NCBI GenBank assembly: GCA_030427245.1
Contig: JAUHXA010000039.1
Location: 1-63,461 of the forward strand
Length of the DNA stretch: 63,461 nucleotides
From: Bacteroidia bacterium
GTDB lineage: Bacteria > Bacteroidota > Bacteroidia > Chitinophagales > UBA2359
Direction of reading: 5' to 3'
Shown: one piece after another, positions 1-63,461 of the stretch
Numbering within the stretch: position 1 is the stretch's first letter
How the letters are laid out: each line of letters opens with the position of its first letter
Program-made: the position numbers and the translations under genes
Notes under the pieces: generated by a model
What the model was told of the DNA's origin: nothing
Database searches by the model: none
Seen by the model: the letters and a program-made list of their open reading frames with translations, nothing else

Positions 1-60
1 ACACCCTCCACCACACTTAATAAAGCCTCATCCTTATCCACCCAATAGCACAAAAACAAA
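1..60 (-). pseudogene. Duplicate tail of a TIR-like domain, cut by the window edge
   Basis: Read on the minus strand, this stretch encodes W-V-D-K-D-E-A-L-L-S-V-V-E-G. That closely matches the C-terminal part of the TIR fragment just upstream (W-A-D-R-D-E-A-W-L-S-V-V-E-G). It lies in a different reading frame from that fragment and continues off the window. It is either the end of a second TIR gene or a tandem duplication of the TIR tail. The residues preceding it (LFLCY) do not resemble the neighbouring TIR. Confidence 0.5.
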
Positions 61-106
61 GTCAAGTGATGAGTTCCTTTCCATCTATCGCAGTTCTTGT
101 TCACAA

Positions 107-481
107 CTACAACAACTCCGCAATCCCTTCTACCACACTCAACCAAGCCTCATCCCTATCCGCCCACTTGCTAATCGGCTTCCCTTTCGGTGGCAAAACA
201 CTGTATTTCGCAAAATCAGACCGTTTCCACATACACGGACGAATCACAATCGGAACAATAGCCGTTTTGCCGATTTCCTTCAATCGCAAAGCAGTTGCCA
301 CTTCAATTTTGTCAATGTCCTCATTCGCCAAAAAATCAGCCGAAACCAACAACAAAATCATGTCCGCCTCCTTCAATGCCGCCTCTGTGCGTTCACTCCA
401 ATCTTCCCCTGCAAAAATGCACGTATCATCCCAAGTCATCAACTCGCCCTTTCGGTCCAAAATCGCTAACAGTATTTGGGC
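107..481 (-). pseudogene. TIR domain fragment, in frame with the upstream LRR gene but behind a stop codon
   Basis: The translation LDRKGELMTWDD...AGEDW, then ADMILLLVSADFLAN and IVPIVIRPC, is the middle and C-terminal part of a bacterial TIR (Toll/interleukin-1 receptor) domain; such domains act as NADases or signalling modules in immunity. The first strand and helix of the fold (the usual F-x-S-Y segment) are missing. Codons 461-481 continue in exactly the frame of the LRR gene that stops at 482-484. LRR and TIR were therefore probably one LRR-Roc-COR-TIR protein that lost its Roc-COR GTPase part and then acquired or exposed a stop. A TTG at 458-460 could start a 117-residue product, but without the N-terminal strand it is unlikely to fold. 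The domain call is firm; the loss of function is inferred. Confidence 0.7.
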
Positions 482-2194
482 TTAGTATAAATAATCCATT
501 TCACTGCAATGCAATTCTTCAAAATATCGAAGAATCGTCTCATTACCTTGTTTTATGATTTTAATGGGTGGCGTAATAAAGGGATTCTCTGCCACACAAA
601 TACCATCCTCCCAATAATCCCACTTAACAGGTAAGCCTTTTTTTATTAGAGGCAAAATCGGACTTAAATCGGTGATTTGATTCTTGGAAATATTCAAACG
701 TTTGGAAAGGCTTTCTAGAGCTAAGCCAGAGAGAAAACGGATATCGGAAATTTGATTAAAGTTAAGGTATAAAATTTGTAGCCCCATGAGTTTTTCCAAA
801 AAACGGATATCCGAAATTTGATTATCGCTAAGATATAAAGTCTGTAATCCAGTGAGTTTTCCTAAAAAACGGATATCTGAAATTTGATTGTGGCTAAGGT
901 CTAAGGTTTGGAGTCCCGAGAGTTTTTCCAGAAAACGGATATCTGAAATTTGATTTAAACTAAGGTCTAAAGTTTGTAACCCTGTGAGTTTTTCCAAAAA
1001 ACTATAGTCTAAAATTTTATTATTGCTAAGTTTTAAAGTTTGTAGCCTCGCAAGTTTTCCTCCAAAACGGATGTCAGAAAGATTATTGTAGCTAAGGTCT
1101 ATGGTTTGTAACCCTATGAGATTTTTCGAAAAACGGATGTTAGAAATTTTATTGAAGCTAAAATCTAAAGTTTGTAGCGATGTGAGTTTCCCCAAAAAAC
1201 GGATGTCAGAAAGATTATTGTAGCTAAGATCTAAAGTTTGTAACCTCGTGAGTTGTTCTAAAAAACGGATATTTGAAATTTTATTGTGGTTAAGGTATAA
1301 AGTTTGTAATCCTGTGAGTTTTTCCAAAAAACGGATATCTGAAATTTTATTGTGGCTAAGGTATAAAGTTTGTAACCCCGTGAGATTTGCTAAAAAATGG
1401 ATGTCGGAAATTTTATTGGAGCGAAGGTCTAAATCTTGTAGTTCCGTGAGTTTTTCCAAAAAACTGTAGTCAGAAATTTGATTGTTGCTAAGGTCTAAAG
1501 ATTGTAGCCCCGTGAGATTTTCCAAAAAACTGTAGTCAGAAATTTGATTGATATTATCACTAAAAACATCATTTCCAAGTTTTAGTTCTTTGAGTTTGGT
1601 TAAATACTGAAGTGATTCAATATCAGAAATTTGATTGTTGCTAAGGTCTAAAGATTGTAGCCCCATGAGATTTTCCAAAAAACGGATGTCAGAAATTTGA
1701 TTGTTGCTAAGGTCTAAAGATTGTAGCCCCGTGAGATTTTCCAAAAAACTGTAGTCAGAAATTTTATTGTTGCTAAGGTATAAAGATTGTAGCCTCGTGC
1801 AGTTTTGTAAAAGCCTAGCATCTCGGAGAGTCGTGTATCCAAGATAGAGTTTTTGCAGTTTAGGGAGTGTCGTAAGGTTGTCTATTGTTTCTATTTTCCA
1901 TTTATTATCTGAATCAATACCTCCTATGTATAAGTCACTTAGGTTTCTGAGTTGACCAATAGCAGTAGGGATAATAGACAAGACATTGTCGCTGCCAAGA
2001 TTGGAACTGTCTATCCATTTTCGCTGTTTTTCATCCCAATAATCATTGCTTAAATACAATTCCTCCAAATGAATCAATTCAAACAATTCAGGCACTTCTT
2101 TCTCCAAATCCGTCAGTCCACAATTCCCCAAATCCAAACTTTTGGCTTGGGTGCGTTTGTTTTCTGCTATCAGTTTTTTGGCTAATTCACTCAT
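482..2194 (-). CDS. Leucine-rich-repeat protein, truncated Roc-COR/LRR type
   Basis: About 570 residues starting at ATG 2192-2194 (MSELAKKLIAEN, a common N-terminus for Bacteroidota LRR proteins); an upstream TTG is in frame but less likely. Roughly fifteen or more 22-residue repeats follow the pattern LxxLxxLDLSxNxISDIRFLEK. After the repeats comes the usual cap (KWDYWEDGICVAENPF, then a PPIKIIKQGNETILRYF segment), ending in DYLY-stop. In full-length LRR-Roc-COR proteins this same segment runs straight into the GTPase domain (DYLYEAKLL...GKT). The gene therefore ends at the LRR/Roc boundary, and the downstream in-frame TIR piece suggests an internal deletion. It may still make a soluble LRR protein. 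Partner and function are unknown. Confidence 0.75.
   Translation of the reverse strand: MSELAKKLIAENKRTQAKSLDLGNCGLTDLEKEVPELFELIHLEELYLSNDYWDEKQRKWIDSSNLGSDNVLSIIPTAIGQLRNLSDLYIGGIDSDNKWKIETIDNLTTLPKLQKLYLGYTTLRDARLLQNCTRLQSLYLSNNKISDYSFLENLTGLQSLDLSNNQISDIRFLENLMGLQSLDLSNNQISDIESLQYLTKLKELKLGNDVFSDNINQISDYSFLENLTGLQSLDLSNNQISDYSFLEKLTELQDLDLRSNKISDIHFLANLTGLQTLYLSHNKISDIRFLEKLTGLQTLYLNHNKISNIRFLEQLTRLQTLDLSYNNLSDIRFLGKLTSLQTLDFSFNKISNIRFSKNLIGLQTIDLSYNNLSDIRFGGKLARLQTLKLSNNKILDYSFLEKLTGLQTLDLSLNQISDIRFLEKLSGLQTLDLSHNQISDIRFLGKLTGLQTLYLSDNQISDIRFLEKLMGLQILYLNFNQISDIRFLSGLALESLSKRLNISKNQITDLSPILPLIKKGLPVKWDYWEDGICVAENPFITPPIKIIKQGNETILRYFEELHCSEMDYLY
715..1815 (-). repeat. Tandem ~66-bp coding repeats (LRR units)
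   Basis: DNA-level tandem repeats of about 66 bp, each encoding one 22-residue leucine-rich repeat. On the plus strand each carries variants of 'aaacggatatctgaaatttga' shortened or changed by a few bases. Several neighbours are nearly identical, so recent expansion or contraction by unequal exchange is likely. One unit near 1550-1620 is divergent (it encodes a KLGNDVFSDN insertion). Confidence 0.8.
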
Positions 2195-2270
2195 TTTTAT
2201 GGGAGTTTTGGAGGTGTTTGGTGGGGATTTTATTTGTGTAGGCAAGTTGTTTTGGTTTTCATTGAGGAGG

Positions 2271-2310
2271 CTTTGAACATAGCCTGTTCCGAGAACTCGG
2301 AAAATCTGCT
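2271..2310 (+). repeat. Left arm of a 40-bp inverted repeat around the hipB-like gene
   Basis: This 40-bp segment is the reverse complement of 2966-3005 with only two mismatches. Each arm contains its own palindrome (TTCCGAG-AA-CTCGGAA). The pair encloses about 655 bp with the antitoxin gene and the hipA tail. It could be the ends of a MITE-like element or two copies of a dispersed genomic palindrome. Confidence 0.7.
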
Positions 2311-2501
2311 GGATAGGAAAGGAACTTTCTCACTTAACGCACTAAATTTATGCGAATTTGTTTTTACTTTGTTTGTGTTCGTGGGATGAAGCTATATAGA
2401 ACAAGTAGTTTCTACTCTATACGAGCAAAGTTCTTTTTCATCTAAGAGTTCTTGTTCGAGACTGTATAAAATTCGCATTGAAGTTAGAAAGGCAGGAAAT
2501 T

Positions 2502-2630
2502 TTACACATCTATTTTCGCCTTTCTTTGGATTATCAATTCCTTATAATCCTCTTTTAGCTTTTCTGACAAAAAAGCCAAGTCAATAAAGTCAAGCATTGA
2601 AGGAATCGCATTGAAAATTCGCTTAAAACT
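2502..2630 (-). pseudogene. hipA C-terminal remnant (~42 codons)
   Basis: An open frame beginning inside the end of the hipB-like gene and ending at TAA 2502-2504. It encodes SFKRIFNAIPSM followed by LDFIDLAFLSEKLKEDYKEL and an IIQRKAKIDV end. The D-F-I-D-x-x-F-L-S-x-x-x-K-x-x-Y-K-x-L-I-x-x-R pattern is the typical last helix pair of HipA-type kinase toxins. Everything upstream of it (the N-terminal and kinase domains, several hundred residues) is absent, so the toxin gene was deleted and only the tail is left directly behind the antitoxin. Identification is from family memory of the HipA C-terminus. Confidence 0.65.
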
Positions 2631-2859
2631 GTTCATCATCAAAATCCATTTTTAAAGTGACAGGACCCAATTGTTTGCCAAACAACATCAACACTTCATT
2701 GACCTTATCGACCTTCAATGTCTGCTTCCCTTGCTCCAATTCTCGCACAAAACGCAATCCTACCCCTGCTCGTTCTGACAAATCTACCTGTGTCATTTTC
2801 AGCGACTTTCGCCTTTGCCGAACAAAATCTGCAATGGGGTTGTTTCTATCTTTTTTCAT
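2623..2859 (-). CDS. hipB: HipB-like antitoxin, XRE-family HTH regulator
   Basis: 78 residues from ATG 2857-2859. The frame is open further upstream, but the extension runs through the operator and inverted repeat and is not credible. The N-terminus carries the element IADFVRQRRKSLKMTQVDLS, then ERAGVGLRFVRELEQGKQTL and KVDKVNEVLMLFGKQL: the Cro/C1 helix-turn-helix of the Y4mF/HipB type. The C-terminal tail (GPVTLKMDFDDEQF) is where these antitoxins often contact the toxin or act as an operator arm. No intact hipA follows; only its tail remains. This is an orphan antitoxin that can probably still bind its two upstream operator copies and repress itself. Role after toxin loss: possibly an anti-toxin guard against a chromosomal or plasmid hipA elsewhere (inference). 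Confidence 0.75.
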   Translation of the reverse strand: MKKDRNNPIADFVRQRRKSLKMTQVDLSERAGVGLRFVRELEQGKQTLKVDKVNEVLMLFGKQLGPVTLKMDFDDEQF

Positions 2860-2864
2860 TATAT

Positions 2865-2922
2865 TATACCTTTTGGGGTGTAAGATACAAAAAACCAACA
2901 ATTTTATACCTTTTGAGGTATA
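2865..2922 (-). promoter_or_regulatory. Two HipB-type operator palindromes upstream of the antitoxin gene
   Basis: Two copies of TATACC-N6-GGTATA lie immediately upstream of the start codon: 2865-2882 (one mismatch, GGTGTA) and 2905-2922 (perfect), exactly 40 bp apart, about four helical turns. The E. coli HipB operator is TATCC-N8-GGATA, a related design. The placement indicates cooperative autorepression by dimers on the same face of the DNA. Confidence 0.65.
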
Positions 2923-2965
2923 AAAATAATTTTGAGTACATTCAGTGCAGCACATTCCTTTCAAT

Positions 2966-3005
2966 AGTAGATTTTCCGAGTTCTCGGAACAAGCTATGTT
3001 CAAAG
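2966..3005 (-). repeat. Right arm of the 40-bp inverted repeat
   Basis: Reverse complement of 2271-2310 with 38 of 40 positions identical. A short further match (GAAAGGAA) continues inward on both sides after a 3-base offset. No transposase is encoded between or beside the arms. Confidence 0.7.
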
Positions 3006-3142
3006 CTGCATAGGAATAATTCACCAAGTAATCACAAGTTTGCCTACAATTATACCATTAAATACAACAATAATTATATCTTTGACTATAAAATCAAATT
3101 TCACTTTCACTCCAAAAATAAACTAAAAACCATAACAACAAT

Positions 3143-6100
3143 ATGTCTTACGTACCTACTATTTTGATTGGATTAGGCGGATTGGGTTCTTACATCGTGG
3201 ATACAATTTACAGTTGGATTCCCGAAGAACGGCGCAAAAGAGTCGCAATTCACGCTTTTGATACCAATGTAAACGACCTCGCCAAATTGAAGTATCTCAC
3301 CAAAGAGCATGTCACTCAGACAAGTACCAATTGGACAGTTGCCGAATACTTGCGAATGGCGGATGATTCGGTCAAAGATTGGTTTCCCTACGAACAAAGC
3401 GAAGTTCTACGGAAATCACTCACCGATGGAGCAGGTCAAATTCGTGTCGTATCTCGATTGGCCTACCGTGCAGCCATGGAAAGCGGTAAGTTGAACAAAC
3501 TGCACAGCAGCATCAACCACATTTTCAGCGAAACAGGTGGCGAAATGAGCAGCAGCGCAAGGGTGATGATTGTGTGTTCGATTGTGGGCGGAACAGGAGC
3601 AGGGATTTTCCAACAAACTGCCATGTATCTCCGAGATGTATTGGAGTACGATTTTCGCCGCAAAAACGTCTTAATTCGAGGCGCATTTATGTTGCCTGAT
3701 ACTTTGGTTTTGTCCAATGTGATTCGAGGAGATGAAGTCGAAAACATTCGCGCCAATGCTTATGCAAGTATCAAAGAGCTAAATGCAATCACCAAAAACG
3801 CAAGTTCGGGCGCAGAAAATCTGACCAATATCGAACTCGAATACAAACCCAATCAAGTTGATACGCAAGGGCGATTGGACCATGTGATTACCTCACGCAA
3901 TCTGCCCTACAATTTCTGCTTCATGTTCGACTTTGAGAACACAGAAAAGAACAACCTCAAATTTTTTCCGAACTACATCAATCAAGTCGCCCGCTCGACC
4001 TATTTGGATTTGTTCAGTCCGATGAGCAATGACCGCTTCTCCAAACAAGACAACCAAATCCTTTCGCTCATTGCCCAAAACGGCATGAGTCGCTATTGTG
4101 GTGCGGGAGTTTCTTCTTTGGTCTATCCTTATGCCGACATTATCAACTATGCCGCATTGAGGTGGTCAACCGACAGCCTTTCAAACGATTGGCTAAAAAT
4201 TGACGAACAGTTTGAAGCCGATTTTAGACAATATGAAATTGACCTCCGAAACGGAATTCCGAGAGATAAGCCGCAAATTGGAGATAGATACCGAGATATT
4301 TTGTTCCGTTTTGCGACCCAACAAAATCCCCGACCTTTCTTCAAATTGGCCTATCGTTCGGCGCATACACTCGACAAACGGGGCGAAATAGGCTCACCTA
4401 AAGCGCAGCTATTCATCGAAACCATCCTACGACGCATTGAAGCAGTTATCAACGAGGATGAAAAATTGAGTCAATTTGCAGCCGAATCTGGATTGGACGA
4501 AAACCGATTGCAGAACAAGGATACGGCTCGTGATGAGGTGAATAACCGTGAGGAAGGTTTGTATTACTACGAACAGACGATTCGCAAATTCATTCACAGC
4601 ACCAAAAACTATTTGGTGAACGAAATCATCATGCAGGACGGTGACCACGCCAATATGTTGAGCGGGGACGAATACAAATTGAATACATGGATATTGAAGC
4701 AGCCCGAAGCACTTCACCCTGTTTCAGTTCGCTATGTGCTGTATCAGATTGAAAGCCTATTGGAGCAGCAAATCAAGGAAATGGCTCCTGTCAATCAAAA
4801 AATCGAACAGGCGATTGACCACTACAAAAAAGTCTATGACCTCGACGAAACCGAAGACTATGTAGAGTCTGCGGACGACCGAATGGACTTGGCAAACCGT
4901 CAAGGGTTCTTTGGGCGAATCATGAACAATCAGTTCAAAGACTTTGTAAACGAATACATTGACAAATCCAACCGTCACTTCAACAACTTGACCCGCTTCC
5001 GCAAAGATAGACTGGTGGAGTTGGTCTTTCGTGACCTTCAAAAAGCGGTCAAAGAAATGTCGGAAGATTGGGAAAAATACTTCAAAAACTTGCGGGATGT
5101 TCGCAACAGCCTCAACAATGAACTAAACATCACCGTCAAAAAACACGACAATTCGAGCGACCCAACAGTGCGATATGTGTTGAGTTCGGAAAAAAACAAA
5201 GAAAAGTTGTGGGAAACTGTTCGGACGAATGTGGTCAGTGATGAACTACCCAAAGAGATTTCGGAGCAGATTTACAAAGGTCAGTACAGCCGATTTGTGA
5301 AACGCCGCAAAGGGGCTTACCTCACCGAACAACGCGCCGAAAAAGTGGAAGAAATGTTCCGCAGTGATGTGTTGGCTTGGTGCAAAAAAGAAATGCGAAA
5401 AGAAGACGGTTTGAACCTCAATTGTGTGCGTGCGCTTCGCAGGGAAGCACAGTTTGACGGGATGCCAGAAGACCAGGTAGAAGCCTATATAAAAGACAAG
5501 GTGCGGATTTTGAACAATTTGGCGCGTCCTTATGTGCCTGCTTCAAATAGTGCTACCGAACTCAACGCTTGGGGCGTTCATCCTGACTGCATCAAAGAAC
5601 TGTCTGGAACGGCTCGCAATGAACTCTTTGACGGAACGGACTTGGTGGAAGACACTGCTTTCTCTGCTTACGAAATCACCCGCAACCGCACGCTTTACGG
5701 CTTGCGAATTGACGATTTTCCGAAGTTTTACAGTGGCGACAATACAGGTGGCGTGCCGGGTGAATACTACAAAGCCTACAATTCCCGCATCCGTCAATTG
5801 ACCAAAACGGGCAATACGGTCACGCCTCACCTCGACAAAAAGTGGCACTTGCCTGCCTATTTACCCGAAATTTCGGACTATCGAGTACATGAGGATATGA
5901 CCAACATCAACCGTGCCTTGATTTGGGGTATTATGATGGGCTACCTTCAAAACATTGACGATTATGGTCGTTTGACTTGGTTGTTCAACGATGATTCGGG
6001 CAGCCGTTTGATTCAAGAAGGGGATACTCCTGCCGATTTCTACATTCACTCTTTGCACGAGGCATTGCTGCACAATCCGATTGTGGTGGATAAGGTCATC

Positions 6101-6499
6101 AAGCGATTGGAGGAACAGATGGACAGTGATTTGAAGCTGAAACGGGACAAGATTGAAGAGCATTTGTTTCACGACAAATCCCAAAATATCTATTATTTCC
6201 CTGTTGATAGAAAAACACCTATCAATATTTTCGACTTGATTTTGCGTTATTCGGAGGGAAACCCTGGCGACCCGAGTTTGGTACAAAAGGGCAATGAATT
6301 GTTAAAGATGTTGCTGCAAGGTATTGTGGATTATTATGTGCGGGCTTATGGCAGTCACCGCCGACACCTCGCCCAACAACAAGCCTACGCTTTCATTGAC
6401 CAATTGGTAGCTAATTCTGCTTACTACCAAGAGGCGGACAAAATGGGTATTCAGTTTAAGGCTTGGGAGAATGTGGTGAAGGAAGTGAAGAAGGGGTAA
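3143..6499 (+). CDS. Large tubulin/FtsZ-like GTPase (Tubulin_2-type)
   Basis: 1118 residues, starting MSYVPTILIGLGGLGS: a nucleotide-binding loop at the very N-terminus as in FtsZ/tubulin-like folds. At about residues 147-156 is VGGTGAGIFQQ, matching the tubulin signature loop (GGGTGSG). The rest is a long charged, mostly helical region with no membrane segment. Proteins of this length with an N-terminal tubulin-like domain form a separate bacterial family; Makarova and Koonin proposed membrane-remodelling roles for divergent FtsZ-like families, and whether this protein belongs to those is not shown here. It stands alone with its own terminator at 6541. Its position next to TIR/LRR and HipB remnants suggests an accessory or defence-type context, but no partner is adjacent. 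Biological role unknown. Confidence 0.7.
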   Translation: MSYVPTILIGLGGLGSYIVDTIYSWIPEERRKRVAIHAFDTNVNDLAKLKYLTKEHVTQTSTNWTVAEYLRMADDSVKDWFPYEQSEVLRKSLTDGAGQIRVVSRLAYRAAMESGKLNKLHSSINHIFSETGGEMSSSARVMIVCSIVGGTGAGIFQQTAMYLRDVLEYDFRRKNVLIRGAFMLPDTLVLSNVIRGDEVENIRANAYASIKELNAITKNASSGAENLTNIELEYKPNQVDTQGRLDHVITSRNLPYNFCFMFDFENTEKNNLKFFPNYINQVARSTYLDLFSPMSNDRFSKQDNQILSLIAQNGMSRYCGAGVSSLVYPYADIINYAALRWSTDSLSNDWLKIDEQFEADFRQYEIDLRNGIPRDKPQIGDRYRDILFRFATQQNPRPFFKLAYRSAHTLDKRGEIGSPKAQLFIETILRRIEAVINEDEKLSQFAAESGLDENRLQNKDTARDEVNNREEGLYYYEQTIRKFIHSTKNYLVNEIIMQDGDHANMLSGDEYKLNTWILKQPEALHPVSVRYVLYQIESLLEQQIKEMAPVNQKIEQAIDHYKKVYDLDETEDYVESADDRMDLANRQGFFGRIMNNQFKDFVNEYIDKSNRHFNNLTRFRKDRLVELVFRDLQKAVKEMSEDWEKYFKNLRDVRNSLNNELNITVKKHDNSSDPTVRYVLSSEKNKEKLWETVRTNVVSDELPKEISEQIYKGQYSRFVKRRKGAYLTEQRAEKVEEMFRSDVLAWCKKEMRKEDGLNLNCVRALRREAQFDGMPEDQVEAYIKDKVRILNNLARPYVPASNSATELNAWGVHPDCIKELSGTARNELFDGTDLVEDTAFSAYEITRNRTLYGLRIDDFPKFYSGDNTGGVPGEYYKAYNSRIRQLTKTGNTVTPHLDKKWHLPAYLPEISDYRVHEDMTNINRALIWGIMMGYLQNIDDYGRLTWLFNDDSGSRLIQEGDTPADFYIHSLHEALLHNPIVVDKVIKRLEEQMDSDLKLKRDKIEEHLFHDKSQNIYYFPVDRKTPINIFDLILRYSEGNPGDPSLVQKGNELLKMLLQGIVDYYVRAYGSHRRHLAQQQAYAFIDQLVANSAYYQEADKMGIQFKAWENVVKEVKKG

Positions 6500-6540
6500 A
6501 TCGGGAGGCGAGAAGAGAGGAGCGAGAAAAGACAAATTGT

Positions 6541-6578
6541 AAACAGGCTTGAAGGGAGATTCCTTTCAAGCCTGTTTT
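6541..6578 (+). terminator. Intrinsic terminator after the tubulin-like gene
   Basis: Perfect 12-bp stem AACAGGCTTGAA (6542-6553) / TTCAAGCCTGTT (6565-6576) with an 11-base loop, ending in TTTT. It lies about 40 bp after the stop codon. Confidence 0.85.
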
Positions 6579-6690
6579 GGTTAAGGAATGCTATATGATT
6601 AAAGTGGTCATTGTATTTTGTTTACTAAATTTCATAGTGTAGCAAATAAACAATCAATATTCCTCTACAAACTATATACTTGTACTATTC

Positions 6691-6763
6691 AACCCGCCCT
6701 CCCAAGAGGGGATTTCTTCACTCTGTACGGGTATTCCCCAAGACAGAGGGGCAGGGGTGGGTT
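6691..6763. repeat. GC-rich imperfect palindrome in the 6.5-6.95 kb gap
   Basis: The segment opens with AACCCGCCCTCCC and closes with GGGGCAGGGGTGGGTT, so its ends pair, with nested CCCC/GGGG pairs inside. Its base composition is unlike the AT-rich surroundings. Such 'AACCC(A/G)CCC...' blocks look like dispersed repeats in Bacteroidota genomes (inference). Directly after it, 6764-6855 holds about 30 open codons (SNISLANLEKNIKNLF...LPTY-stop) without a start, possibly a gene tail. The rest of the gap has no credible gene. Confidence 0.4.
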
Positions 6764-6860
6764 CCAATATATCACTTGCCAACTTAGAAAAGAATATTAA
6801 AAACTTATTTGCGGAGCTAAAAAAATTAGTAAAAATCGCTTTGCCGACTTATTAAATAGT

Positions 6861-6895
6861 AAAAGCCTCTACCTTCTCAAAGAAGATAGAGGCTT
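6861..6895 (-). terminator. Terminator hairpin after the repeat-containing T9SS protein gene
   Basis: Stem AAGCCTCTA (6863-6871) / TAGAGGCTT (6887-6895), extended inside by CTTCT/AGAAG. On the minus strand it is followed by TTTTA. It lies about 60 bp past the stop codon of the 6953-8653 gene. Confidence 0.7.
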
Positions 6896-6952
6896 CAAAT
6901 TCATTTCAAAACGTCCAGAAAAATTCAATTTCTCTGATTACGCTCTGCAACG

Positions 6953-8653
6953 TTACTTTTCAATCATCAACTTTTCGCTTCCAATCCGTTTACCTTCAAC
7001 TTGGATTTCCACCAAATACATTCCACTACTCAAGCCTTCAATGGATAATTCAGGCGTTTCACGTTCCACTATTGAAGTCAAAACCAACTGTCCAAGAGCA
7101 TTATAAACCTGTACTTCAATAGGAGTATTGAAGGAGGCAGCTTCGCCTTTGAAGTCAAAATAAAGATGGGAAGCAGTGGGGTTGGGATACAAGACAAGTA
7201 GATTTTTTTCAAGAAGGGATTCTTCAATGCCTACGCCAAAATCTCCGTAACGCTGAGCATAGATGCCATCATAACTTCCATCCTGCGCAACCACCTCATC
7301 ACCAACTTGACCACTCTGCCACGCCACAACAAAATTCCCGTCATCGTCCATACCTACACTTGGAAAGGTTTGATAACCTTGAGTGTAGGTATTGACTTGA
7401 AGTTCATCGCCATTGCGACTGCCGTCACTATTGAAGTGCTGTAAGTAAATTCCGTAATCACTTTCGCCTTGATTGCTCGTCCATGTAATCACAAAATCTC
7501 CATCATTGTCCATAGCTACTTTTGCAGCACCTTGTCCAGAAGTAGTATAAGTATTGACTTGGAATTCGTCGCCATTGCGACTGCCATCACTGTTGTAGCG
7601 TTGTGCATAGACTCCGTAATAATCTCCATCTTGACCATCGCTATGCCATGCAATGACAAAATCTCCATCACTGTCTATTCCTATGCTTGGAAATGCTTGA
7701 TAACCAGTTGTATGACTATTAACTTGAAATTCGTCACCATTAGGACTGCCGTCACTATTGTAGCGCTTTGCGTAAATTCCGTATTCGCTCCCATCCTGTT
7801 CATAACTATTCCAAGCAATCACAAAATCACCATCATCATTCATCGCTACAGCTGGCAACAATTGGCTATCATTTGTATGGGTATTGACCTGAAACTCCTC
7901 TCCATTGAGGCTACCATCGCTGTTGTAGCGCTGTGCATAAATCCCAAAGTAACTTCCATCTTGATCATAACTACTCCAAGCAATGACAAAATCCCCGTCA
8001 CTGTCCATCCCAACACTTGGAAAAACTTGATAATTACCGGGATGGGTATTGACTCTAAACTCACCGCCATTTGGGATTCCATCCTTATTGTAACGCTGTG
8101 CATAAATGCTATAATAACTTCCATCTTGGTATTCGCTCTGCCACGCAATGACAAAATCTCCATCACTGTCCATGGCTACACTCGGGCGATATTGATAGCC
8201 TTCGGTGAAGGTATTTACTTTGAACTCGTCGCCATTGGGACTGCCATCCCTGTTATAGAGCTGTGCATAGACGCTGTAATCACTTCCATCTTGGTATTCA
8301 CTGTGCCACACAACCACAAAATCTCCATCACTGTCCATGGCTACACTTGGAATGGATTGATAACCCATAGTGTGGGTATTGACTTGGAATTCACCACCAT
8401 TGGGAACGGGGGTTTGGGCTTGTAGGAAGTCGGGGTTGACTCCCAAGAGAGTCAGAGAAAAGGTGGCAGCTATGCCGAGTCTTTGAAGCTGAGATTCAAA
8501 ACGGTGTAAGCGTTGGAGCCAGGAGGTTTGCTCTTTTGGAGAGAACTGATGCCACTTTCCTTGTTGCCATTTTTTTTGGAGTCGCTGACAGAACTTTTGA
8601 TAAGCACTCCATTTTCGTTTGTGTAAAATCGAAGAAATAAATTTATTGTTCAT
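6953..8653 (-). CDS. Secreted T9SS protein with ~50-residue WHS/QDG repeats
   Basis: 566 residues. From about residue 85 to 470 there are seven or eight repeats of ~48-52 residues of the form GxEFQVNTHTxGYQxxPSVA-MDSDGDFVIAWxS-xxQDGSxYGIYAQRYNxDGS. These probably form a beta-propeller-like or beta-solenoid array at the cell surface. The C-terminus is a T9SS type A sorting domain (LYPNPTASHLYFDF ... SSGMYLVEIQVEG). The N-terminus is odd: some 60 strongly basic, aromatic residues (KFCQRLQKKWQQGKWHQF) precede the hydrophobic signal core LGIAATFSLTLLG and an A-x-A-like site (LQAQ). Ligand unknown. Transcribed alone, between two terminators. Confidence 0.75.
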   Translation of the reverse strand: MNNKFISSILHKRKWSAYQKFCQRLQKKWQQGKWHQFSPKEQTSWLQRLHRFESQLQRLGIAATFSLTLLGVNPDFLQAQTPVPNGGEFQVNTHTMGYQSIPSVAMDSDGDFVVVWHSEYQDGSDYSVYAQLYNRDGSPNGDEFKVNTFTEGYQYRPSVAMDSDGDFVIAWQSEYQDGSYYSIYAQRYNKDGIPNGGEFRVNTHPGNYQVFPSVGMDSDGDFVIAWSSYDQDGSYFGIYAQRYNSDGSLNGEEFQVNTHTNDSQLLPAVAMNDDGDFVIAWNSYEQDGSEYGIYAKRYNSDGSPNGDEFQVNSHTTGYQAFPSIGIDSDGDFVIAWHSDGQDGDYYGVYAQRYNSDGSRNGDEFQVNTYTTSGQGAAKVAMDNDGDFVITWTSNQGESDYGIYLQHFNSDGSRNGDELQVNTYTQGYQTFPSVGMDDDGNFVVAWQSGQVGDEVVAQDGSYDGIYAQRYGDFGVGIEESLLEKNLLVLYPNPTASHLYFDFKGEAASFNTPIEVQVYNALGQLVLTSIVERETPELSIEGLSSGMYLVEIQVEGKRIGSEKLMIEK

Positions 8654-8739
8654 AATGAGGTTCGTTGAATTAATGGTTAAAAATAAGATTTGATGTATTT
8701 TATGAGTTATTTATTTTTATAAAGATATTATTTTTTAAT

Positions 8740-8827
8740 AAAACTTCAAAACTTCAAAACTTCAAAACTTCAAAACTTCAAAACTTCAAAACTTCAAAAC
8801 TTCAAAACTTCAAAACTTCAAAACTTG
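8740..8827. repeat. Octanucleotide tandem repeat (AAAACTTC)n
   Basis: Ten perfect copies of AAAACTTC (8740-8819) plus one copy with a final G. The array lies in the leader between a terminator and the start of the 6953-8653 gene, about 85 bp upstream of its start codon. The period of 8 makes it prone to slippage, so it could vary promoter spacing or mRNA leader length between cells. It is not a CRISPR: there are no spacers. Confidence 0.9.
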
Positions 8828-8850
8828 AAATCAACTTGTTCTTCAAAGAG

Positions 8851-8890
8851 ATATAAAAAAGAGTCCGCATTGCATACTGCAAGCGGACTC
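8851..8890 (-). terminator. Intrinsic terminator after the subtilisin-like protease gene
   Basis: Stem GAGTCCGC (8861-8868) / GCGGACTC (8883-8890) with an inner TTGCA/TGCAA pair. On the minus strand it is followed by TTTTTT. Confidence 0.85.
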
Positions 8891-8933
8891 TACCTTTTAT
8901 CAATCACAGCACTGACAATGCTGCAACTGTTAC

Positions 8934-11900
8934 CTATTTGACAATTGCAAACTTGATGTAAACAGCCTCTTGGTTATCCAAAGCTACTTTAGCTATGTAA
9001 ACTGTGGCTGGAAGATCGGTTACGTCTATGATAGATGATTGACTGTCATGCGTTTTTATGGATTGAAGTTGCTTTCCTGCCATATCAAATATTTCTACCA
9101 TTGCAGTTGTATGTACTGCGCCGAATTGGATATTCAATAGATTCGTTGCAGGATTTGGATAGAGTGTAATGTCTGTTTGAATATTGGTATCCAAACTTCG
9201 TTTACCTTTTCCATCTTCCAAATCTTTTCCTCCTCCGTCTCCAACTTCTTCTACTTCTCCATCATTTGGAATTTGGCAAGCGAGACACTCTTGATCGCTG
9301 AGATACGTGAATATCTTAGGTAAGGTGACAGTTGATTTGGTTCCATCGGCACAAATGGCAGTTACGGTAATTACGTATTCTTGACAAGTAAAGAAACAGC
9401 CTGCATCTGCTAAAGAGATATAAGTAGTACCTTCATCTACTTCAAAGTGACAAGTGTTTGGCGCACATCCTGCGTAGTTGTGTACGATGTCTATCTCATA
9501 AGTGACTGCTCCATTTGGATCCCAAGTCACCAAGATGTCTTCTTCTACGGTATAGGTTTGTACAACACCATTGAGGTTGAATTTAGGACAACAATCTTTG
9601 GTTGTTTTACAACATTTAGCTTTGTAGTCCTTGATACTGCGCTTACATACAAGCTCTTCTTTATAGTAGATAAACAAAGTCGCTCCATAAGTGCTTCCGT
9701 CAGGAATACACAATGGGTTTTGGTTTACGATGATGGATTGATTGTAATCCCACCATATTGTAAAGGTATAGTCACCCAAAGCGCCTGGAACGATAGGGTC
9801 TCCTGCTGCATTCACCATCGTAACACAGACCTCTTCCCCTTTGCAGGATTCAACTATAGAGAACTCACAATTGATACATTCCAAATCTTTCACTTCCCCT
9901 GTAATATAAAAGTGACAACATTCAGTTGGAACGTTCAAGTCAATACCATAAGTGATGTGAACTTCGTATTCAGTACCTACTGGCAAGGATACGCAGTTGG
10001 CATCTACAATATCTCCTGTAGTTCCATTCAAAATGTCCCAGTTGATGTCTATCCAATCTAATCCCGAAGGATCTATGGCTACTCCATTGATGAGAACTTT
10101 CACAATTGTTTCGTATCCGACACACTCTTGAATGACTTCAATTTTAGCATCGTCACAGTCACATTCTTCATCTACTACAATGGTTACTTCATCTCCTCCA
10201 TAACATTCTGTGGCAGGATCAAAGACCGTTACAGTATAAGTTGTTGTTTCGAGTGGGCAAGCAATAGGCGTGGCACTAGTCGGATCGTCCAAACCATCTG
10301 TTGGTGTCCAACTTATGACAGAACCTGCTGGGGCATTGACGGATAATTGAGTACAGGTAAACTGACAAATGGTATCTTGTGGCGAATCAATCGTGATGTC
10401 CAATTTGCCTTCTGCAATCAAATCCAGTTCGTAGTGACAGCAAATGAGTGGGTCGAGATTGTAAATCACTCCAACCTTCAATGTATAAGCTTCTCCATTT
10501 GGATACAGCACAGGATTGTCGTTTACATAATCTACCGAAGTTCCATCCCAAGTAATGGTATAACTTGGATTGGTAGCACTTGGATCAATTGGCACTCCAT
10601 TGATGTAAGCTGTGAGTAATACACCATCAGCTGTACAAACTCCTTCAACGGTGATGATGTCTTCACATTCTGGTGGTTCACATGGAACAACTACCACCGT
10701 TACATCGGCAGAAGTAGTACAGCCAGTTCCTGCGTCATAAACCGTTACGGTATAAGTGGTGGTTTCGTCAGGACATGCGGTTGGGTTATAGCTATTGGGG
10801 TCACTTAGCCCGTATGCTGGTTCCCAAATTACATAGTCGCCTCCCACTACATCAGCGATTAATTCTGTGCATTTGCCATAACAAATCGTATCTTGGTCGG
10901 CAGAAGCGGTTATCTCAAGACAAGGATGAATAGAGATGTTATCAATCAATATCGCTCCTGCGATTGTACTGGTCCCTGCATAAGTAGGATAAATCAATAA
11001 ATGAAAATCGGAAGCAGGAGCAATAAAGCTCGTTTGTCTATGGTGTTGACCTACTGGATCAAATGGATCACTCCATAACCCTAAACCAGTGACATCGGGA
11101 TTTAAATTGACCAATTGATCTACTAAAAATCCTGTACCTGAAGTATTAGTCCCTCCTGCTACAAGTCTAAAATCGACAGAAACAGTGTCGTTTGCAGAAG
11201 CATAATCGTACTCCATACAGTACAAAGTTCCCGGAGTTAGATTAAGATGTTCTATGGTTATTACTGCTTCACCATTCGAGCTTGCTGAATCCCACATTCT
11301 AAGATGATTTTCTTCTGCCTCTATATTGGAAAATAAATGAGGAGACCCCCAAGCATCTTCCCAACCACAAACTTCATTGAAAACGAAAGGGTTTCCATTA
11401 CTATAAGTAGTCAAAGAGGCTAAAGCCGAAGTTTCAAAATCTCCATTGGGAACTAACTCACACTGTTCTGGAGTACAATCATTTTCCTTCGATGGCTCAC
11501 AAAGCAATGCCGCATCTGCTTGTATCAAACCATCTCCCAAAAATCCTCCTAACCCTGGATTGTTTGCATCTATGTTCATGGCACTTTCTTGTAAACAAAG
11601 TGTGACGGTATTTGGGTTGGTGTTTGGATTTCCACCATGTTCACACAAATACAAAGCCACCAATCCTGCTACAATAGGACTTGCCATAGAAGTACCGTCC
11701 CATGAATCATAATTACTAATACCTGTTGCTATACTGCTCAAAATTCCTACACCTGGAGCCATGACATCTACGCCCCATCCATAATTGGAAAAAGAAGCTT
11801 TCTCATCGTTTTGGTCGCTTGCTCCAACGCCGATTACATTGTTGTACCCAGCAGGATAAGCCACAAAAGGGGCATTGTCATTTCCGACTGCTGCAACGCA

Positions 11901-12809
11901 CACTATACCTGCATTGTAAGCTTGACTCATGATAGCGTCATGAGTAGCCGAATAGCCATAACCTCCCCAAGACATATTGATTACATCTACGCCTTGACCA
12001 ATAGCATACAATACTCCATCGTAAGGATTGTCTAAACCACCTGGCGAAGTATTTCCGTCACTCTTAGTTTTGATGGGCATAATCATGGCATGATGCCCCA
12101 TTGAAGCGATACCATTCGTATTGTTGGTTGCTGCTCCTGCAATTCCTGCTACGTGCGTGCCGTGTGAAAAGTATGGGTTGGTGACAGTGGAAGGTGGGTT
12201 GGGGTCAGCATCGTTGTCTGCAACATCAAAGCCGCCTGTTATTTTACTAGCCAAATCTTCATGTGTGGTCAATACTGCATCATCTACGATGGCTATCACC
12301 ATATTGCTTCCACCACAATCGTTGGTCATCCAAGCATCTTCTGCATTGATATGCGGTAAGTACCATTGTTGGGGATAAAGTATATCATTTGGTGCAGTAA
12401 AGGTTTCTACTGCTGGAATTTTTTCGCTGTAGGTTGTAGCAGATAGGTTATTGAAGGCTCTAATCAAGTCTTCCGCACTGCGATTTTCTGCAAAATGTAC
12501 CTTGTAAGTTCTACTAAGCGCATCTTCGCCTTTCCAATATTTGAAGGCTATTTCGATACGAGTAATGTTGTAAGAGTTAACGATGGCTGCCAAACCCTGT
12601 ACTTGGTTCAACTCGCTGTTTCTTACATTGTCGGGATTGTCAAATGTAGGAACTTCTACGTTCTCATTCACCTGCCAATAGAGTGTGTTGGGTACATACT
12701 TGACGAGATGTTCAGAAATACCTTGGTCTACGGAAGTTTGTGCAGACAACTGACTGCAACAAAGTAGGAGAAAGGCTCCAATGAGAGCCAAAGGATAAAA
12801 TTTTTTCAT
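8934..12809 (-). CDS. Secreted subtilisin-like serine protease (S8) with T9SS sorting domain
   Basis: 1291 residues with signal peptide MKKFYPLALIGAFLLLCCSQ...AQT. A prodomain-like region to about residue 150 precedes a subtilase domain with the full triad: Asp in VAIVDDAVLTTHED (~172), His in SHGTHVAGIAGA (~217) and Ser in GTSMASPIVAGLVALYL (~373), plus the oxyanion Asn in AAVGNDNAP. Next come a jelly-roll-like segment (DFETSALASLTTYSN onward) and several cysteine-rich PKD/Ig-like repeats with the pattern TxCPxETTTYTVTVxD. The C-terminus is a T9SS sorting domain (LYPNPATNLLNIQF). It probably acts outside the cell as a protease or adhesin-protease. It lies downstream of the RiPP operon on the same strand but 338 bp away and is likely transcribed separately. 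Confidence 0.88.
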   Translation of the reverse strand: MKKFYPLALIGAFLLLCCSQLSAQTSVDQGISEHLVKYVPNTLYWQVNENVEVPTFDNPDNVRNSELNQVQGLAAIVNSYNITRIEIAFKYWKGEDALSRTYKVHFAENRSAEDLIRAFNNLSATTYSEKIPAVETFTAPNDILYPQQWYLPHINAEDAWMTNDCGGSNMVIAIVDDAVLTTHEDLASKITGGFDVADNDADPNPPSTVTNPYFSHGTHVAGIAGAATNNTNGIASMGHHAMIMPIKTKSDGNTSPGGLDNPYDGVLYAIGQGVDVINMSWGGYGYSATHDAIMSQAYNAGIVCVAAVGNDNAPFVAYPAGYNNVIGVGASDQNDEKASFSNYGWGVDVMAPGVGILSSIATGISNYDSWDGTSMASPIVAGLVALYLCEHGGNPNTNPNTVTLCLQESAMNIDANNPGLGGFLGDGLIQADAALLCEPSKENDCTPEQCELVPNGDFETSALASLTTYSNGNPFVFNEVCGWEDAWGSPHLFSNIEAEENHLRMWDSASSNGEAVITIEHLNLTPGTLYCMEYDYASANDTVSVDFRLVAGGTNTSGTGFLVDQLVNLNPDVTGLGLWSDPFDPVGQHHRQTSFIAPASDFHLLIYPTYAGTSTIAGAILIDNISIHPCLEITASADQDTICYGKCTELIADVVGGDYVIWEPAYGLSDPNSYNPTACPDETTTYTVTVYDAGTGCTTSADVTVVVVPCEPPECEDIITVEGVCTADGVLLTAYINGVPIDPSATNPSYTITWDGTSVDYVNDNPVLYPNGEAYTLKVGVIYNLDPLICCHYELDLIAEGKLDITIDSPQDTICQFTCTQLSVNAPAGSVISWTPTDGLDDPTSATPIACPLETTTYTVTVFDPATECYGGDEVTIVVDEECDCDDAKIEVIQECVGYETIVKVLINGVAIDPSGLDWIDINWDILNGTTGDIVDANCVSLPVGTEYEVHITYGIDLNVPTECCHFYITGEVKDLECINCEFSIVESCKGEEVCVTMVNAAGDPIVPGALGDYTFTIWWDYNQSIIVNQNPLCIPDGSTYGATLFIYYKEELVCKRSIKDYKAKCCKTTKDCCPKFNLNGVVQTYTVEEDILVTWDPNGAVTYEIDIVHNYAGCAPNTCHFEVDEGTTYISLADAGCFFTCQEYVITVTAICADGTKSTVTLPKIFTYLSDQECLACQIPNDGEVEEVGDGGGKDLEDGKGKRSLDTNIQTDITLYPNPATNLLNIQFGAVHTTAMVEIFDMAGKQLQSIKTHDSQSSIIDVTDLPATVYIAKVALDNQEAVYIKFAIVK

Positions 12810-13147
12810 CTTTGATTTGATTAATTTGGTTTAAATAATTAGGTAGATTCTCCAACAGTTGTGGAGTATTACTTTCAATGCTAATTTAGGCTAGTTTGAA
12901 TTTGTTTTTTGTCACACTTTTGCAGCCTTATTCAACTGTTGAAGTAGCTGTATAATAGGGAAGGGAAGTTGTGGTTTAGATATTTAACCTTGTGAGGAAG
13001 AGTTTGGCTGTGGATTATTTGGAAGTATGAAATGCTCTTAATGCCTCTGAGATAGAGTTGTTTAGATTGGGTGTTTTATAGTCACAATCGTTATTGTTAC
13101 AGAATTGAGGGAATGTTCTATTTTTTTTGCTTTGCTTTTAGGAAAAT
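12810..13147. other. Intergenic region between RiPP operon and protease gene
   Basis: No open frame of interest on either strand. It contains a small hairpin CTCCA-ACAGTTG-TGGAG near 12851-12867 and presumably the promoter of the protease gene, but no convincing TAnnTTTG box is seen. Confidence 0.5.
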
Positions 13148-14212
13148 TTAATTGGAAGGAGGGGTGTTCTTTTGAAGGTTTTCTTTGGAGTTGGATTCCC
13201 ATTGTGCGGAATAGGGGTTGTAATGGCATTTTTTAGGTTTGCTAAAGATGTTTTGAGGATTCTGTATGTATGCTCTGCAATCGGTACAAATGTACCTGAA
13301 TTCACAATCCTTGCAGGTGTCTATCTGATCTTTGTTAATTTGCCACGAATCCTTGAAGCTTGTTTTTTGGAGGGCGTTCAGGAGAGAGATTTCTTTGTGA
13401 TTGCCGTAAGATTTGGGCATGGATGGACAGTTTTTGATATTGCCTTTTTCGTCAATAGAGATTTTTCTGTTTAGACAGGTATTGTTGGACTGGGCTTCGG
13501 TAAAATGACTCAGGTTTGGAGAAAAGTAAATGGGGTGGACGATTCCACAATGATGTTTGTTGTCAATCACCTTTTGGATGAATAGTACGCTGGCATGGGT
13601 TTCTATGGGGAGCTTACAAACTTTGTCTTCTGGGGCAGAATGAAAGATGAGCTGTATTATTCGTGGAAACTGATTGACAAGATTGGTTATTTCAGATACA
13701 GACCATTCATCAGAAAAAGGAAGAGTAATGGTGAGGTGTTGTAACCGACTGAGTTGGAAATAACGCAGAATAGAATGTAGTTGAGTTGGAGGAACGGGAG
13801 AGTATGTCCGCATTTCTAAGGCTTTGCATCCGAGTAAATCCAGTTCTTTTTGGATTTTTTGGTAATCGTGTGTGGAATGTGCATCGCTGTCAATTATGGC
13901 ATTGGTGATGAGGGCAGGGTGATTCCATTCCAAACTTATGTCTGGGAATCTATTGGGTTCGTTGGTCCAAAATCCCCATTCGCTTTTGGTGAGCAAACCT
14001 AGGTATTGATCAATGCCCTGATCGTATTCGTTGTGGTAAGCGGCCTTAACTTCTGCTACTGAATGTGTTTGTAACTTTTGAAGGATATCATACAATAAGT
14101 TGGGAATAAAGCGGTAGGTATTTCTTTGTAAGTCACAGATAATGCTACGAGAAGCACCTTTTACAGGAATACAATTGGCAAATAATTGGAAGTGTTTTTT
14201 TTGTTCAAGCAT
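13148..14212 (-). CDS. SPASM-domain peptide maturase of a grasp-with-spasm RiPP system (GwsS-like)
   Basis: 354 residues. The N-terminus (FANCIPVKGASRSIICDLQR, then YRFIPNLLYDIL) resembles the entry region of peptide-maturing radical SAM proteins, but no CxxxCxxC cluster-binding motif is present, so the radical chemistry is missing. The C-terminal third is a SPASM-type iron-sulfur domain: C at NTCLNRK, C at IKNCPS, then DTCKDCEFRYICTDCRA and a final KKCHYN. That architecture, next to an ATP-grasp ligase, is what I recall for the 'grasp-with-spasm' family. It probably binds or presents the precursor. It overlaps the upstream 82-residue gene by 8 bases, implying translational coupling. Family call firm; biochemical role inferred. 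Confidence 0.8.
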   Translation of the reverse strand: MLEQKKHFQLFANCIPVKGASRSIICDLQRNTYRFIPNLLYDILQKLQTHSVAEVKAAYHNEYDQGIDQYLGLLTKSEWGFWTNEPNRFPDISLEWNHPALITNAIIDSDAHSTHDYQKIQKELDLLGCKALEMRTYSPVPPTQLHSILRYFQLSRLQHLTITLPFSDEWSVSEITNLVNQFPRIIQLIFHSAPEDKVCKLPIETHASVLFIQKVIDNKHHCGIVHPIYFSPNLSHFTEAQSNNTCLNRKISIDEKGNIKNCPSMPKSYGNHKEISLLNALQKTSFKDSWQINKDQIDTCKDCEFRYICTDCRAYIQNPQNIFSKPKKCHYNPYSAQWESNSKENLQKNTPPSN

Positions 14213-14453
14213 CCTCTTTTACTACGTTATTTTTAAAAGAAACCATTCGAGAAATGGGTTTATAGAAAGCAGTACAGTAATATTGTTCTTCTTCGTGAAA
14301 AGGACTTCTGACTGTTTTTGGAGGTTTGGCGGCCTTGTCTTTTTGAAGTAATTGGTAAAAAGCAGGAAGTTGCTTCAAGGTTTCATTAGGAATAATGTCT
14401 TTGAGTGTTCTTGGAATGGTTTCAGTAGGGGTTATTTTTGTTGAATCAGCCAT
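14205..14453 (-). CDS. 82-residue protein of unknown function inside the RiPP operon
   Basis: It starts at ATG 14451-14453 inside the last codons of the ATP-grasp gene (22-bp overlap) and ends inside the start of the SPASM gene (8-bp overlap), so all three are coupled. The sequence is MADSTKITPTETIPRTLK, then IIPNETLKQLPAFYQLLQKD, a lysine/proline-rich linker (AAKPPKTVRSP), then HEEEQYYCTAFYKPISRMV. There is no signal peptide, no KGG leader and only one cysteine. It could be a precursor-recognition or chaperone subunit, or a second substrate (threonines in the first part, glutamates in HEEEQ). I do not recognise the family. The double overlap is the main evidence that it is real and belongs to the system. 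Confidence 0.65.
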   Translation of the reverse strand: MADSTKITPTETIPRTLKDIIPNETLKQLPAFYQLLQKDKAAKPPKTVRSPFHEEEQYYCTAFYKPISRMVSFKNNVVKEDA

Positions 14454-15409
14454 GCTGCTATTTTTTTTTCTAAATAATAATTACATGGTTTAGAGACCAT
14501 GCCAAATTGACCATTGGGGTTTACCTCCAAAAAATAGTAATTTCCGTCTTTGGCTCGTATAAAGTCCAATGAGCCACTATTTAGCTCCAATATAGCCATT
14601 AATTTTTGTATCCTTTCAGTTATTTGCTTAGGTAGTGAGTAAGGAACAGTGCGATTGGGATTGGTACGATTGTATCTTCGATAGTCTAAGGCTGTTTGTT
14701 GGTCTAATTGCGAGAAAATAGCCATGCTATGACACTCTCCATCTATGTAGAAAGTTCGGATTTCGTATTCTTTATCTATTTTTTCTTGCACCAACATCGG
14801 AAAAAAGCTGGAAGGCAATGAGTCAATGATTTCGGTTGTAAGTACGGCTGTAAAACCTGCGTAGAAGACTTTGTCAATCACGAATCCACGTGAACGAAAA
14901 ACGGCTTTGACTATCAAATTAGGGTGTGTTTTTTTGAAGTCGAGCAACTTATTTTTATCATTGGTAACCAATGTTGGAGGAACTTTAAATCCCAGTTTTT
15001 GAGCAGTATGCAGTTGGTAAGGTTTATTGATTTCTTTTTTGGAAGGATGGTTAAGCCATTTTTTCTCCAATAAATGATAAAAGGCAAAATTGTATGCCTC
15101 CAATTCGTGTAGGGTATGATTTTCAATGTCCCTTTTTATTTGCAGATCTTCAATGCCATTGAGGTTAGGAGGCTCCTGTGTTTTGGTTTTTCTGAACCAT
15201 ACCGCAGTGATATCTTCTTCATTTATGGAGGTATTGTTTTTTTCTAAGCCCAGTGATATGTGGTCATTTCCAAGCTGTATAGAGGTAGGTAGTTTGTGTA
15301 TTTCTCCGTCATTGATTCTGAAGAAATGGGTCTGATAGGAGTCGAGCCAATCTATTACCTCACAAGTGGAAGCTTCTCCCATTTTACTGAAAATCAATAT
15401 TGCGCCCAT
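14432..15409 (-). CDS. ATP-grasp peptide ligase of a grasp-with-spasm RiPP system (GwsG-like)
   Basis: 325 residues, starting MGAILIFSKMGEAST. The N-terminal pre-ATP-grasp part includes ITAVWFRKTK, typical of graspetide (microviridin-type) ligases. The ATP-grasp core follows: KKEINKPYQLHTAQKLGFKV, VKAVFRSRGFVID, MLVQEKIDKEYEIRTFYIDG, and a metal-binding end DFIRAKDGNYYFLEVNPNGQ (the E-V-N-P-N-G-Q motif). Enzymes of this class join Ser/Thr or Lys side chains of a core peptide to Asp/Glu side chains through omega-ester or omega-amide bonds. The 56-residue precursor lies 130 bp upstream on the same strand. Family recognition strong; the product structure cannot be read from sequence. Confidence 0.85.
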   Translation of the reverse strand: MGAILIFSKMGEASTCEVIDWLDSYQTHFFRINDGEIHKLPTSIQLGNDHISLGLEKNNTSINEEDITAVWFRKTKTQEPPNLNGIEDLQIKRDIENHTLHELEAYNFAFYHLLEKKWLNHPSKKEINKPYQLHTAQKLGFKVPPTLVTNDKNKLLDFKKTHPNLIVKAVFRSRGFVIDKVFYAGFTAVLTTEIIDSLPSSFFPMLVQEKIDKEYEIRTFYIDGECHSMAIFSQLDQQTALDYRRYNRTNPNRTVPYSLPKQITERIQKLMAILELNSGSLDFIRAKDGNYYFLEVNPNGQFGMVSKPCNYYLEKKIAAWLIQQK

Positions 15410-15451
15410 GTTTATTTATAGAGTTATTCCAATATTCAATTTTGATTCTAA

Positions 15452-15518
15452 TAAAAAAAGGGAAAGTAAACACATTCATAAAATAGACAATAGTATAAAA
15501 TGATGTTAACTTTCCCTT
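15452..15518 (-). terminator. Stem-loop attenuator between RiPP precursor and maturation genes
   Basis: On the minus strand, AAGGGAAAGT (complement of 15509-15518) pairs with ACTTTCCCTT (complement of 15459-15468) across a loop of about 40 bases and is followed by a run of seven T (15453-15459). It lies just after the precursor stop. A leaky terminator here would give more precursor than enzyme mRNA, a common RiPP operon arrangement. The long loop makes it weaker than a standard terminator. Confidence 0.55.
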
Positions 15519-15539
15519 AATATTGAGAGGGTTGAAGTA

Positions 15540-15710
15540 TCAATCTTCACCCATATTCATACCATCAATATAGGTAGTCCAAGATTCGTGGTGGCGATAA
15601 GGCGCATCTTCCCAAAGTCCACTTATATATTTTTGACCACCTTTGACGTTTTCTTTATTAATTTCGAAAGCTTCAAATTTTTCTTGCAATGCATCTTGAT
15701 TTTTTTTCAT
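15540..15710 (-). CDS. RiPP precursor peptide with KGG leader (graspetide-like)
   Basis: 56 residues, ATG 15708-15710 to TGA 15540-15542. The leader MKKNQDALQEKFEAFEIN-KENVKGG has the alternating F/I pattern and GG cleavage site of peptides exported by C39-peptidase ABC transporters. The core after GG begins QKYISGLWEDAPYRHHESW and ends TTYIDGMNMGED. It offers Ser, Thr and Lys as nucleophiles and several Asp/Glu as acceptors for ATP-grasp crosslinking, and is rich in W/Y/H. It is the first gene of the operon that continues with the ATP-grasp ligase. No C39 transporter is in this window, so export must use a protein encoded elsewhere. Confidence 0.85.
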   Translation of the reverse strand: MKKNQDALQEKFEAFEINKENVKGGQKYISGLWEDAPYRHHESWTTYIDGMNMGED

Positions 15711-15739
15711 AATGATGAAAATTTATTTATGGTGAGTGC

Positions 15740-15850
15740 CTACTCTGTTGTTAGGTTTTCGGCTTCCCCTAATAATCTAATTGAGTAGCTAAAATAAGCT
15801 AGTCTGCCCACAAAAAAAGTTACACTTTGGGAATCTTGTTCAGCTGTCAT
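15740..15850 (-). CDS. Possible 36-residue leader ORF upstream of the RiPP precursor
   Basis: A small open frame from ATG 15848-15850 to TAG 15740-15742, ending 29 bp before the precursor start: MTAEQDSQSVTFFVGRLAYF followed by SYSIRLLGEAENLTTE. It has no KGG motif. It might be a small gene of the operon or a chance frame. Only its position and open reading support it. Confidence 0.3.
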   Translation of the reverse strand: MTAEQDSQSVTFFVGRLAYFSYSIRLLGEAENLTTE

Positions 15851-15953
15851 AGTGAGATATTGAAGGCTAAAAAATGCCTTGTGATTTCTGTAAGGGTCTA
15901 TATACACCTCTTATGGATATTACAGCTTGCTCAACTTGTTCAAATTAAAGTGT

Positions 15954-15997
15954 CAAAAAAAAGTATAAAAAAAGCTGCTTCTAATCAAGAAGCAGCT
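15954..15997 (-). terminator. Intrinsic terminator after the 301-residue T9SS protein gene
   Basis: Stem AGCTGCTTC (15973-15981) / GAAGCAGCT (15989-15997), followed on the minus strand by TTTTTTT and a second T-rich run. It separates the 16043-16948 gene from the RiPP operon. The rest of 15711-16042 contains only the small leader frame. Confidence 0.85.
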
Positions 15998-16042
15998 ATA
16001 GTGTTAAAAGAAAGCCAGAATTACAATAAGTTCAAGAACTAT

Positions 16043-16948
16043 CTATTGTTTGATAAGTTTACCTGAATAAATCCTACTATCTATTGAGAAACGATAGAAG
16101 AATATGCCCGAAGGCCATTCAGTCAAATCTATCTGTAATAAAGTTGGAAAATCTTCTTCAAAGGAGATTGATTTTACCGTTTTGCCTTGAGCATTGGTAA
16201 TGACTAAAGATGCTCTTTCTACTCCAATAAATGTGTGTTCAGATAAATTGAAGTGGATGAAATTATTTGTTGGGTTTGGAAAAAAGTTTATTGTCACAGC
16301 GTCACTGCTGCTTGGGTTTTCTTTTTTAGAGCTAAACGACAACAGGGTTGTAGGGCTACTATATGGATTGATGACGGCATTGATATGTTCTTTGATGCAA
16401 TCTATATCAGTTGGAACACAGGGCGTTCCTAGTATAACTTCATCACCCTCTTGACGTATTTCTGTAATCAGGTCTTCTATTCTTGCTAGGATATTGGTTC
16501 CCTCCCTTTCGTTGGTGTCGTCACATTCTATGTAGAAAGACATAACCAAAGGAATTCCATTTTGTCCATTACTGCAATATGGGGTAATGATGAGTGCTAA
16601 AGTTTTCCCGCAATATCGAGAAGCTACACTTTTCAAATTACTATTGAAAGTAAAATCTCCATTGTTTTCACACAATTGAGTTGGATCGTTCAGAGGAATA
16701 TCTATCCAATCATCTGCCTCTGGTAATACGGTATACTCTACTACGAAACTAAAAGATCCTGTAAATGCTGAGCAAACTACGGGAGATAAATCTTCAATAT
16801 CCGTCCAGTATTCCATATCTGTGGAAGAAATATTGTCGTATGGATTGATATTGCAGCTAGGTTGTCCAGGCTGACCCGCATAAGATGCAATATTGATTTG
16901 TGTAAATAACACGGTAATAAAACAAAATAAAAGTAATAATTTTTCCAT
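16043..16948 (-). CDS. Secreted T9SS-sorted protein of unknown function
   Basis: 301 residues with signal peptide MEKLLLLFCFITVLFTQINI...YAG. The central ~180 residues contain several cysteines (PSCNINPYD, VVCSAFTG, QLCENNG, RYCGKT, PYCSNG, IECDD, TPCVPTDIDCI) that may form disulfides outside the cell. The C-terminal ~80 residues form a T9SS sorting domain (INFFPNPTNNFIHFNLS ... SGIFFYRFSID). I recognise no catalytic domain. It is transcribed towards the RiPP operon but ends in its own terminator. Confidence 0.7.
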   Translation of the reverse strand: MEKLLLLFCFITVLFTQINIASYAGQPGQPSCNINPYDNISSTDMEYWTDIEDLSPVVCSAFTGSFSFVVEYTVLPEADDWIDIPLNDPTQLCENNGDFTFNSNLKSVASRYCGKTLALIITPYCSNGQNGIPLVMSFYIECDDTNEREGTNILARIEDLITEIRQEGDEVILGTPCVPTDIDCIKEHINAVINPYSSPTTLLSFSSKKENPSSSDAVTINFFPNPTNNFIHFNLSEHTFIGVERASLVITNAQGKTVKSISFEEDFPTLLQIDLTEWPSGIFFYRFSIDSRIYSGKLIKQ

Positions 16949-17103
16949 GATAAAAAGTTGTCAAGTAAGGTAAAAAGGTTACACAAAAATGTATATCTTC
17001 GATGGAATTTTTTGTTACAATAACACAAGGCTGTTCATTGAACACCTCTAAAATACTTAATTAAGTCCTTGATTTCCAAATAGCAACTATTCAATATTCA
17101 GGT

Positions 17104-18606
17104 ATGAACAAAAGTAAATTGGTTCAATTGGTGAAACATTTATCTCCTATCCAAAAAGACAGGTTTCTCAAATATCTCAACTCACCTTATTTTGTGTCCT
17201 CTTACGAAGAAGCACAACACCGAACCATTTCTTTTACAAAGTATCTATATCATGAAATTGCGACTGACAATGAAGACATTGCTTCTCTTCAAAAAATGAA
17301 TGTATGGAAAATATTATTTCCTACCAAGCCTTATAACGATACCCGAATGAGGCAAGAAATGACTTCTCTTACCAAAGAATTGGAAAAATTTTTAGGTATA
17401 GAATACATGCAAAGAGATGGAGAAGCGATTGATGTAGCTTTGTTAGAATACTATGCATCTCATCAACATTTGCATCCTTTTTTTAAAGGAACGTTGAACA
17501 AAATCCAGCGTCAGTTAGAAGCAGATGTCACCTATAAAAGTAGTGCTTTCTACTTTCATCTATTCAAAATTCAGAGAGCCGTCTCCTCTTTTGATAGCCT
17601 TCAACCTATCTTAGAAGATCACATCAATCTTCAAAAAACCATATTTTCTTTAGACCTATACTATCTCATCAGCAAACTTGAATACGCTTGCCTTTGGGTC
17701 AACTATCATCAAACCTCTCAAACCAAAAGTCTCATTGAAGAATCACTTATTTTAGAAATTTCTGAAAGTCAAGCCTATGATGAATACCCTATTCTGAAAA
17801 TATATAGGTATACACTGCTTATTCTGAAAGGACAATTTGAAGCCCAAAATATCAATGAATACATTGAACTATTGAAGAATCATCTGCATGAATTTTATCC
17901 AAAAGACGCTAAGACATTGTTTACCTATGCATATAATTATTTGATAGTCAGTATAAATCAGACTTCAAATGAACAAATGGGTAACCAGTTCAGAGAACGG
18001 CTCTATGAACTGTATATAGAAGTAGGCTTGAGGCAAAATATACTCTATGTGGACGGAAAGCTACTGCCCAATGACTTGAAAAACATCATTACTTTGATAT
18101 TGAGTTTGCCAGAACAAGGAGAATGGAGTATGAAACGAAAAACACAGACCGCCTCCCGTTTTCTGCAAAAACATCAGCACCTGATATTGGGTACAGAACA
18201 AGAGGCTTATTACGATTACAACCTCGCCCATCTGCAATTTTACCAAGAAGAATACCTTCAATCTATTCAAACCATCAGTTCTATTCAATTATCTAACATA
18301 GATTATATTTTAGCTGCCAGAAGACTGAAAATAAAGGCTTACTATGAATTGGATACCATAGACGAATTGGAAAGAGAAATAAACAGTTTCCGAACAGCCA
18401 TGTATCGCAACAGCATTGAAGGGGCAGAAATAACTGAGCGTGTAAAAAGCTACAATATGCAGTTTATTAAGCTATTGAAGCGTATTCTTCATCCCAAAAC
18501 TTTTAAAAACAACACCCGTATTCAGAAATTAATGGATGAAATACAAGAGACAAAACTGATTGCAGACCGAAAATGGCTGATAGAGAAGTTGGAATTGATG
18601 AGGTAG
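17104..18606 (+). CDS. Hypothetical protein, 500 residues, helical (Bacteroidota-specific type)
   Basis: Starts MNKSKLVQLVKHLSPIQKDR and has no signal peptide or membrane segment. The N-terminus (LSPIQKDRFLKYLNSPYFV) resembles a set of large cytoplasmic proteins that I associate with Saprospiraceae and relatives. The remainder is leucine- and tyrosine-rich and probably forms TPR-like helical hairpins (AYYDYNLAHLQFYQEEYLQS and similar). No catalytic motif is visible. Monocistronic; function unknown. Confidence 0.65.
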   Translation: MNKSKLVQLVKHLSPIQKDRFLKYLNSPYFVSSYEEAQHRTISFTKYLYHEIATDNEDIASLQKMNVWKILFPTKPYNDTRMRQEMTSLTKELEKFLGIEYMQRDGEAIDVALLEYYASHQHLHPFFKGTLNKIQRQLEADVTYKSSAFYFHLFKIQRAVSSFDSLQPILEDHINLQKTIFSLDLYYLISKLEYACLWVNYHQTSQTKSLIEESLILEISESQAYDEYPILKIYRYTLLILKGQFEAQNINEYIELLKNHLHEFYPKDAKTLFTYAYNYLIVSINQTSNEQMGNQFRERLYELYIEVGLRQNILYVDGKLLPNDLKNIITLILSLPEQGEWSMKRKTQTASRFLQKHQHLILGTEQEAYYDYNLAHLQFYQEEYLQSIQTISSIQLSNIDYILAARRLKIKAYYELDTIDELEREINSFRTAMYRNSIEGAEITERVKSYNMQFIKLLKRILHPKTFKNNTRIQKLMDEIQETKLIADRKWLIEKLELMR

Positions 18607-18744
18607 AAATTGGGTAGGGGAAACAATAGAAAGAGAAGAAAAAATATCAACGTTTTTTAAAGATTTATTGGTGCGATGTTGTTTTTTGATTGGCGATGTA
18701 TAGAAAACGCATCTGCTAAAAACATCTGTTAAGGTGTAGGTATA

Positions 18745-18778
18745 TTTGTTTTAAATCAGCCAAAGTTTGCTAATTTTG
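18745..18778 (+). promoter_or_regulatory. Candidate jetA promoter
   Basis: TTTG at 18745-18748 and TAATTTTG at 18771-18778 fit the Bacteroidota -33/-7 pattern (TTTG ... TAnnTTTG) with a 22-base spacer. This predicts transcription starting about 25 bases before the jetA ATG. A second TAnnTTTG (TATATTTG, 18741-18748) overlaps the -33 box. Confidence 0.4.
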
Positions 18779-18810
18779 CCCCTTCAATACTTCAATAGAA
18801 ACAACATCCT

Positions 18811-20286
18811 ATGAAATACGATGAGGTCAAAAGTCTGATAGCCAATTCTCCTACCATCAAAATACTGCGTGCTTTCAGTGCACCACTGATAATCAGTTTC
18901 CTATATCAAGAATTTAAGCAAAAAAACCGCATTTCCATTTCAAGCTACGAACTCATCAACCGATTGGCAGATGTAATCGAACTCTTGGACAAAAGCGAAA
19001 AGTCGTTTTTGGGCATTGAAGACTCCGACCCATTGACCCTAGCACAGCGGTACATTGCGACTTGGTGCCACGAAGATAATCGCTATTTGACCCGCTATCC
19101 AGACGAAAATGGTGAACCGATTCACGAGCTTACCTCTCACACCGAAAAGGTTTTTCAGTGGATGGATACCTTGAAAAAACGGGAATTTGTGGGTACAGAA
19201 TCCCGCTTCAAAGACATCTATCGCCTCCTTCGTGAACTCATCGAAAACTCCAAAGCCGACCCCAAACAAAAAATCGCTCAATTGGAGGCGCAACGCGATG
19301 CCCTCAACCAACAAATCCGCCAAATCAAACGCTCTGGAAAAGTCGAAATTTTCAACGATACCCAAATCAAAGAACGCTTCTACAATGTCAACAAAGTCGC
19401 TCGTGAACTGCTTTCAGACTTCAAAGAGGTGGAACACAACTTCAAGGACATCACCCTCGAAATCTACAAAAAACAGACACAACTAGATGTTAACAAAGGT
19501 CAAATTTTGGGTTATGCTTTGGACGCAACGGACGAACTAAAGGACTCCGACCAAGGTAAAAGTTTCTATGCTTTTTGGCAGTTTTTGGTGGCGGACAACA
19601 AACAGGATGAACTCTTGGAATTGATTGAACAGATGTACGATTTACTCCGCCAAAGGGATATTCACTATGCCGACAACTTCCTCCGAAAAATCAAAATTTA
19701 CCTACACAGTGCGGGTCAGAAGGTCATAGACTCCAATCGTTTGTTGGCAGACAAGTTGAGTCGAATTTTGGTGGAACGGGATATTTTGGAGCGCAAAAGA
19801 GCCATTGAAGTCATCAGTGCCATCAAAAATTTTGCGATGGAACACCCCGAAAGATTCAGTGGCAAACGCAAGTTTATCCATATCGAAGACCTTCCCGACA
19901 TCAACCTACCAATGGAACGTCCATTGGGTGAAAAACCTCAAGAGGCAACTTTTCGCAATCAACCAACCGAGTTGGGCAGCGACAAATTTGAAGAGGCAGA
20001 ATTGAGCATCTTGTTTGACCAATTTGAGATGAACCGCCAAGAATTAGAGCAAAATATTGCGGACTTGTTGAAGTACCACGCCCAAGTCACTCTTTCGCAG
20101 GTAGTGGAATATTATCCAATTCAAAACGGTTTAGCGGAGGTGATTACCTATTTTTCGATTGCTTCAAAATCGGACAAGCATCTTATCAACACCGAATTGA
20201 GTGAGCAGATTTCTTGGAAACAGGAGAATGAGGAGGAGGATAATTTGAAGGAGATACGGTTGCCGCAGTTGGTGTATGTGAGGTAG
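18811..20286 (+). CDS. jetA: Wadjet defence protein JetA (DUF3375, MukF-like kleisin)
   Basis: 491 residues, starting MKYDEVKSLIANSPTIKILR. The N-terminal winged-helix region (APLIISFLYQEFKQKNRISI; ADVIELLDKSEKSFLG; TWCHEDNRYLTRYPDENGEP), the central coiled coil (QKIAQLEAQRDALNQQI) and the C-terminal region are those of DUF3375/JetA. This is the kleisin of the SMC-like Wadjet complex, which recognises and cleaves circular plasmid DNA. It is the first gene of the locus, with a candidate promoter directly upstream. In a normal operon jetB would follow immediately; here a 230-bp nuclease-tail remnant intervenes. Identification rests on family knowledge and the jetB/C/D neighbours. Confidence 0.88.
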   Translation: MKYDEVKSLIANSPTIKILRAFSAPLIISFLYQEFKQKNRISISSYELINRLADVIELLDKSEKSFLGIEDSDPLTLAQRYIATWCHEDNRYLTRYPDENGEPIHELTSHTEKVFQWMDTLKKREFVGTESRFKDIYRLLRELIENSKADPKQKIAQLEAQRDALNQQIRQIKRSGKVEIFNDTQIKERFYNVNKVARELLSDFKEVEHNFKDITLEIYKKQTQLDVNKGQILGYALDATDELKDSDQGKSFYAFWQFLVADNKQDELLELIEQMYDLLRQRDIHYADNFLRKIKIYLHSAGQKVIDSNRLLADKLSRILVERDILERKRAIEVISAIKNFAMEHPERFSGKRKFIHIEDLPDINLPMERPLGEKPQEATFRNQPTELGSDKFEEAELSILFDQFEMNRQELEQNIADLLKYHAQVTLSQVVEYYPIQNGLAEVITYFSIASKSDKHLINTELSEQISWKQENEEEDNLKEIRLPQLVYVR

Positions 20287-20519
20287 ATTTGGTTCAAAAA
20301 TTACCTAAACAACTAAATGATTTGACTATGAGTACATACGATATGATTCTTTTGGAAGGAGAGAAAAAAGGTGAGAAAAAAGGAAGAAAAGAAGCAATCA
20401 AAACAACAGTAATTCGAATGCTTCGTAAATTTCCAAAGTGGTCGAATGAAGAAATTGCAGAATTGACAGGAGCATCTATTGATTTTGTAGAGAAGATTCG
20501 AAACGGATTGAAGAAATAA
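20287..20519 (+). pseudogene. C-terminal tail of an Rpn-type (PD-(D/E)XK transposase-like) nuclease
   Basis: The frame opens right behind the jetA stop with VQKLPKQLNDLTMSTYDM, then ILLEGEKKGEKKGRKEAIK, and ends with an EEIAELTGASIDFVEKI segment. This is the typical end of Rpn/YhgA-like recombination-promoting nucleases: a lysine/glutamate/glycine hinge then a small helix-turn-helix-like unit. The catalytic domain is absent. A product could start at ATG 20328 (63 residues), but the homology-like part begins before it, so a truncated gene left between jetA and jetB is more likely. It might still be translated as a small protein. Confidence 0.6.
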
Positions 20520-20540
20520 TCTCAGGTTTACCTAATTTTG
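20508..20540 (+). promoter_or_regulatory. Candidate internal promoter for jetB
   Basis: TTG at 20508-20510 and TAATTTTG at 20533-20540 repeat the 22-base spacing and the -7 box of the jetA promoter, including similar flanking bases (CTAATTTTGC). It lies 19 bases before the likely jetB ATG. It would restore expression of jetB-CXC-jetC after the insertion behind jetA. Confidence 0.35.
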
Positions 20541-20558
20541 CGCCTCATTCACAAATCC

Positions 20559-21206
20559 ATGAACAATATGAATCCTTCAACCACAACTACCAACGCTGAA
20601 TTTGAACTCTCCAACGATTCCATTCCGCCTTACTCCATCGTGATTGTCAGATTACTACAAAGCGTCATTTACGACGAAGACCGCAAATTGTGGAATCTAC
20701 TCATTACCTACCAACACCAAATTCGCCAACACTTTGCAGTCATTGGCGTAGAACTGCACCTCAACGAACAAGAAGGATTTGCGTTTTTGAGTCAACCCGA
20801 CGAAATTGACACCGAACCGAATCAAGCTGCTCGTTTGGTGCGCCGAATGCCTTTGTCGTATGAAGTGACTTTGTTGTGCGTTATTTTGCGGGAAGCATTG
20901 GAGGAATTTGATGTGCGAAATACAGAATCCAGAAAGCTATTTGTTACGAATCAAGACCTCAAAGAGCGAATTGAACTTTTTTTCAAAGACAAAGCCGACA
21001 AAATTCGCTTGCTACAACGTTTTGACAGCTACATCAATACCGTTGCCAATTTGGGTTTTTTGAAGGAAGTGAAAGTGCGGGGTTTTGATGATGAATTGAA
21101 GACCTATGAGGTAATGCGGGTCATTAAGGCGAAGGTAAACAACGATATTTTGGAGCAAATTCGAGAGAAAATGCAGAGCGAAAAAATGAAACCAAAAACA
21201 AAATAG
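20559..21206 (+). CDS. jetB: Wadjet defence protein JetB (DUF4194, MukE-like)
   Basis: 215 residues from ATG 20559; an upstream TTG at 20538 is in frame but overlaps the promoter box. Family-typical segments are IVIVRLLQSVIYDEDRKLWN, an FAFLSQPDEID stretch, RLVRRMPLSYEVTLLCVILR and LRQRFD-like winged-helix parts (KIRLLQRFDSYINTVANLGF). JetB is the KITE subunit that pairs with the kleisin JetA and the SMC-like JetC. The CXC-protein gene begins 9 bp after its stop, indicating one transcript and probably translational coupling. Confidence 0.85.
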   Translation: MNNMNPSTTTTNAEFELSNDSIPPYSIVIVRLLQSVIYDEDRKLWNLLITYQHQIRQHFAVIGVELHLNEQEGFAFLSQPDEIDTEPNQAARLVRRMPLSYEVTLLCVILREALEEFDVRNTESRKLFVTNQDLKERIELFFKDKADKIRLLQRFDSYINTVANLGFLKEVKVRGFDDELKTYEVMRVIKAKVNNDILEQIREKMQSEKMKPKTK

Positions 21207-21215
21207 AATCAACAC

Positions 21216-21692
21216 ATGAGTACAGAATCAACAACCTGCAAGTGCAAAGGAAAATGTAAGAACAACCGTTGTGCTTGTAGAAAAAACAGACGACCCTGTT
21301 CAGACGACTGCAAATGTAAAGACTGCCAAAACCCCTACAATGGTGTGGATGTCGAAAAATTGCACGAATGTACTTTAGACAATATCGAAAAGTACAAAAG
21401 ATATTCAAAAGAAAAATTAGAGAGGAAAGTAGAACTTCCTTGTGGTTGTGAAGAAGTAGCCATTGGGGTGATGTTGGAAGGAGGTGAATATACCTGCAGT
21501 GAATGTGATGAGGATTATTACTATTCTATTTGTTGGGGAGATGTCGCACAAGACAATTGTTCTTGGCATTGCGAAATTTGTAAAACGTGTAGGGACTGGC
21601 GAGAATGGCACTGCGACAATTGCAACAAATGCACCTATGGAGTGACTTTGCCTTGTGAAAATTGTGGTGCAAGCAGTTCTATGGGCTATTGA
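21216..21692 (+). CDS. CXC-domain and zinc-finger protein embedded in the Wadjet operon
   Basis: 158 residues with 9 + about 17 cysteines. Residues 8-42 carry nine cysteines (8, 10, 14, 19, 21, 28, 32, 34, 37) followed by Q-N-P-Y. Their spacing C-x-C-x3-C-x4-C-x-C-x6-C-x3-C-x-C-x2-C-x-N matches the CXC domain of eukaryotic tesmin/LIN54 and MSL2, a Zn3Cys9 DNA-binding module. The second half ([49 protein letters not shown]) contains several CxxC knuckles resembling zinc ribbons or the CTCHY finger. Acidic, tryptophan-rich, no signal peptide. The gene is 9 bp behind jetB and 147 bp before jetC. It is not part of the known four-gene Wadjet set. Likely a DNA- or partner-binding accessory; this function is inferred. 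Confidence 0.75.
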
Positions 21693-21839
21693 TAAATCAT
21701 TTATAACTATCCAAAATATCTTGGAAAATGACAAAAGTCATATTCACACTCATTTCTGGCTTATATTTACAAACAAGCCCCACAAATAGCGTATTTTTAC
21801 GTCTTTCAAAATTTACAAACGGCAATAGTTTACTTCAGT

Positions 21840-24800
21840 ATGCACTTCAACAACAACGGCACTTCCAATAAAAAACAATCCAGCGGCTTTCGATTGGATT
21901 ATGTCGAAATCTTCAATTGGGGAACATTTGACGAACGCATTTGGCGACTCACTCCAAACTGCAAAAACTCCCTTTTGACAGGTGCCAACGGTTCAGGAAA
22001 AACAACCTTGGTAGATGCCATCATCACCCTACTTGTTCCACCCTCCAAACGCCACTACAACCAATCCTCAGGCGCAAACAGCAAGCGAGAAAGAGATGAA
22101 AGTACTTATACCTTAGGAGCTTATGTGACAGTGCAAAACGAAAACGAACTGGGCGCAAAAACCCAACACCTTCGCACCAAAGATGATTTTTCAATCCTAT
22201 TGGGTGTATTCTTCAACAAAGATACCCGCCAACATTATACTCTGGCACAAGTTCGTTGGTTTTCCAACAATTCCTTGAAGCGTGCCTATCTGATTGCGCC
22301 AAAAGCCTTGACCGTTGAAGACCATTTTACACCTTTGGATACGGCGGGAACTTGGAAGCGAATTTTGAAGAAAAAGCACAAGGCAGACGAATACGACAGC
22401 TTCACCAAGTACAGCCAAAAATTCTCAAAGCTATTTGGATTGAAGTCTGAAAAAGCATTGACGCTTTTCGCCCAAACAGTGGGAATCAAAGTATTGGGAA
22501 ATCTCAATGAGTTTATCCGCACCAATATGCTCGAAGAAAGCGACACTGAAACGGAATTTGAAAAACTCTACGCACACTACGAAAACCTGCTATCTGCTCA
22601 CAAAGCCATTGAAAAGGCAAAGGAGCAATTGAAGATGTTATCTCCCATTGTAAAAGATGGACAACAGTTTCACAAATTGGAGGACAACCTGTCGGATTTG
22701 AAGGCAATGGAAGACAGCGTTGCGCCCTATTTTGCGGAGGTGAAAGAGAAATTGTACCTCAAAGGAATTGCCCGATTAGAAGGAGATGTACAGCGAAGGG
22801 CTGCAAAAGTTGAGGAAGTGCGTGTGGAATTGGGTGCTTTGGAATTGAAGAAAGAGGAGTTGGTGATTGCGAAAGGAAAAAACCGCCTTTATACCCAACT
22901 GCAAAACATCGACAAACAGATTCAGCAGCTAGAAAATGAGCGCAATAGCCGACAACTGAAGGCAAACCGCTACAACAAACTCGCCAAAAGTCTGGGTTCT
23001 AAAAGTGACCCAACTGAAAAACAATTCTACAAAATACTGGACGAAGGCAGGTTGGAAATTGACGAATTGCAGCAGAAAATGGAGGCTTTGCGGGAAACCG
23101 AAATTGGCTATCAGGTCAATCTACAAAACCTTCAAACCGAGTTCAATGAATTGAAGGAACGATATGTTTCACTTCAAAAACGCTCGAATCGAATTCCGAT
23201 GACTTCAATAGCAATTCGTCAAAGCATCCTCAAAAAATTGGATTTGAGGGAAGCGCAATTGCCTTTTGCAGCCGAACTCCTAAAAGTACCTGAATCGGAG
23301 GCAGATTGGGAAAATGTGGTCGAATCCTTACTGAAACCCATTGGTTTGTCGCTTTTGGTATCGGAAAAATACTATGCTGATGTAACCGATTATGTCCAAA
23401 AAAACGACTTGAAAGGCAAGATTTTGTATGAGAAAGTGAGTGAAGGTTTGGGGGAAATCATGGCTCCAAAAGTCGGCAAAAACAGCATTTTGGCAAAAGT
23501 AGAAGTCAAACAAAACCACATTTTCAGCGGTTGGCTGCAAGCCTTTTTGAACCAGCACTACGACTATGTTTGCACTGCAAAAAGTGCGGACTTCAAAAGG
23601 GCAACCAAAGCGGTTACTTCTAAAGGTTTGATTCGCAACGGCTACCAACACCAAAAAGACGACCGCCCCGAAAGTCTCAACAAGGAAAATCACATTTTGG
23701 GTTGGGACAATCGGGAGACGATTCTGCGGATTCAACGCAAACTAAAGGACTTGGAGGCGGAAATGAAAAGCATCAAAGTCGCGATTCGGGAAAACAAAAA
23801 AGTGGGTGCTTCTTTTGGCAAACGACGGGATTTGTTGAACCGTTTTTGTGGCTTTGAACAGTATCCCGAAATTGACTGGAAATCCATCGTAAAAGAGATT
23901 GAACAACAGAAGAAAGAGAAGGAACGTTTGCTAAAAAGTTCTGACCAATTGAAAGAATTGGAGCAGCAACTGGAGGAGGTCAAAAAGGCAATCAAGGACA
24001 AGGAATCGCAGAAAGACCAACTGATTGAAGAAAAGGCAAAGCTGCAAAATACGCTCTCGAATTACGAGGAGGGATTGAAGGAAGCGCAGGAGTTGATTGC
24101 AGAATATGAAGACATGAGCTTCAAAAATTACCGCCAAAAATTGAAGTCTTTGATTGGCGAAAAAGCTCCTACAATTGCGACCATCAACCGCATTGAAGGT
24201 AAAGTAAAACGCACGGTGACAGGCGATAAGGAGAAATTGGAGCAGAACCGCTCTAAAAAAGAAGTGGCTTTGACCCGAAGAATGCAGCAATTTATCAATC
24301 CTCCAATGGATGTATTGGAGAAATATCCGAATTGGACGGCAGATACGGTGAATTTTCGCCCTGATGTGAGTTATTTGAAGGACTATGAAGAACTGTATCA
24401 GAAGGTGTTAGACGAGGATTTGCCGCAATACCAAAAACGCTTCAAGGATTGGCTGAACGAGCGTTTGATTTTTGACATTGCCAACTTCAAAACGGCTTTG
24501 GAGAATAAGGAATCGGGAATTTTGGACAGCATCGAACAAATCAACGATTCGCTGCGTGGAATTGACTTCAACAGCAATCCACACACTTACATTGAGTTGG
24601 ACATCCAAAAATCACGAGACATTGCCATTCGAGAGTTCAAACAGATGCTGCGGGATGCGATGCCCGACCCTGCCAAATTGATTAAGGGGGATGAACAAGA
24701 ATTGGAGTATAGTTTCCAGAAAATCAAGGTAATCATTGAAGAATTGAGTGCGAATGAATTGTGGCGCAAGAAGGTGACGGATGTACGAAATTGGTTGGAA

Positions 24801-25220
24801 TTTGCGGCGATTGAACGCTACCGAGAGGACAATGTTCAGCGTCAATATTATGCAGATTCTCAGGCTTTGTCGGGTGGTGAAAAGGCGAAATTGGCTTATA
24901 CGATTTTGGCTTCTGCGATTGCTTATCAGTTTGGGATTCGACATGAGGATGAAAGAAATCGCTCGTTTCGTTTTGCAGTTGTGGATGAGGCGTTTAGCAA
25001 GGTCGACCCCGAAAATTCGATTTATGCGATGGAGTTGTTCAAGCAGTTGAACCTGCAATTGATGGTCGTTACCCCTTTGGACAAAATCAATTTGGCTGAA
25101 CCCTATATTCATTCGGTTCATTTTGTGCAGAATAAAAACAAGCGCAATTCGGAGGTATTTGACTTGCCTATGAAGGTGTATTTGGCGGAGAAGGAGAAGA
25201 TGCGGGGGGCAGAGGAATAG
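21840..25220 (+). CDS. jetC: Wadjet defence protein JetC (SMC/MukB-like ATPase)
   Basis: 1126 residues. Walker A GANGSGKTT is at residues 48-56 after FDERIWRLTPNCKNSLLTG. Long coiled coils follow (for example around 290-420 and 680-800), separated by a hinge-like globular part (~430-620). At the C-terminus are the ABC signature LSGGEKAKL (~1010) and Walker B FAVVDEAFSKVDPENS (~1047). It drives loop extrusion and DNA testing in the Wadjet complex; JetD cuts when a small circle is detected. The motifs are intact, so the ATPase should work. The usual next gene, jetD, is displaced 5 kb downstream by a restriction-modification cassette. Confidence 0.9.
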   Translation: MHFNNNGTSNKKQSSGFRLDYVEIFNWGTFDERIWRLTPNCKNSLLTGANGSGKTTLVDAIITLLVPPSKRHYNQSSGANSKRERDESTYTLGAYVTVQNENELGAKTQHLRTKDDFSILLGVFFNKDTRQHYTLAQVRWFSNNSLKRAYLIAPKALTVEDHFTPLDTAGTWKRILKKKHKADEYDSFTKYSQKFSKLFGLKSEKALTLFAQTVGIKVLGNLNEFIRTNMLEESDTETEFEKLYAHYENLLSAHKAIEKAKEQLKMLSPIVKDGQQFHKLEDNLSDLKAMEDSVAPYFAEVKEKLYLKGIARLEGDVQRRAAKVEEVRVELGALELKKEELVIAKGKNRLYTQLQNIDKQIQQLENERNSRQLKANRYNKLAKSLGSKSDPTEKQFYKILDEGRLEIDELQQKMEALRETEIGYQVNLQNLQTEFNELKERYVSLQKRSNRIPMTSIAIRQSILKKLDLREAQLPFAAELLKVPESEADWENVVESLLKPIGLSLLVSEKYYADVTDYVQKNDLKGKILYEKVSEGLGEIMAPKVGKNSILAKVEVKQNHIFSGWLQAFLNQHYDYVCTAKSADFKRATKAVTSKGLIRNGYQHQKDDRPESLNKENHILGWDNRETILRIQRKLKDLEAEMKSIKVAIRENKKVGASFGKRRDLLNRFCGFEQYPEIDWKSIVKEIEQQKKEKERLLKSSDQLKELEQQLEEVKKAIKDKESQKDQLIEEKAKLQNTLSNYEEGLKEAQELIAEYEDMSFKNYRQKLKSLIGEKAPTIATINRIEGKVKRTVTGDKEKLEQNRSKKEVALTRRMQQFINPPMDVLEKYPNWTADTVNFRPDVSYLKDYEELYQKVLDEDLPQYQKRFKDWLNERLIFDIANFKTALENKESGILDSIEQINDSLRGIDFNSNPHTYIELDIQKSRDIAIREFKQMLRDAMPDPAKLIKGDEQELEYSFQKIKVIIEELSANELWRKKVTDVRNWLEFAAIERYREDNVQRQYYADSQALSGGEKAKLAYTILASAIAYQFGIRHEDERNRSFRFAVVDEAFSKVDPENSIYAMELFKQLNLQLMVVTPLDKINLAEPYIHSVHFVQNKNKRNSEVFDLPMKVYLAEKEKMRGAEE

Positions 25221-25295
25221 ATTTATTCAACCTGTTGGTTCTATCGAATTTAGGTTAGATTTTTGCTGCATAAAATACACTGATGTAAGATTTTA

Positions 25296-25341
25296 TTGCT
25301 ATTGATGACAGAATTCTTTACATTTGTATAAAATTCTGTCA
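25296..25341 (+). promoter_or_regulatory. Promoter and palindromic operator of the LexA-like regulator
   Basis: TTG (25296-25298), 20-base spacer, TACATTTG (25319-25326): a good Bacteroidota promoter. The perfect inverted repeat TGACAGAATT (25306-25315) / AATTCTGTCA (25332-25341) brackets the -7 box and abuts the ATG at 25342. A repressor bound here would block the promoter, and the transcript must be nearly leaderless. Strong sign of autoregulation. Confidence 0.65.
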
Positions 25342-26115
25342 ATGCTTAGTTCAAATTTAAAATATTTGAGAACAAAAAATAAGCGAACTCAAGATGATAT
25401 TGCAAAAGTATTAGGAGTTAGCCGCATGACTTATGCCAATTATGAAAAAGCAAAATCGGAATTACCATCAAGCCTCTTACTAAAAATTGCTCAATACTAT
25501 AAGGTCACTACTGATGCTTTGCTGACAAAAGATATTGGTGCGCCACTATTTCGCAAAAGACCTGAAAAAGCGGATAATATATTATCAGATAATATTCGGA
25601 TATTACCAATAACAATAGCTCCAAATCAAAAAAATAATATTGAATTTGTCTCTGCTAAGGCTGTCGCAGGATATATCTCGGAAATGAGAGAGGCAACTTA
25701 TGTCTCAGAACTACCTCGTTTCTATTTACCCAACCTACCTGAAGGAAATTATCGTGCTTTTGAGATTGAAGGAGAATCTATGCTTCCTATTCAAAGCGGT
25801 TATATTGTAGTTGGAAGATTTGTAGAACATGCGAGAGATTTGAAAAATGGAAAGCGTTATATAGTAGCAGTAAGAAATAAAGGAGTAGTTTTTAAAAAGA
25901 TAATCAGTGAAATAGATAAAAATAAGTTGCTACTTTTGGCTTCTGATAATTCAGAGTTTATGCCTTATACCGTAAATGCAAAAGACGTTTTAGAGGCTTG
26001 GGAAATGGTTGCTTTTATTGGATTTCCTGATAAAATTGACATGAATTATATTTTACTGGACAAATTACATGACATTCAGCAACAAATAGTATTACTAAAC
26101 GCTGTTAAAGCTTGA
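25342..26115 (+). CDS. XRE-HTH / S24 peptidase (LexA-like) regulator of the restriction-modification cassette
   Basis: 257 residues from ATG 25342 (an earlier ATG at 25324 lies inside the promoter). Residues 1-65 are a Cro/C1 helix-turn-helix (KRTQDDIAKVLGVSRMTYAN). The C-terminal half is an S24 peptidase-like domain: cleavage-type Ala-Gly at 109-110 (KAVAGYISE), catalytic Ser 146 in EGESMLPI and Lys at 185/186 in VVFKKII. Such proteins can be inactivated by self-cleavage after DNA damage. A 36-bp palindrome overlaps the promoter. The stop lies 8 bp before the methyltransferase ATG, so it is co-transcribed with the R-M genes and could time their expression as control proteins do (inference). 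Confidence 0.82.
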   Translation: MLSSNLKYLRTKNKRTQDDIAKVLGVSRMTYANYEKAKSELPSSLLLKIAQYYKVTTDALLTKDIGAPLFRKRPEKADNILSDNIRILPITIAPNQKNNIEFVSAKAVAGYISEMREATYVSELPRFYLPNLPEGNYRAFEIEGESMLPIQSGYIVVGRFVEHARDLKNGKRYIVAVRNKGVVFKKIISEIDKNKLLLLASDNSEFMPYTVNAKDVLEAWEMVAFIGFPDKIDMNYILLDKLHDIQQQIVLLNAVKA

Positions 26116-26123
26116 TAAATACC

Positions 26124-29100
26124 ATGAAAAACAACTTTCTTCATAAACTGGGATATACCACACAAACTGGGCTTGTTCATAATTTGAACGAAGCCCAAAA
26201 TAATGTGGAACGCCTATACATTGAGGAAGCCCAAAAACTAAATACTTCTGCCAATGCCGTCTTTTTTAGGCGTTATTATAAAGAGGAGGAAGAAGAAGAA
26301 GAAAAAGAAAACATTGAAGTATTACCCTATTTCTCAGTTCCTTCCGTTTGTATTTTTAAGCAAAATGATTCTTTTTTTAATACACAGCCACACAAGGAAC
26401 TACATGCCGCCCTTTGGAGTGCAGGAAAAATTGATATATACATAATTTATGGGGAAACTCGAATTGATATCATCAATGCTAGAAAACCTGCTAAACGAGT
26501 TGGAAACGATAATGTGACATTAGACCATGAGGATTTGACTTTAATTGAACCTCAAACTGCATTAAAAGAATTTGAAGATGCCCGATTTGCAGCACATCTT
26601 TTTGGAAGTGGTACATTTTGGGAACAATCTGATTTTCAAGAAAGGATTGATGGGAATAGTCAGCCTTATGCTTTTTTATTGGATTATTTGATGGCAGTAA
26701 GAAAGCAACTCATAGAAATGAAAGCATGGAAACTAAAAGCGATAACAGTTGATAAGTTGCTGATTACTTCTATTTTAATCAAGTTCTTAGAAGAAATAAA
26801 ATACAAAGATGAAAATGATAATAAGTACAAACATACTCTAAGCGAAATTTACAAAAAGTATGGTATAGAAACTTTTGAAGAAGGGCTTTTAAAGGAAGGA
26901 GTTTGCTTGAATATTTTGGAAGATTTATCAAGAGAATTTAATGGAAAAGTCTTCAATACTTTTGAAGAAGAAGAATTGACTGAAATTGATAAAGCCGATT
27001 TAACTCCAATTGCAAAGTTTCTACGTGCAGATATTGATGTCAGAACCACTCAAGGTTTTATTTGGAAGCAATACAGTTTCAAGCATTTACCCGCAGAAGT
27101 TATTAGTGCAATATATGAAAATTTTATTCAAGCAGAGGCAGAACGAAAAGGAGAAAAGAAGAAAGGCGTTGTTTACACTCCTTTACACTTGGTGAACTTA
27201 TTGGTTGATGAGGTTATGCCTTTAGACCAACCTGAGTTATTTAAAAATAATAGATTTAGAGTTTTAGACCCTGCATGTGGTTCGGGTGTATTTTTGGTGG
27301 CTGCTTATAAAAGAATGTTGCAATGGTGGACAATCAACAATTGGAAGGAAACTGGTAAAATTGAATATCCTGATAAAATTATTGCAAAAGAAATTTTAGA
27401 AGAAAACATTTTTGGAGTAGATATTGAAAAGGTTGCAGCCTTAGTGAGTATTTTTGGACTAACTACTGCTTTTTTGGAGAAGTTGAAACCAACAGAAATT
27501 TGGAATAATCTGAAATTTAAAGATTTAAGCAAAGAAAATATTCACGGAATTAATTTTATTGATTGGGCAAAGACCAATAAAGAGGAAAAAGGAAAATTTG
27601 ATTTGGTTATTGGAAACCCTCCTTTCAATCCTTCTGAAAACGGTACAATTACGAATGAAGATTTGAAGGAGTTATGTGGAAAAAAAGTACCTAGAAATAA
27701 ATTGGCTCTTAAATTTCTTGCGGCTGCTTTATTATTTGGTCAAAAAGTGTGTATGATTATTCCCTCGAATGTGTTTTTATACAACAAGGAGAACTCTTCC
27801 CATGAATATCGAAAAGAAATTTTTACAAAATATACTATCGAGAAAATTTATGATTTTACTCACCTAAGAGAATCTCTGTTTGTTAAACAGCACAAGAAAG
27901 GTACTCCAGCTAAAAAGAAAACAGGAAGAACCCCTGTTGTAGCACTTTTAGTTAATAATCAACCTTCCAATCATCAATCTATTACTCACATAGTAGTGAA
28001 ACGAGAATCTCTTAGTGAGCAAAAAATGCGATTTGAAATTGATTATTACGATAAACATAAGATTCGTTGGGATTGGGCAATTGATGAAAAAAAGCATTTT
28101 ATTTGGAAATCAAATTTATTAGGTGGAGGAAGGTTATTTCATTTGATTTATAGGTTGAGTTTATTTGAAACCTTAAAAGAATTTATTGAAAAAAAGAAAA
28201 AGGAAAATCCTGAATGGTTATATAGCTCAGGATATAAGATTGGAGGAGAAAATACAAAGAAATTTTCTGCGAATTATATTCATTTAAAACCTACAATCTG
28301 TACAAAACCAAAGTTTGATGAGCTTAATAACAGTTTCTTTACTAAAACGGAAACGGCAAAAGAGTTTGAGGCTCCTCGACCTGAAAGTTTATATAATCCA
28401 CCTCTACTTATACTTTCAGAAGTATTAGGTGCAACAAAAATACCTATGCAATTATTCAAAACAAAACAAATTTTTAATATTAGTTTTGTAGGTATATCTG
28501 CTCCTAAAAAAGAAGAAAAAGAATTGTATGAAATATATGAAAGGCTTTATAAAAATGAAGAAACATCTAATCTATATAGAACTTTCATATTGGCAAATAG
28601 CCCAAAAGCATTAGTATATCATGAAACATCTATTATTAAAAAAGACATTGATAACTTACCTTATCCTCACGATAAAAAATATTTGAATGTATCTAAGGAG
28701 GAAGCCATTATTATTAGTGATGTGGTAAATTCTTATCATCATCTTGGCAAAGCTATCAGCAAAAACAGTGACGGACACATACTACATACTCTAATCACTC
28801 CAAAAGAATTACAAGAGTTTGGAAACGTTTACTGTAATACCTTAAATGACGTATACGAAGAAGGTGGAAACTCATGGCAAGTAGGAGAAATTCTTAATAC
28901 ACCAACATTTATCAGCTATCAGTTTGGATTTGGAAAAAAGGGTGGTTTGAAAAGTGATTTTATGGAAGGCTCTGAATTAGATTTACATATCTTACTTAAT
29001 AATCTTGCCTCGAATCAAGGAGCAATTCACAGAAGGATTGTCCACAAATATCAACATATAGACGGATACGATTGTGTGTTCTTAATCAAACCTAAAAATA

Positions 29101-29177
29101 GACGTTATTGGCTTCAATCTATTGCATTAAGAGATGCAGACGACACATTTATGTATTTGAAAAAAGCTGGCTACTGA
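26124..29177 (+). CDS. N6-adenine DNA methyltransferase (Eco57I-like class) of a restriction-modification system
   Basis: 1017 residues from ATG 26124. An unusual acidic run (EEEEEEEKEN) occurs near residue 55. The AdoMet site VLDPACGSGVFLVAAY is at about 380 and the catalytic motif IV DLVIGNPPFNPS at about 493: an N6-adenine methyltransferase of the D-(X)-P-P-F class. The C-terminal ~450 residues probably contain target recognition. I see no N-terminal nuclease motif, so cleavage should come from the next gene. The stop is followed 2 bases later by the nuclease ATG. The DNA is visibly more AT-rich than the Wadjet genes on either side, pointing to separate acquisition. Confidence 0.82.
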   Translation: MKNNFLHKLGYTTQTGLVHNLNEAQNNVERLYIEEAQKLNTSANAVFFRRYYKEEEEEEEKENIEVLPYFSVPSVCIFKQNDSFFNTQPHKELHAALWSAGKIDIYIIYGETRIDIINARKPAKRVGNDNVTLDHEDLTLIEPQTALKEFEDARFAAHLFGSGTFWEQSDFQERIDGNSQPYAFLLDYLMAVRKQLIEMKAWKLKAITVDKLLITSILIKFLEEIKYKDENDNKYKHTLSEIYKKYGIETFEEGLLKEGVCLNILEDLSREFNGKVFNTFEEEELTEIDKADLTPIAKFLRADIDVRTTQGFIWKQYSFKHLPAEVISAIYENFIQAEAERKGEKKKGVVYTPLHLVNLLVDEVMPLDQPELFKNNRFRVLDPACGSGVFLVAAYKRMLQWWTINNWKETGKIEYPDKIIAKEILEENIFGVDIEKVAALVSIFGLTTAFLEKLKPTEIWNNLKFKDLSKENIHGINFIDWAKTNKEEKGKFDLVIGNPPFNPSENGTITNEDLKELCGKKVPRNKLALKFLAAALLFGQKVCMIIPSNVFLYNKENSSHEYRKEIFTKYTIEKIYDFTHLRESLFVKQHKKGTPAKKKTGRTPVVALLVNNQPSNHQSITHIVVKRESLSEQKMRFEIDYYDKHKIRWDWAIDEKKHFIWKSNLLGGGRLFHLIYRLSLFETLKEFIEKKKKENPEWLYSSGYKIGGENTKKFSANYIHLKPTICTKPKFDELNNSFFTKTETAKEFEAPRPESLYNPPLLILSEVLGATKIPMQLFKTKQIFNISFVGISAPKKEEKELYEIYERLYKNEETSNLYRTFILANSPKALVYHETSIIKKDIDNLPYPHDKKYLNVSKEEAIIISDVVNSYHHLGKAISKNSDGHILHTLITPKELQEFGNVYCNTLNDVYEEGGNSWQVGEILNTPTFISYQFGFGKKGGLKSDFMEGSELDLHILLNNLASNQGAIHRRIVHKYQHIDGYDCVFLIKPKNRRYWLQSIALRDADDTFMYLKKAGY

Positions 29178-29179
29178 CT

Positions 29180-29839
29180 ATGAGTACATTTAAATTTAAG
29201 AATATTTCTCCTAAGAAATCCTCTGATGAAAAGGATTTAATTGAGTTGGTAGAAGAGTTAACACGGCTGATTTCAAACTTTGTTGGTTCGTCAATTTTTA
29301 AACGGGATATTTTCGATAAGTCAGACGAAGACCATTATACAGAAACTCTCATTAAATATTTAGAAAATGAGAACACAGGAAGTCGTTTTTCCTTCAAACA
29401 ACAAGCTTCTCTACCTAAGAGAAGGTCGACCGATATTGGAGTACACTTAAAAGCGGATAGTGAGCATTATATTTTTTGCATTGAAGCTAAGTTTTTACCT
29501 CCAAAAGATTATGTAACAGGAGGTTACGCTGCAATAAAGAGGTTCAAAAAGAGAGAACATGGAATAAGTAATCGCAATCCTAAAAAAGCGAAAAACTTAC
29601 CCGAAAGTGCAATTATTGGGTATTCTAAATCGGGAACATTTAATGGTCATTTCAATGCCATTAATACTAAAGTACAATCTCTTTCAAGTAGTAAGGTAGC
29701 TGATAAATTTGGAATAGTTTGGAAAATGTCAGAACAACTTCAGCAAGTCAATATGAATAAAATAGCTGTTTTATTTTCCAATCATTCTTGCACGGATAAA
29801 TCTGAAATCAAATTACATCATTTTTGGGTTAAAGTTTAG
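29180..29839 (+). CDS. PD-(D/E)XK nuclease, putative restriction subunit
   Basis: 219 residues from ATG 29180, two bases after the methyltransferase stop. The core motif is T-D85-I-G-V ... F-C-I-E102-A-K104, a textbook PD-(D/E)XK active site. The N-terminus (DLIELVEELTRLISNF) is helical, and DHYTETLIKYLENENTGSRF lies before the catalytic strand. It is most likely the restriction endonuclease partner of the methyltransferase. Its last codon overlaps the end of a convergent gene remnant. I do not recognise a named REase family; target sequence unknown. Confidence 0.7.
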   Translation: MSTFKFKNISPKKSSDEKDLIELVEELTRLISNFVGSSIFKRDIFDKSDEDHYTETLIKYLENENTGSRFSFKQQASLPKRRSTDIGVHLKADSEHYIFCIEAKFLPPKDYVTGGYAAIKRFKKREHGISNRNPKKAKNLPESAIIGYSKSGTFNGHFNAINTKVQSLSSSKVADKFGIVWKMSEQLQQVNMNKIAVLFSNHSCTDKSEIKLHHFWVKV

Positions 29840-30021
29840 ATTGTAAACAAATCCTCCAATACCACCTCACTCTGCACCAGCTCCTTACTATACTCATTGT
29901 CCGCCACTCCAAAAGTAGTAATCATCGTCAAAAAAATAGTTTTTCGTTTTTTATAAACGACAAAACAGAATATTTTAGCACTCCCAACCTCAATACTCTT
30001 TCCATCAGTCAGTTTTACATC
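29836..30021 (-). pseudogene. 3' remnant of an AAA ATPase / PD-(D/E)XK family gene
   Basis: 61 open codons on the minus strand, preceded by a stop and ending at TAA 29836-29838, which overlaps the nuclease stop. The sequence (VGSAKIFCFVVYKKRKTIFL, then TMITTFGVADNEYSKELVQ and SEVVLEDLF) resembles the end of the common Bacteroidota ATP-binding proteins (archaeal-ATPase type), whose last residues read 'xTTxGxxxNxYSxxxVxxxVxLDDLF'. The rest of that gene is missing. It probably marks the scar of an earlier gene displaced when the R-M cassette or jetD arrangement formed. Recognition is from memory of that family's C-terminus. Confidence 0.5.
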
Positions 30022-30028
30022 TTACTCA

Positions 30029-30126
30029 CAGCCATAGTCAGCCAAAACTAACATTTTTTCTCGATTTTGGCTGAGTATAAAAATCTATACGCAGCCAAAA
30101 ACAACATTTTTTTCTAAAAATGGCTG
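30029..30126 (+). promoter_or_regulatory. Tandem inverted repeats upstream of jetD
   Basis: Two related ~38-bp units. Unit 1: TCAGCCAAAA (30038-30047) and TTTTGGCTGA (30065-30074), a perfect 10-bp inverted repeat. Unit 2: CAGCCA (30092-30097) and TGGCTG (30121-30126) around the same AAC(A)TTTTTTT core. They are spaced about 54 bp apart, and a further CAGCCA half-site lies just before unit 1. They lie in the 400-bp gap before jetD with no gene of their own, suggesting a repressor operator or paired hairpins controlling jetD separately from jetABC. Confidence 0.5.
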
Positions 30127-30243
30127 GTTATAATACTGATATAAGGTTGCTCAACCGTTGTCAAAGTCTGCAACTATTGACAAGGTTTCATTAATTTTGA
30201 CAACGATTTCACTTCACCATTTATTCAACCTCAACCCCTTCCA

Positions 30244-31395
30244 ATGCTCACCCCCCAACAAATCCAAAAAAAAGCCCTCCGCCTCTATCCCGATGTACTC
30301 ATTGCAGCCATGCAAAGCGAAAACATATTCCCTTTGGACATCAAGGGCAGCAAAGGACGAAGCACCATGCCTTTGAGTCAATTGTTTCCAGCCCTTCAAA
30401 AACTGTTGAAAGGCGGCAAAGGAATGTTGGGGTATGGCTATCGAGTCGAATTGAAGGAGGTGAATACCCATCATGCAGGCGTTCAATCCATGCCTAAACG
30501 GATTTACTTTGAAACACAAGCAGATTATTTGAAGTTTTTGAAGAAGGGGCAGGAATTTGTGGAGTTTCAAGAAGTATATGCTTTTACACTTCAATCTTTG
30601 CCGCAATTGAAGGAATGGCTATTGGCGAACCCTTTGAAGGTGGTGAAATATCGAGGAGTTTGGCGAAACTTATTGAAGGTCTGTCACTATTTTATCCAAC
30701 ATCCTCAGCCCAATTTGTACATCCGTCAATTGCCAATTGAAGTACATACCAAGTTTACCGAGCAGCATACAGGGATTTTGAAAGACTTGTTGGATGAGGT
30801 TTTGGAGGAATGGATGATTCGGTATCATACAAAGCGGTTTGAAGAACGCTATTATTTGAAGTACGATGAGCCTACTATTCGGCTGCGGATTTTGGATGCT
30901 GCCATGACCCCTGCTTTTCCTGATTATGTGACAGATGTGGGCTTGCCTTTGAGCGAATTGCAGCAATTGGAGACCTTTGCCTATCGGGTGTTTATTGTCG
31001 AAAACAAACAGACTTTTTTGGCTTTTCCGAAAGTACCGAACAGCTTGATTATCTGGGGAAAAGGCTTTGGAGTGGAGTTGTTGAAGGAAGTGCTTTGGTT
31101 GCAGCAGAAGGACATCATTTATTGGGGCGACATGGATGTGCAAGGCTTTCAAATTTTGTCGCAGTTGCGGGCTTATTTTCCGCAGACAGAATCACTGTTG
31201 ATGGATATAGCGACTTTTGAAGCCTTTGCAGAATTTGCAGTGAAAGGCAAAATGTCGAGGGTGAAGAATTTGGCGAATTTGACCGAAGCAGAGCAATCGA
31301 TGTTTGATTTTTTGCAGGAAACGGAAGTGGATAGATTGGAACAAGAAAGGGTGACACATGCTTATTTGTTGGAGAGATTGCAGGCATATTTGTAA
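30244..31395 (+). CDS. jetD: Wadjet defence nuclease JetD (DUF3322-DUF2220, toprim fold)
   Basis: 383 residues. The N-terminal DUF3322-like part has PLDIKGSKGRSTMPLSQLFP and YGYRVELKEVNTHHAGVQSM; the C-terminal DUF2220 toprim part has FIVENKQTFLAFP (catalytic Glu region) and IIYWGDMDVQGFQILSQLR with the metal-binding D-x-D at about 294. JetD is the topoisomerase VI-like subunit that cleaves plasmid DNA once JetABC has measured it. It is intact but sits 5 kb from jetC and presumably has its own promoter. A weak -7 box TAATTTTG is at 30192-30199 without a well-placed -33 element. It ends before a bidirectional terminator. Confidence 0.88.
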   Translation: MLTPQQIQKKALRLYPDVLIAAMQSENIFPLDIKGSKGRSTMPLSQLFPALQKLLKGGKGMLGYGYRVELKEVNTHHAGVQSMPKRIYFETQADYLKFLKKGQEFVEFQEVYAFTLQSLPQLKEWLLANPLKVVKYRGVWRNLLKVCHYFIQHPQPNLYIRQLPIEVHTKFTEQHTGILKDLLDEVLEEWMIRYHTKRFEERYYLKYDEPTIRLRILDAAMTPAFPDYVTDVGLPLSELQQLETFAYRVFIVENKQTFLAFPKVPNSLIIWGKGFGVELLKEVLWLQQKDIIYWGDMDVQGFQILSQLRAYFPQTESLLMDIATFEAFAEFAVKGKMSRVKNLANLTEAEQSMFDFLQETEVDRLEQERVTHAYLLERLQAYL

Positions 31396-31603
31396 GGGAG
31401 CAAAAAAAATGATACATAATTTTTGGGATTTTATTTTTTTCTTTTAAATTTACCCCACAATCCGCAGCCTAATCGCTGGAGCTTACATACATCTAACTTG
31501 TCACGTTATATTCGTAATCAACGCTCTTGAAACTTCTGCGGATTTATTTTTAAACCAATGAAATTGAAAAATTTCCTTGTCTTAGCCTTACCTTATTATA
31601 ATT

Positions 31604-31634
31604 GACCCCCAATACTTGCCGGTATTGGGGGTTT
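31604..31634. terminator. Bidirectional terminator between jetD and the response regulator
   Basis: Perfect 10-bp stem CCCCCAATAC (31606-31615) / GTATTGGGGG (31622-31631) with a 6-base loop, TTT on the plus side. It lies between two convergent genes. Confidence 0.75.
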
Positions 31635-31641
31635 GCCTTTT

Positions 31642-32277
31642 CTACAACTCAACAAACCCCTTCTTCACACCAATCTGCACCGCTTCTGTTCGGTTTTTTG
31701 CCCCTAATTTGCTCAAAATCGCACTTACGTGAAACTTTACGGTTCGTTCAGAAATAAACAATTCAGCTGCAATATCCTTGTTTTTCAAACCCTTCGCCAT
31801 CCACTTCAATACCTCCAACTCTCGCAAAGAAGGTTTTTCTACTCCATCACTGATGTGCTGCATCAATTTGGACGCAATCACAGGTTGCAGCAGCGTGCCG
31901 CCCTTATAGACCGTTCGAATCGCCTCAAAAATTTCTTGCCTAGAAGCTCCTTTCAGCAAATAACCCTTTGCGCCTGATTTGATGGCACGTAGAATTCGTT
32001 CATCTGTGTCAAAAACTGTAAAAACAATCACCTTAGTCGACATTCCTTTTTCGTTCAGCGCTTGAATGACCTCTACACCATTCATCAAAGGCATATCCAA
32101 ATCCAATAAAAGAATATCTACGGATGTCTTTGATTCAGTTAAAAATGCTATTGCCTCCAATCCATTTGCCACTTCACCCACTACTTCAAAATCGGGCTGT
32201 ATCTCAATAATCGTCCGCAATCCCTCTCGAACTATCGGATGGTCATCGGCAAGTAGTAAGGTGATTTTATCAGGCAT
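31642..32277 (-). CDS. NarL/FixJ-type response regulator
   Basis: 211 residues. The receiver domain has the acidic pocket LLLADDHP, phospho-acceptor Asp in DILLLDLDMPLMNG (~57), Thr in VIVFTVFD and Lys in GYLLKGAS. The C-terminal LuxR-type helix-turn-helix is LRELEVLKWMAKGLKNKDIA, then ELFISERTVKFHVSAILSKL. No sensor kinase is adjacent, so the partner is elsewhere. It is divergent from the TPR-CHAT gene with about 140 bp between the start codons, so it may control that gene (inference). Confidence 0.9.
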   Translation of the reverse strand: MPDKITLLLADDHPIVREGLRTIIEIQPDFEVVGEVANGLEAIAFLTESKTSVDILLLDLDMPLMNGVEVIQALNEKGMSTKVIVFTVFDTDERILRAIKSGAKGYLLKGASRQEIFEAIRTVYKGGTLLQPVIASKLMQHISDGVEKPSLRELEVLKWMAKGLKNKDIAAELFISERTVKFHVSAILSKLGAKNRTEAVQIGVKKGFVEL

Positions 32278-32419
32278 AAAGCATCAGTTTTAGAAGAAAT
32301 GAACAAAACAACAATGATAATTGTGTTTTTTGAGTAAAAATAGCATAAAAGAGAATCAACCCTTCCTTTTTGGGAGAGATAAATTTTGTAAATTGGCAAT
32401 TCAAATTCGCCCCTATTAA

Positions 32420-35400
32420 ATGAATGAAATGCTTGTACAAGGATACGATTTGCTTCAATCTGCTATCCAATATTTAGAGGCTGCTGATTACAAAAAAAGC
32501 ATTGAAGTAGGAATAAATGCTTCCAAAGCTTTTGAAAATCAACAGGAATGGACAGAATTTGTTCAAGCTAAAAACATTTTAATAAAATCTTATTTGATAT
32601 TGCTTCAATGTGAGAAAGCAAAAGCCATATTGAAAGAATTGCAGCCCCTCATTGCCTCAAAATTGGAGGAAAGCTCAAAAGAGAATATAGATTATCTCAA
32701 CAACTGGGGTGATTATTGGCAATCCAAACAGGAATATGCCCAAGCACTTGATTATTACCAACGTGCTTTTGACTTTTATCAACGGCTCTATGGAGAAGAT
32801 GCTCCTGAAATGGCCGACAGCTACAATCGGATAGGAAGCGCATTGGGGCAAAAAGGGGAATTTGACAAAGAGTTGGTGTATTATCGCAAGGCACTCGATA
32901 TCAGTCGGCAACATTGGAGTGACAATCACCCTTTTACCGCCAACTGCTATCGAAACATGGCCGCCGCCTATGGTGTCAAAGGAGACTACGATACCCAATT
33001 GTTGTACTTACAGAAAGCCCTCAACATTTACCTTCAATCCTTGGGCAAACAACACATCACAACTGCCACTTTATTGGACAGTGTAGGGCGAACCTATGCC
33101 ATGAAAGAAGACTATTTCAAAGCCCTCAAATACCATCGAAGAGCGCTCGCTATCAGAGAGGAATTGTTAGCTGAATTTCACCATCATCGGGCAGAGTCCT
33201 ACTTTCACATTGCCTACTGTTTGCAGTCGCTCCAACAGTTTGAAGCCGCCCTTGAAGAATACAAAAAAGCCTATCGAATTCGCAAAAAGCTTTTCGGAAA
33301 AAACGATGCTTCCGTTGCGGCTTGCTACAACAACATGGGGGTATGTTTTGGACATTTGCGGATGTATTTCCGACAATTTGACTATCACCAAAAAGCTTTG
33401 GAAATTCTCCTCAAAATCTTTGGTATTCACCACCACGAAGTAGCCTTTACCTACAATCAGTTGGGCAACTGTTGGCAACGAAGAAATTTTCATTCACAAG
33501 CCTTGCAGCAGTTTCAGTTTGCATTGATTAGTTTGGTGGGGGATTTTGAATCCGCCAATATTTACCGCAATCCTCGACTGAAAAACCATGTATTGAACCT
33601 CGAATTGTTGAATGCCTTTAGCCACAAAGCGGTATCCTTGCTCCAACACTACAAATTGCAGAGCCGTTCCAAGAAAGATTTGAGGCGGGCAATGGTCACT
33701 TTTCAAATTGCGCTCGAATTGATTGACCAAAAACGCCACAGTTTTCAATCCGAACACTCCAAGTTGGACTTGATTAATCGCTTCATGCCTGTCTATGAAG
33801 GAGCGATTCAAACCGCTTTGGAACTGCATCGTTTGGACGGGGCATGGCAGTATCTTCGGGCTGCATTTATTCTTGCCGAGAAAGGAAAATCCGTCCTACT
33901 ACTTTCGTCCATCAAAGACTTAGAAGCCAAAGGCATTGCCAATATTCCCAATGCGCTGATGGTACAGGAAAAAGAGTTGCGGCAGCAAATTGTCAATCTC
34001 GAAAGGAGCATTTATCAAGAACAATCCATCGAAAAACAAGCGAATGAGCGGCGAATGAGCAAGCTGCAAAATCATTTGTTTGACTTCCAACAGCAGTATC
34101 GTGATTTGGTCGAAAATTTAGAAAAGCAATATCCCAAGTATTACCAACTCAAATACGAGTTTGAAGTATTGGATGTCAGAGAATTGCAGGAGGCATTGAA
34201 GCGAGAAAATGAAAGCAATACAACACAAACGCAGGCAAGAATTTTGGAGTATTTTGTAGGCGAACAAAATATTTACATTTTCCTGGTAACTGCCCAAACC
34301 CTTCAACATTATATAGTGAAGAAGCCAGAAGGTTTTGAGAAAATGGTGAAGAAAATGGTGAAAACCATCAACCAACTTCAAAAGCAAAAATTCATTCAAA
34401 TTGCCCATGAATTGTATCAACTGTTGTTTCCCAAAGCCCTTCAAAAACAACTACAAATCGGTGAGCAAATCAACAACACTTCAAAGCTTTACATCATTCC
34501 AGACGCTTCCTTGTTTTATCTTCCTTTTGAAGCCTTACTTTTTGAAGAGGTCGTCAATAGGAGAACATTTTACAGCGATTTACCCTATTTGATTCAACAA
34601 TTTGCCATCAGCTATCATTATTCTACAAGCTTGCTTTACAACACCTTGCAGAAAAAACAACAAAACAACAGCGTACCGAGTTATGTGGGCTTTGCACCGA
34701 TCTATGGAAATGGAGCCCTGCAAACTTCTGTCAATAGGGGAGGAGCTGAAATGCAGAAAGATAAGGTAACTTCGGTTGTTTCTGTGCCTTTAAACGGAAC
34801 TTCTCCAAGCCCTTTCCTGAATGGTTCTCTGCAAGTCGCTGCGTACCAAAATAGTATTCGATTGGCTGCAAGTCGAGCCGTAAAGATTGGCGGCAAAAAC
34901 TACTATGAACTGATACACACAGAAGAAGAAGTGAAAGCAGTGAAAGAATTGTTTCAAAACAGAGGATTTGAAGCCAATGGATTTTTTCATGAATCGGCCT
35001 CTATTCCCAATTTTTTGCAGCAAATTGGCAACAGTAAATTCATTCACATTGCAGCACATGGAATATTCAACAAAAAGCATCCTGAGTATTCGGGCATCGT
35101 TTTTTCTGTTCCAAAAGAAGGAAACACAGAGGAGGCTATTTTTTACATAGCCGATGCCTATCACCTTCAGTTGCAGGCAGATTTGGTGGTGTTGAGTAGT
35201 TGCGAAAGCGGAATTGGCAAACTGTCGAAAAGTGAAGGAATGATGGCAATGAATCGGGCATTGCTCTATGCAGGGGCTAATAATGTGATTTTCACCTTGT
35301 TTAAGGTCTATGATAAATCTGCTTCAAGGCTAACTTTCTTAATTTTTGAAGGAATTGTCAATCACCAATTGACCTATTCCGAAGCCCTTCAACGTGCCAA

Positions 35401-35470
35401 ATTGGAGCTAATCAATGACCCTCAAATGACTCCTAAATCGTGGTCGGGTTTTGTGCTTTTGGGAGGATAG
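32420..35470 (+). CDS. TPR-CHAT (caspase-like) protein
   Basis: 1016 residues. Residues ~1-430 are tetratricopeptide repeats (ADSYNRIGSALGQKGEFDKE; YYRKAL; ATLLDSVGRTYAMKEDYFKA), then a coiled-coil linker (~480-600). The C-terminal CHAT domain has the catalytic His in KFIHIAAHGIFN (~876) and Cys in LVVLSSCESGIGKLS (~929), followed by the typical GAxNVIFTLFKV. CHAT domains are caspase-related proteases or scaffolds, used in several bacterial immune and signalling systems. No obvious target such as a gasdermin is next to it. In Saprospiraceae such proteins are numerous, so it may be signalling rather than defence. Confidence 0.88.
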   Translation: MNEMLVQGYDLLQSAIQYLEAADYKKSIEVGINASKAFENQQEWTEFVQAKNILIKSYLILLQCEKAKAILKELQPLIASKLEESSKENIDYLNNWGDYWQSKQEYAQALDYYQRAFDFYQRLYGEDAPEMADSYNRIGSALGQKGEFDKELVYYRKALDISRQHWSDNHPFTANCYRNMAAAYGVKGDYDTQLLYLQKALNIYLQSLGKQHITTATLLDSVGRTYAMKEDYFKALKYHRRALAIREELLAEFHHHRAESYFHIAYCLQSLQQFEAALEEYKKAYRIRKKLFGKNDASVAACYNNMGVCFGHLRMYFRQFDYHQKALEILLKIFGIHHHEVAFTYNQLGNCWQRRNFHSQALQQFQFALISLVGDFESANIYRNPRLKNHVLNLELLNAFSHKAVSLLQHYKLQSRSKKDLRRAMVTFQIALELIDQKRHSFQSEHSKLDLINRFMPVYEGAIQTALELHRLDGAWQYLRAAFILAEKGKSVLLLSSIKDLEAKGIANIPNALMVQEKELRQQIVNLERSIYQEQSIEKQANERRMSKLQNHLFDFQQQYRDLVENLEKQYPKYYQLKYEFEVLDVRELQEALKRENESNTTQTQARILEYFVGEQNIYIFLVTAQTLQHYIVKKPEGFEKMVKKMVKTINQLQKQKFIQIAHELYQLLFPKALQKQLQIGEQINNTSKLYIIPDASLFYLPFEALLFEEVVNRRTFYSDLPYLIQQFAISYHYSTSLLYNTLQKKQQNNSVPSYVGFAPIYGNGALQTSVNRGGAEMQKDKVTSVVSVPLNGTSPSPFLNGSLQVAAYQNSIRLAASRAVKIGGKNYYELIHTEEEVKAVKELFQNRGFEANGFFHESASIPNFLQQIGNSKFIHIAAHGIFNKKHPEYSGIVFSVPKEGNTEEAIFYIADAYHLQLQADLVVLSSCESGIGKLSKSEGMMAMNRALLYAGANNVIFTLFKVYDKSASRLTFLIFEGIVNHQLTYSEALQRAKLELINDPQMTPKSWSGFVLLGG

Positions 35471-35479
35471 AATAGCTTT

Positions 35480-35505
35480 AAATACAAATACAAATACAAA
35501 TACAA
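35480..35505 (+). repeat. Short (AAATAC)n tandem repeat
   Basis: About four copies of the hexamer AAATAC directly after the CHAT gene stop. Non-coding; possibly slippage-prone. Confidence 0.7.
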
Positions 35506-35682
35506 ACTTGGAGGCAAATAAAATCGAAGACATTGGTTATCAATATCCTATCGAAAAACTTCCATTTTCTTCCAAAAAATAGTATATTGCATATTCAACG
35601 CAATAACTCCCTCCAATAAAAACACGCATCTATTTTGCTCAAAGGATGCCTTTTCTGAAAACACTTTTAACCTTCAAAACCC

Positions 35683-37728
35683 TTGATCATGGAATTCCTA
35701 CACTTTGTCACATCCAAAAAAATCAAAACGGATTTGTTGCATTGCCTTTTCTTTTGGGTAGGCATCAGTTTTTTAATTTTTTCTACTTCGCTACAAGCTC
35801 AAATAAGAAAACCCCTCAATAAATCCCTTCAAGTTCAAAAGTCTATCCAATTCCCTGCTGTTCAGCAAGCGCTACCTGCTTCTGAAGCCCAACAAATTGA
35901 GGAAATCATCAACGACGAAATTGCCAAGCAAGAACTGATTGGTGTGGCCATTGGTGTGGTCAACAATGGACAAATTGCCTATACCAAAGGACATGGTTAT
36001 GCCGACAGAGCTAGAAAAAAAGCGGTGACTTTGGACAGTAAATTTAGATGGGCTTCAATGTCGAAATCCTTGACTTCTATTGCTGCTTTGAAGCTTTGGG
36101 AAAATGGCAAGTTGGATTTAGAGAAAGACATCAATAACTATGTTTCTAACTTCCCCAAAAAGGGCGTAAATATGAAATATTTGCTTCAAAATCAAGGAGG
36201 CATTGGGCACTATTCTGAAATGGACAAAGACTACCCAAATTGGGATAGATTGCGAATCTCTTACCCTTCTGACCAAGCTTACAGCGCCTATCTTTCGGTC
36301 AATATCTTCAAGGATGCACCCCTTCAATATACGCCTGGCCGTCAATACATGTACTCTACTTTCGGCTTCAATTTGGCAGGGGCAGCCATCGAAACAGCGG
36401 GAAAAAATGCGTATAAAAAAGGATATGTGGCTTTGGTAGATGAATACATTGCAAGGCCTTTGGGCATGACAACTTTGGCGCCCGACTACAAATTCGGTTC
36501 TTCTGCTGCCGAAGTACAGGGCTACTACAAAAACAACAGTGGCGAAATCATTCAACGAAACGATGACGACATCAGTTGGAAATTGCCAGGCGGAGGGTTT
36601 CACTCTACAATTGGCGACCTCACCAAATTTGTACATGGCTTAATCAACAAAAAAATATTGAAGTCTGCGACTTATGATATGGCTTGGGCCAAACAAAACC
36701 AACAAGATGAGAATGGAAGTGTCACCAATTATGGCTACGGTTTTGGAGTGAATGGTTCAGGAGCGAATTTGCGGGTTTGGCACAGCGGTTCACAGACGAA
36801 AGTCAAAACTTTGTATTTCTGTTATCCGAATCAAGGCGTTGGTGTAGCAATCATGTGCAATTCGGAGTGGGCAAATACCTGGATCATTGCAGATAGGATA
36901 TTGAAGGTTTTGGGGATTAGCAGAAGTGTGGATGACTACGAATGGAACTGCGAGGAAGACAAAAATCCTTCTGAGCATCGGTTTGCAGGGGTTTGGCAAA
37001 GTGGCAACAGCGAACACATTATTAGAGTAGGCTATACGCATGACGAATTCAATCAGGAATGGAAGGATTTGGCAGAAAAAGGGTATCGTTTGATGGATTT
37101 TGAAACCCATTTGGATGGCGAGGAGCGAAAATGGGATGGCGTTTTTGTGAAAAGCGAAGGCAAATATGCAATGTGGAGGGGCTTCAATGAAGAAGATTTT
37201 GCAGCCAAGGTAGAGGAAATGGCATCGCAAGGTCTTCGATTGATTGATGTGGAGACTTATCGCAAAAGCGGCGGTACGCAAAAATGGGCGGGGGTGTTCA
37301 TTGAAGGAAAGCAAAAGTATTTTTTCTTACAAGACAGTGGATTGGAAATACTGAATATTTTCAACAAAAAATGGAAGGAATTGTCTGGGCAAGGTCTTCG
37401 GTTGATTGATGTAGAGACTTATACGACTATCAGTGGTGGACGAAAATGGGTCGGAGTGTTTATGGAAGGAAACGATAAATACGCTCTTTTCCGAAATTAC
37501 ACCAAAGAAGATTTCAATGCTAAATGGAAAGAACTGGCGGATCAAGGGCTTCGACTCATAGATGTAGAGGTCTATACCTCTAAAGGAAAACAGTACTGGT
37601 CGGGCGTTTGGAGAGCGGGAGGAGGGAAATATGCCTTGTATCGCAACTGGCGTTTTTGTCCGTTCTACAAAAAAGTCGAAAGTTTGAGGAGTGAAGGATA
37701 TGAATTGTTCGATTTGGAGCGTTATTAA
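35683..37728 (+). CDS. Beta-lactamase-fold serine hydrolase with C-terminal BTRD1-like tandem repeats
   Basis: 681 residues with a signal peptide (FFWVGISFLIFSTSLQAQ). Residues ~70-400 form a class C beta-lactamase/esterase fold: S-x-x-K as SMSK (~125), the Tyr motif YSTFGFN (~224) and the third motif HSGS (~367). From ~420 to the end there are about five repeats of ~48 residues (KELADQGLRLIDVEVYTxxG...WxGVWxxGxxKYALYRN), like 'bacterial tandem repeat domain 1' found in polyglycine hydrolases. It probably acts outside the cytoplasm on peptide, ester or cell-wall substrates. No resistance role is implied by this architecture. Monocistronic. Confidence 0.82.
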   Translation: MIMEFLHFVTSKKIKTDLLHCLFFWVGISFLIFSTSLQAQIRKPLNKSLQVQKSIQFPAVQQALPASEAQQIEEIINDEIAKQELIGVAIGVVNNGQIAYTKGHGYADRARKKAVTLDSKFRWASMSKSLTSIAALKLWENGKLDLEKDINNYVSNFPKKGVNMKYLLQNQGGIGHYSEMDKDYPNWDRLRISYPSDQAYSAYLSVNIFKDAPLQYTPGRQYMYSTFGFNLAGAAIETAGKNAYKKGYVALVDEYIARPLGMTTLAPDYKFGSSAAEVQGYYKNNSGEIIQRNDDDISWKLPGGGFHSTIGDLTKFVHGLINKKILKSATYDMAWAKQNQQDENGSVTNYGYGFGVNGSGANLRVWHSGSQTKVKTLYFCYPNQGVGVAIMCNSEWANTWIIADRILKVLGISRSVDDYEWNCEEDKNPSEHRFAGVWQSGNSEHIIRVGYTHDEFNQEWKDLAEKGYRLMDFETHLDGEERKWDGVFVKSEGKYAMWRGFNEEDFAAKVEEMASQGLRLIDVETYRKSGGTQKWAGVFIEGKQKYFFLQDSGLEILNIFNKKWKELSGQGLRLIDVETYTTISGGRKWVGVFMEGNDKYALFRNYTKEDFNAKWKELADQGLRLIDVEVYTSKGKQYWSGVWRAGGGKYALYRNWRFCPFYKKVESLRSEGYELFDLERY

Positions 37729-38075
37729 ACTTTGGACGAGAAGGCAAAGACACAAGAAGCGAGATATTCATTAACTCACAACGAATGAGTGGTTGATAAA
37801 TAGCTGATTGTTAGTTTTTGCATATATTTTGTTCTTTCGCACAAAGTTCAAAATGTTGATGAAATGCAACTTTTACTTATCCTTGCAGTCTTTACTCTAA
37901 TATAAATGATAAACCAAAATCAGCAGTTTGTTGAATTTGATTTTGAATTTTACCAAGCCACTCACCTACCTGATTACATTTTTTTATACTATTAGATAGA
38001 ACTAAGAACCGATTGGTTCAGAAGGGAGTAAATTTCATTCTACTATTTAATAGAAAATCCAAAAACATCAAATAC
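37729..38075. other. Intergenic region without a recognisable gene
   Basis: AT-rich with no long coding frame and no clear hairpin. The open frame upstream of 38076 is only an extension of the vWA gene and lacks a signal-peptide-like start. Confidence 0.4.
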
Positions 38076-39146
38076 ATGAAAATTTTTAATTTTCCCACAA
38101 TTGTCGTTTTATTCACCTGTGTTTTACTATTTGGAAGTGCCTGCAATATCATAGATGGAGGCGATGACGATGAAGGGATAAGCTGTCCGTTGGACAACTC
38201 CACCGATTTGGTATTGACGATTCAAGACCAATTTGTGAGTGTTCCCTCCAATGTCTCTCTTTTCTTCAAAGTTGACGACAAAAACAACAAACCGATTCCG
38301 CAATTGAACAGCAGCAACTTCACCATATTTGAGAAAGGCAGAAACGACGATTGTCCAAGAGAGGTGTCGAGTTTTGAGGCCAATTCGAGGATACGCCCTC
38401 ACTCCCAAATCTTCACCTTCAATACCATCTTGATTCTGGACTTGAGTGCAAGTGTAACAGCTACAAGTCTAAGTGAATTGAAGGAGGCTGCCAAGAGTTT
38501 CATTGATCAAGTACAGCCCGAAGATGTTGGTGAGGCTTATCGAATGGGGATTTGGTGGTTTGATGGAGAAAACGAGTTGCATTTGTTGGTGGACTTTACC
38601 CAAAGTAATGCTGAACTCAAAGCGGCAGTAGATGGCATCACAACTACTATTAGCAGCGATCCTTCCACAGATTTGTATGGTGCAGTAATCAAGGGTATGG
38701 CAAAGGCAGAGGAGGTCTTAGCATCTTATGAGGCACAAGACATTATTTCGGCTGTTTCGATGGTGGTATTCACCGATGGAACCGACCAAGCTGCTCGATA
38801 TTTGAAGCAAGATGCGCTTGATGCCGTCAATAACAACAACAGCAATGTGACTTCTTTCACGATTGGATTGGGGGAAGAAATTGACGAAACGGTGCTGAAT
38901 CAAATCGGTCGGGACGGTTCTTTCTTTGCAGCCGACAAAGCTGAATTGGAAACGATTTTCAGCGAAATCGCTCTATTGGTTTGGGGAGAAGCCAACAGTT
39001 ATTACTTATTTGAATATTGTAGCCCAAAACGGGATGGCAGTGGTATGAACGAATTGCGAATTGAAGCGGCTACGGATTCTGGTGATTTGAAGGGTTCGGT
39101 AACGACTACTTTTGAAGCAGTGGGTTTTACGAGTGGCTGTCAGTAG
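38076..39146 (+). CDS. Lipoprotein with von Willebrand factor A domain
   Basis: 356 residues from ATG 38076, chosen because MKIFNFPTIVVLFTCVLLFG-SAC gives a correct lipoprotein signal with lipobox GSAC. An aspartate-rich linker (GGDDDEG) follows, then a short Ig-like segment. The vWA domain has the MIDAS motif D-L-S-A-S (ILILDLSASVTAT), the second acidic site and SMVVFTDGTDQAARYL. It is probably anchored in the outer membrane and binds protein or carbohydrate ligands through a metal ion. It ends at a bidirectional terminator shared with the SET gene. Confidence 0.82.
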   Translation: MKIFNFPTIVVLFTCVLLFGSACNIIDGGDDDEGISCPLDNSTDLVLTIQDQFVSVPSNVSLFFKVDDKNNKPIPQLNSSNFTIFEKGRNDDCPREVSSFEANSRIRPHSQIFTFNTILILDLSASVTATSLSELKEAAKSFIDQVQPEDVGEAYRMGIWWFDGENELHLLVDFTQSNAELKAAVDGITTTISSDPSTDLYGAVIKGMAKAEEVLASYEAQDIISAVSMVVFTDGTDQAARYLKQDALDAVNNNNSNVTSFTIGLGEEIDETVLNQIGRDGSFFAADKAELETIFSEIALLVWGEANSYYLFEYCSPKRDGSGMNELRIEAATDSGDLKGSVTTTFEAVGFTSGCQ

Positions 39147-39200
39147 TGGCAAATGGTTATATTGTTGAACTGTTATATTGATTATCAATATTTTATAATA

Positions 39201-39238
39201 AAAAACCGAAGTTTTCAAAAAGCTTCGGTTTTCTTTTT
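39201..39238. terminator. Bidirectional terminator between vWA and SET genes
   Basis: Stem AAAACCGAAG (39202-39211) / CTTCGGTTTT (39223-39232), with TCTTTTT on the plus side and an A/T-rich tract on the other side. It lies between convergent genes. Confidence 0.85.
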
Positions 39239-39248
39239 ACATTCTATA

Positions 39249-39635
39249 CTATGCCAATTCAAACCACAACTCAGGCGCATCTTTCATCCCTCCCGAATAA
39301 TCTGTAAATATCTCTTCTCCACTGTCAATAAGACGGATACAGTGAAACTCGACTCTTTGGTTGTCTAAGTCAAATACGATTTCGGCATTGGGTTGATAGC
39401 TATGGTTGTAGATGGATCCATAACCCAAAGCAATACACATTTGAGAGTTGGGTTTGGGTGATACAAAATAGTAGTCGTATAGAACCGATTTGTCAATATG
39501 TTGGCGGTCTTCGGGAGGAATAATGATAACAGGGCAAATTTCTATAAGGTCGCCTTTCTTCAAAGGGTGCATGGTGAAAACACCTCGTCCTTTTCCTTCT
39601 GATTGGGTGATGTATAAACCTGGTACGTGCATCAT
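39249..39635 (-). CDS. SET-domain protein (putative lysine methyltransferase)
   Basis: 128 residues from ATG 39633-39635 (an upstream TTG at 39719 is less likely). It has the SET hallmarks: KGRGVFTMHPLKKGDLIE at the N-terminus, the AdoMet/knot motif YGSIYNHSYQPNAEI (N-H-S-x-x-P-N) and GEEIFTDYSGG (G-E-E-[IL]-x-x-D-Y). The post-SET zinc site is absent, as usual in bacterial versions. It could methylate a lysine in a cytoplasmic or ribosomal protein; the substrate is unknown. Its 5' side abuts the truncated nitrilase on the other strand. Confidence 0.82.
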   Translation of the reverse strand: MMHVPGLYITQSEGKGRGVFTMHPLKKGDLIEICPVIIIPPEDRQHIDKSVLYDYYFVSPKPNSQMCIALGYGSIYNHSYQPNAEIVFDLDNQRVEFHCIRLIDSGEEIFTDYSGGMKDAPELWFELA

Positions 39636-39687
39636 AAGATGGTTGTTTGCCAAGAAGATACGAATTTTTTTGCAACAATTGAACTTT

Positions 39688-40206
39688 GGCTCTCCATTTA
39701 TCAACCCAAGTACTCCCAATCAAATTTTTAACAGTGCCGTTTTTTTTCATCCCGCTTCAAAACGGTATGAAATTGCTTCTAAGGTTGGGCTTACGGTGAA
39801 TGAAACCAAATTTTTTACAAAAGGGAATAAACGAAAAGTGTTTCAGCTTGGTAAGTTAAGAATTGGAATGCTTTTCTGTATAGAAATGAACGATAAGGAG
39901 CAAATTATTGCTGATTATCAGGACGCAAATTTAGATGTCATTTTTTGGATAAGCTTTATCAAATGGGATGATACCTCTATTCCTGAGAATATTATCCACA
40001 ATGAAAACAGCCTCGATATTTCTCTTGAACTCAAAGTGCCTATTGTCAATGTTAATTGGGCAAATGCTCTCAACAATACTTCTCTAAGAGGATTGGGAGC
40101 GAGTCGAATTATCCAAAATGGGAAAATTTACTTTGAACTGAAAGAAGATAAGGAAGAGTTAAAAATAATAGAGTTAAAAGAAAAAGCTATCAAGCTATCT
40201 AAATAG
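39688..40206 (+). pseudogene. Nitrilase-superfamily hydrolase, N-terminally truncated
   Basis: The translation FGSPFINPSTPNQIFNSAVF ... ASKVGLTVNETKFF...NKRKVFQLGKLRIG-MLFCIEMND resembles the second half of carbon-nitrogen hydrolases. The catalytic Lys (ASK) and Cys (FCIE) are visible, but the N-terminal ~70-100 residues with the catalytic Glu are missing. Upstream in the same frame lies only antisense of the SET gene, with no convincing start codon. It looks like a gene whose front was lost or replaced when the SET gene arrived. A Glu-less product would be inactive. Confidence 0.6.
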
Positions 40207-40583
40207 CTCGCAAACTGGTAAGATAAATCTTTTGGTCTTGCAAAAAACCAATATTCCAGCCAAAACTTCGAATAGAACAGTTGCTGTCAAGTGATGCTCG
40301 ATTTGCAGTAGTGAGGTGGATCGCTTGTTTTCGTTTTGTCTTATTTTTCTCCAACTCAAGTAGCAGAAATGCATTGAAAACCAATTAGATAGTTTGTTGA
40401 GGAAAGGCTATAAAGTGTACATCCAAAAAGAGGAGATTGTAGAATACAAATAGAAATTTGTAAACTATCAGACATTCATCTGTACAAAAAAAGCTATCTT
40501 GGGAAGGTCAAATAGATTCTTGATCCTTCAATCCCATCAATATCAAAAAATCAAATCGTTCCCATCGTTTACCTCCCGCTTTC
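40207..40583. other. Intergenic region with possible gene debris
   Basis: No intact gene. A short open stretch ending near 40451 (LDSLLRKGYKVYIQKEEIV-EYK-stop) looks coding but has no start, and may be a tail left in the same damaged zone as the nitrilase remnant. Confidence 0.3.
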
Positions 40584-41165
40584 ATAAAAGTAATAGCAAC
40601 CTTATGCCTATTCTTGGGTTTTTCTCATGTCCAATTTGCCCAAGAAATAGGGAGTTCTATTATGGGTTTCAAAGCGGGATATAATTTTACTGATTATCAA
40701 AGAGATGCCCAAAATGTATCCTCTACTTCTAGTTATCATGCAGGAGTATATGTAAGTTTTCGTTTCAACTATCGGTTTGGTTTTCAGCCCGAAATCCTTT
40801 ATTCCCAGCATCGGGCATCGGATTTAGTGACAACTGGCAGTAGGGCTACCTTTGGCTATGTTTTGCTTCCGATAACTGCAAAGGTATTTTTAACTCGTTA
40901 TCTAAATATTCAAATCATTCCACAGGTCGGGCAATTGTTGGATGCAACTATGCGCTTTCCAGGAGTGCCTTCTGTCAACGGTAAAGTTTTTTTCAAAACG
41001 ACGGATATTTCAGTAGGAGGGGGGATAGGAATTGAATCAGAAACAGGCTTCAACGCTTCTGTTCGATATTTTTATGGATTCAGCGATACCTTCAAACCGA
41101 TAGTAATTGTGGGTGATTCACCCAAAAACATCTTACAAGTTTCGATAGCGTATACGTTTTTATAA
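40584..41165 (+). CDS. Outer-membrane beta-barrel protein (PorT-like), start codon unusual
   Basis: About 190 residues. The mature part (QEIGSSIMGFKAGYNFTDY, FRFNYRFGFQPEILYSQH, GGGIGIESETGFNASVRYFY, ILQVSIAYTFL) alternates hydrophobic residues and ends in an aromatic beta-strand, as in eight-stranded barrels of the OmpA/PorT type. The signal peptide IKVIATLCLFLGFSHVQFAQ lies upstream of the first standard start (TTG 40614) and begins at ATA 40584, with no ATG, GTG or TTG that would include it. The start codon may be mutated, non-standard, or affected by a frameshift. The next gene begins 8 bp after its stop, suggesting coupled expression with the sensor kinase. Confidence 0.65.
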   Translation: MKVIATLCLFLGFSHVQFAQEIGSSIMGFKAGYNFTDYQRDAQNVSSTSSYHAGVYVSFRFNYRFGFQPEILYSQHRASDLVTTGSRATFGYVLLPITAKVFLTRYLNIQIIPQVGQLLDATMRFPGVPSVNGKVFFKTTDISVGGGIGIESETGFNASVRYFYGFSDTFKPIVIVGDSPKNILQVSIAYTFL

Positions 41166-41173
41166 CTAAATTT

Positions 41174-43870
41174 GTGTGGAACACAATTATCATAAATCCT
41201 CTTAGTTTGATTATCAAATCAAAATATTTATTTCAAGTCGTTTTGATTTATTGCTTGTTGTTAACCTGCAATAGTAGCATCGCACAAGAGGTATCTTATT
41301 TTCACTATGAAGTAGAAGATGGCTTACCCAGCAATGAAATATACCGCATCATTCAAGATGAAAAAGGCTATATATGGCTGGCAACTGCAATGGGTGCAAG
41401 TCGTTTTGACGGACAGATGTTTACCAACTTCAATACCTCCAATGGATTGTCCAACAATCATGTATTTGATATCAAAGAAGATTTGATCGGTCGAATATGG
41501 CTCTTATCAGCCGATGGAAACACGAGTTATGTTGAAGGGAGCAAGGTCATTGAAGAAGAAAGTCAAATTTTTGGAAACCTACAGGTTAAGGCAGGAGACC
41601 TGATCATTGATTACCGAAAATCCCTCAACCTATTCCGTGATTCTTTGGATAAAGACATTATTCCCAACCAAAAAGACTATTCAATTAGTTGCAAATATTC
41701 CGAAACAGAACAAAATTTTTGGATAGGAACTTGGGGCGGAGGCGTTTACCACTACAAAAACTACCAAACAGACAGCCTTCAAATCGAACAATATCTTCCT
41801 CAAAAGACCATCACTTCTATCCTTAAAGATCGAGAAGGAAATTATTGGTTTACTACTCTTGACGAAGGGGTGTTCTTGCTTTCCAATATTCATGTCAAAA
41901 CCTATACCGAAGCAGATGGCTTGGCGTTTGACGACATTCATTCGATGGTGAAAGATCAAAGAGGAAACTTTTGGTTGGGAAGCAGCAAAGGCACTTTGAC
42001 CAAAATTGCAGCAAATGGCAAAGTTGACAATAATTATGATATTAGCTATTCTTTAAATTCTTACAATCGGGTAAACGATATTTTATTGCAGGACAGCCGA
42101 AAATGGTTGGCAACAGATGAAGGAGTGCTGTTCTTTACATCCAATGAAGATTTGTTTGTGGTAAATCTGGTGCCTACCAAAGAGCTTATTTCTACTGAAG
42201 AAAAGCGATTTATGTGGGCTGCAAGATATCAAGATCCGATGAAGTTTGATACCAAAGATGGGGTGGCCGTTTTGACCCTGCCTTTGCAGCAAGTGAGCAG
42301 CATATCTGAAGATTTGACTGGAAGAATTTGGGTTGGAAATACACAAGGGCTGCATTATTACCATCAAGATAGCTTATACTTTGTACAAGATTCCCTTTTT
42401 CAAGAAAACATCAGTAGTTTGGCTGTTAATTCCCAAAATCAATTGTGGATAGGAACAGATGGAAATGGGGTATTATTGGTGGATATAAGTGAACCCAGTG
42501 CCCCAGTAATTCTGCTGCAATTGAAGGAAAAGTATGGTCTGAGTAGTGATATTTGTCATAAGATTGTGATAGATACTGCTGACAATGCTTGGATTTGTAC
42601 CAACAAGGGACTCAATCAAGTGACATTTGAGACAGTTCAAGGTGAAAAACCCAAATTGGCGATACAAAAATACACAACTTTGGAAGGTCTTCCTTCTAAC
42701 CACATACAAGATGTTTGGATAGAAAAGGATACAGTATGGGTGGCGAGCAGTTCAGGAATGAGTTTTTTCAATAAAAATGAAAAAACTTCAATTGTTCCTC
42801 CGTTGATTCACATTCGACAAGTGCAGATTTGGTATCGAGATACACTAGTTCAACAAAGATATAATCTGGAGTTTGACCAAAATAACATTAAAATCAGTTA
42901 TGATGGACTTTCTTATAAATCTCAAAATAATCTGAGGTATCAATACAAGATGCTTGGAGTAGATAAGGAGTGGGTTGTTACCGACCAAAATGTAATCCAA
43001 TACCCTACTTTGGCTTCAGGGGGATACGTTTTTAGGATTTATGCGATTGATAAAGACAACAACAGAAGTCTGGAGTATGCTCAACTGCAATTTTATATAG
43101 CACCACATTACAGTCAACAGGCATGGTATAGAAGTTTGATTGCATTAATTGTCTTGTGTTTGTTAGCGACTGCGAGTTACTTTATTATCAAGTATTTCAA
43201 AGAAAGAAGTGACCTCAAACGGCGATTAGTTGAGTCAGAACAAATGGCTTTGAGAGCACAAATGAATCCTCATTTTATATTTAATTCCCTCAACTCTATT
43301 CAATATTTCATCACCGAAAACGACAAAAAGTCTGCAAATTTATATTTATATATTTTTTCTGAACTTATTCGTAAAGTGTTGGATAACTCAAAAAAGACGA
43401 GCATTTCACTTGATGATGAAATAGAATATATTTCTCTTTATTTGAATATCGAATCTATGCGCTTCAAGGATAAATTTGATTACAAAATTGAAGTTGCTCC
43501 AAATATAGAAACTGAGGACGTGTTTATTCCCCCAATGCTTATCCAGCCTTATATCGAAAACTCCATCATACACGGATTACTGCAAAAAAAGGCCGGTTCT
43601 CGCCACTTAAAAATAAAATTTGAGCAAACTGAAGACATACTAATTTGTAGCGTCCAAGATAATGGCATTGGACGATCAAAAGCAGCAGAACTACAAAATC
43701 GGAGTATGATAAAATCCAAAGTAGGGACTACAAATCCATTAAAGAGATTATCTATATTGAACAAACTAAACAAAAGAAAAATTGATGTCAAGATAATTGA
43801 CCTCTACAATGGGTATAGCGTTGCCACAGGAACCAAAGTCAAACTAACTATTCCCATTATGACACACTAA
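41174..43870 (+). CDS. Ligand-sensing propeller histidine kinase (Reg_prop / Y_Y_Y / LytS-type kinase)
   Basis: 898 residues from GTG 41174, with a signal peptide ending ...CNSSIAQEV. The periplasmic part (to ~640) consists of two-component-regulator propeller repeats (DGLPSNEIYRIIQDEKGYIW-like blades) and a Y_Y_Y domain (QNNLRYQYKMLGVDKEW). A membrane segment follows (SLIALIVLCLLATASYFII). The cytoplasmic kinase has the His box LRAQMNPHFIFNSLNSIQYF and ATPase motifs PPMLIQPYIENSIIH and CSVQDNGIGRSKA. Unlike hybrid SusR-type regulators it carries no response regulator, so it should signal to a LytTR-type partner elsewhere. Transcribed with the beta-barrel gene; ends in a strong terminator. 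Confidence 0.88.
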   Translation: MWNTIIINPLSLIIKSKYLFQVVLIYCLLLTCNSSIAQEVSYFHYEVEDGLPSNEIYRIIQDEKGYIWLATAMGASRFDGQMFTNFNTSNGLSNNHVFDIKEDLIGRIWLLSADGNTSYVEGSKVIEEESQIFGNLQVKAGDLIIDYRKSLNLFRDSLDKDIIPNQKDYSISCKYSETEQNFWIGTWGGGVYHYKNYQTDSLQIEQYLPQKTITSILKDREGNYWFTTLDEGVFLLSNIHVKTYTEADGLAFDDIHSMVKDQRGNFWLGSSKGTLTKIAANGKVDNNYDISYSLNSYNRVNDILLQDSRKWLATDEGVLFFTSNEDLFVVNLVPTKELISTEEKRFMWAARYQDPMKFDTKDGVAVLTLPLQQVSSISEDLTGRIWVGNTQGLHYYHQDSLYFVQDSLFQENISSLAVNSQNQLWIGTDGNGVLLVDISEPSAPVILLQLKEKYGLSSDICHKIVIDTADNAWICTNKGLNQVTFETVQGEKPKLAIQKYTTLEGLPSNHIQDVWIEKDTVWVASSSGMSFFNKNEKTSIVPPLIHIRQVQIWYRDTLVQQRYNLEFDQNNIKISYDGLSYKSQNNLRYQYKMLGVDKEWVVTDQNVIQYPTLASGGYVFRIYAIDKDNNRSLEYAQLQFYIAPHYSQQAWYRSLIALIVLCLLATASYFIIKYFKERSDLKRRLVESEQMALRAQMNPHFIFNSLNSIQYFITENDKKSANLYLYIFSELIRKVLDNSKKTSISLDDEIEYISLYLNIESMRFKDKFDYKIEVAPNIETEDVFIPPMLIQPYIENSIIHGLLQKKAGSRHLKIKFEQTEDILICSVQDNGIGRSKAAELQNRSMIKSKVGTTNPLKRLSILNKLNKRKIDVKIIDLYNGYSVATGTKVKLTIPIMTH

Positions 43871-43936
43871 TAAATTTTAAAAAAGTTTCTTCTTTGTGCA
43901 GTACCATTAGGAATTAAAATAATTTAGGTTATATTT

Positions 43937-43971
43937 GCGTATGTTTAAATAAAACATGCGCTTTTTTTTTT
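43937..43971 (+). terminator. Intrinsic terminator after the propeller kinase
   Basis: Stem GCGTATGTTT (43937-43946) / AAACATGCGC (43952-43961, one G-T pair), 5-base loop, then ten T. Confidence 0.85.
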
Positions 43972-44353
43972 GTGCAAAGTGAATAAACTCATTTTAATGC
44001 TTGTCAGATATGTGACATTATAGCAGATTAATTGCTAAAAATGAAGGAGTTCTAAAATAAAACACTCAAAGTATAATTTAAATTTTTTTTTTTTGTTTAG
44101 ATTTGCATTGAAAATGTTCCATTTTTTTGAAATGCAATTTTTTAGATAGGCTTTATGTAAATTTTACACAATGAAAGATAATGTTTTTTGTATAATTTAA
44201 TTTAACTTGTAGCATAGGCAAGTGTTTGTTTATCAGAGATATAAATGACGGAATAGCTCCATTTTAATAATAACGATTTATTGCTAACAATTTTAGGGTA
44301 CTTTGCCCTCTTATTGTTTCTAACTATTTTTTAATTACTAACAGATTTTTACT
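43972..44353. other. AT-rich leader region of the HU gene
   Basis: No coding frame. It contains long T runs and a TAGATTTG box (44098-44105) that fits the -7 pattern but has no clear -33 partner. It presumably holds the HU promoter. Confidence 0.4.
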
Positions 44354-44659
44354 ATGAGAAAGGCAGATTTAATTGCACGTATTGCAGAAAAGACAGGTGT
44401 TCCTAAAGTAGATGTTTTAGTTTCTTTAGAAGCTTTCTTCAAGGAAGTGAAAGAGTCTCTCGCTGGAGGTGAAAATGTTTACATCCGAGGGTTTGGTTCT
44501 TTTATTACTAAGAAAAGAGCTAAAAAAATTGGCCGCAACATCAAAAAGAACATCGCTATTGAGATTCCTGAACATCACATTCCTGCATTCAAACCAGCTA
44601 AGATTTTTGTGGAAAATGTGAAGAATAGCGAAATTTTGAACAACCAGTCTGACGACTAA
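44354..44659 (+). CDS. HU-family DNA-binding protein
   Basis: 101 residues, starting MRKADLIARIAEKTGVPKVD. It has the HU/IHF beta-arm core GENVYIRGFGSFITKKRAKK, then GRNIKKN and the closing PAFKPAKIFVENV. It bends and compacts DNA as a dimer. A short acidic tail (EILNNQSDD) follows the fold. It heads a conserved cluster (TPR protein, tiny basic protein, RNase G) but has its own terminator, so it is probably expressed at a much higher level than the genes after it. Confidence 0.93.
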   Translation: MRKADLIARIAEKTGVPKVDVLVSLEAFFKEVKESLAGGENVYIRGFGSFITKKRAKKIGRNIKKNIAIEIPEHHIPAFKPAKIFVENVKNSEILNNQSDD

Positions 44660-44695
44660 TTTACTTAGCTTATTTTTGTTTATATTTAAACATAG

Positions 44696-44734
44696 AAAAG
44701 GTTCAGCAACACAATTGCTGAACCTTTTTGCTTT
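44696..44734 (+). terminator. Intrinsic terminator after the HU gene
   Basis: Perfect 13-bp stem AAAGGTTCAGCAA (44697-44709) / TTGCTGAACCTTT, followed by TT. Confidence 0.85.
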
Positions 44735-44778
44735 ATTAGTTACCTTTGCAAATTACATTAAAAAAGAACAACATAAAC

Positions 44779-45651
44779 GTGGACAAAAAACAAGTTTTTT
44801 TAGTTGGAATGTGCATTGGGCTTATTGGGTTGCTGTATTTTATGGGTAATAGAAAGTATTCTCCTACTGCAGGAGAAGAATCAACTACTGAAGAATCTTC
44901 ACAGGAATCAGATCACCCCATTCATATCAACTTTGATCAATTGTCCGCCAATCTAAAGAAAAAGATTACTCCCACCCAAAAAGACAGTATTGAAGTATTA
45001 GAAGCAAGGTTGGAAGCGTACAAAGATTCTTCTGCCTTTCATCGGGCAGCTATTTATGCGGAGTTGGGAAGTAGTTGGGAAAAAGCTCAATACATAGAAT
45101 TAGCATCACACTATTTTCAGCAGGCTGCTGTACTGGATTCAGTTGAATCTCGTTGGAAAGAAGCAGCAGACAAATCTGCTTTTGCCTTCAGAATTTCGAG
45201 TGATTCAAGCATGAGGGCGCATTTAGTAGAAAAGACTGTGGATGCTTACAATAAGACAATAGCATTCGATACAAGCAAATTAGATTATCAAATTGAGTTG
45301 GCGGCAACTTATATAGATGGATATGGAAATCAGGGGCAGCAAGTGATGAAAGGAATATTCATGCTTCGAGACATTACGCTAAAAGATTCTACCAATCTAA
45401 AGGCAAATTTAATGTTAGGTCAGATGGCTATCGTTTCGGCACAATATGATAAAGCAATCGCTCGTTTACAAACGGTTATCTCAAAAGACCCCTCCAATGC
45501 ACAGGCCTATTATTACCTTGCAGAGGCTTACATTGGACTTGATGAAAAGGAAAAAGCAATTGAAGCATATAAAGAGTGTAAAAAATGGGTGAAAAACCCT
45601 ACCTTTGCAGACCAATTGGATAAATACATCGAAAAACTTTTAAATTCTTAA
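44779..45651 (+). CDS. Membrane-anchored TPR protein
   Basis: About 290 residues from GTG 44779 (MDKKQVFLVGMCIGLIGLLY); an in-frame TTG at 44746 is a weaker choice. One N-terminal membrane helix is followed by an acidic serine/glutamate linker (EESTTEESSQESD) and TPR repeats (DKAIARLQTVISKDPSNAQA; YYYLAEAYIGLDEKEKAIEA). It sits between HU and the RNase G gene, an arrangement conserved in Bacteroidota, and probably scaffolds a periplasmic or cytoplasmic-face complex. Exact role unknown. The next start codon (30-residue protein) is 17 bp downstream. Confidence 0.8.
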   Translation: MDKKQVFLVGMCIGLIGLLYFMGNRKYSPTAGEESTTEESSQESDHPIHINFDQLSANLKKKITPTQKDSIEVLEARLEAYKDSSAFHRAAIYAELGSSWEKAQYIELASHYFQQAAVLDSVESRWKEAADKSAFAFRISSDSSMRAHLVEKTVDAYNKTIAFDTSKLDYQIELAATYIDGYGNQGQQVMKGIFMLRDITLKDSTNLKANLMLGQMAIVSAQYDKAIARLQTVISKDPSNAQAYYYLAEAYIGLDEKEKAIEAYKECKKWVKNPTFADQLDKYIEKLLNS

Positions 45652-45668
45652 TTTTAAATCAAATAGAT

Positions 45669-45761
45669 ATGCCTTGCGGAAAAAAACGAAAAAGACATAA
45701 AATTGCAACCCATAAGCGTAAAAAACGACTAAGAAAAAATAGACACAAGAAGAAGAAATAA
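45669..45761 (+). CDS. 30-residue very basic protein (bS22/COX24-like ribosomal microprotein)
   Basis: MPCGKKRKRHKIATHKRKKR followed by LRKNRHKKKK: about 60% Lys/Arg. The K-K-R-K-R-x-K-I-x-x-H-K-x-K-K-R-x-R-x-N-R pattern is that of the small AURKAIP1/COX24-domain proteins (mitochondrial mS38, actinobacterial bS22) that sit on the small ribosomal subunit. It lies 17 bp after the TPR gene and 6 bp before the RNase G start, so the three genes are a tight operon. It is short enough to be missed by automatic gene calling. Family assignment is from memory. Confidence 0.75.
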   Translation: MPCGKKRKRHKIATHKRKKRLRKNRHKKKK

Positions 45762-45767
45762 TCAGCT

Positions 45768-47318
45768 TTGAATAGAGATTTAATTGTAAACTCCACCAAC
45801 GATGGTGTTCATATTGCTTTGTTGGAAGATAAAGTGTTGGTAGAGTTGCATCAAGAACAGTCTAATAATCGATTTGCAGTTGGCGATATCTTTGTAGGTA
45901 AAGTCAAAAAAGTAGTCCAAGGCTTAAATGCTGCATTTGTTGATATAGGATATGGAAAAGATGCTTTTCTACATTACACAGATTTAGGTCCTCAAATTCG
46001 CTCTCTAAAAAAGTTTATTGACGAAGGTCTTTCAGGCACACGAAAACAGTATCTTTTAGACAATTTTGAATTAGAGTCAGATATTGTCAAAACAGGTAAA
46101 ATTACCGATGTGCTTGATAAGCGAGACTCTTTATTGGTACAGGTTCTCAAAGAACCCATATCATCCAAAGGCCCTCGCCTGAGTTGTGAGGTGACACTTG
46201 CAGGACGCTACATCGTTTTAGTCCCGTTTACCGAGACTATTGCAGTATCAAGAAAAATAAAGCAATCCGAAGAACGAGAAAGACTTAGGGTTTTAATAGA
46301 CAACATTAAACCTAAGAATTTCGGAGTCATTGTACGGACTGCTGCCGAAGGAAAAAAGTTGGCAGCCCTGCATGAGGATTTGAACAATTTACTCGCAAAG
46401 TGGAAAAAAATCCTATCAGAACTGAGTTCAACTAAGCCCCCTCAAAAGATATTGAGTGAACTTAGCAAACCTTCTAGTATTTTACGTGATTTATTGAATG
46501 CGTCATTTACAAATATCATTGTAAATGACGCAAATTTAGTTGACGACTATCGAGCGTATGTATCAAGCATCGCTCCTGAAGCTGCAAAAATCGTCTCCCT
46601 TTACAAAGGGAAAACCCCTATTTTTGATTACTATAAAATCACCAAACAAATAAAAGCTGCTTTTGGTAAGACCGTCAATATGGCCAGCGGAGCTTATTTA
46701 GTGATAGAACATACAGAGGCTTTACACGTAATTGATGTAAACAGTGGACATAAGGTCAGTACTGTTCAAAGTCAAGAAAACCAGGCCTTAACAATTAATT
46801 TAGAAACAGTCAATGAAGTAGCCCGTCAACTTAGGTTGAGAGATTTAGGAGGCATTATTATCATTGACTTTATTGATATCAAAGACCCTTCTAATAAAAA
46901 AATGCTCTTTAGAAGGATGAAAGAAGCCATGGAACTAGATAGGGCAAGACACACAATTCTTCCTTTGAGTAAGTTTGGCTTGATGCAAATTACCCGCCAA
47001 AGAACCCGCCCTGAAATCAAAATCTCGACAGCAGAAATTTGTCCTACCTGCAATGGTTCGGGAAAAGTAAAGGCAACCATCTTATTAATAGATGAAATCG
47101 CCAACAATTTGAGTTATTTGTTGAATGAAATGGACTATGATGATTTACAACTAACAGTACATCCTTTTGTAGAATCCTACCTGACAAAAGGATGGCGTTC
47201 AAAACAAATGCAATGGTTTTGGAAACACAAAAAATGGGTGAAAATAGAGTCGAATGATAATTACTTCTTAACTGAATACCATTTCTTTGATGAACATCAG
47301 GAAGAAATTAAATTATAA
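45768..47318 (+). CDS. rng: Ribonuclease G/E family endoribonuclease
   Basis: 516 residues; the start is TTG 45768, with no ATG nearby and the family N-terminus (NRDLIVNSTNDGVHIALLED) beginning right there. An S1 RNA-binding domain (GKVKKVVQGLNAAFVDIGYG) is followed by the RNase H-like and DNase I-like catalytic parts: VIEHTEALHVIDVNSG and LRDLGGIIIIDFIDI with the metal-binding Asp residues, and the zinc-link CPTCNGSG at ~424-431. It lacks the long C-terminal scaffold of RNase E and so is of the RNase G type; it cleaves single-stranded AU-rich RNA in rRNA maturation and mRNA decay. Six bases behind the small ribosomal-type protein, so translated from the same message. Confidence 0.93.
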   Translation: MNRDLIVNSTNDGVHIALLEDKVLVELHQEQSNNRFAVGDIFVGKVKKVVQGLNAAFVDIGYGKDAFLHYTDLGPQIRSLKKFIDEGLSGTRKQYLLDNFELESDIVKTGKITDVLDKRDSLLVQVLKEPISSKGPRLSCEVTLAGRYIVLVPFTETIAVSRKIKQSEERERLRVLIDNIKPKNFGVIVRTAAEGKKLAALHEDLNNLLAKWKKILSELSSTKPPQKILSELSKPSSILRDLLNASFTNIIVNDANLVDDYRAYVSSIAPEAAKIVSLYKGKTPIFDYYKITKQIKAAFGKTVNMASGAYLVIEHTEALHVIDVNSGHKVSTVQSQENQALTINLETVNEVARQLRLRDLGGIIIIDFIDIKDPSNKKMLFRRMKEAMELDRARHTILPLSKFGLMQITRQRTRPEIKISTAEICPTCNGSGKVKATILLIDEIANNLSYLLNEMDYDDLQLTVHPFVESYLTKGWRSKQMQWFWKHKKWVKIESNDNYFLTEYHFFDEHQEEIKL

Positions 47319-47585
47319 GAAGTATAAAATGAAAAAAAACTCTATTTTTGTTGTATCAAAGTGAGTACATTTCAGAGAATCATCTCTCTATTATAAGGAA
47401 CTATTTTTAGTGCCCACTACCCTGAGACTTTCCCTAATAACCCAACCTTAGAAGCACACATCCAAAATAAAAGAAGTATATTAGAGAGGATTCTTATTAG
47501 AATTCTCCTAAATAGCAAATTTGTATTTATCCAAATAATATAAATTGTTGTAATTTTATATTCTATTCAAAACCAATAAATTAGC

Positions 47586-50500
47586 ATGATGATGAAAAAA
47601 CTTTACAGTTTTGCTAAACAGCTACTAATGTTTAGCATGTTAATGGTTACTACCCTGGCTTTTGCACAGGAGAAAACTATTACAGGTACAATTACAGATG
47701 AAGCTACGGGCGAAACTCTCCCTACTGCGAATGTAGTTGTGAAAGGTACGACGACAGGTACCGTTACAGATTTTGACGGGGAGTACAGCCTCAAAGTAAA
47801 AGAAGGAGACGTTTTGGTGTTTTCTTTTGTGGGTTATAGCGCCCAAGAAAGAACCGTAGGAACGTCCAATGTAATTGATGTTGCACTTTCTGCTGGAACA
47901 GATTTATCGGAAGTAGTCGTGATTGGCTATGGAACAGTTAAGAAAGGAGACGCTACAGGTGCTGTTTTGGCAATTGGCAGTGATGACTTCAACAAAGGTG
48001 TAAATACTTCTCCTGAACAATTGATTCAGGGGCGTGCTGCAGGTGTTCAGGTTACTTCTTCAAGTGGAGAACCTGGTGCAGGTGTGGACATTCGTATTCG
48101 TGGTGCATCTTCTGTACGTGCAGGAAATGACCCTTTAGTTGTATTAGACGGTGTTCCTTTGGGTGGAAGTGATGTAAGTGCAGGTTCTGATGTAGGAGCT
48201 GGGCGTTCATCTGCTCGTAACCCGTTGAATTTTATCAACCCCAATGACATTGAGAGTATCAGTGTTTTGAAAGATGCTTCTGCTACAGCGATTTACGGTT
48301 CTCGTGGTGCAAATGGTGTTATCTTGATTACCACTAAAAAAGGTAGCCGTAGCGCGCCAGAATTGAATTTTTCTGCTGCATACACTACCAGTACTATGCC
48401 TGATGGTAGAAAATACAACTTATTAGATGCGCCTACCTTTGCGTCTGAATCAGGTATCAACTTAGGAAGCAATGAAAATGCTTTTGATGACATTTTGCGT
48501 ACAGCAGGTACTAAAAACTACAATATAAGCTATGGCGGATCATCTGAAAGTGGTGGGCGTTTTAGAATGTCATTGGGATATTTAGATCAAGAAGGTATTA
48601 TCAAAAATACAGGCTTGGAAAAATACAATGCAAGTTTGAGTATTTCTCAAAAAATGTTTGATGACCGCCTTACTATAGACGGTAAATTGTTGGGTAGTTT
48701 TGTAGAAGATGAAGCAACAGCTTTGTCTGACAATGTAGGTGCAGAAGGGGACTTGATTATCTCTGCCTTGCGTTGGAATCCTACTCGTGCTTTGACAGAT
48801 GCCAACGGATTTGTTCAGCCAAGTGACAACGAAAGAAACCCACTGGCTTTCTTGGATCTCTATAGTGACTTTGCTGAAACTTCTAGGATTTTCGGTACAA
48901 TCTCTGCCAACTTCAATATCACAGAAGGATTAGACTACAAATACAACTTAGGTATTGACCGTTCTGAATCTGTTAGAAGAGTAGCAGTTTCTAGATTATT
49001 TAACGCCAACTTTGCGGCTGGTTCTGGTGGTGTTGCAAGTATTGAAGGTATTCAAACATTCTCTCAATTGCATGAACATACTTTAAGTTACAACAAAGAT
49101 TTGAATGACAATGTAGGTTTGAATGCAATAGCAGGTTATGCCTATCAAAAACTAAGCAGAAAAGGAAATACCCAAAGAGCAAACGGGTTTTTGGTAGATG
49201 ATCAAAACTTATATACTGCCAACTTGAATTTCGCAAGTGCTTTCCCTGCTGCAGGGAACAAATCTTTTGAAGAGCCTGACAATGTATTGCAGTCTTTCTT
49301 CGGTCGTGTGAACTTAACTTTAAGTGACAAATATTTGATTACTGCAACAGTTCGTGCAGATGGTTCTTCTCGATTTGGAGAAGGAAACCGCTATGGTGTA
49401 TTCCCTTCTGCTGCTTTTGCATGGCAATTATACAAAGAAGACTTTATTCCTGAGGCTTTTGACGACTTAAAATTGAGAGTGGGTTATGGTGTAACAGGTA
49501 ACCAAGAATTCCCATCTGGTTCTGCACAGAACCAATTCAAACCTACGGACAATGGTAGTGGTATTCTCCAAAGAGTTGTAGGTAACCCTGATTTGAAATG
49601 GGAGTCAACTTCTCAGTTCAACGTAGGTATTGACTATGGATTTGCCAACTATCGAATTACAGGTTCTATTGATTGGTACACCAAAGAAACACAAGACCTA
49701 TTGTTTAGAGTTCCTGCAGCACAGCCTGCTCCAAATGTTTTCGTATGGAGAAACTTTGAACAAATCACAGTTGAGAACTCTGGTATTGACTTCAACCTTG
49801 ATGCGATTGTAGTAGATAATGACAAACTTCGTTGGGATGTTGGATTGAACTTGAGTTTATTCGACAATGTAGTAAAGGGAGTTTCTAGTGTATTCCCTGA
49901 TGGTATTCTCACGGGTGACATCAACGGACAAGGTTTGTCCAACCAAAGAGCGCAGTTGATTTACGATGATCAACCATTGTATGCTTTTTACTTGCCTGAA
50001 TTTCTCGGTTTTGATGATGCAGGTAATGGAACTTATGCAGACTTAAATGGTGACGGTGAAGATACATCTAGTGGTATTGTTGGACCTGGAAATGGAGATA
50101 GAGACTTTTTTGGAGACCCAAATCCTGATATGAATATCGGTATCAGAACTTCTGTTACTATGGGCAATTTGGATATTAGCTTGTATGGATATGGTTTGTA
50201 TGGACATCAAGTATTTGACAATACTGCTTTGGCATTGTTCAACCGTGCGGCATTGAATGGAGGAGCAAATGTAGATGATAGAGTATTGGGTTCAGGTCAA
50301 GGGGCTGGTGACTCTCCAAAACCTTCAACTTTGTTCTTAGAAGATGCGGATTTCTTCCGTTTGGCAAACTTAACAGTTGGATACAATATCCCAACGTCAG
50401 CAGATTGGTTGAAGTCTATTCGTGTCTATGCAACAGGTCAAAACCTATTCTTATTGACAGACTACAATGGATTTGATCCAGAAGTAAACAAAAACAAAAA

Positions 50501-50588
50501 TATTGACGATGTACCTTCATTTGGTATTGATTACTCTACTTATCCAAGGGCAACATCCTTTACCTTTGGTGCTAACTTTGTATTTTAA
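47586..50588 (+). CDS. SusC/RagA-type TonB-dependent outer-membrane transporter
   Basis: 1000 residues. Signal peptide ending LAFAQ, carboxypeptidase-D-like domain (ITGTITDEATGETLPTANVV; GTTTGTVTDFDGEYSLKV), the SusC plug hallmark DLSEVVVIGYGTVKKGDATG with RGAAGVQVTSSSGEPGAGVD and IYGSRGANGVILITTKKG, then a ~22-strand barrel ending in TFGANFVF. It imports oligosaccharides or peptides together with the lipoprotein encoded next. Substrate cannot be told from the sequence. Upstream there is 267 bp of non-coding DNA. It is the first gene of an uptake locus that also includes two FG-GAP lipoproteins. Confidence 0.93.
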   Translation: MMMKKLYSFAKQLLMFSMLMVTTLAFAQEKTITGTITDEATGETLPTANVVVKGTTTGTVTDFDGEYSLKVKEGDVLVFSFVGYSAQERTVGTSNVIDVALSAGTDLSEVVVIGYGTVKKGDATGAVLAIGSDDFNKGVNTSPEQLIQGRAAGVQVTSSSGEPGAGVDIRIRGASSVRAGNDPLVVLDGVPLGGSDVSAGSDVGAGRSSARNPLNFINPNDIESISVLKDASATAIYGSRGANGVILITTKKGSRSAPELNFSAAYTTSTMPDGRKYNLLDAPTFASESGINLGSNENAFDDILRTAGTKNYNISYGGSSESGGRFRMSLGYLDQEGIIKNTGLEKYNASLSISQKMFDDRLTIDGKLLGSFVEDEATALSDNVGAEGDLIISALRWNPTRALTDANGFVQPSDNERNPLAFLDLYSDFAETSRIFGTISANFNITEGLDYKYNLGIDRSESVRRVAVSRLFNANFAAGSGGVASIEGIQTFSQLHEHTLSYNKDLNDNVGLNAIAGYAYQKLSRKGNTQRANGFLVDDQNLYTANLNFASAFPAAGNKSFEEPDNVLQSFFGRVNLTLSDKYLITATVRADGSSRFGEGNRYGVFPSAAFAWQLYKEDFIPEAFDDLKLRVGYGVTGNQEFPSGSAQNQFKPTDNGSGILQRVVGNPDLKWESTSQFNVGIDYGFANYRITGSIDWYTKETQDLLFRVPAAQPAPNVFVWRNFEQITVENSGIDFNLDAIVVDNDKLRWDVGLNLSLFDNVVKGVSSVFPDGILTGDINGQGLSNQRAQLIYDDQPLYAFYLPEFLGFDDAGNGTYADLNGDGEDTSSGIVGPGNGDRDFFGDPNPDMNIGIRTSVTMGNLDISLYGYGLYGHQVFDNTALALFNRAALNGGANVDDRVLGSGQGAGDSPKPSTLFLEDADFFRLANLTVGYNIPTSADWLKSIRVYATGQNLFLLTDYNGFDPEVNKNKNIDDVPSFGIDYSTYPRATSFTFGANFVF

Positions 50589-50601
50589 TCAAAGAATAAA
50601 G

Positions 50602-50640
50602 TATAGGATACAAAACTAGCCTAGTTTTTGTATCCTATAT
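50602..50640 (+). promoter_or_regulatory. Long stem-loop between susC-like and susD-like genes
   Basis: ATAGGATACAAAACTAG (50603-50619) pairs with CTAGTTTTTGTATCCTAT with a single bulged T and almost no loop. No T run follows, so it is more likely an mRNA-stabilising or attenuating hairpin that adjusts the SusC:SusD ratio than a full terminator. Confidence 0.6.
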
Positions 50641-50733
50641 TACAAAAATAAAGCCTATTAAAGAGTATCTTTGATAAGCACTCAATGGGCAAACTAAATT
50701 TTATTTTAGCTTAGTTTTAAAATTAACAATATC

Positions 50734-52281
50734 ATGAATAAATATTTTTCTTATATTTTAATCTTCACATTAGCCTTCTTGGTTCTCCCAAGTTGTGCGA
50801 ATTTGGATGAAGAAATCAAAGATGGTTTTACAACTATCGAGGCGGGGGATGCCGATCCTGCTCAATTACTGCAAGGAGCTTACGATGGACTTCGTACTTT
50901 TCAAACTCAAGAGGAGTTTGGCTCAGTTGTTACACATACTACAGATGAAATGGCTGGTGTTACGAGAGGTCGAGATTGGGATGATGCAGGTATCTGGCGT
51001 GTATTGCACACTCATTCATGGACAACGGCACATGCGTTCATCAATAGATTATGGAAAACATTAAATACCAACTCTTTCAGTGCTTTCAATGTTTTGTGTT
51101 CAGGTGGTACAGGACAAGTCAAAGCAGAAGCTACTTTTTTGAGAGCATTGCATGATTTTTACATTTTGGATATGTTTGGTAAATTGCCAAGGCGTGCTTG
51201 TGGCGAGAATTTGGTAAATCCTCCTTCTCAAATCTTAGGTCGTGCAGAATTGCCAGGTATCATCATTGGCGAGTTGGAAGCTGAATTAGCAAACCTACCT
51301 GAAGGTGGCGATGCTTCTGTCGGTAGTAAAGATGCGGCTTATGCACTTTTGGCAAAATTGTACTTAAACAAAGCTGTTTATGCAGCAACAGGTTCTGACG
51401 GTGGTGCTTTAGAAGGTCCTTACTCTTTTGATGCTGCTGATATGGACAAAGTAATCCAATACTGTGACAATATCATTAACAGCGGTCGCTATTCCATAGA
51501 TGACAACTACTTTGACAACTTCTCTCCTGATAATAGCGACCAATCAAGTGAGTTGATTTTTGTTTCTCAAAACACTTCTGGTGCAGCAGCAGGTAATGTT
51601 CGTTGCTATTTTCACATGAGTACTCACTACAACCAAAATCCAAGTGGATGGAATGGTTTTGTGGCTTTGACGGATTTGTACAATCTTTTTGAAGAAGGAG
51701 ACAAACGTGCAAAGGCAGAGCTTCCTCTTTTCCAAGAAAACAATTCTGGTTTAAATGCGGGATTTTTAGTAGGACAGCAGTATGATGGTGAAGGAAATCC
51801 ATTAGAAGACAGAACAGGACAGCCTTTGGCATTTACACCAGAGTTCGACTTGACCGAAACCAGTTCTAACTTTGAAATCGCAGGTATTCGATGTATCAAA
51901 TATCCCGTTGATTTTACTATCCCTGGTGACCTTGCAGATAATGATTTTGTCATCTTCCGTTTTGCAGACGTATGGTTGATGAAAGCAGAAGCTATGATGC
52001 GTAAGGGAGATAATGCTGGTGCTTTGGCTATGGTAAACACACTACGTGACATTAGAGGAGCTTCTCAGTTGGGTTCTCTAAGTGAACAAACTCTTTTGGA
52101 TGAAAGAGGAAGAGAGTTGTACTGGGAAAACTGGAGAAGAAATGACCAAATTCGTTTTGGTACTTACTTAGGTACATGGCAAGAAAAGCCAAATCCATCT
52201 ACTGCAACTCGTTTGTTGTTCTCTATCCCTGGTGAAGCAATTTCTACCAACCCTAACTTGGAGCAAAACCCAGGTTACTAA
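50734..52281 (+). CDS. SusD/RagB-type nutrient-binding lipoprotein
   Basis: 515 residues with lipoprotein signal (FLVLPSCANLDEEI; Cys about 21). Helical TPR-like framework and SusD motifs: KAEATFLRALHDFYILDMFG, AAYALLAKLYLNKAVYA, FRFADVWLMKAEAMMRKGDN, LDERGRELYWENWRRNDQIR and the closing NPNLEQNPGY. It forms the lid on the SusC transporter and captures substrate at the surface. Followed by a strong terminator. Confidence 0.93.
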   Translation: MNKYFSYILIFTLAFLVLPSCANLDEEIKDGFTTIEAGDADPAQLLQGAYDGLRTFQTQEEFGSVVTHTTDEMAGVTRGRDWDDAGIWRVLHTHSWTTAHAFINRLWKTLNTNSFSAFNVLCSGGTGQVKAEATFLRALHDFYILDMFGKLPRRACGENLVNPPSQILGRAELPGIIIGELEAELANLPEGGDASVGSKDAAYALLAKLYLNKAVYAATGSDGGALEGPYSFDAADMDKVIQYCDNIINSGRYSIDDNYFDNFSPDNSDQSSELIFVSQNTSGAAAGNVRCYFHMSTHYNQNPSGWNGFVALTDLYNLFEEGDKRAKAELPLFQENNSGLNAGFLVGQQYDGEGNPLEDRTGQPLAFTPEFDLTETSSNFEIAGIRCIKYPVDFTIPGDLADNDFVIFRFADVWLMKAEAMMRKGDNAGALAMVNTLRDIRGASQLGSLSEQTLLDERGRELYWENWRRNDQIRFGTYLGTWQEKPNPSTATRLLFSIPGEAISTNPNLEQNPGY

Positions 52282-52362
52282 ACATTACTTAACATGAAAG
52301 AGAATAATAGAATTAACTGTACTGCAATAAAACGCACAGTTTAAATATAATTCTCGACCAAG

Positions 52363-52402
52363 AAACAGGTTGTTCTACATTTTAGTACAACCTGTTTTTT
52401 TA
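52363..52402. terminator. Bidirectional terminator after the susD-like gene
   Basis: Stem AAACAGGTTGT (52363-52373) / ACAACCTGTTT (52387-52397), followed by TTTT on the plus side. It also serves the convergent LpxR-like gene. Confidence 0.85.
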
Positions 52403-52417
52403 TAAGACAATCTCACT

Positions 52418-53410
52418 TCAAAACCTTCTCCAAACCTTCAATCTCATTCTAAAATGCGATTTGCCCTCTTCAAATTCAGCACCAACACGACTGAGTATGA
52501 AGCGAAATGCAAGTCTGGAGTAAGAGTATTGAAAGCCAAACTGTTGAGAAAACAACCATTTTTTTGCCTCTATGGTAAAAGGACTTGGATTGTCAAATAA
52601 ACTTCCTTCAATGAAAATATTGTGGAATACATGGCTAATGCCTAAACCTAAAAAAGCATAATCTTCAATGGCAGTTATTTCACTTTTTTTACCCAATCGT
52701 GAACCTGCAAAAGAAGTATGTTGGATAGGTGAGAATTTGCCTATTCTAATCAAGCCACTTTGATGCACAAAACTTTGGGCTGTTCCAAGGACAATTTCAC
52801 TTTCGCTAACGATAGTAGTTGCTTGACCAAAAGGCATTTCTCGCCAATACTTGTATTGAAGATTGGCGACCCATTCATTGCTAATTTGGTTTTCCCAGCC
52901 AAAAGGAAGCCGAGTATTGAGCGCTCGATGAAACCAACGTTGAAGCCTATCCATTCCTGCACGTTCACCAACAGTGCCAAGCAATAAGCCAAACTCTTGA
53001 CCTTTATCAGCCTTCGGAAAATAAGAAATTTGACCATTGAAGTATTGAAGCCCTGCAAAAGGACGGTCTTGATCGCCATTCAAATAAGCATCCTCACTGA
53101 TTTCAAAAGGAGTAAACATTTTGGAGCCATAGCGATACGCAACAGTGAGTTTGCCGTCGGGATTTTTAAACACAGAACGCAGCCAATTTTTATCTTTGAC
53201 TAAGCGCCTGTATTCCAAATCAATCCCCGCAGTGTAATAGGCATCCGTTGCAAAAAAAGCATCATTGTCTATTTGCAGTAGGATTAAATGGCGATAAGTC
53301 GTGTCCATGGAGGAAGCGGTGGTTTGTGCTTTTGAAGGAATTGCAATGAAGCAGGCACTCAAGAGTAGGGAAACAACAATTTTTTGTAATTTTAGGAGTG
53401 AAAAATTCAT
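52418..53410 (-). CDS. LpxR-like outer-membrane lipid A deacylase (DUF2219)
   Basis: 330 residues from ATG 53408-53410 with a signal peptide (SLLLSACFIAIPSKAQ). LpxR-type landmarks are the N-terminal strand ILLQIDNDAFFATDAYYTAG (E/D-N-D-x-x-x-x-T-D-x-x-Y-T-x-G), DRPFAGLQYF, and GTVGERAGMDRLQRWFH, where lipid A 3'-O-deacylases keep residues for calcium and catalysis (usually N-x-x-x-G...H). The barrel ends in FRMRLKVWRRF with the terminal Phe. It may trim lipid A or another membrane lipid; catalytic identity is not certain. Divergent from the FG-GAP gene with only 42 bp between starts. Confidence 0.75.
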   Translation of the reverse strand: MNFSLLKLQKIVVSLLLSACFIAIPSKAQTTASSMDTTYRHLILLQIDNDAFFATDAYYTAGIDLEYRRLVKDKNWLRSVFKNPDGKLTVAYRYGSKMFTPFEISEDAYLNGDQDRPFAGLQYFNGQISYFPKADKGQEFGLLLGTVGERAGMDRLQRWFHRALNTRLPFGWENQISNEWVANLQYKYWREMPFGQATTIVSESEIVLGTAQSFVHQSGLIRIGKFSPIQHTSFAGSRLGKKSEITAIEDYAFLGLGISHVFHNIFIEGSLFDNPSPFTIEAKKWLFSQQFGFQYSYSRLAFRFILSRVGAEFEEGKSHFRMRLKVWRRF

Positions 53411-53452
53411 TTTTTTCTTTTTGATTTTGAACCAAACAACTGCACAAATTAA

Positions 53453-56400
53453 ATGAAAACCCATAAACTTTTACATACTGCAATTCTAATCGCAATGCTT
53501 TTTTTCACAGCCTGTGGTTCAGAATCCACGACTAATGAAAACAAATCAACCCAAAAAGCTCGACAAACGCCAGGACTTTTTGAAGAAGTTGATTCCAAGC
53601 AATCGGGTTTTGACTTTACCAACACCATCGAAAACACCGAAAAATTCAATATTTTCTCCTACCGCAATTTTTACAATGGCGGAGGGGTAGCGATTGGAGA
53701 TGTGAATGGGGATGGCTTGGCAGATGTATATATGACGGGGAATATGGTCAAAAACAAACTCTTTTTGAACAAGGGAAATTTTGAGTTTGAAGATATTACC
53801 CAAAAAGCAGGAGTAGCAGGCGAAAGAGGTTGGAGTACAGGAGTCGTGATGGTCGACATCAACAACGACCAACTTTTAGATATTTATGTCTGCAATGCGG
53901 GCTATGTGGAAGGCGACGACCAAAAAAACGAATTGTTTATCAACAATGGCGATTTGACCTTCACCGAACAGTCCGCAGACTTCAATTTGGACGAAGGTGG
54001 TTACACAACTCATGCCGCATTTTTCGACTACGATTTAGACGGAGATTTGGATGTGTACCTATTGAACAACAGTTTCATTCCCGTCAATACGCTGAATTAC
54101 AGCAACAAGCGAGATTTGAAAGCAGAAGATTGGCCCGTCAAGGATTTCTTGAAGGGAGGGGGAGATAAATTATTGAAGAATGAAAATGGAAAGTTTACGG
54201 ATGTAACCGATGAAGCAGGTATTTACAGCAGTTTGATTGGCTTTGGTTTGGGCATTACGGTAGGCGATGTCAATGGGGATATGTTGCCAGATATGTATGT
54301 GTCCAACGATTTTTTTGAACGAGATTACCTCTATATCAACGATGGGAAACTAGACGAAACAGGCACAACTGTCACCTTCACCGAAGACATCAAAGGTTGG
54401 ATGGGACACCTAAGCTTGGCTTCAATGGGGGCAGACATGGCAGACATCAACAACGATGGTTATCCCGAAATATTCGTCACCGAAATGCTACCGAAAGAAG
54501 ATTCCCGTAGAAAAACCAATTTGGCATTTGAAAACTACAATGTCTATCTCCTCAAACAACAGCGAGATTTTTACCACCAATACATGCACAATACCCTGCA
54601 ATACAACAACAAAGACCACTCATTCAGCGAAATAGCCTGGTACAGTGGCGTTGCAGCATCAGATTGGAGTTGGGGCGCACTGTTGTTTGACGTCGACAAC
54701 GATGGTTATCGAGATATATACGTCTGCAATGGCATTTACCAAGACGTAATTGACCAAGACTTTATAGATTTTTTCTCCAACGAAGTCTTTCAGAAAATGG
54801 CAGCTTCGGGCGAAAAAACAAAATTGCAGGAAATTCTCAAAGAAATGCCTTCAAAACCTCAATTGAATCAACTCTTTCACAACAATGGAGATTTGACCTT
54901 TGCAGACAAAGGACTTGATTTTGGTTTTGAGGAACCGAGTTTCTCCAACGGCGCATCCTACGGAGATTTAGACAACGATGGTGATTTGGATTTGGTAGTT
55001 AATAATTTGAATCAACCTTCTTTTTTGTTTAGAAACAACAGCACAGAACAACTTCAAAATCATTACCTCTCTGTTCAGCTAAAAGGAACTGCAAAAAATA
55101 CCTATGCCATTGGTTCAAAGGTTTCTGCCTTTGCAGGGGGCGAACAGTACAATTTTCAGATGATTCCCTCACGCGGTTTTCAGTCTTCTATAGACTACAA
55201 AATGGTTTTTGGTTTGGGCAAAAAGGACAAATTGGATTCTTTGGTCGTCACATGGATGGACAAAACTCAGAGTGTTTTCCAAAATCCACCTGTCGACACA
55301 CTTTTGATCATCAATTATGAAGATGTTGAAAAGGTAAAATCAAATTTTGAAGTTCCCAAAAAAAACACCCAAACTTTACTATCCGAAGTAAACAATGATT
55401 TTGAAGCCCACAAAGAAGACCGATTCATTGACTTTTTTCAAGAGGGATTGACCATGCGTATGTTGTCAAGAGAAGGGCCAAAGGCTGCCGTAGGCGATGT
55501 GAATGGTGATGGATTGGAGGATGTTTTTGTAGGTGGCGCAGCCGATTTTCACGGTTTGTTGTATTTGCAAACACGAAATGGGAAATTTGCAGAACCCAAC
55601 AGAGGAATGTTTGAAGCAGAAGTAGGTTTTGAAGATACTGCTGCTGCTTTTTTTGATGCAGATGGGGATGGAGATTTAGACCTCTTTATCGGTTCGGGAG
55701 GAAATCACCAAAGAGCTGGTAGTCGGTTTATGCAGGACAGATTGTACTTCAATGATGGCAAAGGGAACTTCACTTTGAATCAACAAGCCCTCAGTGCCAA
55801 TGGTTTGAATACTTCGGTTATTGTGCCGTTTGACATGGACGAGGATGGCGATTTGGATATTTTTGTAGGAAGTAGAAGTGTGCCGAATCAGTACGGTGTG
55901 CCTGCCCGCAGCTATCTGTATGAAAACGATGGAAAGGGCAACTTCAAAGATGTAGCCAAAGACAAATTCCAACCTTTGACCCAGCTCGGCATGGTCACAG
56001 ACGCAACGTTGGTGGACATCAATCAAGATAAAAAAGACGAATTGGTAATCGTTGGTGAATGGATGGCTCCCAAAGTATTCAGCTTTACAGGCGGAAATTG
56101 GGAGGAACTCAACACCGATTTATCTGCGCTTTCGGGATGGTGGTATGCCATTGAAGCCGCAGATGTGGACGGTGATGGCGACCAAGATTTGATTATGGGA
56201 AATAGAGGCGAGAATTTCTATTTTTCGGCAAGTTTAGAAGCTCCGGCAAAACTGTGGCTATCGGATTTTGACAACAACGGGACGGTTGAAAAAATCATGA
56301 CTCAAAGAATTGATGGGCGTGATATGCCTGTGCATTTAAAGAAAGAACTGACAGGCCAATTGGTGAAGCTAAAAAAGAAGAATTTGAAGCACAGCGATTA

Positions 56401-56845
56401 TGCGACCAAATCTATTCAAGAATTGTTTTCGGAAGAAGATATAAAAACTGCTCTTCAATTAGATGCAACCTACTTCAAGTCTGCCGTAGCGATCAACAAC
56501 GGAAATGGTCAGTTTGAAATAAAAGCACTTCCGCAAGAAGTACAATTTTCGTGTGTCTGCGACATTTACTGTGCCGACCTCAACGGTGACAACCAAAAAG
56601 ACTTAATTTTGGCGGGAAATGAGAGTGGATTTACCCCTCAGTTCTCTAAATTAGATGGTAGTTTTGGGCATGTGCTGATGAACAAAGGTGGAGGAGATTT
56701 TGAGCGAATCGAAAACAAGGATGCGGGATTGTTCATTCGTGGCGATGTCAAGCAGTTGGCAGAACTGAAAATTGGAGGGGATACATACATTTTGGGATTG
56801 GTCAATAACGATAAGAGCAAACTGTATCGAGTAAATGAAAAGTAG
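53453..56845 (+). CDS. FG-GAP/VCBS repeat lipoprotein with ASPIC/UnbV domain (copy 1)
   Basis: 1130 residues, lipoprotein signal MKTHKLLHTAILIAMLFFTAC (Cys 21). Two blocks of calcium-binding FG-GAP repeats (IGDVNGDGLADVYMTGN; DYDLDGDLDVYLLNN; DADGDGDLDLFIGSGG) form a propeller on each side of an ASPIC/UnbV module (LSVQLKGTAKNTYAIGSKVS ... SRGFQSSIDYKMVFGLG). Surface-exposed; such proteins often accompany SusC/SusD pairs in Bacteroidota and may bind polysaccharide or protein. It is followed 52 bp later by a paralogue of the same length and layout. Confidence 0.88.
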   Translation: MKTHKLLHTAILIAMLFFTACGSESTTNENKSTQKARQTPGLFEEVDSKQSGFDFTNTIENTEKFNIFSYRNFYNGGGVAIGDVNGDGLADVYMTGNMVKNKLFLNKGNFEFEDITQKAGVAGERGWSTGVVMVDINNDQLLDIYVCNAGYVEGDDQKNELFINNGDLTFTEQSADFNLDEGGYTTHAAFFDYDLDGDLDVYLLNNSFIPVNTLNYSNKRDLKAEDWPVKDFLKGGGDKLLKNENGKFTDVTDEAGIYSSLIGFGLGITVGDVNGDMLPDMYVSNDFFERDYLYINDGKLDETGTTVTFTEDIKGWMGHLSLASMGADMADINNDGYPEIFVTEMLPKEDSRRKTNLAFENYNVYLLKQQRDFYHQYMHNTLQYNNKDHSFSEIAWYSGVAASDWSWGALLFDVDNDGYRDIYVCNGIYQDVIDQDFIDFFSNEVFQKMAASGEKTKLQEILKEMPSKPQLNQLFHNNGDLTFADKGLDFGFEEPSFSNGASYGDLDNDGDLDLVVNNLNQPSFLFRNNSTEQLQNHYLSVQLKGTAKNTYAIGSKVSAFAGGEQYNFQMIPSRGFQSSIDYKMVFGLGKKDKLDSLVVTWMDKTQSVFQNPPVDTLLIINYEDVEKVKSNFEVPKKNTQTLLSEVNNDFEAHKEDRFIDFFQEGLTMRMLSREGPKAAVGDVNGDGLEDVFVGGAADFHGLLYLQTRNGKFAEPNRGMFEAEVGFEDTAAAFFDADGDGDLDLFIGSGGNHQRAGSRFMQDRLYFNDGKGNFTLNQQALSANGLNTSVIVPFDMDEDGDLDIFVGSRSVPNQYGVPARSYLYENDGKGNFKDVAKDKFQPLTQLGMVTDATLVDINQDKKDELVIVGEWMAPKVFSFTGGNWEELNTDLSALSGWWYAIEAADVDGDGDQDLIMGNRGENFYFSASLEAPAKLWLSDFDNNGTVEKIMTQRIDGRDMPVHLKKELTGQLVKLKKKNLKHSDYATKSIQELFSEEDIKTALQLDATYFKSAVAINNGNGQFEIKALPQEVQFSCVCDIYCADLNGDNQKDLILAGNESGFTPQFSKLDGSFGHVLMNKGGGDFERIENKDAGLFIRGDVKQLAELKIGGDTYILGLVNNDKSKLYRVNEK

Positions 56846-56897
56846 AACACAGATTCCGCAGATGATGCAGATATCACTGATAAAAAGGACAATAAAA

Positions 56898-59800
56898 ATG
56901 AAAACCAGTTCATTCAATAATAATCAAAGGCTACGTTTACTAAACTTTGGGGCGTTATTTACCTTCTTGCCTATCCTTATAAGCCTACTTCTTTTAAACA
57001 GTTGCACCGACCAATCTTCAAGTCCTCCTCCTAAAAATGGAACAAATCCACCTATTGAAGCCCAATTTGAATTGTTGCGAAAGAACACTACGGGTTTGGA
57101 GTTTGAAAATGTATTGAAACAGTCCTTAGACTTCAATGTGTTCGGGTACATGTATTTTTTCAATGGTGGCGGAATCGCTTGTGGAGACTTCAATCAAGAT
57201 GGATTAGAAGATTTGTATTTCACCAGCAATATGGGAAGCAACAAATTGTTTTTGAATGAAGGCAATCTGAAATTTAGGGATGTCACCAAAGAAGCGAAGA
57301 TGGAAGGCATGGAGGGTTGGACATCAGGAGCTTCTGCTGTTGACTTCAATAACGACGGACTTTTAGATATTTATGTATCACAGTTGGGAAAACACGACAG
57401 CATCACAGGACGCAATCAACTCTATATCTGCAAAGAAGTCAAGGATGGAATACCTGTTTTTGAAGACCAAGCTCCTCAATACGGTTTGGATTTTCAAGGA
57501 TATGGCACGCAAGCGGCCTTTTTTGACTACGACTTGGATGGAGATTTGGACATGTTCCAACTCAATCACTCCGTACATGATAATGGCACTTTTGGAGCGA
57601 AAAAAGGTTTTGTGGGCAAAGAACATCCCTTGTCAGGGGACAAACTGATGCGAAACGACAATGGCAAATATGTCAATGTAAGTGCAGAGGCAAACATCAA
57701 CAGCACTGTTATCGGGTACGGATTGGGGATTGCGATAAGCGACATGAACTTAGACGGTTATCCAGATATTTATATCGCCAATGATTTCCATGAAAACGAC
57801 TATTTCTACATCAACCAAAAAGACGGCACTTTCAAGGAGGTGATGCCCGAACAAATGCAGCACACAAGTCGCTTTTCGATGGGAACCGACATCAGCGACT
57901 TCAACAACGATGGCTGGAACGATGTGTTCACGCTTGATATGGCTCCCTACGACCCCTACATTCTAAAAAGCTCGCTGGGAGAAGATGATTATGGTATTTT
58001 TGACTTCAAATTAAAGTATGGTTATCACTACCAATATGCTCGCAACAATCTGCAAATCAATAATCAAGACGGTACATTTTCAGAAATTGGACTATTTGCG
58101 GATGTCGATGCGACAGATTGGTCTTGGGCGGCTCTTTTTCTGGATTTTGACCACGATGGCTTGAAAGATTTATTCATCTCCAATGGTATTCCTCGCCGAA
58201 TGAACGACATAGACTACATCAATTTCCGAACGGGTGACGAAGACGTTCGCTTCAAAACCAATGTCAATTATTTGGATGAAGGCGAATTGGACTTGGTCAA
58301 CAAAATGCCCCAAATAAAGCTTCCCAATAAGTTTTTGCGAAACACAGGTAACCTACAGTTTGAAGACATGGAAGCAGCCATCAAGGGGAATGCCACGAGT
58401 TTTTCTAATGGGGCAGTGTATGTGGATTTGGACAACGATGGTGATTTGGATATAGTGACCAATAATATTGAAGACGAGCCTTTTGTTTATAAAAACTTGA
58501 CGATTGAAAGCAAAAAAGACGACCAGAATTACCTAAAGCTTCAACTCGAAGGTTCTCCAAAAAATAAAAATGCGATTGGTGCGAAAGTAGTGATCTTCAA
58601 AGGGAACGAAAAACTATCTACCGAGCATTTTCCAGTGAGAGGCTATCAGTCAAGTATGCCAATGGGATTGCACATTGGAGTGGGCGATACTTCAAAAGTG
58701 GATTCTATTTTGTTGATTTGGTCAGACCGAACCTACCAAAAATTGGAGGATATTGGCTTCAATCAAACAATCAGTGTAAAATGGCAAGCAGGGCTGCCCA
58801 ACTTCAATTTTGAAGCCTTGAAAAACAACCAAAAAAAGCCCAACCCTTTCTCCTTCAAAGACATCACCGCTCAAACCAAACTTGATTTTGTGCATGAGGA
58901 AAACCCTTTTATAGAATTTGACCGAGAAACTTTGATTCCGTGGATGGTATCGGCAGAAGGCCCAGCTGTGGCAGTAGGGGATGTGAATGGCGATGGTTTG
59001 GAGGATGTTTTTTTGGGCTCTTCCAAACGTCGACGAAGTGCGCTTTATCACCAAAACAAAAATGGCACTTTCACCAATGCCACTCCCGAAATTTTGGTAC
59101 AAGACAGTTTATTTGAAGATGTGGATGCCGTATTTGTGGACATCGAAAACGATGGCGACTTGGATTTGGTCATTGCAGCAGGTGGAAATGAGTATCAAGG
59201 CACAGATGAGGCGATGCGACAGCGTTTGTATGTAAACGATGGCAAAGGCAATTTTGGCGAAAAAATCTATTTTGAAGGAGCATATTTGGTGGCATCTTGT
59301 GTGTTGGCAGAAGACTTCAATGGCGATGGTTTGACCGACTTTTTCTTTGGCGCACGCTCCAAACCTTGGGGTTATGGCAGAGTGGGTGATTCGTATTTGT
59401 TTGTCAATAAAGGAGAGGGCAAATTTGAAGATGTGACCGATACTTACCATAAAAACCTGCGACAAGTGGGCTTGGTCAAAAACGGCACTTGGGCAGATAT
59501 TGACCAAGATGGCGACTCCGATTTGATATTGGCAATGGAATGGAATGTCATTCAAATATTTGTGAATCAAGGCGAAAAGTTTGAGCAAAAACCCATTGGA
59601 GATTACAAAGGCTGGTGGAATTTTGTGGTAGCAGAAGATTTTGATGGTGATGGAGATGTAGATATTTTGGCAGGGAATACGGGCAGGAATTCCAAACTCA
59701 AACCGACTCCTGAACAGCCTGTATGCCTATACATTGAAGATTTTGACGACAACGAGCAGGTCGAATCGGTGATGACCTATTATGTGGGAGGGCGAGAAAT

Positions 59801-60314
59801 TCCCTTTGCCAACTATGCCGAATTGACCAAGCGAATGGTTAAATTGAAGAAACGCTACCTCTACGCAAAGGACTTGGCAAAGTCGAGCATCGAAGACATT
59901 TTTGGGACGGCCAAATTGAAGTCTGCTATAAAATGGGAAGCGAATACGGGAGTCAGTGCCTATTTTGAAAATACAGGCGAGCAGGGTTTCCAATTTCATG
60001 CACTCCCCAATGAGCTGCAATTTTCACCCCTCAAAGGAGTAGCATTGTTGGATGCGGAAAAAGAAGACAAACAAAAAACGGAGGTGATTTTGGGCGGAAA
60101 TTTCTACGAAAACAATGTGGAGTTGGGTCGCTACGATGCCAACTATGGCAACGTTCTTTCGATTGGTGAAAACGCTCAATTGAAAAGTTACCCGCTTGGA
60201 AATCTGTCTATTGAAGGCCAGGTTCGGAATATTGCAGCGATTCGGATTGGAGGGAAGCAATGTTTTATATTGGCGAAGAATGATGAGGCATTGCAGGTAA
60301 TTGAAGTGGAGTAA
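56898..60314 (+). CDS. FG-GAP/VCBS repeat lipoprotein with ASPIC/UnbV domain (copy 2)
   Basis: 1138 residues from ATG 56898 (earlier in-frame ATGs overlap the end of copy 1 and give no signal peptide). Lipoprotein signal LLNFGALFTFLPILISLLLL then NSC. Same order as copy 1: FG-GAP block (CGDFNQDGLEDLYFTSNMGS; DYDLDGDLDMFQLNH), ASPIC/UnbV (LKLQLEGSPKNKNAIGAKVV ... RGYQSSMPMGLHIGVG), second FG-GAP block (VGDVNGDGLEDVFLGSSKRR; DIENDGDLDLVIAAGGNEYQ) and a closing domain with ELTKRMVKLKKRYLYAKDLA. The two copies probably arose by tandem duplication and have diverged. Confidence 0.88.
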   Translation: MKTSSFNNNQRLRLLNFGALFTFLPILISLLLLNSCTDQSSSPPPKNGTNPPIEAQFELLRKNTTGLEFENVLKQSLDFNVFGYMYFFNGGGIACGDFNQDGLEDLYFTSNMGSNKLFLNEGNLKFRDVTKEAKMEGMEGWTSGASAVDFNNDGLLDIYVSQLGKHDSITGRNQLYICKEVKDGIPVFEDQAPQYGLDFQGYGTQAAFFDYDLDGDLDMFQLNHSVHDNGTFGAKKGFVGKEHPLSGDKLMRNDNGKYVNVSAEANINSTVIGYGLGIAISDMNLDGYPDIYIANDFHENDYFYINQKDGTFKEVMPEQMQHTSRFSMGTDISDFNNDGWNDVFTLDMAPYDPYILKSSLGEDDYGIFDFKLKYGYHYQYARNNLQINNQDGTFSEIGLFADVDATDWSWAALFLDFDHDGLKDLFISNGIPRRMNDIDYINFRTGDEDVRFKTNVNYLDEGELDLVNKMPQIKLPNKFLRNTGNLQFEDMEAAIKGNATSFSNGAVYVDLDNDGDLDIVTNNIEDEPFVYKNLTIESKKDDQNYLKLQLEGSPKNKNAIGAKVVIFKGNEKLSTEHFPVRGYQSSMPMGLHIGVGDTSKVDSILLIWSDRTYQKLEDIGFNQTISVKWQAGLPNFNFEALKNNQKKPNPFSFKDITAQTKLDFVHEENPFIEFDRETLIPWMVSAEGPAVAVGDVNGDGLEDVFLGSSKRRRSALYHQNKNGTFTNATPEILVQDSLFEDVDAVFVDIENDGDLDLVIAAGGNEYQGTDEAMRQRLYVNDGKGNFGEKIYFEGAYLVASCVLAEDFNGDGLTDFFFGARSKPWGYGRVGDSYLFVNKGEGKFEDVTDTYHKNLRQVGLVKNGTWADIDQDGDSDLILAMEWNVIQIFVNQGEKFEQKPIGDYKGWWNFVVAEDFDGDGDVDILAGNTGRNSKLKPTPEQPVCLYIEDFDDNEQVESVMTYYVGGREIPFANYAELTKRMVKLKKRYLYAKDLAKSSIEDIFGTAKLKSAIKWEANTGVSAYFENTGEQGFQFHALPNELQFSPLKGVALLDAEKEDKQKTEVILGGNFYENNVELGRYDANYGNVLSIGENAQLKSYPLGNLSIEGQVRNIAAIRIGGKQCFILAKNDEALQVIEVE

Positions 60315-60316
60315 TG

Positions 60317-61054
60317 TTACATCTTCACCACCTTCTTTGTGACGGTTTGACCTCCTATTTCGACAGCAACGTAATACACGCCTTTTGGCAAATCCATCGT
60401 ATCTACAGTAAGTTGTGAAGTATTTGAAGGTATTTGCTTGACCAATTCACCATTGAAGGAGTAGATATGGATTGAGTCAATCGTATTTTTGTCTGTTTTA
60501 ATGGTTATTTTATCGGTTGTCAAAGTTGGGTAGATTTGAATTTTAGCGGATAAGACTTGGTCTTCAATGTCAACACCCATAAGGCAATCCTCAATATTTT
60601 CTTTAAAAACGGCATATTCCTGAGTAGATTCCAATCCTGTAACGTTTATATATCCCGAAACGATGCTATCAGAATAATTCAAAAACCTTCTTCCACATCC
60701 ATCCAAATAATAGGTGTCACCAAAATCAAATTCTTTATTTAATGCCATTATGAGCGTATCGCCAACTTCAAAATCGCCCAAAAGCTCTCCACAATTGAGC
60801 CCATCCTGTCCCAAAACTGTTATGTACTCCTCTTCAATCTCATTGTGTATGTTTTCAATTATTTTTGCTTCTCTTGTTTCAATACTTGTATTCTCCGTTA
60901 TTGTTAACAATACGATGTTGTTATTTGGATAAGAATATTCGCAAAAATTATACAAATATCCACCACAAGAACATGCGTAAGTTGGAGTAGGAATTATTGC
61001 CCATACCAAAATAATAGAAGATAAAACGAGTTTGATGTTGGTTGTAAAGTTCAT
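60317..61054 (-). CDS. Small secreted T9SS protein with CSC motif
   Basis: 245 residues with a signal peptide (VLSSIILVWAIIPTPTYA) cleaved right before CSCGGYLYNFCEYSY. A cysteine pair directly after the cleavage site is a feature of TIMP/netrin-like (NTR) folds, and the next ~110 residues (VLLTITENTS; FEVGDTLIMALNKEF; YYLDGCGRRFLNYSDS) fit an OB-like barrel. The C-terminus is a T9SS sorting domain (IQIYPTLTTDKITIKTDKN ... LPKGVYYVAVEIG). It is convergent with the FG-GAP gene, their stops being 2 bp apart. Function unknown. Confidence 0.75.
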   Translation of the reverse strand: MNFTTNIKLVLSSIILVWAIIPTPTYACSCGGYLYNFCEYSYPNNNIVLLTITENTSIETREAKIIENIHNEIEEEYITVLGQDGLNCGELLGDFEVGDTLIMALNKEFDFGDTYYLDGCGRRFLNYSDSIVSGYINVTGLESTQEYAVFKENIEDCLMGVDIEDQVLSAKIQIYPTLTTDKITIKTDKNTIDSIHIYSFNGELVKQIPSNTSQLTVDTMDLPKGVYYVAVEIGGQTVTKKVVKM

Positions 61055-61122
61055 ATTGATAATTGTTTAGTTCCCTTCTACTTGTATAAACGGAAGTAGG
61101 ATGAAAAGGTAAACAGTTTTGC

Positions 61123-62361
61123 TTATTTTTTTTTCAAAAAAACTTTCTCCAACAGCCCAAATAGCACCAACAAACCACCCGAAACTCCCATCAAAGCAAT
61201 GCCTACTCCAAAATAATCTGCTATCAATCCCAAAGAAAGCGCAATCAAGGAGGTCAAAATCGTTCCCCAAAACGACTGTGCAGAATAAACGGAGGTGAGA
61301 ATCTCGTTGGGAACATGGTCTGCTACTTCACCTGTCAGCAAAGGTTTTCGCAGATTCTCTAAAATGTAAATGGACATGAAAACAAGCAATGCCCCTATCC
61401 ACCACTCATAACTGTATAGAAAACCACAAGTTATACCTGCAATGAATCCCGCCAACAAGGTCAATGTAGAAAGATTTTTCCAAGATAAGCTCGCTAATTT
61501 TGCAGCATTTTTGGAGGCATAAGCAGACAGCAAAAAAATGAAAAAATAGAGGATTCCTACCACCAATCCGCTTTTGCGTTTTTCCTCCATCTCCATCAAA
61601 AAGGGCAGCAACACCGCCACATGTACCATCAAAGGCTGAATATAATCCTTGATTGCCTTCAAGAAAGAGGTGTGAAGGGCAGCAGAATTGATGATTTGGA
61701 ATACCTTGGGGCGTTTGAGGACTTTCCAAAATGCTTGGAAAGTGAACCATAAGGCTTTGTGTTTCTTACTCTTCGCTTCATTTGAAGAAAAATTCAATTC
61801 ATTGGGGTAGGTGTAAATATTGACGAAATTGAGCAAATACGGAACAATGGCACACAAAAAGACGCTGCGGTAAGTGCCTGTATACAAGACCAATACTCCT
61901 GCAAAAAGTGCCGAGATGGCAGAACCTATCTGCGACCAAGAGCGGGTATGTCCATAATAATTTGTCTTTTGGTCACTCCATCCTTTACCCTTCAAATAGT
62001 CCATAATCATGCCCTTATGCGTTCCCGAACGAAAGGCATCACCGATTCCATACAGCACTATCGCTATTAGAAAAAGGTAAAAATCAGCAGAAGTATAAAA
62101 GATAACAAAGGAAAGAATGTAGGACAAAAATGCTCCAATCAGTGCGTTTTTGCGCCCAAAAGTATCAGCAATGATGCCTGTGGGAATTTCCGAAAAGTTG
62201 ATGATGATTTCACGAGTTGCATAGATAATGCCTATTTGGGTATAAGACAGGCGGTTTTCCAAGAAAAAAAGCAGCAAGAAAGCATCAAAAAAGCGCAGAT
62301 TTTTCAGAAAACCGTAGGCGCAGAATTTGATGTATTGACCATTTTTAGTGAAAGTATCCAT
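61123..62361 (-). CDS. Major facilitator superfamily transporter
   Basis: 412 residues from ATG 62359-62361 (an upstream TTG is in frame). About twelve membrane helices. The MFS loop 2-3 signature appears as GIIADTFGRKNALIGAF. Between helices 6 and 7 is a basic loop (YPNELNFSSNEAKSKKHKA). Related to the poorly characterised 'MFS transporter, DHA-like' proteins of Bacteroidota. Substrate unknown. Not obviously part of an operon. Confidence 0.88.
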   Translation of the reverse strand: MDTFTKNGQYIKFCAYGFLKNLRFFDAFLLLFFLENRLSYTQIGIIYATREIIINFSEIPTGIIADTFGRKNALIGAFLSYILSFVIFYTSADFYLFLIAIVLYGIGDAFRSGTHKGMIMDYLKGKGWSDQKTNYYGHTRSWSQIGSAISALFAGVLVLYTGTYRSVFLCAIVPYLLNFVNIYTYPNELNFSSNEAKSKKHKALWFTFQAFWKVLKRPKVFQIINSAALHTSFLKAIKDYIQPLMVHVAVLLPFLMEMEEKRKSGLVVGILYFFIFLLSAYASKNAAKLASLSWKNLSTLTLLAGFIAGITCGFLYSYEWWIGALLVFMSIYILENLRKPLLTGEVADHVPNEILTSVYSAQSFWGTILTSLIALSLGLIADYFGVGIALMGVSGGLLVLFGLLEKVFLKKK

Positions 62362-62470
62362 ACAGTTGCTTTTAGGAAATTGAACCTTCAAAATAATTCA
62401 ACACTCATGGTTTTAAGTTTCTTACATTCATTCATTTCCACCATTTTTGTTGTCTGAGTTGGTTCATTTT

Positions 62471-63049
62471 TCAGAAAGGTTTAGGTTTCATTCTTTTAGC
62501 TGCAAGTTTTGCAACTTCGTTAATTCGCCTTTGTCTGGTTTCAGAACGTTTGGCAAGTACAATCCATTGTAAAATGCTTTTTTTGACCGACTTGCTTAAG
62601 CTTAAAAAAAACTCTTTTGAATCGGGATGAATGTCAAATGCTTTTTCTAAATCTTCGGGTATTATCAATGCCTCTACAGCGTCTAAAATGGTCCACGAAC
62701 CATTTTGTTTTGCTACTTCAATACTGTCTAAGCCCGCCTTGGTCATCCATCCTTTTTTGATTAACTGTTGCACCTTCTCTTTGTTAATCTTTGACCAAGT
62801 ACTGTTAGGTTTTCGTCGGCTGAAAAACTGCATGAATTTTTCGTCGTCTATGGATTTTTTTGTGCTATCAATCCACCCAAAACACAATGCTTCATCAACC
62901 GATTGACTCCAAGAAATGGTCGGTCGTTGTGCCTTTTTTTTATAAAAAATAAGCCAAACAGATTGCTTTGAATCGTGGTTCTCTTGCAACCATCGCCTCC
63001 AATCTGCTTGGCTTGTCGGACAAAATGTTTCTATTTCTTTTTTTGACAT
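62471..63049 (-). CDS. YdeI/OmpD-associated family protein
   Basis: 192 residues. Typical family segments: FCPTSQADWRRWLQENHDSK, QSVWLIFYKKKAQRPTISWS, the motif VDEALCFGWIDSTKKSIDDE, FFSRRKPNSTWSKINKEKV and the C-terminal SLSKSVKKSILQWIVLAKRS with ETRQRRINEVAKLAAKR. Members have been linked to resistance to antimicrobial peptides or bacteriocins, but the mechanism is not established. Cytoplasmic, with no signal peptide. Confidence 0.85.
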   Translation of the reverse strand: MSKKEIETFCPTSQADWRRWLQENHDSKQSVWLIFYKKKAQRPTISWSQSVDEALCFGWIDSTKKSIDDEKFMQFFSRRKPNSTWSKINKEKVQQLIKKGWMTKAGLDSIEVAKQNGSWTILDAVEALIIPEDLEKAFDIHPDSKEFFLSLSKSVKKSILQWIVLAKRSETRQRRINEVAKLAAKRMKPKPF

Positions 63050-63461
63050 TACTTCTTTCTTATGATTTTTGCATTCAAGTCATGTTATTTTCTTCTTTGA
63101 AGGTTTTGGTTTTCTCTACTCGATTTACCTCACATCATTGGTTTGTTCTTCAGCCTGCTTTTTACCCCATAAAAATAGAAAAGCTTGTTGGAAAGTCAAA
63201 CTTTTCTTTCGAATGAAAACTTTGGGAACAGTTGAAATCGGAAGTGAATACGGCGGCCCTTTTGGTCACTTGAATTTCTCCACTTCAATTCTCTCAGTAT
63301 GTTAAAAATACAAAACATTATAATTGATTTTCAAATAAATAAAGAATTAATAAAAATAAATTTGAATAAACAGGCAGCAAAAAAGGATTTTATATAGACT
63401 ATCAAGGGTAAGACAATCCCAGAGTAGAATTTGAGCATTCTCAAAACTGTTGTGAAAAGAA
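63050..63461. other. Intergenic region at the window end
   Basis: No intact gene seen. On the minus strand about 46 codons near 63120-63260 stay open (VPKVFIRKKSLTFQQAFLFL, then WGKKQAEEQTNDVR-stop) without a start codon; possibly debris or chance. Confidence 0.3.

Follow-up and report, generated by a model that had tools for sequence, protein, structure and literature searches.

The gene cxc, which lies inside a type I Wadjet (JetABCD) operon of the window (the whole 63,461-nucleotide stretch of DNA analyzed here), encodes a prokaryotic variant of the CXC domain family whose C-terminal half is unusual. From sequence comparison, we tentatively propose, with slightly less than even confidence, that its product is a portable, horizontally spread zinc-type protein that binds DNA, serves as an adaptor or regulator in the operons where its gene has settled, and is not a subunit of Wadjet.

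The cxc gene is a 158-amino acid open reading frame with an ATG start on the forward strand (21216–21692), and the existence of 17 further full-length copies identifies it as a genuine gene. It starts 9 bp behind the end of jetB (21206), and 147 bp separate its stop from the start of jetC (21840), so that the placement given in the initial annotation, 9 bp behind jetB and followed by jetC, is borne out by the coordinates. The operon and the parts of the predicted protein are arranged as follows.

18811–20286, + strand: jetA (DUF3375, kleisin); Pfam E 1.8e-99, PADLOC E 8.4e-142
20289–20519, + strand: 76-amino acid ORF between jetA and jetB; ORF reading
20538–21206, + strand: jetB (DUF4194, KITE); Pfam E 9.8e-37, PADLOC E 1.8e-56
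21216–21692, + strand: cxc, predicted 158-amino acid CXC zinc-type protein; ORF, 17 other full-length members
21237–21332, + strand: predicted CXC domain, residues 8–39, with nine Cys, Arg18, and Asn39; consensus test 17/17, Pfam TCR/MSL2-CXC, LIN54/MSL2 in PDB
21495–21665, + strand: C-terminal cysteine-rich half, residues 94–150; Cys positions invariant 17/17, weak RCHY1 match
21693–21839, + strand: gap between cxc and jetC, 147 bp, GC 0.29; sequence reading
21840–25220, + strand: jetC (SMC); PADLOC 1125 bits, residues 5–1122
25324–26115, + strand: XRE-S24 regulator, GC 0.33; Pfam HTH_3 and Peptidase_S24
26112–29177, + strand: type IIG restriction-methylase, GC 0.32; Pfam Eco57I, PADLOC E 1.3e-32
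29108–29839, + strand: 243-amino acid ORF, family unassigned; ORF call
30244–31395, + strand: jetD (DUF3322 and JetD_C); Pfam E 2e-46, PADLOC E 5.3e-138

The jetA, jetB, and jetC products match PADLOC and Pfam models almost end to end. The jetD gene was located with PF09983; PF09664 is the wrong model for JetD and had zero matches in the genome and in the controls. The XRE-S24 regulator, the type IIG restriction-methylase, and the 243-amino acid ORF set jetD apart from jetC, an arrangement on which the initial annotation was silent. GC3 is 0.48–0.52 in the four jet genes, 0.37 in cxc, and 0.22–0.25 in the XRE and restriction genes. Because GC3 differs among these three sets, the Wadjet operon is a mosaic, interrupted by cxc and by a low-GC type IIG restriction cassette. 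The base composition of cxc itself differs from that of the surrounding genes, which, over 158 codons, is suggestive only. Judged by its proteins, the host would belong to the Bacteroidota.

The restriction cassette (25324–29839; XRE-S24 regulator and type IIG enzyme, GC 0.32) is nested in the jetC/jetD interval of the Wadjet operon. Its type IIG enzyme also matches PglX models, albeit less well (E 3.1e-11 versus 1.3e-32). The ORF at 29108–29839, with zero Pfam or PADLOC matches, is possibly a further component of the cassette. The 76-amino acid ORF (20289–20519) matched nothing in Pfam over the cut-off, and tblastn against the family loci and the relatives' loci gave nothing at E <0.3 outside the window. 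By eye only, with no tool support, its end resembles the C terminus of an Rpn-type gene, and a gene with a similar tail lies immediately upstream of jetA in the related genome G002 (L082:1521–2513).

Promoter and terminator scans over the operon gave results at chance level. At that level, the 147-bp gap contains a promoter-like match (9/12 at 21689–21717) and no listed terminator-like site; the gap could hold a promoter ahead of jetC, which would tell against a shared transcript. A search for inverted repeats over 20280–21900 returned three short pairs.

The assignment of residues 8–39 to the CXC family starts from the cysteines. Nine of them occupy residues 8, 10, 14, 19, 21, 28, 32, 34, and 37, followed by Asn39. 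According to the available portion of PMC3447885, the consensus of the CXC superfamily has as its signature an asparagine two residues past the ninth cysteine. All 17 rows of our family alignment (A2) show the published spacing (nine cysteines, or a histidine at position 2), and Asn39 is likewise invariant in 17/17, in agreement with the nine-cysteine spacing that the initial annotation had noticed. A tight version of the pattern, drawn up after the family had been inspected, matched 17/17 rows; when the residues of the cxc protein were shuffled 200,000 times, it matched none of the products, and the loose published consensus by itself matched 1,390. Across bacteria and archaea, 41 alignment columns are invariant. 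The broken or partial copies G582 (one stop), G912, and G1437 and the second copies in G910 and G529 were excluded from both A2 and the tree, and the copy from G1510, found after A2 had been built, entered the tree only.

Profile searches point in the same direction. At E ≤1, the Pfam family TCR matched 17/17 members and MSL2-CXC 15/17, with best E values of 6.3e-5 and 1e-4, and the cxc protein itself scored below both curated cut-offs (TCR, 16.9 versus 23.5 bits; MSL2-CXC, 16.6 versus 26.7 bits). A profile search of the PDB ranked LIN54 (E 0.004) ahead of RCHY1 (E 0.03, C-terminal half) and MSL2 (E 0.041). NCBIfam gave zero families for the three members searched, and PHROGs gave a single match at E 0.12.

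AlphaFold2 modeling reached a pLDDT of 55 with 9 rows and 71 with 17 rows. The mean per block is 75–92 over residues 11–110, and residues 139–158 fall below 50. Foldseek alone returned nothing at E ≤0.001 and placed LIN54 at rank 40 (E 6.4). In a structural second look, confined to Foldseek's list, LIN54 and two MSL2 CXC entries came out on top over 35–42 residues, with model residues 6–59 aligning on 5fd3 (Z 2.7) and residues 8–48 on 4rkh (Z 2.5). Of the CXC fold that the initial annotation had postulated, the consensus, Pfam, and the PDB profile are thus in favor, whereas the scores under the curated cut-offs and structural Z values of 2.4–2.7 remain weak. A metallothionein-like coil is opposed by the fixed CXC order, the invariant non-cysteine residues, and the pLDDT over residues 11–110. 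Taken singly, these lines are weak; they are mutually consistent and support the predicted CXC identity of residues 8–39.

The CXC domain is described as the DNA-targeting part of eukaryotic complexes in the portions of PMC3447885 and PMC4974476 available. The CXC domain of MSL2 (PF16682; PDB codes 2lua, 4rkh, and 4rkg) shares with the cxc protein the nine cysteines, the asparagine two residues past the ninth cysteine, an arginine before the fourth cysteine, and the presence of a single CXC domain, but MSL2 is eukaryotic and belongs to the Drosophila dosage compensation complex, according to the same portion of PMC3447885. The Tesmin/TSO1/LIN54 domain (PF03638; PDB code 5fd3) is the best match in both the PDB profile search and the structural second look. 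It differs in that LIN54 carries the CXC domain twice and uses a tyrosine for DNA reading, as stated in the accessible text of PMC4974476, whereas the cxc protein has one copy and an arginine.

This arginine, Arg18, directly precedes the fourth cysteine and is invariant in 17/17. In the PDB profile alignment, it falls in register with the minor-groove tyrosine of LIN54 and with a conserved exposed arginine of MSL2, which in our own register would be Arg543. In the part of PMC4974476 available, MSL2 is described as inserting an arginine into the minor groove, and LIN54 with its tyrosine replaced by arginine as showing no DNA binding. Because arginine fails to replace tyrosine in LIN54, the arginine-reading route depends on MSL2 alone. 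DNA binding by the cxc protein is a reasoned expectation by analogy, with Arg18 most likely making an MSL2-like minor-groove contact.

The C-terminal half of the protein has a different character. Residues 94–150 follow the order CxxC ... HCxxCxxC ... HCxxCxxC ... CxxC, and the cysteine positions are invariant in 17/17. The conserved cysteines favor the zinc knuckles proposed for this half in the initial annotation; the likeness to RCHY1 is faint (PDB hmmsearch, E 0.03). The CHY zinc finger of RCHY1 (Pirh2; PDB codes 2dkt and 2k2c) contains HCxxCxxC pairs as well, but the Pfam CHY and CTCHY families are absent from those matched by any of the 17 members at E ≤1. Both MSL2 and RCHY1 are E3 ligases, RCHY1 appears in the PDB profile search, and the ubiquitin-binding NZF of TAB2 is among the structural matches, so that a member of a ubiquitin-like or E3-type pathway could be envisaged. 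Such a role seems exceedingly improbable to us, given the weak scores and the location of the matched residues 111–142 in a low-confidence part of the model. The C-terminal half would most likely serve in docking on a partner protein.

The initial annotation had taken cxc for a fifth Wadjet gene, that is, a dedicated subunit that could direct how JetABC is loaded or serve to mark self DNA. The position of the gene, 9 bp behind jetB and ahead of jetC, speaks for this idea. Wadjet requires all four of its subunits, according to the part available of a review (PMC10586767). We found jetB in 20 of the 198 genomes searched around the window (its own genome counted) and examined 20 of the 21 further jetB places, each over ≤14.5 kb and less at contig ends; the excluded place, in G1465, is weak and broken. 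The cxc gene occurred at none of these 20 relatives' jetB loci. A jetC gene was present at 19 of the 20 (all except L079), and jetB and jetC overlap there or are ≤20 bp apart, compared with 633 bp in the window. We recognized jetD at 14 of the 20 loci, straight after jetC or ≤ ∼370 bp away, and none of these 14 has a cassette-like insertion between jetC and jetD as in the window. Five loci (L083, L085, L088, L089, and L090) carry jetABC with no recognized adjoining jetD, for which the query was perhaps too distant.

Conversely, no jet gene was found at any of the 16 other family loci, with 6.6–19.9 kb examined per locus. In the relative G002, cxc and jetB are both present on separate contigs of a fragmented assembly. 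These counts largely refute a dedicated fifth subunit, which we now regard as very unlikely. Among the titles listed in literature searches on Wadjet and BREX-Wadjet accessory genes, none concerned a gene of this kind.

The absence of jet genes from the 16 other family loci instead indicates that cxc is stand-alone in nature. In the tree, it joins the solo copy of G010 (support 100/97) and next the solo copy of G002 (90/88); the bootstrap of this tree had not settled, and 8 of its 15 inner branches are open. The four neighbors of the G010 copy, the nearest by tree, match no PADLOC model at 1e-15. Because relatives have jetB and jetC ≤20 bp apart as opposed to 633 bp, GC3 is 0.37 as opposed to 0.48–0.52, and the nearest relative is solo, an insertion into the operon is suggested. 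The simplest history is that a stand-alone gene of a bacterial family landed in the Wadjet operon, where it would have entered an already complete operon between jetB and jetC.

The family is spread over bacteria of several phyla and Methanosarcinaceae-type archaea, with members 50–65% identical to the cxc protein. It comprises 18 full-length copies at 17 loci, the window included, five of the loci coming from a single scan of a species-genome collection with a reach of close relatives only. The family is rare, occurring in 3/149 genomes around the window and in 1/395 in its phylum. Around other search centers, it was found in 3/249, 10/199, 1/246, 2/233, 2/171, and 1/148 genomes, counts that include broken copies and the center genomes themselves. 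No mobile carrier is known from the records searched: neither a single protein nor an alignment retrieved a relative from viral contigs, and the L005 protein retrieved none from phage or plasmid records.

The bacterial copies have diverse neighbors, named by eye except where called by Pfam. In a planctomycete (L009), the copy adjoins hsdR of a type I restriction system, and in a member of the phylum Chloroflexota (L096), it lies two genes past an AriA-like ATPase. The copy of L034 is downstream of a livF-like gene (the liv name being by eye), and that of a gutless-worm symbiont (L005) follows DUF4160/DUF2442. An anaerolinean (L008, 929–2137) has a tandem cxc pair flanked by two hydrogenase maturation genes, one hypB-like and one hypC-like, again named by eye. 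The second copy of this pair overlaps the start of hypC. The copies in G010 and G002 are solo.

This variety suits a zinc-handling or housekeeping DNA-binding protein that is functionally untied to its neighbors and is sited wherever operons tolerate it. The solo copies of G010 and G002, the copies behind livF and behind DUF4160/DUF2442, the pair flanked by hypB and hypC, and the five broken or partial copies all agree with unlinked cargo of this kind. It is nevertheless an unlikely account, in our estimation, as the 41 columns invariant in bacteria and archaea point to a precise job, and BREX linkage at 6/9 archaeal loci is at odds with indifferent siting.

The archaeal loci (L006, L007, and L036–L042) are the most uniform. 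Two are named Methanosarcinaceae, one of these two being ANME-3 by isolate name, and the other seven come from relatives of that genome and are archaeal by inference. In six of the nine, cxc is followed by pglZ and brxL, with 2–3 bp between cxc and pglZ in five loci and an overlap in one. PADLOC identified PglZ and BrxL in L007, and in L042 it recognized BrxB together with PglX-like genes; the other four loci were recognized by tblastn with the L007 proteins. At L042:5548–7440, a single ORF combines a BrxC-like N terminus with PglX-like pieces, perhaps as a fusion by deletion. We found no paper on BREX in ANME. The homologues are thus not linked to jet genes (0/16), nor are they simply placed at random, as the archaeal copies sit inside BREX operons, between a gene for a ∼120-amino acid protein and pglZ-brxL. 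The copy in the window differs in not being beside BREX genes, and a scan of 10 proteins of the window brought no BREX gene to the fore.

The gene for the ∼120-amino acid protein precedes cxc in all nine archaeal loci (eight full or near-full and a 64-residue match in L006). It is kept beside cxc also in L037 and L039, both of which are without pglZ. By eye, its product resembles a helix-turn-helix joined to a coiled coil; the two such proteins scanned gave no Pfam family over the cut-off. This constant companion, together with the role of the CXC domains of LIN54 and MSL2 as DNA-targeting modules, raises the possibility of a transcriptional autoregulator, a protein that binds the promoter of its own operon and thereby adjusts how much of an expensive nuclease system is made, while leaving the defence proteins untouched. 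We consider this somewhat unlikely. The mid-cluster position of cxc, both in the window and at the BREX loci of archaea, is awkward for such a regulator, the restriction cassette in the window already carries an XRE-S24 regulator, and the two scanned companions matched no Pfam family over the cut-off.

We also scored the neighborhoods of family loci for defence genes, treating the nine archaeal loci as one context. A PADLOC defence gene at 1e-15 lay within two genes in four of nine contexts (the window, the archaea, L009, and L096). The five contexts scored negative have 17 neighbors with one match among them, mad3 at 7e-26, which is the livF-like ABC ATPase of L034; we did not count it as defence, and counting it would give 5/9. 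In the control, 20 loci with 79 neighbors, about one locus was positive, read as one: neighbors matched 30 PADLOC families at 1e-15, of which the 25 listed were each found in one member and were nearly all of the GajB/UvrD helicase type, and the 5 remaining families might stem from another protein. Contig positions of the control stretches were hand-picked before reading, and L111, L114, L116, L117, and L118 share contigs with family loci. The comparison of 4/9 with ∼1/20 gives a one-sided Fisher p of 0.022 in a small sample in which the family loci were scored non-blind, so that the defence link of the family is a lead. Five of the nine contexts lack a credible defence gene at that distance, so the data do not demand a role in defence.

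We return to the reading of cxc as a portable adaptor or regulator. Its CXC domain would hold three zincs on nine cysteines, and the gene would probably be carried on the same transcript as the jet genes. The protein would then most likely sit on DNA and serve whichever operon carries it as an adaptor or regulator, and Wadjet, BREX, and restriction operons would be among the frequent homes of the family. In a bolder variant, defence machines that are unrelated to one another (the Wadjet SMC motor, BREX, and restriction) would share the CXC protein as a plug-in, in bacteria and archaea alike, and it would help them to tell or reach their target DNA; we judge this quite unlikely.

A literature search by title and abstract opening, with most subscription journals outside its coverage, found no paper on bacterial or prokaryotic CXC proteins. 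A compact and highly conserved prokaryotic CXC protein would make the domain easy to study in a simple setting, and its occurrence in archaeal BREX operons and one Wadjet operon could reveal a DNA-targeting accessory that is common to different defence systems.
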